Assembly: GCA_016285145.1 (NCBI GenBank)
Contig: JAEEQE010000035.1
Span: 1 to 32,483 of the forward strand
DNA from: Bacteroidales bacterium
GTDB lineage: Bacteria; Bacteroidota; Bacteroidia; Bacteroidales; WCHB1-69
Length of the DNA: 32,483 nucleotides
Reading direction: 5' to 3'
The translations under genes and the position numbers were made by a program. Below, piece by piece: positions 1-32,483 of this stretch; the stretch's first letter is position 1, and the number at the start of each line of letters is the position of its first letter. A model generated the notes under the pieces. The model was not told the DNA's origin. It made no database searches and worked only from the letters and a program-made list of their open reading frames with translations.

Positions 1-4
1 ATTC

Positions 5-29
5 TTTGCGATTTTAGGTCGCAAAATTA
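5..29 (-). promoter_or_regulatory. Leftward promoter with hairpin at its start
   Basis: On the minus strand the bases opposite 22-29 read TAATTTTG, a match to the Bacteroidota -7 box TAnnTTTG. It points out of the left edge, so a leftward gene probably begins just outside the window. A 7-bp inverted repeat (TTTGCGA at 5-11, TCGCAAA at 19-25) overlaps the expected transcript start. No clear -33 element is seen. Apart from this, 30-138 is AT-rich with no gene. Confidence 0.4.
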
Positions 30-138
30 CTCCATCATTTCAAATCGAAAAATCAAAGAACGCTTACATCTTGTTATATATCAATAAATTAAATGCCTAA
101 TTTAAAAATTTATCGCGACAGTAGTAAAAATGTTAATA

Positions 139-879
139 TTATTTCCACACCGTTCTCACCCGGCATACTTCCACCAGGTTCTTTTCGGAGTAAATGGAAC
201 ACAGGAAATCATCAGGGGCAGTTTCCTGCTTCATGACAACATACCGGTCATCGGCGTGCGTCTGCTGCAAGTAGTTGATAGCCAAGAAAGAGAGTCTGTG
301 CGTATCGTGAAACTCATTGTCAAAACTGTCCATCACCCACGTGACGTAGGCCGAGTTGTTGGCGTGACGGTTCATGTCGATATTGGAATAGACCACGGGC
401 TTGAAGACGGGATTTTCGCAAGGCACACCCGTGCGCAGACGCGAGGCGGGAGCCTCTATTGAGTGCAACCCCTCCTGAATACCCAAATTGTCTTCGTAGG
501 CACTCAGCTGCTGGGGCTTGCCATTGTCGTCCAATATCACCCAGTTGGAGGTGGAACGCACCAGTACTTCGCCATCCAATGTTTCTATTTGGTAATCACG
601 GGGTTGGACCAAGAAGTTGGCCTTCTTGGGCCAAGTGAAGATTTCCACCTGCTCCTGCCATTCCGGCATCCGCAGGATCTCCACATCCATACGCGAGAGT
701 GCCCAGAACTGGTTGACTTTGTGCAGGAAATTCCAGCCCACCCCCAAAAGATCGGCGTGGTTGACGGCCACCTCCTGCATAAGGTTGAACATCAGAGTCG
801 GGGTGAGTTGCCGTTTGCCATCCACCATGAAGGAGGCGATGGCCTTCTTTTCATAATGAGTTCGTTCGCGCTGTTCCAT
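139..879 (-). CDS. Acyl-ACP thioesterase (FatA/FatB-like)
   Basis: A 246-residue protein of the bacterial acyl-ACP thioesterase family, which releases free fatty acids from acyl carrier protein in the cytoplasm. It shows the double hot-dog layout: an N-terminal half around residues 5-125 (with NHADLLGVGW near 40-49) and a C-terminal half around 155-246. The second half carries the conserved D-x-N-x-H-x-N-N segment, with Asp168, Asn170 and His172, which matches the catalytic Asn/His region of plant FatA/FatB. The length is normal for bacterial members. The start lies 6 bases after the stop of the upstream NTPase gene on the same strand, so the two are probably cotranscribed. Chain-length preference cannot be read from the sequence. 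Confidence 0.88.
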   Translation of the reverse strand: MEQRERTHYEKKAIASFMVDGKRQLTPTLMFNLMQEVAVNHADLLGVGWNFLHKVNQFWALSRMDVEILRMPEWQEQVEIFTWPKKANFLVQPRDYQIETLDGEVLVRSTSNWVILDDNGKPQQLSAYEDNLGIQEGLHSIEAPASRLRTGVPCENPVFKPVVYSNIDMNRHANNSAYVTWVMDSFDNEFHDTHRLSFLAINYLQQTHADDRYVVMKQETAPDDFLCSIYSEKNLVEVCRVRTVWK

Positions 880-885
880 AGAGAT

Positions 886-1497
886 TTACTTTATTTCAGA
901 AAGAATCGTGTCAATCGTGTCGAGAACGTTACGGATTTTGACTTCAAAGTCGATTTCTGCATTGATGACGTGGAAGGAGGGATGCTGATGCCATACGGCT
1001 AAGATGTGATCGTCCACGCTGCGGGCCTTCTCGATGGATTCGGAACGGCAGATGTTGTTTGCGAGGGTATAAAATTGCTCGGCGCCCTTGGCGGCCGTGC
1101 AGATGTGCAGCACCGCATCATAACGTCCGTCACGCAGATTGTGTTCCGTCAGGCCCACCGCCTCCAGAATCTTCCGTCGTGTCTCTTCCGACACGTATGC
1201 GAAGGTGTCCATAGTACCTCGGTCGCCTACGATGATGGCCGGTTTGCCGGTGGCCTCCGCGATCTCCGCCATGCTGTCCTCCATTTGCAACTGGAATTTC
1301 AACTTGGCCGCCTCCGTGACAAACGAGATGTGAGGGTCCGGGGTGAGGAAGTCGGCACCCGCCAGAATGAACAGTGTGGCGGATTCCGGCAAAGTATAAA
1401 CGGCATAACCCAACTGACTGTATCTTTGCACAATACGTTTCAAAATGGTGGATTTTCCAGCACAGGGTCCGCCAGTGAGGACGATTCTTGTAAGCAT
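886..1497 (-). CDS. AAA_28-type P-loop NTPase
   Basis: A 203-residue P-loop protein. Walker A is GGPCAGKST at residues 9-17. The family (AAA_28, related to the NadR kinase domain) is widespread in Bacteroidota and its substrate is usually unassigned. Other visible features are PESAT (probable nucleotide-side loop), a GDRGTMD segment and a helical C-terminus. An ATG 93 bases further upstream would give a longer product, but a TAnnTTTG box at 1518-1525 places the transcript start downstream of that codon. The ATG at 1495-1497 is therefore chosen. The gene appears to be the first of a two-gene unit with the thioesterase. A nucleoside or cofactor kinase role is possible but not shown. Confidence 0.75.
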   Translation of the reverse strand: MLTRIVLTGGPCAGKSTILKRIVQRYSQLGYAVYTLPESATLFILAGADFLTPDPHISFVTEAAKLKFQLQMEDSMAEIAEATGKPAIIVGDRGTMDTFAYVSEETRRKILEAVGLTEHNLRDGRYDAVLHICTAAKGAEQFYTLANNICRSESIEKARSVDDHILAVWHQHPSFHVINAEIDFEVKIRNVLDTIDTILSEIK

Positions 1498-1517
1498 ACG
1501 TGTGAATTTATGGGCTG

Positions 1518-1525
1518 CAAAAATA
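1518..1525 (-). promoter_or_regulatory. -7 box for NTPase-thioesterase unit
   Basis: The minus strand reads TATTTTTG, about 20 bases before the chosen ATG. The box decides that start against an upstream in-frame ATG. Confidence 0.6.
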
Positions 1526-1586
1526 CAAAAAAATAAAGGGCAATCGGGATGATTCTCGCAATGACTTTCAAGATTCCGACGGCAGT

Positions 1587-3182
1587 TCAATGTTTGTCAT
1601 AAAGGATGGAAATCACTATTTTCCGCTCTTTGGCTGCTTGGATGCCGTAAACGGTCTCGCGGGTGTCGTCAGTGGTGAAGGCCGGTCCCACAGCACCCTG
1701 CGGGTCGGTGCGTAAGACAAGTCCCGGACGACGGCCATCTATATAAGGCCGGAAGAAACCATCCTCCGCCGTACGGAGATAGTTGATCAGGCTGACGATT
1801 CTGCGGGCGGAGAGATGCCGGTTGTATGCCGGATTGTGCAGAGGCGAGGCATACCCGCTGATGAGAATCCCCACGCTGTCGCCTGCCGTCAGGGCATCCT
1901 TCAGATAACGAGTGAAGGCCATGAGACGACCATAGCCGGCAGCGACCGAATCACGCATGAAACGGATCATCATCTGTCGAACCAGATGCATGCTATCGTC
2001 ATCCAACCCACTGATGGATTGCGCAATATGATGCTGCATATCGGCCACATAACGGTTGTAGAGAGCCGGATAGTCGGTTTTAGTTGTGTCAGAAAGGGTC
2101 TTAGGGTCGGGCTGATCGTTTTGGAAATAGAGGGTGATGGGCAGCACCGAAGCGATTCTTTCTTGATGGGATATGGTGTCAGAAGATTGGACAGGATCTT
2201 TTTCCGGATAATGTTTTTGGAAATGGAAGATGTCGTTGCAGCAGGTATCTTCTGGCTGAAGGTCATCGTGCGGACGGTTGGAAGAGAAGAAGCCGCGTTC
2301 CCCGTCCGAAAGAGGATGGAAGTAGAAGTCATTGTAAGGCGAATTGTACGGAACACCCATATTAGCAACCTCCCCCCATTGGCTCAAGGCCCCTTCCGCG
2401 TAGAAGATGTCGTAATCGCCGATGCCGAGATGTTCGTCAGAGCTGAAATACAGGATTTTCCTGCCCGGATCGTAGAAAGGGGTGATCTCGTTGCCTTCGG
2501 TGTTGATAATCGGACCTGCATTGACGGGGACCTCGAACTTGCCGTTTTTGCGTATGGAATACCAGACATCCAGGCTGCCGAAGCCGTTTTTTCGGTTGGA
2601 GACGAAATAGAGCACATCATAATCGGGCAGGGCCACGAGGCAGGGCTGCATGGTGGTGGAGGCTTCGGCATTGATGGCGGCGGGCAGTTTCTGTGGTGAA
2701 CTCCAGCCCCGGCTGTTGCGGCAGGTACGCCACAACGTACAGCGCAGCTCGTTGGTGTTGTCGCGCAGACAGCGCGAGTAGATCAACTCGTTTTGGGCGG
2801 CATTCCAGCAGAAATTACTGTTGAAGGTGCGCCGATTGTTGATGCTGGCAGGCAGTGCCACGGAGGACGCATAGTCCCCGTCGGCAAGCAGCTGCGAACG
2901 GTAGATATTGCAATACCAACTGGTCTCGAAATAACGGTCATCGTCCTCCTCACGGTCGGCACGCATGGAGGTGAACAGGAAAGTGGAATCCGGCAGCAGA
3001 ACGGGAGAGAACTCCGAAAACCGGGAGTTGACAGTGGCAGGGAGAGCATTCACCGTCACGGGAAGCGTGTCGTTCCGGATGAACCGGATCTGCTCGTCCC
3101 GCTGGCGGTCCGACAGCCGCACCTGAGCCTGCACAACCCCGCAGGTGATGATGAGTAATATGAACGCAAGAGCCTTTCTCAT
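1587..3182 (-). CDS. PD40 beta-propeller / OmpA-like outer-membrane protein
   Basis: A 531-residue exported protein. A signal peptide (about residues 1-20, ending VVQAQ) is followed by WD40-like/PD40 propeller repeats (for example LYFVSNRKNGFGSLDVWY and ILYFSSDEHLGIGDYDIFY) to about residue 310, a linker rich in charged and helical residues, and a C-terminal OmpA-like domain. The OmpA part has the peptidoglycan-binding style motif around ISGYASPLHN...LSARRIVSLINYL. This architecture is common next to PorP/SprF genes in Bacteroidota, where such pairs serve T9SS or surface-protein attachment. It lies 2 bases after the PorP/SprF-family stop. The ATG at 3180-3182 is preferred over a GTG two codons upstream that overlaps that stop. 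The exact T9SS role (PorE-like or accessory) is inferred. Confidence 0.8.
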   Translation of the reverse strand: MRKALAFILLIITCGVVQAQVRLSDRQRDEQIRFIRNDTLPVTVNALPATVNSRFSEFSPVLLPDSTFLFTSMRADREEDDDRYFETSWYCNIYRSQLLADGDYASSVALPASINNRRTFNSNFCWNAAQNELIYSRCLRDNTNELRCTLWRTCRNSRGWSSPQKLPAAINAEASTTMQPCLVALPDYDVLYFVSNRKNGFGSLDVWYSIRKNGKFEVPVNAGPIINTEGNEITPFYDPGRKILYFSSDEHLGIGDYDIFYAEGALSQWGEVANMGVPYNSPYNDFYFHPLSDGERGFFSSNRPHDDLQPEDTCCNDIFHFQKHYPEKDPVQSSDTISHQERIASVLPITLYFQNDQPDPKTLSDTTKTDYPALYNRYVADMQHHIAQSISGLDDDSMHLVRQMMIRFMRDSVAAGYGRLMAFTRYLKDALTAGDSVGILISGYASPLHNPAYNRHLSARRIVSLINYLRTAEDGFFRPYIDGRRPGLVLRTDPQGAVGPAFTTDDTRETVYGIQAAKERKIVISILYDKH

Positions 3183-3184
3183 AA

Positions 3185-4231
3185 TCACATAATATCAAAG
3201 GGACAAGGCTCCTTGCCTAATCGGGTGATACTTTTTTTCCGGAAAATATAGGACAATGTCACCTCAAAACCGCCACGGATTTTGGTGGCGTGAATGAACC
3301 GTGACACGTTGAGGTCGTAGCTGGCTCCCAAACGGAGGTTCTGCCAGTCGAAGAAGAAATCCACCACGATGGCGTCGTTCCAGCGGTAAAAGAGTCCGCC
3401 GCCAAAGGAGAACAGCGTCTTGTAGCTGTTCTGACGCTGGAAATATTCAACGTTGGCACCGAAGAGGTATTCGCTGAATTTCCGCTGCCACGAGCCGTAC
3501 AGAAGCGGTTCTATCGAAACCTCCCGGGTAAGACTGATGCGCGACAAGAAGTGAGCCGCATAACGTATGGGCAGACGGGATGAGAGAGTTCCGAAATCGT
3601 CGAACGGACGGTTGAGGTGGGCGGCGGCAGCCCCCAATTGGAAGGTGTTGGTCTTGTTGGGCGTATAACTCCAGAAAAGACCCGCCCCGCAATCGAAAAG
3701 GAACTGGTTGCTCATCGGGATGTTCTCCCCACCGGGCATGTTGGGGTCGTATTGTCCATCCCGATACTGGGATCCCCAGGTGGCCCAAAGGATGTCGTAC
3801 GAGTTGTTGATCATGCCGGCGTACGCTCCGATGCCGATTTTGTGGCGACTGCGCCGTCCGACATATTTGATGTAGGACACCGATGCGAGTGCCTGCAAGG
3901 ATGTGTAGTGCAAATCGCCAGCCTTGTCAGCGGTGAACGCCGCCCCGAGGGCCAGCATCTGCTGCCGCCGGTTGTCCTTTATGATGGCCCCGTCTATGCC
4001 CGCACCAATGGTGAGGAAGGGCTTGGTAACCGACAGCCACTGGGTGCGCTCCGTGACAGCAGCCCGGAAAACACCGTCGAAAGCACCCGTCAGGGAGGGG
4101 TTCAACGTGACCGGCTGACTGTAGAATTGCGAGAAGTGATAATCCTGCGCACGCAGCATGGACACAGTCAGGCACAGCGCCAGCAGCAGCGCGAATCCGC
4201 GCAACCCACGCCGCAAGGGAACGCCATGCAT
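3185..4231 (-). CDS. PorP/SprF family T9SS outer-membrane protein
   Basis: A 348-residue beta-barrel protein. After a signal peptide (residues 1 to about 29, ending MLRAQ) comes the family hallmark HFSQFYSQPVTLNPSLTGAF. The rest is a series of amphipathic beta strands ending in an aromatic strand near FEVTLSYIF. PorP/SprF proteins sit in the outer membrane and are paired with secreted T9SS clients or core T9SS parts; genomes often hold many paralogues. The start is fixed by promoter position: a -7 box TATGTTTG covers an upstream in-frame ATG at 4316-4318, so translation most likely begins at the ATG at 4229-4231. The gene is first in a unit with the PD40/OmpA gene. Which client it serves is not evident; no large secreted protein is adjacent. 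Confidence 0.85.
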   Translation of the reverse strand: MHGVPLRRGLRGFALLLALCLTVSMLRAQDYHFSQFYSQPVTLNPSLTGAFDGVFRAAVTERTQWLSVTKPFLTIGAGIDGAIIKDNRRQQMLALGAAFTADKAGDLHYTSLQALASVSYIKYVGRRSRHKIGIGAYAGMINNSYDILWATWGSQYRDGQYDPNMPGGENIPMSNQFLFDCGAGLFWSYTPNKTNTFQLGAAAAHLNRPFDDFGTLSSRLPIRYAAHFLSRISLTREVSIEPLLYGSWQRKFSEYLFGANVEYFQRQNSYKTLFSFGGGLFYRWNDAIVVDFFFDWQNLRLGASYDLNVSRFIHATKIRGGFEVTLSYIFRKKSITRLGKEPCPFDIM

Positions 4232-4311
4232 ATCTGTAGGATGTATCACTGTCTCAAAATCTCGAATGTCTGTTATCTGATCGTATTCGGCACATGTGCC
4301 AATGAAACGGG

Positions 4312-4319
4312 CAAACATA
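4312..4319 (-). promoter_or_regulatory. -7 box for porP/sprF-PD40 unit
   Basis: The minus strand reads TATGTTTG. The in-frame ATG contained in this box cannot be the start, which supports the ATG 85 bases downstream. Confidence 0.6.
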
Positions 4320-4356
4320 CAAAAATTTTGAATATCATAACATCCAGACTTATTTT

Positions 4357-4458
4357 GCTGTGCAGACGCGTCGTGCAGAACTGATTGAGCAAAGACTTTC
4401 AGATGTGGAGCGCCACCTCACAGCCGAGGACAAGAAAGCATTGGAAACGAATGCATGA
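4357..4458 (+). pseudogene. 3' remnant of an unidentified gene (MarR-like tail?)
   Basis: One plus-strand frame reads as a protein-like, charged helical tail (TRRAELIEQRLSDVERHL followed by TAEDKKALETNA) and then a stop at 4456-4458. It has no start and runs upstream into the promoter region of the divergent porP/sprF-family gene. Base composition is richer in GC than the flanks. The helical end resembles C-termini of MarR-type regulators, but the similarity is weak and the stretch is only about 34 codons. It is best read as the surviving end of a deleted gene. Confidence 0.35.
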
Positions 4459-4497
4459 AAAAATATCCATGAATTCCCATTCGATACTTTTTTTTCT

Positions 4498-4505
4498 TAT
4501 CTTTG
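4498..4505 (+). promoter_or_regulatory. -7 box of the structured-RNA candidate
   Basis: TATCTTTG, a full match to TAnnTTTG, placed so that transcription would begin at about 4509, at the first base pairs of the first stem of the RNA candidate. Confidence 0.6.
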
Positions 4506-4507
4506 CT

Positions 4508-4737
4508 CCGCCAACACAAAGGCGCATTGCGTTATATGGTTGGCGGGATTTTATTAGATAAAACGAAGCGTTTCGCTTATACTTGTGTTAGAAAACGTAG
4601 GAAATTTTCTGAAGATGCAAGGAAGCCAAGCGGTTCTCACGTTAAAGCGTGGGCTGCTTTATCCTACATCTTTATCTTCGGGTTTCCTACGACCTTCTAA
4701 CAAAGTGTGGTGATTCAGTACCACGCTTCTTTTATGT
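4508..4737 (+). ncRNA. Candidate structured small RNA (unassigned)
   Basis: About 225 bases with no convincing reading frame but dense pairing. Stem 1: CCGCCAAC 4508-4515 with GTTGGCGG 4539-4546. Stem 2: AAGCG 4566-4570 with CGCTT 4574-4578. Long stem 3: ACTT 4581-4584, TGTTAGAA 4586-4593 and CGTAGGAAA 4596-4604 pair with TTTCCTACG 4683-4691, TTCTAACA 4695-4702 and AAGT 4703-4706. Inside it: GAAGATG 4611-4617 with CATCTTT 4667-4673, AGGA 4620-4623 with TCCT 4662-4665, AAGC 4628-4631 with GCTT 4656-4659, and CTCACG 4636-4641 with CGTGGG 4648-4653. It ends in a terminator-like hairpin at 4703-4737. A -7 box sits just upstream. It could be a trans-acting RNA or the leader of the lipoprotein gene that follows. 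It was not matched to a known family here. Confidence 0.6.
4703..4737 (+). terminator. Intrinsic terminator-like hairpin
   Basis: AAGTGTGGT at 4703-4711 pairs over 9 bp (one G-U) with ACCACGCTT after an 8-base loop, followed by CTTTT. Its first four bases also pair with 4581-4584 in the long stem, so closing the long stem and forming the terminator compete. Confidence 0.5.
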
Positions 4738-4811
4738 TCATCGCTCTTGGGGTGCTGGGGAGCGGAAAAACCTGACGTGCCGACAGGGGAAACAATCGGC
4801 GAGATGGAATA

Positions 4812-5372
4812 ATGAAAAAAATGATTTTTTGTTTTATGCTTTTTTCAAGTATGTTTTTTTTTAATTGCACGACGACAATACCAGCAGTTTCTTTGTCTGC
4901 AATTGATAACACAAATAACAAAATAGCAGATTCGTTAAAAACAATGGGTTATGAATTATCGGGCAAACAAACTTCACAAACAAATGAATTACATTCTGTA
5001 GGTGTTTCTTATTCAAAATATTCAGGATACGGGACGGCACTTTCTAATGACTATTGGCGACATCAAACACTGACTTTCCTTGACTCATCCTATAATAGCG
5101 TTTCATACACATTTAAATATCAATTAGTCACAAATTCAAAAGGAGAAAATATTATAAGAGACTTTGAAATGACAAGTTGTTCAGCAAGCAAAGATTATAA
5201 AAAGATTTGTAATGAATATGGTTTGATTCAGAAAGCTTTTTCTGAATGTTTTGAGAGTCCAGATATTACAATAGAAGTGCCAGACAAGGAGAAATCCATG
5301 ATGGGACTTGGATTCGGGTTGGTCGGTGGAGGAATGTTACTGACATGTTTATTACTGCTGTTGCTATTATAA
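4812..5372 (+). CDS. Hypothetical lipoprotein with C-terminal membrane segment
   Basis: A 186-residue protein that I do not recognise. The N-terminus is a lipoprotein signal with Cys19 in the lipobox (MFFFNC). The middle is polar and contains SYSKYSGYGTALSNDYWRHQ, which reads like an exported beta-rich segment. The last 18 or so residues (GLVGGGMLLTCLLLLLLL) form a hydrophobic anchor, unusual for a lipoprotein. Base composition is much more AT-rich than the flanking core genes, as is the adjoining toxin-antitoxin pair, suggesting joint acquisition. No -7 box was found directly upstream; transcription may come through the structured-RNA region. It converges on the antitoxin gene with an 8-base gap and no visible terminator. 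Confidence 0.7.
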   Translation: MKKMIFCFMLFSSMFFFNCTTTIPAVSLSAIDNTNNKIADSLKTMGYELSGKQTSQTNELHSVGVSYSKYSGYGTALSNDYWRHQTLTFLDSSYNSVSYTFKYQLVTNSKGENIIRDFEMTSCSASKDYKKICNEYGLIQKAFSECFESPDITIEVPDKEKSMMGLGFGLVGGGMLLTCLLLLLLL

Positions 5373-5380
5373 ACCGAATC

Positions 5381-5689
5381 TTAAGCTGGTCGCAATTCTA
5401 CCGTCAAACCCATAGCAGCGGCAATACGATAAAGAGTTGAAACTGATGGGATAATTAATCCTCTTTCCACACGGGAAACATAACCTTTGTCCGTTCCAAT
5501 CCTTTCAGCAAGTTCCTGTTGGGTCAATCCAGCGTTTTTTCTGGCATCAAGCAGAATTTGTGCGTTGTATTCCTCCCAGGCTTTGTCTTCAGCCTGCTTT
5601 CTGGTTTCAGAACCTTTGGGACCGAATTCACGCTCCAATTCGGCACTAACGTCATATATTTCCTCGTTTTTTTTCATTTTTATACTCAT
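5381..5689 (-). CDS. higA: HigA-type XRE-family antitoxin
   Basis: A 102-residue protein with a C-terminal helix-turn-helix of the XRE/Cro type: ARKNAGLTQQELAERIGT, followed by KGYVSRVERGLIIPSVSTLYRIA, about residues 48-95. The N-terminal part is the charged region expected to contact the toxin. The gene follows and overlaps the toxin gene by up to 38 bases (26 if the ATG at 5675-5677 is used), the toxin-first order typical of HigBA systems. Such antitoxins neutralise the toxin and repress the shared promoter. A near-palindrome upstream of the toxin gene (6010-6025) is a plausible operator. Confidence 0.85.
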   Translation of the reverse strand: MSIKMKKNEEIYDVSAELEREFGPKGSETRKQAEDKAWEEYNAQILLDARKNAGLTQQELAERIGTDKGYVSRVERGLIIPSVSTLYRIAAAMGLTVELRPA

Positions 5690-5990
5690 CCTTTAATTTT
5701 ATTGCTTTTTCTATTTCCTTTTTAGGTACTTTCTGTGATTTTTTCGTAAAACAGTTAAACAACACCACAATCTGCTCTCCGTCATAGATAAAAAATATCC
5801 TGAACTCTTTGTTCCCATAATTTACGCGAAATTCATACAATCCATCGCGAATATAATGAATGTAATGTTGCGGTATTTTATCTTCTGTCTCAAAAAGCAG
5901 CAAAGCCCTCCTGATTTTAGCACACTCATTATCAGATAGTTTAGATATAAATTCCTTATAATGGTTCTTGTATGCTATTATCTTTTTCAT
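5652..5990 (-). CDS. higB: HigB/RelE-superfamily toxin (Gp49-like)
   Basis: A 112-residue basic protein with the RelE/ParE fold pattern: an N-terminal helical half, then strands in GLYEFRVNYGNKEFRIFFIYDG, followed by IVVLFNCFTKKSQKVPKKEIEKA. The last stretch is the hallmark of the phage Gp49-like/HigB group (FxKKxxKxPxxEIxxA). Members are mostly ribosome-dependent mRNA interferases. The reading frame looks intact. The start ATG at 5988-5990 lies only 5 bases beyond the -7 box, so the message would be leaderless or nearly so. The pair sits in an AT-rich stretch. Confidence 0.87.
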   Translation of the reverse strand: MKKIIAYKNHYKEFISKLSDNECAKIRRALLLFETEDKIPQHYIHYIRDGLYEFRVNYGNKEFRIFFIYDGEQIVVLFNCFTKKSQKVPKKEIEKAIKLKDEYKNEKKRGNI

Positions 5991-5995
5991 CGGTG

Positions 5996-6025
5996 CAAAA
6001 ATAATAAAATTGTAATATAATACAA
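5996..6025 (-). promoter_or_regulatory. HigBA promoter and probable operator
   Basis: The minus strand reads TATTTTTG opposite 5996-6003. Immediately upstream, 6010-6025 is a 16-base near-palindrome with TTGTA...TACAA arms (14 of 16 positions symmetric), placed between the -7 and -33 positions where a HigA repressor would block transcription. Confidence 0.5.
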
Positions 6026-6311
6026 CTTCTTTGATTTATTTTTTTACTTTTGCTATATTGCTTGTCTCCTCGTGCTTGCGTAACACTACAGTTACTCCCC
6101 ACACATCTGCCTACACACCCATGCAGGCCAACGGCTGGTTCGTTCAGTAGTCAGTAAACAGTATAGCTATGGCAACGGAGAGGGGTCAAGTAAAGTTGAG
6201 AGTTTAAAGTTTAGAGTTTAGAGACTATGCTAATAGCCAATCCCCAACTTCCAATCCCCTTTAACTCCTTAGTTTCTTAACTCCTTAACTATACTCCCAA
6301 CTCCCAAGAAC
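6026..6311 (+). repeat. Gene-free gap with degenerate short tandem motifs
   Basis: No gene was found. A TAnnTTTG match (TACTTTTG, 6045-6052) has no reading frame after it. From about 6148 the sequence becomes simple and repetitive: GTCAGTAAACAGT near 6154-6166, TTTAGAG-type units at 6195-6224, CTAATAGCCAAT near 6230-6241, and TTAACTCCTTA-type units at 6260-6290. Related motifs recur in the gaps near 13.7, 24.8 and 29.4 kb. Confidence 0.5.
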
Positions 6312-7580
6312 TCAATAATTGTACTTCTCCTTCCAGCAGTTGCGCAGGTATTTGCGCAGCTCGTTCTCGCGCGGGTTGTTCTGCGGATCGTAAAGTTTCG
6401 TCCCGCGGATGGGCTCCGGCAGAAACTCCTGGTTCACAAAGTTGTTCTCGAAATCATGGGCGTACTGGTAACCCTTATGGTAGCCCAACTCCTTCATCAG
6501 GTTGGTGGGTGCGTTGCGGATGTGCAGCGGCACGGGCAGGTCGCCGGTCTGCTTGATGAGGGCGTAGGCATTGTCAATGGCGATGATGGCAGCGTTGCTC
6601 TTGGGCGAGGAGGCCAAATAGACGGCTGTCTGCGTCAGCGGGATCCGCGCCTCGGGCATGCCGATGACATTCACCGCCTGGAAACAGTTGTTGGCCAGCA
6701 GGAGGGCGTTGGGGTTGGCGTTGCCGATGTCCTCGGAGGCTAAGATCACCATGCGGCGGGCGATGAAGAGCGGGTCCTCGCCGGCCACTAACATGCGGGC
6801 CATCCAATAGACCGCCGCGTTGGGGTCACTGCCCCGCATCGACTTGATGAACGCCGAGATGATGTCGTAATGCTGCTCCCCGTTTTTGTCGTACATGGCC
6901 AAATTCTGCTGTATGACGTGGATGACCTGCTGGCGGGTAATGGTGATGACGCCGTCAACGGGTTTGGTCATCCAGGTGACTAATTCCACAGCGTTGATGA
7001 GCTTGCGCGCGTCGCCGCCCGAGATACGCAGGAGAGCCTCAGTGTCCTCCAACTGGATCTTGCACTGGAGATGCTCTTCCAAAAACTGTATCGCCGTGCG
7101 GAGGATGGTTGTGAGGTTGTCCACCGACAAAGGCTTGAGCACATACACCTGGCACCGCGACAGCAGAGGGGAGATAACCTCGAAGGATGGGTTCTCCGTA
7201 GTGGCGCCGATGAGGGTGACAACTCCCTGCTCCACGGCCCCTAACAGGGAATCCTGCTGCGCCTTGGAGAAACGGTGGATTTCATCGATGAAGAGCAGGC
7301 TCCGGTGTTCGGATTTCCGGGCCTTGTCAATCACCTCGCGGATGTCCTTCACCCCGCTGCTGATGGCGCTGAGCATATGGAACTCTGATCCTGTAAGCTC
7401 GGCGATGAGGAGGGCCAGCGTGGTCTTGCCCACGCCTGGCGGGCCCCAGAAAATCATGGACTGGATGTTGTCGTTCTCGATGGCTGTGCGCAACACGGCA
7501 CCCGGCCCCATCAGGTGCTCCTGCCCGATGTAGCTTTCCAAAGTCCGGGGACGCAATATCTCTGCAAGCGGTTTCTGCAC
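6312..7580 (-). CDS. rarA: Replication-associated recombination ATPase RarA (MgsA)
   Basis: A 422-residue AAA+ ATPase of the RarA/MgsA/WRNIP1 family, acting at stalled replication forks. Visible in order: PLAEILRPRTLESYIGQEHL, Walker A GPPGVGKTT (residues 46-54), Walker B LLFIDEIHRF (residues 95-104), sensor GATTENPSF, arginine-finger region SPLLSRC, then the helical C-terminal tetramerisation part with MRGSDPNAAVYWMARML. Length is normal for the family. An upstream ATG at 7620-7622 lies before the -7 box at 7600-7607, so it cannot be transcribed from that promoter. The GTG at 7578-7580, directly before the conserved N-terminus, is taken as start, giving a leader of about 15 bases. Confidence 0.93.
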   Translation of the reverse strand: MQKPLAEILRPRTLESYIGQEHLMGPGAVLRTAIENDNIQSMIFWGPPGVGKTTLALLIAELTGSEFHMLSAISSGVKDIREVIDKARKSEHRSLLFIDEIHRFSKAQQDSLLGAVEQGVVTLIGATTENPSFEVISPLLSRCQVYVLKPLSVDNLTTILRTAIQFLEEHLQCKIQLEDTEALLRISGGDARKLINAVELVTWMTKPVDGVITITRQQVIHVIQQNLAMYDKNGEQHYDIISAFIKSMRGSDPNAAVYWMARMLVAGEDPLFIARRMVILASEDIGNANPNALLLANNCFQAVNVIGMPEARIPLTQTAVYLASSPKSNAAIIAIDNAYALIKQTGDLPVPLHIRNAPTNLMKELGYHKGYQYAHDFENNFVNQEFLPEPIRGTKLYDPQNNPRENELRKYLRNCWKEKYNY

Positions 7581-7599
7581 GGCAATAAAAATCAGTGGG

Positions 7600-7607
7600 C
7601 AAAAATA
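7600..7607 (-). promoter_or_regulatory. -7 box of rarA
   Basis: The minus strand reads TATTTTTG, about 20 bases before the GTG start. It excludes the upstream ATG. Confidence 0.6.
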
Positions 7608-7673
7608 CAAAAAAGATGGCATCTGTGGCCGGATATTTTTCTGTTAACCGTAACGGGCATCGCCGCAAGCCGA

Positions 7674-7739
7674 AACGGCCCCGCAATCGCAGGGCCGTTC
7701 TTTATCCAGCCGTCACTCATTCCAAAAACGGCTGTTTCA
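7674..7739. terminator. Paired hairpins between rarA and the secreted-protein gene
   Basis: Two inverted repeats: AACGGCCC 7674-7681 with GGGCCGTT 7692-7699 (8 bp, no mismatch), and CAGCCGT with ACGGCTG within about 7709-7736. They lie just past the stop of the leftward secreted-protein gene and probably end its transcript. The T-rich side of the first hairpin (CTTTA) is on the plus strand, so direction is uncertain. Confidence 0.45.
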
Positions 7740-7756
7740 TAATGTAAAGAAGAGGG

Positions 7757-9067
7757 TTATTTTTTCAGGATTTTCTGAATGCTGTCACCGACTTTCAGAA
7801 AATAAAGTCCAGCAGGATAATTCTGCATGTTGATGGTAATCCGGCTCCCCTGGTTGTCAACCACTTCCAACAATCTGCCATCCACGCCATAGAGTTCCAC
7901 ACGGTTAGCGTTTCCACCAACAACATGAAGAGTGCCGACGCAAGGGTTCGGATAAGCGATTACACCTATCGTCTCGCGGCTGCCGATGCCCGAAGGCGTG
8001 ATATCGGGTACGGTGACGGGCGTGATGGTCATCGGATACACGCGGGTGTACCACCAATAGCCGTAAGTGGCCTCGTAAGTGCTATCTATAATGATGCCAG
8101 CGGCGGGGTCAGCCCATTTCTCGAAATCACCGTTGTTGAGGAGCTGCGTCAGGCCCATGTCCATGAAGCCGTTGTTATAGCTTTCCCAGTAATTGCCGGG
8201 GGTGATGCCTAACGGGGTTGTCATGCCGGCGGCGGAATCAAGATAGTTGATATCGTCAAGGAAGCCGCTGGCTGTATAGCTGAAGCGTGGGTCGGCGGCT
8301 GCGATGCCGGACATCATGTCAGCCACGGTGGCATCGCCATTCCAGCGGTAGCCCCAAGCCAAGGCGGTATCGGCCCAGTTGACGGCCATTACAGCCTCAT
8401 TCGAGCCTTCGCCCACCCAGTAGAGAATCTCATTGAAACTGATGGTGGCATCAGGGGGTGCGGGAAGCGCAATGGGGGCCACAGGGGTGATAATGGTTTC
8501 CCATGCGTAACCCCAAGTAGTCCAGTCGTTCGGGTCACCCGTAGAGATTGCACATTCGGTGTTCCCCACCTTGATAAGGTCGCCTTGATGCACATACATG
8601 TTTGAAAATCCCAAATTGGCAAGTGTTCCATTGACATTATACATGATATATCCCGTAGTGGGTTGCGACATGGTGAGGTTGTAGGTTCCGTCCTGATAGG
8701 TGACCTCATCGATGGTGCTGTACATGCCGGAATAGCCAAAGCGGTTGTCATACGTCTGGATGGTGTCCATCACCGACTGCACCATGGTACTGTCGCCTTG
8801 GAAGCGCACACCCCAAGCCAACGCCACATCCGGGCTGCACCAGTTGCCGACGAAAATCACTTCCGTGTTCCCGGTCCCCACCCAATAGGTGATATCATTA
8901 GCGGAGATGGAGGCGTCAACAGTGGGTGCGGGAGCCAAGACGTTGTGGTGACTGATGATGCGCACAGGGCTTGTCTGAACATCATGTTTGTTTTGAACGA
9001 CTGTCTGCTGGGCAAAGGTCAGGTTTATCATACAGAACAACCCCAAAATAGTTAGAAAATTTCTCAT
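7757..9067 (-). CDS. Riboswitch-controlled T9SS-secreted two-repeat protein
   Basis: A 436-residue exported protein. Signal peptide residues 1-20 (ends TFAQ). Two copies of one domain follow, roughly residues 53-193 and 208-347. Both hold the pattern [IL]xYWVGxGxxE, then a strand ending in NW, then ALAWGxRxxGD, a helix, and D-x-RF-x-Y. The tail (about 368-436: AYPNPCVGTLHVVGG to the final KKILKK-like end) is a T9SS sorting domain of the por-secretion type, so the product should reach the cell surface. The leader holds a cobalamin riboswitch, implying repression when B12 is plentiful; in gut Bacteroides such switches control surface B12 binders (BtuG, BtuH). A corrinoid-binding role is inference; I do not recognise the domain. 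The ATG at 9065-9067 starts the signal peptide; longer frames run into the leader. Confidence 0.82.
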   Translation of the reverse strand: MRNFLTILGLFCMINLTFAQQTVVQNKHDVQTSPVRIISHHNVLAPAPTVDASISANDITYWVGTGNTEVIFVGNWCSPDVALAWGVRFQGDSTMVQSVMDTIQTYDNRFGYSGMYSTIDEVTYQDGTYNLTMSQPTTGYIMYNVNGTLANLGFSNMYVHQGDLIKVGNTECAISTGDPNDWTTWGYAWETIITPVAPIALPAPPDATISFNEILYWVGEGSNEAVMAVNWADTALAWGYRWNGDATVADMMSGIAAADPRFSYTASGFLDDINYLDSAAGMTTPLGITPGNYWESYNNGFMDMGLTQLLNNGDFEKWADPAAGIIIDSTYEATYGYWWYTRVYPMTITPVTVPDITPSGIGSRETIGVIAYPNPCVGTLHVVGGNANRVELYGVDGRLLEVVDNQGSRITINMQNYPAGLYFLKVGDSIQKILKK

Positions 9068-9280
9068 AGCGTTTTTATTTAGTGAGTTATTAAAAAAAGT
9101 GCATGAAAAATCCTGCCGAAAAGAGCATTCCGGATGCAAATCCTTGTTTTCCAATAAAAGCCACCAATGCATAATCCTCGGCATTCTGGTTCAACAAAAT
9201 GCTTCGGTCAATATGGAACGAAGAGCATGAAAAAGGCTCCATTTGTATCCGCCTACCTCCCGAAGCAACAACAACGTATA
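9068..9280 (-). promoter_or_regulatory. Expression platform of the cobalamin leader
   Basis: The leader between riboswitch and start codon contains two competing pairings on the minus strand. GCTTCGG (opposite 9260-9266) can pair with CCGAAGC (opposite 9201-9207). Alternatively ATGCTCTTCG (opposite 9219-9228) can form a bulged hairpin with CGAAGCAT (opposite 9199-9206). Both use the same bases, as expected of a switch. A 50-codon frame beginning with ATG near 9240 and ending at 9090 is also open; whether it is translated is unknown. Confidence 0.4.
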
Positions 9281-9448
9281 AGCGGCAGGTCTTCTGACTC
9301 GTTCCCAGAACAGCGTCTTCCCATCTTTCGACAGTGACATCTTGCCGTCCCCATTCGCGGAACTTACAGCAGCGGGTACTGTACAGGATTCGCACCTGTT
9401 TCCCTCTCAGGATTTTAAAATATAAAACCCTTCACCACTTAACGGCGG
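9281..9448 (-). ncRNA. Cobalamin (B12) riboswitch
   Basis: On the minus strand the conserved core is clear: GGGAAACAGGTGCGAATCC then TGTACAGTACCCGCTGCTGTAAGT (opposite about 9361-9403), the B12-box region GATGTCACTGT (opposite about 9331-9341; consensus GCCACTG with one change), GATGGGAAG, and the closing segment GAGTCAGAAGACCTGCC (opposite 9283-9300). This is an adenosylcobalamin-class aptamer by its pattern. It precedes the T9SS-secreted two-repeat gene and no other leftward gene. Confidence 0.93.
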
Positions 9449-9456
9449 CAAAAATA
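9449..9456 (-). promoter_or_regulatory. -7 box of the cobalamin-riboswitch transcript
   Basis: The minus strand reads TATTTTTG, just upstream of the aptamer, so the aptamer lies at the very 5' end of the transcript. Confidence 0.55.
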
Positions 9457-9515
9457 TAAAAAACATAAATTCAGCGACAGGCATTGTTTAAAAAAATAAT
9501 TTTCCGTTGTTATCT

Positions 9516-9543
9516 GTAGAGACGTGCCATGGCGCGTCTCTAC
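9516..9543. repeat. REP-like 28-base palindrome
   Basis: GTAGAGACGTGCCA is followed directly by TGGCGCGTCTCTAC; the two halves are inverted copies with one G-U pair. Palindromes of this look occur as dispersed repeats in many bacterial genomes. It lies between two divergent promoters. Confidence 0.6.
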
Positions 9544-9584
9544 ATACGGCATTTTCATGTGCCTGTGTATATTCGGAATTTATG

Positions 9585-9592
9585 TATTTTTG
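9585..9592 (+). promoter_or_regulatory. -7 box of the symporter gene
   Basis: TATTTTTG, with the start ATG only 6 bases after it, so the message is leaderless or has a leader of a few bases. Confidence 0.6.
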
Positions 9593-9598
9593 CACCCT

Positions 9599-10807
9599 AT
9601 GAAGAAGCTCTCACTTACCGCACAAATAGGCATAGCCCTGCTGCTTGCCGTGCTGGCTGGCATACTGCTGCACAACCAGGCCGGCTTCGTCAACACATAC
9701 ATAAAGCCAATCGGGATCATTTTCCTCAACCTGTTGAAATTCATTGTGGTACCACTGGTTCTCTTCTCCATTATGGCGGGTATTCTGTCAATGAATGACA
9801 TCTCGAAAGTGGGGAGGTTAGGATTCCGGGCGCTGCTCTATTTCATGGGGACAACCCTTTTCGCGGTAACCTTGGGACTGGTGGTGCCAAGTCTGCTGAA
9901 GGGTTTCCTCCCACTCATCCATATCGATACAGGAACAGCAGTTGAAAACATCGAAGTGCCCCGTCAGTCGGTGATGGAGCAACTGGTTAATATGTTCCCG
10001 AGCAACGTTATCACGCCGGTGAGCTCCATGGCGATGATGCAGGTCATTGTGATCGCTCTGTTTTTCGGCATCGCCATGGTCCATGTGGGCGAGAAGGGCG
10101 AGATGGCCCGGAAGGTGACTCTCAGCTTCAACGATGTGGTGTGCAAGATTCTGGAATATATCATGGCGCTGGCCCCTATCGGCGTGTTCTGTATGCTGAC
10201 ACCCGTGGTGGTCGATAACGGTCCGGCGGTGTTGGGCTCCTACGCGGCCCTGTTGGGCTTGGCCTACCTCTGCTTTGCCGTTCACGCGGGAATAGTCTAT
10301 TCCTCGACGGTTGGGCTATTGGGCGGCATTTCGCCCCTGAAGTTCTTCAAGAATATGCAGCCGGCCATGCTGTTTGCCTTCTCCAGCGACTCGTCAGTGG
10401 CCACACTACCCTACACAATGCAGTGTACGGAGAGGATGGGTGTCAGCAAGGAGATCGGACGGTTTGTGCTTTCGCTGGGCGCGACCATCAACATGGATGG
10501 CGTCGCCATCTATCTCGGCGTGGCCTCCGTGTTCATGGCGGCCTGCTGCGGCATTGACCTCACCATGAGCCAGTACATGGCCATCGCCTTCGCCTCCACG
10601 GTGGCCTCCATCGGCACGCCGGGCATTCCGGGAGGCAGTCTGGCACTTATGGCAATGGTGTTCGCCTCGGCGGGAATCCCGGTTGAGTGTGTGGCCGTGG
10701 CCGCCGGCATTGACCGCATCATCGACATGGGCCGCACCGTCATGTCAGTCACAGGCGACGCGTCGTGCGCCGTCGTGATGCAACGAATGGTGGGGACAAA
10801 ATTGTAA
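9599..10807 (+). CDS. Dicarboxylate/amino acid:cation symporter (DAACS)
   Basis: A 402-residue inner-membrane transporter of the GltPh/DctA fold that imports an acidic amino acid or dicarboxylate with Na+ or H+. Seen: multiple hydrophobic helices, the serine-rich hairpin 1 (SSDSSVATLP, near residue 262), the helix-7 motif GATINMDGVAIY (near 295), hairpin 2 (ASIGTPGIPGGS) and the helix-8 binding motif GIDRIIDMGRTVMSVTGD (near 370-387). The Arg of DMGRT suggests an acidic side chain as substrate. The Asn usual in the following TVVNVTGD motif is Ser here. The promoter box excludes an ATG 75 bases upstream, so the ATG at 9599-9601 is chosen. The gene stands alone. Confidence 0.92.
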   Translation: MKKLSLTAQIGIALLLAVLAGILLHNQAGFVNTYIKPIGIIFLNLLKFIVVPLVLFSIMAGILSMNDISKVGRLGFRALLYFMGTTLFAVTLGLVVPSLLKGFLPLIHIDTGTAVENIEVPRQSVMEQLVNMFPSNVITPVSSMAMMQVIVIALFFGIAMVHVGEKGEMARKVTLSFNDVVCKILEYIMALAPIGVFCMLTPVVVDNGPAVLGSYAALLGLAYLCFAVHAGIVYSSTVGLLGGISPLKFFKNMQPAMLFAFSSDSSVATLPYTMQCTERMGVSKEIGRFVLSLGATINMDGVAIYLGVASVFMAACCGIDLTMSQYMAIAFASTVASIGTPGIPGGSLALMAMVFASAGIPVECVAVAAGIDRIIDMGRTVMSVTGDASCAVVMQRMVGTKL

Positions 10808-10844
10808 ATTATCTACTTTTAATATTATATAAGAATAAAAATCT

Positions 10845-12020
10845 ATGAGCAATCCTCTTTTCAACATCCAGTACGGACTGTACGTTATCACAACGTGCGA
10901 CGGCGGCCGCGACAACGGCTGCATCAGCAACACCATCACGCAGGTGGCGATGCAACCCGACCGCATCTCCGTGGCCCTCAACAAGGGCAACCTGACCACT
11001 GAACTCATCCAGCGTTCGCGCCGCTTCACGGCTTCCATCCTCAGCGAGGCGGCCGATTTTGAACTCTTCAAACACTTCGGGTTCCAGAGCGGGCGCGAGG
11101 TCAATAAGTTCGCCGACTTCAAGGACTGCCGTCGTGTCCCGAACGGAACCTTGGCTGTCACACGCGGCACCAACGCATTCCTTTCCGTTAATGTGGAGCA
11201 GGTTGTGGACCTCGGTTCGCACATGCTCTTCATCGGTCCCGTCACCGAAATGGAAGTCCTCTCCGATGTGCCCTCCGCCACCTATAGTTACTATCAGGAG
11301 CACATCAAGCCGAAGCCGCGGCCCGTGGGCCAGACCGCCGAGGGCAAGACCATCTGGCGCTGTGTTATCTGCGGTTACGAGTACGTGGGTGAAGAGCTGC
11401 CCGACGACTTCATCTGCCCCATCTGCAAGCACCCCGCCTCCGATTTCGAGAAGGTTGTTGCGGAGGCTGAAGCGCCCACAGGCACGGGCAAATACGCCGG
11501 CACGCGCACGGAGAAGAACTTGGAAGCCGCTTTCGCCGGCGAGAGCATGGCCCGCAACAAATACACCTATTACGCCTCCGTGGCCCAACGAAACGGCTAT
11601 GAGCAAATCGCAGCCCTCTTCCTGAAAACCGCCGACAATGAACGCGAACACGCCAAACTCTGGTTCCAGCATCTGGGCGGCGTGGGCACAACAGCCGAGA
11701 ACCTCCTGCACGCGGCCGAGGGCGAAAACTACGAGTGGACAGATATGTACGACACTTTCGCCCGCGAAGCCGATGAGGAGGGATTCCACGAGCTGGCCGA
11801 ACAATTCCGGGGCGTCGCGGCCATAGAGAAACACCACGAGGAACGCTACCGTGCTCTGCTGCACAACGTCGAGACCGCCGAGGTCTTCCGCAAGAGCGGC
11901 GTCAGTATCTGGGAGTGCCGTAACTGCGGCCACATCATCATCGGCACCGAGGCTCCCACCGTCTGCCCCGTCTGCTTCTATGCACAAGGCTGGTTCGAGA
12001 TCAATGCGGAAAACTACTGA
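10845..12020 (+). CDS. Flavin reductase-rubredoxin-rubrerythrin-rubredoxin fusion
   Basis: A 391-residue cytoplasmic fusion for peroxide and oxygen defence. Residues 1 to about 150 form an FMN-binding split-barrel flavin reductase domain ([30 protein letters not shown]). Residues 168-202 are a rubredoxin (Cys173, Cys176, Cys191, Cys194). Residues about 220-345 are a rubrerythrin diiron four-helix domain with the expected acidic/His clusters ([42 protein letters not shown]). Residues 356-384 are a C-terminal rubredoxin-like knuckle (Cys358, Cys361, Cys374, Cys377). Flavin reductase-rubredoxin proteins and rubrerythrins are usually separate, so one chain here could carry electrons from NAD(P)H through FMN and iron to peroxide. 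No obvious -7 box; a weak TACTTTTA lies near 10814. Confidence 0.93.
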
Positions 12021-12024
12021 TACC

Positions 12025-12170
12025 ATAACCGAATTATATGACATAAAAAACCACCATTCCGTTCGACAGTACCTCAACAAGCCCATAGAGGCGGGGGAAA
12101 ACCGAGACGACACAGGCGGGCATCAGCTGTTGCAACCGCGAGGGCTGCACGCATATCCAGTTATTTGCCA
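12025..12170 (+). pseudogene. Nitroreductase relic
   Basis: Right after the rubrerythrin-fusion stop one frame reads ITELYDIKNHHSVRQYLNKP followed by IEAG, a close match to the N-terminus of nitroreductase-family flavoproteins (LYDxIKNRRSVRxYxxKPI). The expected ATG is ATA (12025-12027). After IEAG the frame shifts, and the next recognisable part (QAGISCCN, then IQLFA) is in another frame. The trace stops at the promoter of the next gene. Only about 50 of some 180 codons remain. The gene is dead and truncated. Confidence 0.55.
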
Positions 12171-12177
12171 AAATTAG

Positions 12178-12185
12178 TATTTTTG
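12178..12185 (+). promoter_or_regulatory. -7 box of lipoprotein gene
   Basis: TATTTTTG, 24 bases before the ATG at 12210. Confidence 0.55.
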
Positions 12186-12209
12186 CATCCTTGTTAAAAA
12201 CTCATCATT

Positions 12210-13142
12210 ATGAAAAAATTATTCTTGATACCCTGTGTGATTTTGTTGTTGGTAGGCTGCGGCAACAAGGAAAAACAATTGCGCGAACGCGCACAGGAAC
12301 TATGCCAGTATATCCCTGACCACAAGCTACTTCCAGAAGCAGAACAGTACATGACGCCCGACTTCTATCAGGCATTGTCGGACGCTTTTGATGCCAAGCC
12401 CGACAACCCGATGGATAACGAATGGCTCTACTATTTTGTAACTGGCAATGGCGGCTCAACACCGGTATATACTATTGATTCTTTGAAAAAACAAGATGAC
12501 ACCCATACTATCGCATACGTGAGCGTACAACAGAAATGGGACGACGGCAAAATTTCGGAGGAGGCTCCCCAACAGCACCAGATGGAGATGACCCTCGTGC
12601 AGAACCAATGGCTGGTGTCCGATTTTGATGGGAAGAAACAGGAGTGTTTGGACTGGGTGGCCGAACTGAAGCGGAATCATGCCTCCGAGCTGGCAGCTAT
12701 CAACTGCTACCTGACCAACGAAATAGGCATGAATTACACGCAAGGCCAAGTGTGCATCCCTTGCGGCACTGTTATCGCCACCGACAAGAGCAACTCCGAC
12801 GACATACGCGTGTGGGGCGACTTCTGGGTGTTCCTCTACAACATCGCGGGCGACACCCTCAAGACGGTTTCCGGCGGCAGCCATCCGGGACTGATGCACG
12901 TGCGCAAGAACGGCGACCGCTACGATGTAACCTCCTTTGAGCAGACGGAGGATGGTGCGGGTAACCTGCGCAGCGCAAAACAGATTTTCGGAGACCACTT
13001 CGAGGATTTCTGGAAGGTGAACTCCGACGAACAGCTCCGTGAGGCAGAACGCAAGGCTACCACCGCCAAATATGTGCGCGAACACGGGCTGCCAGTCACC
13101 TGCTACCAGGACTATGTCTGGCCGGCAGTGAAGCTTCAGTAG
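12210..13142 (+). CDS. Hypothetical lipoprotein
   Basis: A 310-residue protein with a lipoprotein signal (MKKLFLIPCVILLLVGCGNK, lipid-modified Cys17). I do not recognise it with confidence. The first part (about residues 20-150: helix with PEAEQYMTPDFYQALSDAFDAK, then strands and NQWLVSDFD) resembles the DUF3828/NTF2-like fold of other Bacteroidota lipoproteins. The second part (about 165-250: VCIPCGTVIAT, DIRVWGDFWVFLYNI, GLMHVRKNGDRYDVTSFE) looks like another small beta-rich domain. It has its own promoter. No neighbour suggests a pathway. A role as a periplasmic or surface lipoprotein is all that can be said. Confidence 0.75.
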   Translation: MKKLFLIPCVILLLVGCGNKEKQLRERAQELCQYIPDHKLLPEAEQYMTPDFYQALSDAFDAKPDNPMDNEWLYYFVTGNGGSTPVYTIDSLKKQDDTHTIAYVSVQQKWDDGKISEEAPQQHQMEMTLVQNQWLVSDFDGKKQECLDWVAELKRNHASELAAINCYLTNEIGMNYTQGQVCIPCGTVIATDKSNSDDIRVWGDFWVFLYNIAGDTLKTVSGGSHPGLMHVRKNGDRYDVTSFEQTEDGAGNLRSAKQIFGDHFEDFWKVNSDEQLREAERKATTAKYVREHGLPVTCYQDYVWPAVKLQ

Positions 13143-13171
13143 GTGAACCTGACGGTTTTCACCATTTTATG

Positions 13172-13179
13172 TATCTTTG
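13172..13179 (+). promoter_or_regulatory. -7 box of the deaminase gene
   Basis: TATCTTTG. An ATG at 13177 that would extend the protein overlaps this box, so the ATG at 13204 is used. Confidence 0.6.
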
Positions 13180-13203
13180 CACTTTATAATAAAAACGGAA
13201 ATA

Positions 13204-13695
13204 ATGGAAGAGACCAAACACATACGTCCCTCGTGGGATGAATATTTCATGGAAATCGCCGATACGGTTAGCAAGCGGGCCACGTGCGACCGCGGGCGTA
13301 GCGGCTGCGTGGTGGTGCGCGACCGCCAGATCCTCGTCACCGGCTATGTGGGCTCACCCAAGGGGCTTCCCCACTGCGACGAGGTGGGCCACCAGCTCAA
13401 GCAGACGGTCCATGAGGACGGCACCGTGACACAACATTGCGTGCGCACTGTTCACGCCGAGCAGAACGCCATCTGCCAGGCCGCCAAGCTGGGCATCTCG
13501 TTAGACGGAGCCACCCTCTACTGCCGCATGACCCCATGCCGCGTGTGCGCCATGCTCATCATCAACTGCGGCATCAAACGGGTGGTGTGCGCCAACAAAT
13601 ACCACGCCGGTGCCGAGTCGGAGGAGATGTTCAAGGCCGCCGGCGTGCAAATAGAGTTCTTTTCCGACGAAGTGGTGCAGTATAAGAACCAGTAA
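13204..13695 (+). CDS. dCMP deaminase (ComEB family)
   Basis: A 163-residue zinc-dependent deoxycytidylate deaminase, converting dCMP to dUMP for thymidylate synthesis. The catalytic zinc site is explicit: His84-Ala-Glu86 (HAEQNAI) and Pro-Cys112-x-x-Cys115 (PCRVC). Additional Cys/His residues (Cys28, Cys58, His63, Cys79) sit where this family carries a second, structural zinc. The N-terminus RPSWDEYFMEIA is typical of the family, and length is normal. The start ATG at 13204 is set by the promoter box. Confidence 0.92.
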   Translation: MEETKHIRPSWDEYFMEIADTVSKRATCDRGRSGCVVVRDRQILVTGYVGSPKGLPHCDEVGHQLKQTVHEDGTVTQHCVRTVHAEQNAICQAAKLGISLDGATLYCRMTPCRVCAMLIINCGIKRVVCANKYHAGAESEEMFKAAGVQIEFFSDEVVQYKNQ

Positions 13696-13801
13696 TTGGC
13701 CGTTGGCCTTTAGCCATTGGCTATTTGCCGTTGGCTTTTGGCAAATTACTCTAAACTCTAAACTATCAACCCTCAACTATTCACTATTCCCTGATTTTTT
13801 G
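13696..13801 (-). repeat. Intergenic degenerate tandem motifs
   Basis: No gene. On the minus strand the gap reads as GCCAATGGCTAAAGGCC-like and AACGGCAAATAGCC-like units (opposite 13698-13746), preceded by AGTTTAGAGTTTAGAG-like units (opposite 13749-13764). These are the families found in the opposite orientation near 6.2 kb and 24.95 kb. Confidence 0.5.
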
Positions 13802-13809
13802 TATCTTTG
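13802..13809 (+). promoter_or_regulatory. -7 box of ribE
   Basis: TATCTTTG, 24 bases before the ribE ATG. No further box was seen before the sprE gene, so ribE and the cluster after it may share this promoter. Confidence 0.6.
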
Positions 13810-13833
13810 CACGTTTTTTAAATTAGGATAAAA

Positions 13834-14445
13834 ATGTTTACGGGTATTATTGAGAAAACAGGCAGAATCGTTGATATAAAACAGGATAGAACGAATTTTG
13901 ACTTTACGCTGGAGGTGGATTTCGCCGATGAGCTCTCCATCGACCAGAGTATGGCCCATGACGGATGTTGCCTGACCATCGTCAAGATAGACAAAGAGAA
14001 GAAACAGTATGTAGTGACCGCCATGGAGGAAACCATGCTGAAAACCAACCTCGGCACATGGAAAGTGGGCGATGAGGTGAACCTGGAACGCAGCATGCGC
14101 ATGGACGGCCGCTTCGACGGCCACATCGTCCAAGGTCATGTCGATCAGACTGCCGTGTGCGAGAAGGTGGTGGACGAGAACGGCAGCTGGCGCTACTATT
14201 TCTCGTACGACCCCGAAAAGAACAACTTCACCGTGCCCAAAGGCTCCATCTCCGTCAACGGGGTGAGCCTGACGGTGGTGGATTCCGAAAAGGGCATGTT
14301 CTCCGTGGCCATCATCCCCTACACGCATAAAGTGACCAACTTCCACAACTTCAAACCCGGTACGGTCGTTAATATCGAGTTCGATGTGTTCGGGAAATAT
14401 GTCCAACGTCTGTTGGAGGAATATTTCAAACAACATGAAAAATAA
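13834..14445 (+). CDS. ribE: Riboflavin synthase, alpha chain
   Basis: A 203-residue protein with two tandem lumazine-binding barrel domains (about residues 1-97 and 98-195). It dismutates two 6,7-dimethyl-8-ribityllumazine molecules to riboflavin. Seen: N-terminal MFTGIIEKTG, HDGCCLTI in the first domain (consensus NGVCLTV), the GHIVQGHVD linker motif and GSISVNGVSLTV in the second domain. Length is normal. No other riboflavin gene is nearby, as is common where rib genes are scattered. No FMN riboswitch was seen upstream. Confidence 0.95.
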   Translation: MFTGIIEKTGRIVDIKQDRTNFDFTLEVDFADELSIDQSMAHDGCCLTIVKIDKEKKQYVVTAMEETMLKTNLGTWKVGDEVNLERSMRMDGRFDGHIVQGHVDQTAVCEKVVDENGSWRYYFSYDPEKNNFTVPKGSISVNGVSLTVVDSEKGMFSVAIIPYTHKVTNFHNFKPGTVVNIEFDVFGKYVQRLLEEYFKQHEK

Positions 14446-14493
14446 AATCCTATTCGGAACGTTATTCTGTCTTTATTATTAGATTCTACAAGA

Positions 14494-17190
14494 TTGAAAC
14501 AGAAAAATAACCTTCTTCCTCTTACATTGATAGGCCTGCTGGCTACCTTGCTGGTCGGGCTGACGGCCTGTTCCACATCCAAAAACACGTTCCCCAACAG
14601 GGCCTACCATAATGTGACCAACAAGTACAATGTGCTTTGGAACGGCCAACAGGCCATGAAGAGCGCTGAAGCGGAACTCGCCAAGGTGGGCAAGGACAAC
14701 TACACGACGCGCCTGCCCATCTATAACTACCCCAGCAAGTCGGACCTCGGCTCGGCGCTGCCCTACCTGGACAGAACCATTGAGAAGGCCTCGAAGTCCA
14801 TCTACAAGCATTCGATGCTGATCCGTGGCAAGGAGTACGTGAAAACCATCGATGACGCCTACCTCATCATGGGCAAGGCCTACTTCTACAAGCAGGACTA
14901 CACACAGGCGCAACGCGTGTTCAACTACATCATGCACAATTACCCCAAGTCGAACACATACAACGAAGCCGCCGTCATGCAGGCCCGCACCGCCATGCGC
15001 CAAGGCTATTTTTCCAGTGCCGACGAGCAGTTAGAAAACCTGCACTATCTGGCCACCAACAAGAAAAACAAGAAGTTCAACGTGTGGTTCAACGCGGCAA
15101 AGGCCGAGTACCACCTCACCGCCCCCGACGGCGACAAGCAGGAGGCCATCGACTTTATCCAGAACGCCATCGATGCCAATCCGAAACGCGACTTCAAGAC
15201 CCGTCTGTACCTGATTCTGGGACAATTGAATGAGGAGATGGGACAACAGGCTGAAGCACAGAAAAATTTCATGAAGGTCATAAAAAAGTCGTCCGTCTAT
15301 GAGCAGATTTTCAGTGCCCAGATGCATCTGGCCTCCAACTACGACGGCAGTGAATCGTCCCGGAATGCCATCATGAAACAGTTCAAGAAGATGCTCGGCG
15401 AACACAAGAACGAGGATTTCAAGGACCAGATTTACTATGCCTGCTCGGAAATCGCCCGCATTGACGAGGACGACTCCCTGCGTATCAGCTACCTGAAGAA
15501 GTCGGTCTCTTCCTCCACGAACAACTACTATCAGAAGACATTCTCCAGCCTCACACTCGCCGACCTCTTCTTCAGTCAGGACGAGTACCGGATGGCTCAG
15601 GCGTACTATGACACGGCAGCCATGAGCATCCCCAAGAATTACCCCGATTATGACAACATCCTGAAACGGGCCAATGTGCTGAAAGACCTGGTGGACAAAC
15701 TGGATGAAATTGACTTGCAGGACAGTTTGCAGCGCATTGCCAAGCTGCCCGAAAGCAAACGCAAGGAGTGGGTGCGCAAGATGATCGCCGACTATACCGA
15801 GGCCGAGCGCAAAGCCGCCGCCGAGGAGGCCGAACGGATGTTGGCGTTGCAGAATGCCTCCTCCTATACAAACATCAACACCACCTCCTCCAACGGCAAA
15901 TGGTATTTCTACAACCAGTCGTTAGTGACTGCCGGTCAACAGGATTTCTATCGGCGTTGGGGCAACCGCAAATTGGAAGACAACTGGTTTGTCAGCAACA
16001 AGGTGCAGATGTCCTTCGAGGATATGGCCTTGATGAACGACCCGAACCTTGCCAAGGATACGGTGGAATACGACGAGGATGGCAACCCCATCAAGAAGCG
16101 CGAAACCGACCCCAAAAAGGAAGCGTATTATCTGCAGGATCTGCCACTCACCCCTGGGGCGATAGACACATCCAACGCCATCATCGCCCGCGACCTCTAT
16201 GAGGTGGGCTTCATCTATCAGGACCTCCTGAACGACATTCCGCGTACCTGCGCCTCGTTCGAATCCCTTCTGAAACGTTTCCCCGAATCGGAATATGCAC
16301 TGCCCTGTACTTTCCTGCTTTATTCCATCTATTTAAAGCAAAATGACCCGAAATATGAACATTACAAGCAGATACTGCTGACCAAATACCCGGATACCGA
16401 TTATGCCAAGCTGGTTCAGGATCCCGACTATTACAAGAAACTGGCCAATCAGGAGAAGATTGTTGAAGAGAAATATGCGGAGGTGTACGAAGAGTACCAG
16501 AACCGCCAATGGAGCAATGTGGTACGGAAATCGGATGAGGCCATACCCCAATGCCAGGACGAGGAGCTGAAGTCGAAGTTCGCCTACCTGCGTGCAGTGG
16601 CTGCCGGTCAGGTATATAACGAAGACACGCTCATCGTGGGGCTTAAGAACGTGATTAGCCGCTACAGCCAGTATGATGTGGCCGAGCTGGCCCGCATTTA
16701 TCTCTCCACCTTTGATGCCCAGAAGCTGGCCGCCACCCTCCCTGCCGTGACAGATTCCACCAAGACATCGGAATCGCCGGTTATAGAGAGCCAACGAAAC
16801 AGCACGGAAAATCCCTTTGTGGTCAAGGATGACGAGATGCATTATGTGGTGCTGCTGGTGAAAACCGCCAACCTGCCCGTACAGGATGTGAAACTCAATC
16901 TGACGAACTTCAACAAGACCAACTTCAGTCTGCAGCGGTTAAATCTGAGCAGTTTCTATATCAATAATACTCAGCAAATGGTCACGGTGGCCAAATTCAA
17001 CAACAAGACAGCCGCAATGGATTATTATCATATCCTGGTGAAAAACGACACTTTCGCCCCCGACATCGCCAACGGCAACATCGAAGTGTATGCCATGTCG
17101 GCCACCAATTACACGACATTCTACAACAACAAGGATGGGCGGGCGTTGTACAACGATTTTTTCAAGGATAATTATTTGAAACAAAAATAA
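14494..17190 (+). CDS. sprE: T9SS lipoprotein SprE/PorW
   Basis: An 898-residue TPR-rich lipoprotein, matching SprE (gliding) / PorW (T9SS) in length, layout and position. The signal ends in a lipobox (GLTAC, Cys26). The opening SKNTFPNRAYHNVTNKYNVLWNGQQAM is characteristic. TPR-like helical repeats occupy roughly residues 100-450 (DDAYLIMGKAYFYKQDYTQAQRVFNYI). A NGKWYFYNQSLV...WGNRKLEDNW segment lies in the middle, followed by more TPR-like repeats and a C-terminal beta/alpha part. PorW links T9SS ring and core subunits at the outer membrane in known systems. The start is a TTG (14494-14496); no ATG suits the signal peptide. The bactofilin, AtpZ-like and membrane-protein genes follow, an order conserved in Bacteroidota. 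Confidence 0.88.
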   Translation: MKQKNNLLPLTLIGLLATLLVGLTACSTSKNTFPNRAYHNVTNKYNVLWNGQQAMKSAEAELAKVGKDNYTTRLPIYNYPSKSDLGSALPYLDRTIEKASKSIYKHSMLIRGKEYVKTIDDAYLIMGKAYFYKQDYTQAQRVFNYIMHNYPKSNTYNEAAVMQARTAMRQGYFSSADEQLENLHYLATNKKNKKFNVWFNAAKAEYHLTAPDGDKQEAIDFIQNAIDANPKRDFKTRLYLILGQLNEEMGQQAEAQKNFMKVIKKSSVYEQIFSAQMHLASNYDGSESSRNAIMKQFKKMLGEHKNEDFKDQIYYACSEIARIDEDDSLRISYLKKSVSSSTNNYYQKTFSSLTLADLFFSQDEYRMAQAYYDTAAMSIPKNYPDYDNILKRANVLKDLVDKLDEIDLQDSLQRIAKLPESKRKEWVRKMIADYTEAERKAAAEEAERMLALQNASSYTNINTTSSNGKWYFYNQSLVTAGQQDFYRRWGNRKLEDNWFVSNKVQMSFEDMALMNDPNLAKDTVEYDEDGNPIKKRETDPKKEAYYLQDLPLTPGAIDTSNAIIARDLYEVGFIYQDLLNDIPRTCASFESLLKRFPESEYALPCTFLLYSIYLKQNDPKYEHYKQILLTKYPDTDYAKLVQDPDYYKKLANQEKIVEEKYAEVYEEYQNRQWSNVVRKSDEAIPQCQDEELKSKFAYLRAVAAGQVYNEDTLIVGLKNVISRYSQYDVAELARIYLSTFDAQKLAATLPAVTDSTKTSESPVIESQRNSTENPFVVKDDEMHYVVLLVKTANLPVQDVKLNLTNFNKTNFSLQRLNLSSFYINNTQQMVTVAKFNNKTAAMDYYHILVKNDTFAPDIANGNIEVYAMSATNYTTFYNNKDGRALYNDFFKDNYLKQK

Positions 17191-17229
17191 AACAGAAATC
17201 ATAATTGTTACGAACAGAAAAAAGATAGT

Positions 17230-17610
17230 ATGAAAGACAACGAAATCAGAGATTTAGGTGCAATCAACATGATTGCGCAAGGAACGCAGGTAGAGGGCAG
17301 CGTCGTCACCAACAGCGACTGCCGCATTGACGGACATGTGAAGGGTAATGTAACATCCAAATCCAAAATCATCATCGGACGCAATGGCCTGGTGGAGGGC
17401 AACATCACTTGCAACAGCGTTGAGATTGAGGGTACGGTGAAGGCCGAGACCCTGAATGTGAGCGACCTCATGACACTGAAGTCGTCCGCCAAGCTGCTGG
17501 GTAACATTGTGGTGGGCAAAATCGCCATCGAGCCGGGCGCCGAATTCTCCGGCAACTGCAAGATGCAGACTTCGAAGACTCCCGTCGCGCCACAGCCTGA
17601 AAGGAAATAG
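17230..17610 (+). CDS. Bactofilin
   Basis: A 126-residue polymer-forming cytoskeletal protein. The core, about residues 15-112, is a right-handed beta-helix made of repeating short strands (VEGSVVTNSDCRIDGHVKGN, IIIGRNGLVEGNITCNSVEIEG, LLGNIVVGKIAIEPGAEFSG) with short flexible ends, as in bactofilins. These assemble into membrane-associated filaments without nucleotide. It follows sprE by 39 bases and precedes the AtpZ-like gene by 5, so it is probably in one operon. Confidence 0.93.
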   Translation: MKDNEIRDLGAINMIAQGTQVEGSVVTNSDCRIDGHVKGNVTSKSKIIIGRNGLVEGNITCNSVEIEGTVKAETLNVSDLMTLKSSAKLLGNIVVGKIAIEPGAEFSGNCKMQTSKTPVAPQPERK

Positions 17611-17615
17611 CGCCG

Positions 17616-17867
17616 ATGCCGCAACCGCCCATCAAGAAGGATTCCCCCTTGGCAAAATATGCCTATTACTCCAATCTCGCCATCGAAATGGGCGTGATTG
17701 TGCTGATAGGTGTCTTCGGTGGTGTGAAGTTGGACAAGATGCTGGGAACGCTGCCGTTGCTTACCCTGATTGGTTCCTTAGGCTCGGTTGCGATTGCTAT
17801 CTATCTTATGATTAAAGGTGTAACTCCCGCTAAAAAGAGTAAACATGAGCCAGAAGATACCCATTAA
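17616..17867 (+). CDS. AtpZ/AtpI-like F0F1 ATP synthase accessory protein
   Basis: An 83-residue membrane protein with two hydrophobic helices (about residues 20-38 and 46-66) and the family pattern AIEMGVIVLIGVFGGVKLDKML. AtpZ/AtpI proteins help assemble the F0 ring or carry divalent cations, and are normally encoded just upstream of atpB. Here atpB is not adjacent. The 3' end overlaps the next gene by 23 bases, indicating translational coupling. Confidence 0.82.
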   Translation: MPQPPIKKDSPLAKYAYYSNLAIEMGVIVLIGVFGGVKLDKMLGTLPLLTLIGSLGSVAIAIYLMIKGVTPAKKSKHEPEDTH

Positions 17868-18255
17868 AAAATTCTCGTTCCGCATCTTGGTGTTCTCGGT
17901 GGTGGTTGCCGCCCTGACGATTCTGTTCCAATGGCTATGCCCCATGTACGCGTCACCAGCGCTGCCATTCATCGTGCTTTTCTTCCTGATCATCACCCTG
18001 TTCTCCCTCTATATCGTGTTACGCGACACCACCGGGAAAGAGGGAAAGCGTTTCGTATCCAACTATATGCTTTCCCGCGTGGTGAAACTCCTCTCCTGCC
18101 TCCTGTTTTTAGTGTTGTATATGGTTTTGAACAAGAAGGATGCCTGGCGTTTTGCCATTGCATTCCTGATTATCTATTTCCTATATGCCATCGTGGAGGT
18201 GATCGTGCTGAAAAAAGAGAATGAGGAGATTGGGAAAAAAGAAGAAACAAAATGA
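17845..18255 (+). CDS. Four-helix membrane protein of the atp-upstream cluster
   Basis: A 136-residue protein with four predicted membrane helices (about residues 12-32, 38-60, 80-97 and 102-122) and a lysine/glutamate-rich tail. In Bacteroidota a protein of this type lies between the AtpZ-like gene and atpB and is often called an ATP synthase subunit I-like or hypothetical protein. Overlap with the AtpZ-like gene supports a joint role. The next gene here is a flavodiiron protein, not atpB, so its link to ATP synthase is by synteny known from other genomes only. Confidence 0.7.
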   Translation: MSQKIPIKKFSFRILVFSVVVAALTILFQWLCPMYASPALPFIVLFFLIITLFSLYIVLRDTTGKEGKRFVSNYMLSRVVKLLSCLLFLVLYMVLNKKDAWRFAIAFLIIYFLYAIVEVIVLKKENEEIGKKEETK

Positions 18256-18290
18256 CGTTTTTTTTACAATAACAAATACTATAGTAAAAC

Positions 18291-19496
18291 ATGAATACAT
18301 CTCGTGAAATAAGACCGAATCTCTGGTATATCGGAGCCTCCGACCGACGGCTGGCCCTTTTTGAAAATGTCATGCCCGTGCCCCGGGGCGTTTCCTACAA
18401 CTCATATCTCTACACAGGCCGGCAGACCGCACTATTGGATACCGCCGACAGCTCCGTCGGTGCGCAATTCCTTGAGAATCTGGACACCACCCTGAATGGT
18501 CAGAGTCTCGACTACATGATAATCCATCACGTGGAGCCCGACCACCTGGCCATGATGAAGGAGGTTTTGCTACGTCATCCGAATGTTAAAATCGTGTGCA
18601 GCCAGCAAGCGGCGAAATTTATCGGACAGTTCTTCGACATGGACCTGTCAGGCCAGCTGCAAATCGTAAAAGAGGGCGACACCCTCCAAGTGAACGACCA
18701 CACACTCCAGTTCGTGTCGGCTGCAATGGTGCATTGGCCGGAAGTGCTGGTTTCGTATGATACCACAGCCAAGATTCTGTTCTCCGCCGACGCCTTCGGC
18801 ACATTCGGTGCTTTGAGCGGGAACCTGTACGCCGATGAGGTTGACTTTGACCGTGATTGGATAGACGATGCCCGCCGCTATTACACGAATATAGTGGGGA
18901 AATATGGCATTCAGGTTCAGAATCTTTTGAAAAAAGCCTCTGCATTGGATATCCAGATGATATGTCCGCTTCACGGTCCCATCTGGCGCGAGAATTTGTC
19001 GTATTTTATTCAAAAACATGACCAATGGAGTCGCTATGAGCCCGAACAGAAGGGAGTTGTGATTGTTTATGGCTCCCCGTATGGTCATACGGAAAATGCG
19101 GCTACGCTTTTAGCCAACTATTTAGCCATAAAGGGTGTACATAATATCCGGATGTATGATGTCTCCGTGACGCACGTTTCGGATCTGGTGGCGGAGGCGT
19201 TCCGCTGCAGCCATATTGTGCTGGCCGCTCCCACGTACAACAACGGCCTTTTCCCTCCGATGGAGACCTTCCTGCTTGATTTGCAAGCCCATGCCCTGCA
19301 GGGCAGGACATTCGCCTTGGTGGAGAATGGCACGTGGGCCCCGCAGGCGGGTAATGTGATCCGCAAAATCCTGGGCGAAATGAAGTCCACCACCCTTTTG
19401 GAGCCTGTTGTAACGCTGAAATCGGCTCTGAAGGACAATCAGGTGGTGCAATTGCAGGTGCTGGCGGACACGATTTCCCAATCAATATGGGAATAG
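18291..19496 (+). CDS. Flavodiiron protein (FprA-type O2/NO reductase)
   Basis: A 401-residue protein of the A-type flavodiiron family, reducing O2 to water (or NO to N2O) in anaerobes. Residues 1 to about 250 form the metallo-beta-lactamase-like diiron domain with ligands His80-x-Glu82-x-Asp84-His85, His148, Asp167 and His228 all present. Residues about 254-400 form the flavodoxin domain (VVIVYGSPYGHTENAA as the FMN phosphate loop; LAAPTYNNGLFPPME; ENGTWAP). It has no rubredoxin domain of its own; the rubredoxin-bearing fusion encoded at 10845-12020 or a separate rubredoxin may feed it. It precedes the NfnAB fusion by 63 bases on the same strand, pointing to a joint redox function. Confidence 0.94.
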   Translation: MNTSREIRPNLWYIGASDRRLALFENVMPVPRGVSYNSYLYTGRQTALLDTADSSVGAQFLENLDTTLNGQSLDYMIIHHVEPDHLAMMKEVLLRHPNVKIVCSQQAAKFIGQFFDMDLSGQLQIVKEGDTLQVNDHTLQFVSAAMVHWPEVLVSYDTTAKILFSADAFGTFGALSGNLYADEVDFDRDWIDDARRYYTNIVGKYGIQVQNLLKKASALDIQMICPLHGPIWRENLSYFIQKHDQWSRYEPEQKGVVIVYGSPYGHTENAATLLANYLAIKGVHNIRMYDVSVTHVSDLVAEAFRCSHIVLAAPTYNNGLFPPMETFLLDLQAHALQGRTFALVENGTWAPQAGNVIRKILGEMKSTTLLEPVVTLKSALKDNQVVQLQVLADTISQSIWE

Positions 19497-19559
19497 CATA
19501 TAATCCCATGCTTTGCATGGCTGTTCATGAATGGATGTTAACTAATCAAAGATAGATCT

Positions 19560-21821
19560 ATGTATAAAATCATTAAGAAGGAAGAACTCGGACAAGACAC
19601 CTTTCTGCTGGAAGTGGAAGCCCCCAAGATTGCACAGGCGGCGCTTCCGGGCCAGTTTGTCATTGTGAAGGCGGATGAGAAAGCCGAACGCATCCCGCTG
19701 ACTATCAGCGACACGGATCTTTTTGACGGCACCATCACGCTTGTGGTGAAAACCATCGGCTATTCTACCCGCAAGATGCTGAATTTTCAGGTGGGCGAGT
19801 CTTACCATGACATTGTAGGGCCTCTGGGCCGTCCTTCCGCTTTTATTCACAGACCTATCGGCGAACTACGCCGCACGCGCTACTGTTTCATCGCCGGCGG
19901 CGTGGGCATCGCACCTATCTACCCATTAGTGAAATGGATGTATGCCCACGGCCTCGACTGTGACGTGATAATCGGAGCCCGAACCAAATCGCTGCTTTTC
20001 TATATCGAGAAGCTGCGTCCCGTCTCCGACAACCTCTATATAGCCACCGATGACGGCTCCATGGGCGAAAAGGGCACGGTAACGGATGTCTTGTCGCGCT
20101 TGGTGGAAAAAGAAGGCCGTCGTTACGATGAAATCACGGCCATCGGCCCAATGATCATGATGAAATTCGTGGCAAAGAAGGCCGCACAACTCAATATTCC
20201 CTGCATTGTGAGCCTGAATGCCCTGATGGTGGACGGCACGGGCATGTGCGGTGCCTGCCGCGTGACAGTGGGCGGCCAAACCCGCTTCACCTGCGTGGAC
20301 GGGCCTGAATTTAACGCTTCCCTGATCGATTTCGACGAATGTATGCGCCGTCAGGCCATGTACGACCATATTGATGGCAGAAAGGAGTCTGAGCACCACT
20401 GCGAGTGCATGGATGCCGCCGTGGAGCAAGCCCCACTCTCCATCCCGCCGGCACGTCGCGTGCCTGTACGCGAGCAGCCCGCAGAAATACGCCGGCACAA
20501 TTTCGACGAGGTTTGCTTGGGCTATAACGAGGAGGAAGCCATGGCTGAAGCCCGTCGCTGTCTGAATTGCAAAAAGCCCCAGTGCGTGTCAGGATGCCCC
20601 GTGCAAATCAACATACCGGCGTTCATCCAGCAAGTGGCCGAAGGCCATTTCGCCGAGGCGGCCCGCATCATCAACGAGGACTCCGCCTTGCCCGCCGTGT
20701 GCGGACGCGTGTGCCCGCAAGAAACACAATGCGAAGGCAAATGCGTGCTGGGACGCAAAGGTGAACCGATCGCCATCGGGAAACTGGAACGTTTTGTCGG
20801 CGACTGGTCTCGACAGAACAATTTCACCTTGTCGAAAAACTCGGAAGAAAACGGATACAAAGTGGCCGTCATCGGTAGCGGCCCGTCAGGCCTAACCTGT
20901 GCCAAGGAACTGCGCATCAAGGGCTACAACGTGACCATCTTCGAAGCGTTGCACGAATTTGGCGGCGTGCTGGTATATGGCATACCCTCGTTCCGTCTGC
21001 CCAAAGACACCGTGGTGCGCCATGAGGTGGAGAACATCAAGAAATTAGGCGTGCGATTCGAAAGCAACGTGGTGATTGGACGCACGGTATCCGTGGATGA
21101 TCTGTTAAACAAATGGGGCTTCGACGCCGTATATCTCGGAACGGGTGCCGGATTTCCCAATTTCATGAATATTGAAGGCGAAAACCTGTGTGGCGTAGTC
21201 TCGGCCAATGAGTTCCTGACGCGCAACAATCTGCTGTTCGCCTATAAAAAGGAGCATGAAACGCCCAATTTCGTCGGCAAGCGTGTGGCAGTGGTCGGCG
21301 GAGGCAATGTGGCGATGGACGCCGCCCGTACAGCCATACGTCTGGGCGCGGACGTGTATGTGGTGTATCGCCGTTCGGAGGCCGAGCTGCCCGCCCGTGC
21401 CGAAGAGGTGCATCACGCCAAAGAAGAGGGCGTCGTCTTCCATCTGCTGTGCAACCCGGTGAAAATCCTTGGCAATGAACAGGGATGGGTCAATGGGATG
21501 GTGTGCGCACGCATGGAACTTGGCGAACCGGATGCGTCAGGCCGTCGCCGCCCGGTGCCTATTCCGGATTCGGAGTTCACCCTTGATGTGGATATGGTTA
21601 TTATTGCGGTGGGAACCTCTCCCAATCCGTTGATAGCCTCCACCACGGATGGATTGGACATCAACCGGCACGGCTGTGTCACCGCCGATGACGACGGACG
21701 CACTTCACGGAAGGGCATCTTCGCCGGTGGCGACATTGTCACGGGGGCGGCCACAGTCATTCTGGCCATGGGCGCGGGCAAACGGGCCGCCCAGTCCATC
21801 GATGAATTCCTGAAATCATAA
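19560..21821 (+). CDS. Fused NfnAB-type electron-bifurcating transhydrogenase
   Basis: A 753-residue fusion. Residues 1 to about 280 are the NfnA part: ferredoxin-NADP reductase-like FAD/NAD domains (LPGQFVIV; GGVGIAPIYPLV) ending in a [2Fe-2S] site, DGTGMCGACRV with Cys230, Cys233, Cys245 and probably Asp225, as NfnA uses three Cys and one Asp. Residues about 310-753 are the NfnB/GltD part: two [4Fe-4S] cysteine groups (Cys334/337/342/346; Cys381/385/391/395), FAD motif VIGSGPSGL (437-445), a second nucleotide site VAVVGGGNVAMDAART, and the FAD closing motif GIFAGGDIVTGAATV. NfnAB interconverts NADH, NADPH and reduced ferredoxin. Databases often label this fusion as dihydroorotate dehydrogenase-glutamate synthase; the cofactor set fits Nfn better. 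Confidence 0.88.
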   Translation: MYKIIKKEELGQDTFLLEVEAPKIAQAALPGQFVIVKADEKAERIPLTISDTDLFDGTITLVVKTIGYSTRKMLNFQVGESYHDIVGPLGRPSAFIHRPIGELRRTRYCFIAGGVGIAPIYPLVKWMYAHGLDCDVIIGARTKSLLFYIEKLRPVSDNLYIATDDGSMGEKGTVTDVLSRLVEKEGRRYDEITAIGPMIMMKFVAKKAAQLNIPCIVSLNALMVDGTGMCGACRVTVGGQTRFTCVDGPEFNASLIDFDECMRRQAMYDHIDGRKESEHHCECMDAAVEQAPLSIPPARRVPVREQPAEIRRHNFDEVCLGYNEEEAMAEARRCLNCKKPQCVSGCPVQINIPAFIQQVAEGHFAEAARIINEDSALPAVCGRVCPQETQCEGKCVLGRKGEPIAIGKLERFVGDWSRQNNFTLSKNSEENGYKVAVIGSGPSGLTCAKELRIKGYNVTIFEALHEFGGVLVYGIPSFRLPKDTVVRHEVENIKKLGVRFESNVVIGRTVSVDDLLNKWGFDAVYLGTGAGFPNFMNIEGENLCGVVSANEFLTRNNLLFAYKKEHETPNFVGKRVAVVGGGNVAMDAARTAIRLGADVYVVYRRSEAELPARAEEVHHAKEEGVVFHLLCNPVKILGNEQGWVNGMVCARMELGEPDASGRRRPVPIPDSEFTLDVDMVIIAVGTSPNPLIASTTDGLDINRHGCVTADDDGRTSRKGIFAGGDIVTGAATVILAMGAGKRAAQSIDEFLKS

Positions 21822-21851
21822 GACGTTTACACCATTATTATTGAACACATA

Positions 21852-21882
21852 AAAAAAGCAGGGCTCAACACCCTGCTTTTTT
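21852..21882. terminator. Bidirectional intrinsic terminator
   Basis: AAAAAAGCAGGG (21852-21863) pairs perfectly with CCCTGCTTTTTT (21871-21882) over a 7-base loop. It lies between the convergent NfnAB and pnp genes and can act for both. Confidence 0.9.
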
Positions 21883-21901
21883 GCGTATATTCGGATTTTC
21901 A

Positions 21902-24265
21902 TTAGTCAAGCTCGGGGAAATCCGGAAGTTCAGGAGCGTCGTTTCTTTTCGGCTCGTTGTTTTCCGGACGGGCGTGCTGGCCATGGTCATTGTTGCGCGG
22001 GCCGCGCTCGTTGCGATGCGGGTTCGGGCGTGCGGGACGCTCGCTTCTCTCACCGCCACGACGAGGCTCGTTGCCACGCGGGGCACGGTCGCCACGACCG
22101 CCACGATTGCCACCTCTCGGCTTGGATTCAGGATCCGTATAACCTTCCGGCTTCGGAAGGAGAACCTTGTGCGAAAGTCTGAACTTGCCAGTCTTCTCAT
22201 CAATCTCAATGAGTTTGACTTTGATCTTGTCACCCACCTTCAGCACATCCTCCACATTGTCAATGCGGCGGTAGGCAATCTCCGTCACATGCAACAGACC
22301 GTCGGTGCCGGGCAGGAACTCGACGAAAGCGCCAAAGGCGGTGATGGTCTTGACCGTTCCTTCGTAAATCTCACCCACCTCCGGTTTCGTGGTGATGAGT
22401 TTGATACGCTCCATGGCGGCGTTGATGTTGTCCAGATTCGGGGCTGCAATGTCGATGATACCAAACTCACCCACCTCCTCGATGTTGATGACGGTGTTGG
22501 TCTCACGCTGCATCTCTTGGATGATCTTGCCTCCCGGTCCGATGACGGCGCCGATGAACTCGCGCGGGATTTGCATTTGGATGATGCGCGGGACGAACGG
22601 TTTGTAGTCTTCACGCGGAGCCGGCATGGCCTCTTTAATCTTTCCAAGGATGAACATACGTCCGCGGTGGGCCTGTGCGAGGGCCTCAGCCATCACTTCA
22701 GCGGAAAGACCGTGAATCTTGATGTCCATCTGGCAGGCGGTGATACCGTCTTCCGTACCGCAGACCTTGAAGTCCATGTCGCCAAGATGGTCCTCATCAC
22801 CCAAGATGTCGGACAAGATGGCGTACTTGTCGGATTTCTCATCGGTAATCAAGCCCATGGCGATACCGGACACCGGCTTTTTGAGTTTCACACCGCAGTC
22901 AAGCAGAGCGAGGGTGCTGGCACAGACGGTGGCCATGGAAGAACTGCCGTTGGATTCCAGAATGTCGGACACGATGCGGACCGTATAGGGGAATGTAGGA
23001 TCGTCGAAGGGAATCATGGGAGCGACGGCACGCTTGGCTAGGTTGCCGTGACCGATCTCACGACGACCCGTGCTGCCGATGCGTTTCACTTCACCCACGC
23101 TGTAGGGCGGGAAGTTGTAGTGCAACATGAAACGGCTGGAACCTTCAATCACAGCACCGTCAATGGTCTGCTCATCCAACTTGGTACCGAGGGTACAGCT
23201 GGCCAGAGCCTGCGTTTCACCACGGGTGAAGATGGCGGAACCATGAGCAGCAGGCAGATAGTCGGTCTCGATCCAGATGGGACGGATGGTCTCCAGGTCA
23301 CGACCGTCCAGACGGATGCGCTCGTCCAGAATCATGTTACGCATGGCGTGATATTGCACATCGCTGTAATAGCGTTTTACCATCACCTCTTTCTCGGCAC
23401 GCTCCTCTTCCGGGATCGTCTCCATGAAATCGGCTAAAATCTGGTCGAAAGCCTCGTTGCGGGCCTGCTTGCCCATGAAGGATTTGGCTACGGCATACAC
23501 TTTGTCGTAGGTCTCCTTCTGGATGCGTTCGCGGATTTCCTCGTCGTTGGTCTCGTGGCAGTATTCGCGTTTCGGGTTGGCGGTGGGCACCTTGGCGGCC
23601 AGATCCAACTGGGCCTGGCACTGCACCTTGATGTTGTCCTTGGCGAAATTGAGGGCGGCGACCATGTCATCCTCGGAAATCTCCTTCATCTCGCCTTCCA
23701 CCATCATGATGTTGTCCATGGAGGCGGCCACGATCATGTCAATGTCGGAATTCTCCATCTGCTCCACGGTCGGGTTGACGACGAACTCGCCGTTCACACG
23801 GCCCACGCGGACTTCAGAAATGGGGCATTCGAAGGGAATGTTGGAAACGGCGATGGCCGAAGAGGCTGCTAAACAGGCCAGACAGTCGGGCAGTTGGTTT
23901 TTGTCGCCGGAAATCAGCGTCACGATGACTTGTGTCTCGGCGTGGAAGTCCTTGGGGAACAGCGGACGGATGGCGCGGTCCACGAGGCGTGCAATGAGGA
24001 TTTCGTACTCGGAGGGACGTGCCTCACGACGGAAGAAACCGCCGGGGATGCGACCCAAAGCACCGTATTTCTCCTGATATTCCACCTGCAACGGCATGAA
24101 GTCAGTGCCCTCAACGGCCTCTTTCTTGCAGCACACGGTGGCCAAAATCATGGTGTTGCCCATTCTCACAACGGCAGAACCGTCGGCCTGCTTGGCCAAC
24201 TTGCCCGTTTCGATGGTCACTTCACGACCATCGGGTAATGTAAAGCTTGTATTTATTCCTAACAT
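21902..24265 (-). CDS. pnp: Polynucleotide phosphorylase
   Basis: A 787-residue 3'-5' phosphorolytic exoribonuclease of the RNA degradosome. Order: first RNase PH domain (from residue 1), helical linker, second RNase PH domain with [18 protein letters not shown] and [34 protein letters not shown] domain ([18 protein letters not shown]), and S1 domain ([20 protein letters not shown]). An added tail of about 80 residues (708-787) is rich in Arg, Gly, Asn and Pro with RGG-like steps, ending in an acidic [10 protein letters not shown]. The tail is longer than the short C-termini of many PNPases and looks disordered and RNA-binding. The gene follows rpsO on the same strand with a terminator-like hairpin between, the same order as in many bacteria. 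Confidence 0.97.
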
Positions 24266-24322
24266 AGTGGTTTCAAATTAAATAATAAACAAATCAGCAC
24301 ATCTTCAACATGTGCCATAATT

Positions 24323-24357
24323 AAAAAAAAGGCAATTGTAAGAAATTGCCCTTTTTT
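24323..24357. terminator. Hairpin between rpsO and pnp
   Basis: GGCAATT (24331-24337) pairs with AATTGCC (24344-24350), flanked by eight A on one side and six T on the other. It can end rpsO transcripts leftward, leaving pnp to readthrough or its own promoter. It may also be a processing site. Confidence 0.75.
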
Positions 24358-24374
24358 AAAACATTTTCCCAAAA

Positions 24375-24644
24375 CTATTTTCTGAGACCTAACTTCTTGA
24401 TCAAAGCTCTGTAGCGCTCAATATCCTGCTGTTTGAGGTATTCGAGCATTTTCTTTCTCTTACCGACGAGGTTGATCAGCGCACGCTTGGTGACTTTGTC
24501 GCCGCCATTGGCCTTCACATGCTCGGTGAGGTGCTTGATGCGGTGGGTGAACAGGGCAACTTGTGCTTCCGGAGAACCGGTGTCCGTAGCGTTTTTACCG
24601 TACTGTTCGAAAATTTCTTTCTTAACTTCAGTTGTCAAATACAT
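24375..24644 (-). CDS. rpsO: 30S ribosomal protein S15
   Basis: An 89-residue ribosomal protein S15 of standard length. Seen: GSPEAQVALFTHRIKHLTEHV and the characteristic KRALINLVGKRKKMLEYLKQQDIERYRALIKKLGLRK end. It binds 16S rRNA in the small subunit platform. It is the first gene of the rpsO-pnp pair, with a good -7 box about 50 bases upstream. Confidence 0.98.
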   Translation of the reverse strand: MYLTTEVKKEIFEQYGKNATDTGSPEAQVALFTHRIKHLTEHVKANGGDKVTKRALINLVGKRKKMLEYLKQQDIERYRALIKKLGLRK

Positions 24645-24692
24645 AATAAACGTCTAATTTTTAATACTTTTTACTTTTCTTCTTTCGGGCGG

Positions 24693-24700
24693 CAAAGGTA
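24693..24700 (-). promoter_or_regulatory. -7 box of rpsO
   Basis: The minus strand reads TACCTTTG. The leader of about 45 bases could hold autoregulation by S15, but no clear structure was seen. Confidence 0.6.
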
Positions 24701-25053
24701 GCATTTTTTTTAATATGATGGAATCCCTGCCTGCAATTATTTTTCATGGAGTTTTTGCAGTCTGCGTATGGACATTAAACGGATTGGGGGAGGTGCGGAG
24801 TTAAGGAGTTAAAGAGTTAAGAAACTAAGAAGTTAAATTCCCCTTCTTTAAGAAGGGGTGGCCGCAGGCCGGGGTAGTAATATAATGAATTAAAATACCT
24901 TAAGTGAAAGACCAAGACCAATCCCTAATTCCCAAAACCCAACGGCTAACGGCTAATAGCTAATAGCCAATATCAAATATCAAATCCCAAATCCCAAAAC
25001 CCAACGGTCAATGGCAAATTGCAACTTCTAACACCTGTTAATTGAAAATTTTG
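24701..25053 (+). repeat. Gene-free gap with REP-like element and tandem motifs
   Basis: No gene. At 24798-24836 units of the AGTTAAGG/AGTTAAAG/AGTTAAGA type repeat. At 24840-24877 there is a double hairpin element: CCCCTTC...GAAGGGG (24840-24858) then GGCC-gca-GGCC (24860-24870) and GGGGTAGT, a form common among Bacteroidota dispersed repeats. From 24936 to 25021 follow degenerate units of AACGGCTAA, GGCTAATAGCTAATAGCC, ATCAAATATCAAAT and AATCCCAAATCCCAA. Confidence 0.55.
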
Positions 25054-25061
25054 TATCTTTA
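25054..25061 (+). promoter_or_regulatory. -7 box of cassette 1
   Basis: TATCTTTA, one base off TAnnTTTG. The box and the following leader to the ATG are almost the same as in cassette 2 (29532-29539). Confidence 0.55.
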
Positions 25062-25097
25062 CCGCCGAAAAAAATTTATTAACCTTAAAATTCAATC

Positions 25098-26729
25098 ATG
25101 ATGAAAAAGATTTTTATTTCCTTCAGCTTTTTAATGATGGCCATCCTCCCTGTTTTCGCACAAAACAACCATTGGGAGTATTGGGATAATGTGAACCCAA
25201 TTAACCCTACAAGTGCCGTCACGGTGGTTCATTCCAATGGAAGTGCCTATTTGTTTCAGTCAAATGGTAATGACGTGTATGTGTCAGAATTAGATCCCAT
25301 CACTATGCAGGTGGTGCCGAATACAAGCTATTATATATCAGTACCTGCAAATTATTACCCATTGGTGTTGCGGGGGGCATACGAAGATTTCAGTGGAGAT
25401 ATTGTTCTTTATGGGAGTTGCGGATTTGGGCCTCTTGCTGCTTTGTACGATGCGGTGAATCATCAGATTATTCAGATTATGTTAGATTCAAACCATATTG
25501 GTGATTATTTTATCAACGGATGCTGTGGTTACGACAACAACGGAGGGATGGTAAATATGCTGGTGCTGAATCAAGCAGGCATAATAATTCCCGTCGATTG
25601 GGTAAATTCTAACGTACATTATTTGGGAATCCCCATCGGTAGTGTCTCGGATGTGGTGTGGGATCCACACAACTCTTGTTTTGCCGCTGCAGGACACCAA
25701 TATTCAGGTGTCTGTCCCGAACTTTTCCTGTTGGGTTTTGAATACAATAGTCTTACCACTTTATTCATAGTAAACACACATTTCGCGTGGAATCTGCCAT
25801 CTTATCTATATGCTGAATATCAGACAAATCTGGATGTTTTAGATGACTCGAATATTGTTGTGGGACATAACGTGCGTGATGTGAAGGGAGATGATTTTAT
25901 ATGGCTGTCAAGAATATACAATTATGTAAATCTGTCCAATTATAGGTTGTTCAGATTCCCAGCTCCGAAACTCTTCCTATCGGATATGAAATATGACGAC
26001 AGCAAAAACAGGCTGACTATTCTTGGTGAGATGAATTATTGTAACTCAACTTATATTGCCCAGACAGATCCCTTTACATTGGCAAGTATGCAAGCCGCGC
26101 AAATAACGGGAAGTATGCCCTACTATACATGCCAAATTAATCAGAACACCCTTTATGGTAATGATATTACATTGCAGAAACTGGAGATTAACCCATACAA
26201 GTGTAATCATATTCTTGCTACAGGAACTTATTATGATAATGTCCAAGGGAATAAAGCGTATATAACAGAGACATACGACATCTTCAAAAGTATTTGCGAT
26301 ATTCCATTCAATCCCAACACACATAATGTCACATGTAAAACAGGTGCAGTGATAGACACGCAACCCGTTTTTAACATTCAGATTCTCGGTTATAGTGTGT
26401 ATTTGCTACAAACTATAGACCTTCAAACAATCCGTTCCTGTTCGGATAACCGCCCTTGTGGTGCGAAAGACATGGATTCCACAAAGAGAATGTCCGTTGA
26501 AAGAACGGCGTCCATAACAATAATGGGGAACGGCACACTATATTTTCAAGGCTTCGAAAATGGAGCTGATTATGAGATATATGATGTTACAGGAAGGATT
26601 GTGGCAACTGGAAGGACAGGAAATGGACAGTTGAAAACAAAAATCTGCTGTACAGGTTTATACATCATTTCCGCCAAGGACCAATTTGGCAACGCTGTTA
26701 CAAAGAAATTTGTTTATACACACGAATAG
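25098..26729 (+). CDS. Secreted T9SS client, cassette 1 protein A (propeller-like)
   Basis: A 543-residue exported protein that I cannot assign to a named family. Signal peptide residues 1-22 (ends PVFAQ). The body has recurring strand pairs that look like beta-propeller blades (AYEDFSGDIVLYGSCG, SDVVWDPHNSCFAAAGHQY, DMKYDDSKNRLTILGEM) and a GDYFINGCCGYD motif with adjacent cysteines. The last 60 or so residues (GADYEIYDVTGRIVATGR, TGLYIISAKD, VTKKFVYTHE) form a T9SS sorting domain. It is 6 bases upstream of protein B and clearly paralogous to the A gene of cassette 2. Base composition is AT-rich compared with core genes. It is probably a surface protein; the ligand is unknown. Confidence 0.75.
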   Translation: MMKKIFISFSFLMMAILPVFAQNNHWEYWDNVNPINPTSAVTVVHSNGSAYLFQSNGNDVYVSELDPITMQVVPNTSYYISVPANYYPLVLRGAYEDFSGDIVLYGSCGFGPLAALYDAVNHQIIQIMLDSNHIGDYFINGCCGYDNNGGMVNMLVLNQAGIIIPVDWVNSNVHYLGIPIGSVSDVVWDPHNSCFAAAGHQYSGVCPELFLLGFEYNSLTTLFIVNTHFAWNLPSYLYAEYQTNLDVLDDSNIVVGHNVRDVKGDDFIWLSRIYNYVNLSNYRLFRFPAPKLFLSDMKYDDSKNRLTILGEMNYCNSTYIAQTDPFTLASMQAAQITGSMPYYTCQINQNTLYGNDITLQKLEINPYKCNHILATGTYYDNVQGNKAYITETYDIFKSICDIPFNPNTHNVTCKTGAVIDTQPVFNIQILGYSVYLLQTIDLQTIRSCSDNRPCGAKDMDSTKRMSVERTASITIMGNGTLYFQGFENGADYEIYDVTGRIVATGRTGNGQLKTKICCTGLYIISAKDQFGNAVTKKFVYTHE

Positions 26730-26735
26730 AAAATA

Positions 26736-29372
26736 ATGAAAAGACCTTTTCACATATTCTTATTTTTATTGCTAACCCTGACAATTTCCGCCCAGGAAGA
26801 ATACCTGAAAGGCCGTGATTTTTGGACGACTTCTTCTGTGTTAAGTTATGATAGTGCCCTGTTTACGTCATCCCCACAATATGACATTCTATATCTTCCG
26901 GATACTTGTGTACTATATGTGATGGGCGATACGGTTTGCAACGGATATGTGGAGAATCCGAACACAGGCTTTTATCAAACGTTTGCGGTTACGCCGGGTG
27001 TTTTGACTAAACTAAAAATTCCGTCCGAACATGGAATGTGGGCCTTGTCCAACCAGTGGACCAATCCTGAAACAAGTCGTGATACAATCTTTCCATCTGG
27101 AATACATGTTGCGACGAGTCATAGTATATTGCTGTACCAGTTATGCAATATGCCAAGATTTGTGAATGCCGAGGGCGGATTATGCACTCCAATGTCAAAT
27201 CAAAAATTGCGCGTTCTGCCCATGCATCTGTACGGATCAAACCATAGTCATGCCCAACATCATGATATGGGGTGTGTTGTAATAGCGACAGAGGACAGTA
27301 GCCTTGTTACGATTCGTGTTGCCGGGAATGTGGAATCTCAAAGAATTCTACGAAAGGGTGAGACTCTTATATTAAAATATTCAAGGAATATAGCTTATAG
27401 AACAGTACACATCGAATCAAATTGCAAGATAATAAAGCATTGTATGTTGGATCTGTCTGAAAGCCGCAATAAGGGCATGATGGTAGATTATTTTCATTAT
27501 TCCAATAACATTGATATGCTTGAAAAAAGGTACGCCAATGGAAGACTATATAAATTAAGGGGACATGGATGTCTTAATGAACAGCATATGCCTCTTGACG
27601 GTATCGGATTTTATGGCTGGTATATAGGACAAATTACCTCGGCGCGTTATCTTTTGGGAATAGGAGCGGTCAGCCATCTTGTGCAATTTCAGATGGTACC
27701 AGTAGATGTAGACTACAGTTTTGCCCGATGGCCGAACCTTTTCTCTTTCAGCAGAGTATATCCAGAAACGGGTTGCGAATTGTACGTCAATCCTGTATTT
27801 GAGAATGGGAGCATTAATAGATGCGATCGCTATCCTGCTATTCACACATATACTCCCACCAACTACTTCGTACGCTCCTGTCTTATCCCCACCTCCACCA
27901 ACGAGATGCCCGACGACACCAACTACGCCGACCTGCTCATCTACGTTCACGAGGACGGCCTCCACTCCACCACCCTCAACGGCCAACCCATCCCCGCCTC
28001 CGCCTTTGACTCCTTCCCCTACACCAACCGCGAGTACTGGGTGGCACAGTTCGCCTACTACAATCAGGACATACCCCCATACTTCAAAATTGAGAACCCC
28101 CACGGCTTCCACGCCGACCTGGACGAGATAGCCTATCATGCGCGCCCGTCTGACCCCTCCAAGATCGACGTGACGGGATTCCTGCTCTCCTCCTCCGGCG
28201 AAGCCTACGAGGACCTGGATTTCGCACACAACAACCTCTCGCCCCACGATTCGTCCACAGTCTACAGGTGCGTGGGCGACACGCTGCTCCTGGACGCCAA
28301 CACACAGTGGGATTCGGTGCCCTGCCTCTGGACACTGGACGGCACAGACTACCCCGATATGCCCATTGTGGCGGTGCCGCTTCAGGACACGGGCCTGCGG
28401 GTGGCACGCCTCATCCTCTACGGCAACCCCAACTGCCCGGACACCACCACGACCTTTGTGCGCGTGCTGCCGCCGCCGGTGCTGCCCCTGCACTCCGACA
28501 CCACCCTCTGCCGCGGCACCGAGCTCTCGGCATGGGACGGGAACGCCATCCTCTACCATTGGAGCAACGGGGCCACCACACCCTCCGTCACCATAGATTC
28601 GGCGGGCATGTACTCGGTGACGGTGACCAACCGGGGTTGCACGGCCCACTCCGACAGCGTGCGGGTGGACCTGTTCCCGCAGTCGTCGGTGGACTTCGGC
28701 GCGGACACCGCACTCTGCTCCATAGCCACGCTCATCCTGGACGCGGGCCAGCCGCACCCCGCCACCTACCTGTGGCACGACGGCTCCACCAACAGGACCT
28801 ACACCGTATATCAGGACGGCACCTACTGGGTGGTGGTCACCGACCACTGCACGGGCGTGAGCGACACGATAGCGGTGGAGTATCTGGAGGATTTCGACAT
28901 AGAGCTGGGCAACGACACGACGCTTTGCACGGGCGCGGAGCTGCGGCTGTCGGCCTACGTGCCGGGTGCGGAGTACCGCTGGCAGGACGGGAGCGCGCAG
29001 CCCGACTACGTGGTGCGCCACGCGGGCGAGTACAGCGTGAGCGTGCGCAACGCCTGCTTCAGCCACGGCGACAGGATTTACGTCAGCTACGGCGACTGCG
29101 AGCAGGAGGTCCGGATGCCGACGGCGTTCACGCCCAACGGCGACGGTCTGAACGACCGCCTGCTGCCGGTGTTCGAGCATCCGGAGCAGGTGAAAGATTT
29201 CCGGATGATCGTGTATGACCGCTGGGGCGCAATCCTGTTCGTGACGGGTAGCCTCACGGAGGGCTGGGACGGCGACAACGCGCCCATGGGGGTGTATGTG
29301 GTGCGCGTGCGCCACACCGACCCGGACGGCACGGAACACATCGTGCGCGCGGCCGTGACGCTCGTGAGGTGA
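26736..29372 (+). CDS. Surface adhesin, cassette 1 protein B (IgGFc-binding-like, CHU_C tail)
   Basis: An 878-residue exported protein. Signal peptide residues 1-19 (TISAQ). The N-terminal part (about 20-450) resembles the IgGFc-binding N-terminal domain of other bacterial surface proteins: YLKGRDFWTTSS, FPSGIHVATSHSILLYQL, LPMHLYGSN, IATEDSSLVTIRVAGN, LRKGETLIL. Three or four Ig/PKD-like repeats follow (about 510-790), with units such as DTTLCRGTEL...YHWSNGATTPSVTIDSAGMYSVTV. The end (about 795-878) is the gliding-motility-associated C-terminal domain, MPTAFTPNGDGLNDRLLPVF then FRMIVYDRWGAILF, which marks T9SS export. The first 372 codons are AT-rich; from base 27854 on the gene turns GC-rich without a break in the frame. 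IgG binding itself is not implied. Confidence 0.82.
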   Translation: MKRPFHIFLFLLLTLTISAQEEYLKGRDFWTTSSVLSYDSALFTSSPQYDILYLPDTCVLYVMGDTVCNGYVENPNTGFYQTFAVTPGVLTKLKIPSEHGMWALSNQWTNPETSRDTIFPSGIHVATSHSILLYQLCNMPRFVNAEGGLCTPMSNQKLRVLPMHLYGSNHSHAQHHDMGCVVIATEDSSLVTIRVAGNVESQRILRKGETLILKYSRNIAYRTVHIESNCKIIKHCMLDLSESRNKGMMVDYFHYSNNIDMLEKRYANGRLYKLRGHGCLNEQHMPLDGIGFYGWYIGQITSARYLLGIGAVSHLVQFQMVPVDVDYSFARWPNLFSFSRVYPETGCELYVNPVFENGSINRCDRYPAIHTYTPTNYFVRSCLIPTSTNEMPDDTNYADLLIYVHEDGLHSTTLNGQPIPASAFDSFPYTNREYWVAQFAYYNQDIPPYFKIENPHGFHADLDEIAYHARPSDPSKIDVTGFLLSSSGEAYEDLDFAHNNLSPHDSSTVYRCVGDTLLLDANTQWDSVPCLWTLDGTDYPDMPIVAVPLQDTGLRVARLILYGNPNCPDTTTTFVRVLPPPVLPLHSDTTLCRGTELSAWDGNAILYHWSNGATTPSVTIDSAGMYSVTVTNRGCTAHSDSVRVDLFPQSSVDFGADTALCSIATLILDAGQPHPATYLWHDGSTNRTYTVYQDGTYWVVVTDHCTGVSDTIAVEYLEDFDIELGNDTTLCTGAELRLSAYVPGAEYRWQDGSAQPDYVVRHAGEYSVSVRNACFSHGDRIYVSYGDCEQEVRMPTAFTPNGDGLNDRLLPVFEHPEQVKDFRMIVYDRWGAILFVTGSLTEGWDGDNAPMGVYVVRVRHTDPDGTEHIVRAAVTLVR
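27854..27980 (+). repeat. Conserved block shared by the two B genes (copy 1)
   Basis: Aligned without gaps to 32357-32483: 116 of 127 bases agree by hand count (about 91%). It starts at TCCCACCAACTACTTCGT. Upstream of it the two genes are much more diverged. The second copy is cut by the window end, so the true length is unknown. Confidence 0.85.
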
Positions 29373-29531
29373 GCAGTAGCCAGGGATCAGGGGACAGGGG
29401 TCAGTAATCAGTAATCAGTGAATAGTGAATAGTGACAGGGACAAGGGATTGCTTTTTCCGCATTGCTTTATAACTATTAATTATTAACTGTTAATTATTA
29501 ATTGTTAATTGTCTCCTGTTTACTTTTTTCG
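29373..29531 (+). repeat. Inter-cassette gap with tandem motifs
   Basis: No gene. 29381-29400 holds AGGGATCAGGGGACAGGGG-like units, 29401-29434 tandem CAGTAATCAGTAATCAGTG and AATAGTGAATAGTGA, and 29471-29511 units of TTAATTATTAACTG. Related motifs occur near 6.15 kb (CAGTAGTCAGTAAACAG) and in other gaps. Confidence 0.5.
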
Positions 29532-29539
29532 TATCTTTA
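29532..29539 (+). promoter_or_regulatory. -7 box of cassette 2
   Basis: TATCTTTA, followed by a leader nearly identical to that of cassette 1. Confidence 0.55.
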
Positions 29540-29574
29540 CCGCCGAAAAAATTTATCAACCTTAAAATTCAATC

Positions 29575-31218
29575 ATGATGAAAAAGATCTTTATTTCTCT
29601 CGGTTTTTTAATGATGTTCATCCTTCCTGTTTTCGCACAAAACAGCCATTGGGAGCACGCTCATTCCATCTGTGGAGCATCAGGACCTATAACAAGTGCA
29701 GTAACGGTTGTGCATTCCAATGGAAATGCATATTTGTTTCAAACGGATGCAGGCAGCTTATTCGTTACAGAGTTAAGCCCCACAAATATGATTCCAAGTG
29801 GGCCAAGTTATGGTGATTACATCCCTGATGTGATTCTGCAAGGTGCATACGAGGATTTTAATGGGGATATTGTTATCTATGGGAGTTATAGCATTAATAA
29901 CATTAAATATCCTGCCGCTGCTTTGTATGATGTTTCTACAAATCAAATTATCAACTACAATTTGGATACTAATTACATTGGGGACTGCTTTATAAATGGT
30001 TGCTGTGGATATGACATAAAACGGATTGTCGTGAATATGATGGTACTGGAAAGAGCAGGAATGGTGGTTCCAATTGAGTGGGGCTGTTCTTCACAATCGG
30101 TGACTTTGATAGAAGATAGAGACAATGGACCTATCTCTGATGTGACTTGGGACTCATACAATAAATGCTTTGCCGCTACGGGACACCATTATTCAGCCAA
30201 TGGTGTCGAACTATTCCTGTTTGGGTTTGTTTATAATAGTTCCACTGCAATCCCATCGGTTACTGCCTCTACAGCTTGGAATCTGCCATCCTATTCATTT
30301 GCCGAATATCGAACAAATTTGGAAATACTTGATAAGAATAGCATTGTTGTCGGACAATGCATACGGGATGCCAATGGCGATTGGATCTGGCTGACAAAGA
30401 TAAACAATTATGCTACAATTGGAAATTCCGCGGTTTTCCTGTTCCCTGCACCAAAGCTTTTTATGTCGGACATGAAATATGATGAAATACATAACCGACT
30501 TACCATACTTGGACGATTACAGTATTGTAACGACGTGAACTACATTGCGCAAATTGACCCGACTTTTCTGAAAGGTATGACTGCAGCATATATTACAGGA
30601 AACATGCCTTTTATAACTTGTGCACATAATCAACATCTTGTGTACGGTAACGATATCGTTTTACAAAAATTAGAAAAAAATCCCCATGATTGTATGCAAA
30701 CTATTGCAACAGGTACATACAGCCCTTCAAATGAGGTATATATAACAGAGGTGTATGATATAGCGAGCAGTCAATGCGATCCACCTATTACTATTTCAGA
30801 GCAGCCTGCCTCTCCACAAACAGGAGCCTTTGTTGAGAACAAGATTGGTGTTGTAATATTACGTTTTTGTACGTCTGTTCCTCTAACATACGTGGGCTCG
30901 TTATATGATAATAATACCTGCCCAGACATTTATCCATGCCCAAAACAAGAAGATGATTCTGTTAAAAATTTATTTTACAGCAGTGAGATGGTAAAGGCTA
31001 CTGTAGATGTGAAAAATGGTACTTTGGTTTTTAATGGCTTTTCTGACAAGATTGATTATGTGATATATGATGCTATGGGAAGAACGATAACGACTGGCAT
31101 AACACCGAATGGCACTTTGTCCATCAATCTCCGTAGCACAGGCCTCTACATCATCATCGCCAAGGACCACTATGGCAACGCAATAACTCAAAAGTTTGTC
31201 TACACCCGCGAACAATAA
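29575..31218 (+). CDS. Secreted T9SS client, cassette 2 protein A (propeller-like)
   Basis: A 547-residue paralogue of the A protein of cassette 1. The signal peptide (ends PVFAQ) and leader are almost the same in DNA; the body is related but diverged (GAYEDFNGDIVIYGSY; GDCFINGCCGYD; SDMKYDEIHNRLTILGRL). A T9SS sorting tail ends the protein (YVIYDAMGRTITTG, STGLYIIIAKDHYGNAITQK). Its stop shares a base with the start of the next gene (TAATG at 31216-31220), indicating translational coupling with protein B. It is AT-rich, as in cassette 1. Function unknown; probably exposed on the surface together with B. Confidence 0.75.
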   Translation: MMKKIFISLGFLMMFILPVFAQNSHWEHAHSICGASGPITSAVTVVHSNGNAYLFQTDAGSLFVTELSPTNMIPSGPSYGDYIPDVILQGAYEDFNGDIVIYGSYSINNIKYPAAALYDVSTNQIINYNLDTNYIGDCFINGCCGYDIKRIVVNMMVLERAGMVVPIEWGCSSQSVTLIEDRDNGPISDVTWDSYNKCFAATGHHYSANGVELFLFGFVYNSSTAIPSVTASTAWNLPSYSFAEYRTNLEILDKNSIVVGQCIRDANGDWIWLTKINNYATIGNSAVFLFPAPKLFMSDMKYDEIHNRLTILGRLQYCNDVNYIAQIDPTFLKGMTAAYITGNMPFITCAHNQHLVYGNDIVLQKLEKNPHDCMQTIATGTYSPSNEVYITEVYDIASSQCDPPITISEQPASPQTGAFVENKIGVVILRFCTSVPLTYVGSLYDNNTCPDIYPCPKQEDDSVKNLFYSSEMVKATVDVKNGTLVFNGFSDKIDYVIYDAMGRTITTGITPNGTLSINLRSTGLYIIIAKDHYGNAITQKFVYTREQ

Positions 31219-32483
31219 TGAAACGACTCTTCCTCATATTGTTGTTTTTATTCCTGACCTTGGCGGTTTCCGCCCAAGAGGAATACCTTAAAGGCCGCGA
31301 TTTTTGGACGACATCAGCAGCATTGTTCTATAGTCGAACGCTGTCATCTCTCCCTATTGTTATTCAACAAATGCATTATCAGCCTGACACCACTGTTTTA
31401 TATGTATTTGGAGACACCGCTTGTACCGGATACGTGGAAAATCCAAACACAGGCTTCTTTCAAACATTCAATGTTACACCTGGTGTAGAAACAATACTGA
31501 AGATCCCATCCGAACACGGAATGTGGGACCTCCCCTATGACTGGTTTACTTGTCAGAACCACTGTGACACAATCTTTCAATCCGGAATACATGTGGTGAC
31601 GAACCGCAATGTAGTGGTTAAACAGTTAACGAACACACCTGAATGGATTTATGAGGATGATGTATCATCTCCTGTTTCTACCCAAAAACTGGATGTTTGG
31701 CCAACACATCTCTACGGAGCATATTCCAATCTTTTTTGGGGCACATGGTGGACAATGTGTCTTTGTGTTTTGGCAACGGAAGACAACAGTTTCGTCAACA
31801 TAAAAGTTTCTGGGAATACAATATCGCAACGAATCTTACAAAAAGGTGAGACGCTTATATTCATGCAACAACCGAATTCTGATAGAAATAGAGTATTGTG
31901 TGTTGAATCTGATTGTAAGACAGTAAAGTGTTTTTTTGTGCCTGTAAATGACTGTGTTGGAGGTGAACCAAAAGTCTTGTATCACGGTCGCTTTAATAAC
32001 AGGGACTTTTTGGATAAAAAATATGTCAATCCAAAATTAATTAAATTAAGAAGACCTTTTTTCCCAAGTATAAATGGGGTATATAATTATTCTTTGTTCG
32101 ACGGAATGATTTATTCAGGAAATGCTAATCACGGAAATCCTATGTATATTTTGGGGAGAGGGATTTTTAGTCACATCACACAACCCCAGCCTTTGTCGCA
32201 GGATGCCGAATTCGGTTTTTGTCGTTTACATAATGCCTTTGATCTGGTGTCTGTAATGCGAACAAGTTTTGACGGTGTCAATCCCACTTGGGGTAACGGA
32301 CCCGTTTACCAATATTATTGGGAATTTGATAAGTATCCCTGTGTGGGAAATTCCCTTCCCACCAACTACTTCGTCCGTTCTTGCTGGATCCCCACCTCCA
32401 CCAACGAGATGCCCGACGACACCAACTACGCCGACCTGCTCATATACGTGCATGAGGACGGCCTCCTCTCCACCACCCTCAAC
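31218..32483 (+). CDS. Surface adhesin, cassette 2 protein B (partial, runs off window)
   Basis: The first 422 codons of a paralogue of the B protein of cassette 1; the frame is open from the ATG at 31218 to the last base. Signal peptide MKRLFLILLFLFLTLAVSAQ. Then come the same IgGFc-binding-like landmarks: YLKGRDFWTTSA, YVENPNTGFFQTF, IPSEHGMW, FQSGIHVVTN, LATEDNSFVNIKVSGN, LQKGETLIF. The N-terminal part is clearly diverged from copy 1. From base 32357 the sequence switches to the GC-rich block shared with copy 1. Ig-like repeats and the gliding C-terminal domain presumably follow beyond the window; this is inferred from copy 1. Confidence 0.8.
   Translation, partial: MKRLFLILLFLFLTLAVSAQEEYLKGRDFWTTSAALFYSRTLSSLPIVIQQMHYQPDTTVLYVFGDTACTGYVENPNTGFFQTFNVTPGVETILKIPSEHGMWDLPYDWFTCQNHCDTIFQSGIHVVTNRNVVVKQLTNTPEWIYEDDVSSPVSTQKLDVWPTHLYGAYSNLFWGTWWTMCLCVLATEDNSFVNIKVSGNTISQRILQKGETLIFMQQPNSDRNRVLCVESDCKTVKCFFVPVNDCVGGEPKVLYHGRFNNRDFLDKKYVNPKLIKLRRPFFPSINGVYNYSLFDGMIYSGNANHGNPMYILGRGIFSHITQPQPLSQDAEFGFCRLHNAFDLVSVMRTSFDGVNPTWGNGPVYQYYWEFDKYPCVGNSLPTNYFVRSCWIPTSTNEMPDDTNYADLLIYVHEDGLLSTTLN
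32357..32483 (+). repeat. Conserved block shared by the two B genes (copy 2, cut)
   Basis: Partner of 27854-27980, with 11 differences in 127 bases. It extends past the window edge. Confidence 0.85.

Follow-up and report, generated by a model that had tools for sequence, protein, structure and literature searches.

The locus examined here raises the question of why a single uninterrupted reading frame should abruptly change its base composition, and whether its two parts share one history. The window (the whole 32,483-nt stretch of contig JAEEQE010000035.1, from the genome called G000 below) carries on its plus strand the gene B1, which consists of a variable head (codons 1-373, positions 26736..27854, GC3 0.38) and a constant stalk (codons 374-878 and the stop, 27855..29372, GC3 0.89). 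Below, stalk5 denotes the first ~140 stalk codons (in B1 to about 28277) and stalk3 the 3' stalk. The climb from 0.38 to 0.89 occurs at window position 27855, the best single GC3 change point falling after codon 373 with z 15.8, whereas shuffling the B1 codons 2000 times gave z 4.2 at most. The initial annotation had placed the jump near 27854, and its hand-counted GC samples were all correct when recomputed (30.0%, 61.7%, 26.7% and 58.3%). Compared with the ORFs of at least 200 aa in G000 (75 ORFs from six stretches; GC3 0.65, SD 0.09, range 0.33-0.81), both the head and the stalk of B1 deviate.

Divergence between copies changes across the same junction. Mean identity was 0.32 in the 60 nt before it and 0.94 in the 60 nt after it (ten pairs of five copies, four from G000 and one from G035), so that the copies are indeed far more diverged upstream, as had been proposed, and the change is abrupt, not the smooth gradient of divergence which the annotation had named as evidence against its own reading. 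As for the same jump in the second copy, B2, the GC counts were right, but the B2 stalk ends with the contig 126 nt past the junction; over these 126 nt B1 and B2 are 91.3% identical, close to the 91% or so that had been claimed. In the three measurable copies of G000 (B1, B3 and B4) the GC3 change point lies exactly at the junction codon.

Altogether, G000 contains four AB gene pairs over two contigs: two pairs on the window contig and two more copies on contig C60; a stalk fragment lies on a third contig, C6. All features of the window described here are on the plus strand. Gene A1 (25098..26729, 543 aa, GC3 0.40) has a signal peptide-like start and, at its C-terminus, a weak match to the T9SS type A sorting domain below the cut-off. 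Its 5' leader and signal-peptide codons form the left arm of unit 1 (25038..25163), which is similar in all four A copies. Gene A2 (29575..31218, 547 aa, GC3 0.36) is 51-53% identical to A1, and its own left arm (29531..29640) matches the A4 arm on C60 at 92% identity across 176 compared nt. The four left arms, of about 176 nt each, share 0.74-0.92 mutual identity, and over the final 44 nt upstream of the ATG they hardly differ from one another. The AT-rich stretch thus takes in the upstream gene A as well as the head. The B2 head (31218..32357, 380 codons, GC3 0.37) is followed by the start of its stalk (32358..32483), which is cut at the contig end; the rest of this stalk is probably the piece on C6. 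A Pfam scan of the B1 head gave no match, and profiles of 13 heads and 10 A proteins matched no PDB sequence at E up to 5. AlphaFold2 models were unusable (mean pLDDT 29.5 for B1 with 3 sequences and 34.3 for A1 with 2 sequences).

The stalk carries a type IX secretion sorting domain at its C-terminus (CHU_C, PF13585; aa 793-860, 29112..29315) with a score of 36.7 bits against a cut-off of 27, and CHU_C was above the cut-off in 10/10 B relatives scanned. TIGR04131 reached 34 bits in B1, just below its cut-off of 35, and exceeded it in three of five scored relatives, among which was one head-only piece. SprA (TIGR04189), on which the presence of T9SS machinery was judged, scored 2458.6 bits in G000. 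B is thus probably a family of type IX secreted surface proteins, as judged from these profile matches.

To see B beyond G000, we compared one genome per species within the genus, a Bacteroidales genus that includes a member from the water buffalo reticulum. Of these 40 genomes, 18 carry relatives of the stalk. These are drafts, in which 16 of 35 B rows reach contig ends; completeness and contamination are rated at 63% and 1% for G010 and at 95% and 5% for G002. GC3 jumps upward in all 24 copies having both parts, the other 11 of the 35 rows (stalk-only pieces, G000_B2a, G031_2 and G011_C4) being left out of the change-point table. A single misassembly, which the initial annotation had named as a possible refutation, therefore cannot be the cause. 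Among the 17 copies outside the group called type I, 13 have their change point no more than 10 codons from the junction; the remaining four are displaced by +34 (G021), +47 (G005_C5), +32 (G002) and +133 codons (G027_C10). In the seven type I copies, which come from species other than that of G000, the first ~130 stalk codons are different and AT-rich, and the GC jump lies 118-139 codons downstream of the junction in 7/7, at the start of the common stalk. Mean GC3 of stalk5 is 0.49 in type I versus 0.78 in 18 other rows, and that of stalk3 is 0.87 versus 0.88. The type I label was taken from the head tree at a stage when whole-stalk GC3 had been seen but stalk5 and stalk3 had not yet been scored separately, and the seven rows are relatives, hence not seven independent events. 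Between a type I copy and another copy of the same genome, stalk5 dS is saturated in 4/4 comparable cases (G001, G005, G024 and G031). Stalk3 GC3 exceeds the local background in 16/16 genomes and head GC3 falls below it in 15/16 (G019, G025 and G031 left out of the count), the exception being G027 (head 0.61, background 0.58); in G044 the contrast is slight (about 0.25 to 0.40, background 0.36).

The initial annotation had proposed head-swapping onto a constant export module, and recombination tests along B agree with it. In approximately unbiased (AU) tests with 20 rows, the stalk3 data rejected a head clade (p 7e-6) and the head data rejected two stalk clades (p 5e-7 and 4e-5), so the head and 3' stalk genealogies conflict. 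The head tree was built without 8 of the 35 rows, which are headless, and with G031_2 entered with extra upstream codons; the 3' stalk tree lacked five short rows (G000_B2a, G024_C15, G031_2, G010_C39 and G010_C17). The most direct case is the pair G010_C17 and G002 from two species, in which a 1.3-kb head is 98.9% identical on different stalks and the match stops at the junction. Differences number 14 in 1317 head columns and then 29 in 138, the head limits (45-1361) having been chosen after the identity profile was viewed. By NG86, which was used for all dS values given here and is unreliable above about 1, dS for this pair is 0.04 in the head but 1.05 in one part of the stalk and 0.49 in the other, the flanking gene is only 82% identical, and the upstream flanks are unrelated.

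We also considered that A and the head might travel as one fixed cassette. Distances between A proteins and between heads were correlated over 13 rows (Mantel r 0.66, 0/10000 permutations as high; split A genes of G010_C17 and G032 left out), but the correlation is strong solely through G000: for the nine rows outside it, r was 0.29 with 501/10000 permutations as high, and hence no fixed cassette is claimed. As a separate observation, the genes for PNPase and a glycosyltransferase are separated by 0.5-1.9 kb in 8 of the 19 genomes searched; in G035 a B gene stands between them, and in G000 they are on two contigs, each adjoining a B array. In seven more genomes they are on different contigs or at least 12 kb apart, and two gave no match. 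This distribution is merely suggestive of chromosomal rearrangement between B loci.

The stalks, meanwhile, bear the marks of homogenisation. Gene conversion limited to the 3' part had been offered as the second mechanism, and stalk3 dS is 0.08-0.13 in some same-genome pairs whose heads are saturated or nearly so. The four G000 stalks form a clustered mosaic, with 50 two-against-two sites divided 22/22/6 over the three pairings and arranged in 18 runs (0/10000 shuffles equally clustered). In the stalk3 tree, same-genome copies group in five of the nine genomes with at least two rows (G000, G010, G024, G027 and G044). Together with the dS values and the mosaic, this grouping points to concerted evolution by gene conversion, which is not seen in the four remaining genomes (G001, G005, G011 and G038). 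Thus, the head shared by G010_C17 and G002 and the 3' homogenisation support both mechanisms of the initial annotation.

As far as sequence can tell, then, the family displays an abrupt junction, conflicting genealogies, one recent interspecies head sharing that ends at the junction, and mosaic stalks. We consider it likely that B combines two modules, each with a history of its own. The constant module would be the stalk with its C-terminal sorting signal, common to several chromosomal copies and partly homogenised through homologous recombination. The variable module would be the head, often with the upstream gene A, whose leader and signal peptide are conserved; heads would be exchanged among copies and between species via recombination in the conserved flanks. 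The agent may be general homologous recombination and not a dedicated enzyme. The proteins would reach the surface, and the heads may be ligand-binding or antigenic surfaces diversified by selection.

Why the stalk is GC-rich is a further question. The GC step coincides with the border of the common DNA and shifts when that border shifts, from which we infer that repeated GC-biased conversion may have made the shared stalk GC-rich. We hold this tentatively, at somewhat below even chances: converted shared DNA would approach GC3 0.9 and partnerless joined DNA 0.4 within a single bacterial gene, the border shifting by 120-140 codons with sharing. GC content follows the common tract in 7/7 type I copies, which is a correlation and not a cause, with 4/17 other copies displaced; the common left arm, shared yet AT-rich (GC 0.24-0.32), is an exception. 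The direction of substitution leans the opposite way from the prediction, in a count that parsimony and composition bias. In the four G000 stalks, polarised third-position changes were 35 GC-to-AT versus 4 AT-to-GC in stalk3 and 17 versus 1 in stalk5; first and second positions gave 31 to 18 and 6 to 4, respectively. Hence no present GC drive is visible, with the reservation that parsimony exaggerates the excess. A second multi-copy family in G000, which scores just below the CHU_C cut-off, also steps up in GC3 from 0.44 to 0.80; its step, at codon 604, comes before the portion for which 97-98% sharing is established, and contig ends hide the extent of sharing. A CHU_C ORF on contig C26 of G000 rises too, from 0.42 to 0.66, which is the background level.

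Import alone might account for the contrast without any conversion bias, if heads and A came from an AT-rich donor pool and kept its composition by frequent moves while the stalk is native; this is possible, though rather doubtful. AT-richness of the heads and of A is seen in species whose flanks differ, one head was recently shared between species, the type I stalk5 could be part of the imported piece, and head GC3 correlates weakly with the genome background (r 0.32) compared with stalk3 (r 0.84; 16 genomes, both values leaning on the AT-rich G044). The stalk is, however, not native in composition: across the 15 genus genomes with at least five background ORFs, stalk3 GC3 is 0.83-0.92 and the background means are 0.57-0.72, single ORFs reaching 0.90 in G001. 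In G000 it exceeds all 75 background ORFs, and it also lies above six ORFs (GC3 0.46-0.71) taken to encode ribosomal proteins. The latter result also tells against selection for GC-ending codons for expression or secretion of the stalk, which is unlikely even though C predominates at the third codon base in G000 (66% in stalk5, 54% in stalk3 of its stalks). Moreover, homologous stalk5 differs between type I and the other rows as given above, and nine other CHU_C-type ORFs of G000 all stay at GC3 0.69 or lower after their best change point.

Programmed phase variation, in which silent copies or an invertase would serve to switch heads within one culture, seems improbable. The AB pairs are in tandem and some copies look silent (the G010_C17 and G002 heads have no ATG at the signal peptide, and the A gene of G010_C17 is split), but searching G000 with B1 (E 1e-3) gave 36 matches, of which the head-covering ones were all in the four B ORFs, so that no head-only cassettes appeared, very diverged heads being possibly missed. 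Nor was there an inverted repeat of at least 16 nt with 90% complementary arms in 24700-32483, or a recombinase among the proteins scanned (eight from the window and two from the C6 flank). A single gene with a fast head under diversifying selection and a conserved stalk, with no recombination, is very hard to sustain. Close pairs show a higher dN/dS in the head than in the 3' stalk (for G031 and G019, 0.17/0.38 in the head and 0.14/0.61 in the 3' stalk), which would suit it, but synonymous divergence steps too, from saturated to 0.08-0.5 in same-genome pairs, the trees conflict, and G010_C17 and G002 are more alike in the head, unless by binning or assembly error. An assembly or binning chimera at the junction, to which the draft state and the truncated rows might point, is likewise scarcely credible: the identical step recurs at the corresponding codon in the assemblies of several species, one of which matches MAG RGIG7861, and contig ends fall in the stalk or its first codon, as near-identical repeats predict.

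On the two-module reading, B is a modular surface-protein family, for which we found no description in the open-licence literature searched, with heads exchanged on a common T9SS stalk, and this also accounts for the assembly breaks at B genes. The two halves share one gene, transcript and genome, so the within-gene contrast with its movable boundary makes the GC preference of bacterial gene conversion directly testable. If GC-biased conversion is true, the genus, and perhaps the second G000 family, would offer a natural experiment on a force whose role in bacterial genomes is disputed.

Among known systems, B shares with T9SS type B sorted proteins (CHU_C/TIGR04131) the C-terminal CHU_C domain, a signal peptide-like start and SprA in the genome, whereas that family definition is silent on exchangeable heads or composition. 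A presumed likeness of the head to the IgGFc-binding protein N-terminal domain gave no profile match in B1, B2 or 10 relatives. Polymorphic toxins likewise fuse a constant export part to a variable one, a C-terminal toxin domain with an immunity gene next to it, but in B the polarity is reversed (constant C-terminus, varying N-terminus), and Pfam scans of B1, B2 and 10 relatives gave no toxin domain. Neisseria pilin (pilS/pilE) is diversified by recombination from silent variable cassettes; variety would arise by recombination in B too, yet no silent head cassettes were found in G000 with the B1 query. The gingipains and other surface proteins of Porphyromonas gingivalis, also of the Bacteroidales, according to the passages cited combine a conserved C-terminal T9SS signal with variant domains that are mosaic and unrelated to strain phylogeny (PMC5266723). 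Variants of Kgp affect the catalytic domain and the last adhesin domain (PMC5266723, same passages), whereas B varies over its entire N-terminal head, has about 500 C-terminal residues in common, and steps in composition at the boundary, a feature on which those passages are silent. Finally, Lassalle et al. 2015 (PMC4450053) found that bacterial genes with evidence of recombination have higher GC, and argued that this is independent of codon selection. B resembles those genes in that recombining DNA is richer in GC; the comparison there is between genes, while in B the contrast, perhaps of the same cause, is internal to individual genes and has a boundary that shifts with the shared tract.

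The draft genome carrying the window is 2.73 Mb in size and consists of 71 contigs, of which the window is one entire contig (C50). Two tandem gene pairs, A1-B1 and A2-B2, occupy window 25098-32483; A1 and B1 are separated by a 6 nt gap, and A2 and B2 overlap by one base. Two further AB pairs are carried by contig C60, and contig C6 terminates in a fragment of the constant B stalk. Since B2 is truncated by the end of C50 at residue 422 and the C6 fragment aligns to B1 from residue 439, this fragment is probably the remainder of B2. As judged by eye, the intergenic DNA at window 24780-25020 and 29375-29470 contains many short degenerate direct repeats, and similar repeat-rich intergenic DNA also adjoins A3 and the C6 fragment. 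A very large repeat protein (L031 3-6581), with homologues on C23, C64 and C26, is encoded beside A3; its last 993 residues gave nine matches in the same genome and ten in genome G035.

The initial annotation had described a GC jump within B1 near 27854, where the variable N-terminal head meets the stalk. All of its GC counts were correct on recount, and the step was confirmed by GC at third codon positions (GC3), which is 0.38 before and 0.89 after the best change point, located at window 27855 (z 15.8, compared with a maximum z of 4.2 in 2000 codon shuffles). In B3 and B4 the change point falls on that same codon. Mean identity was 0.32 over the 60 nt that end the head and 0.94 over the 60 nt that open the stalk (10 pairs; the four copies of this genome and that of G035). 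As ordinary ORFs of the genome showed a GC3 of 0.65 with a range of 0.33-0.81 (75 ORFs, six stretches), the B1 head falls close to the bottom of that range and the stalk exceeds it.

When the stalk was used as query at E 1e-60, relatives were found in 18 of 40 genus genomes, this one included, and in one of 60 other genomes, namely G044 from another genus of the same family. The closest stalk, that of G035, was 87% identical. Sixteen of the 35 extracted B rows reach a contig end, either inside the stalk or at the codon that starts it, as near-identical repeats are expected to break assembly. One B copy, on contig C4 of G011 (L080 around 9319-10997), is interrupted by one in-frame stop.

The upward GC3 step was observed in all 24 copies having both head and stalk. 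Sixteen genomes provided five or more background ORFs each; in these, stalk GC3 exceeded the mean background in every case and head GC3 fell below it in 15, the exception being G027. The change point lay within 10 codons of the junction in 13 of 17 copies outside type I, a group of seven heads with an AT-rich first stalk part (exceptions G021, G002, G005_C5 and G027_C10). In the seven type I copies, the first ~140 stalk codons (stalk5) are homologous to those of other copies yet diverged, their GC3 is 0.49, and the change point moves to 118-139 codons 3' of the junction, where the common part begins. Stalk5 GC3 averaged 0.78 in the 18 non-type-I rows and was lowest in G025 (0.56, head not in row) and G021 (0.65).

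Heads and stalks gave different trees. The type I heads (G001_C5, G037, G024_C15, G005_C38, G009, G031 and G019) formed one group with support of 100/99 among 27 heads, whereas in the tree of the remaining 3' stalk (stalk3, 30 rows) the six type I rows present split 3+3, each trio with non-type-I rows of other species. In AU tests on 20 rows, stalk sequences rejected the type I clade (p 7e-6), and head sequences rejected two clades of the stalk tree (p 5e-7, p 4e-5). Synonymous divergence differs as well, which shows, at the sequence level, that the contrast between head and stalk reflects age and not constraint alone. Between the C39 and C17 copies of G010, dS was about 2.6 in the head, 1.2 in stalk5 and 0.08 in stalk3; between copies of the window's genome, it was 2 or saturated in heads and 0.13-0.35 in stalk3. 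Same-genome pairs in G001, G005 and G024 were saturated in head and stalk5 and ranged from 0.31 to 0.50 in stalk3, while the G031 pair had a head dS of 2.0, a saturated stalk5 and 97% identity in its sole comparable later block (50 codons). Among the four stalks of the window's genome, 50 two-against-two sites supported the three pairings 22, 22 and 6 times and occurred in clusters (18 runs along the gene; none of 10000 shuffles had so few); by this pattern the stalks are mosaics. Same-genome copies clustered in the stalk tree in five of nine genomes (exceptions G001, G005, G011 and G038), and homogenisation, as read from this tree, is partial.

One head appears to have been caught moving between copies. 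G010_C17 and the G002 copy differ at 14 of 1317 head columns and at 29 of the next 138, with the junction at alignment nt 1368 and dense mismatches starting at 1395. In stalk3, G010_C17 is close to G010_C39 (dS 0.08) versus 0.49 to G002. The DNA 5' of the two ORFs is unrelated. A gene 5.6 kb off on the G010 contig has a counterpart in G002, on a separate contig from the G002 B gene, with only 82% identity; hence the G010 contig cannot be explained simply as DNA from the G002 species. Neither B copy (L091 1-2286 and L084 9738-12665, respectively) has a signal-peptide ATG, and both are possibly silent. The A gene adjoining G010_C17 is split into two ORFs, and A in G032 (L076 7005-8642) is also split.

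At the left border, the A 5' leader and signal-peptide region is alike in the four units of the window's genome (0.74-0.92 over about 176 nt), the final 44 nt preceding the A ATG being almost identical. This region and the stalk would form two arms for swapping A plus head. In species other than that of the window, no clear joint transfer of A and head was found, and the head common to G010 and G002 arrived without A.

Sharing among copies is a better predictor of GC than either protein domain or codon demand. Nine other ORFs of the genome, chosen by their match to the B sorting-domain part, whatever their copy number (six confirmed as CHU_C by Pfam, three by sequence match alone), served as control. 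Along the gene, GC3 fell in six and rose in three (C26, 0.42 to 0.66; C62 and C71, both 0.57 to 0.69), and in all nine the later part did not exceed 0.69. Six putative ribosomal-protein ORFs had a GC3 of 0.46-0.71. A second multi-copy family with an AT-rich front and a GC-rich, CHU_C-like C-terminal end (25.7 bits, below the cut-off of 27) shows a GC3 step at codon 604 (0.44 before, 0.80 after). Its copies lie at C41:1963-4656 and C41:1-1752, with further ones at C67:21338-23275, C1:20071-20490 and C3:3-386; several stop at contig borders. Copies on three contigs are 97-98% identical over their final ~400 nt; the step is upstream of this part, and contig ends mask the full reach of sharing.

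Import of AT-rich cassettes would account for the low-GC heads, but it leaves a stalk above background unexplained. The link between GC and sharing would follow from GC-biased gene conversion as described for bacteria (PMC4450053). We rate biased conversion as the cause of the GC-rich stalk at slightly under an even chance. Three observations count against it: polarised third-position changes in stalk3 of this genome run 35 to 4 towards AT (a ratio inflated by parsimony), the left arm is AT-rich though shared, and the effect in G044 is small.

The placement of neighbouring genes relative to B suggests that crossovers between B copies shift chromosome segments. Of 19 genomes searched, eight (G005, G011, G015, G021, G024, G027, G037 and G038) have PNPase and a glycosyltransferase gene side by side, with gaps of 0.5-1.9 kb that leave no room for B. 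In G035, B sits between the two (L068, contig C37); in the window's genome they lie on two contigs, each adjoining a B array (window 21902-24265; L031 15601-16611). An aminotransferase gene that neighbours the C6 fragment is close to B in G005 and G010 too, two of 14 matching genomes besides this one.

The B1 C-terminus is a CHU_C type IX sorting domain, as in all ten relatives scanned, and SprA is encoded in the genome. A1 and A2 scored 22 and 21.4 bits for the type A sorting domain, just below the cut-off of 23, and weak PKD matches, below cut-offs, occur in the stalk of some relatives. Heads and A gave no Pfam match above cut-off and no match among PDB sequences. A presumed resemblance between the head and IgGFc-binding N-terminal domains found no support in the profile scans. 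No description of the B family was found in the open-licence literature on T9SS, CHU_C and variable surface proteins, as judged by titles and abstract openings; the nearest described system is that of P. gingivalis (PMC5266723).
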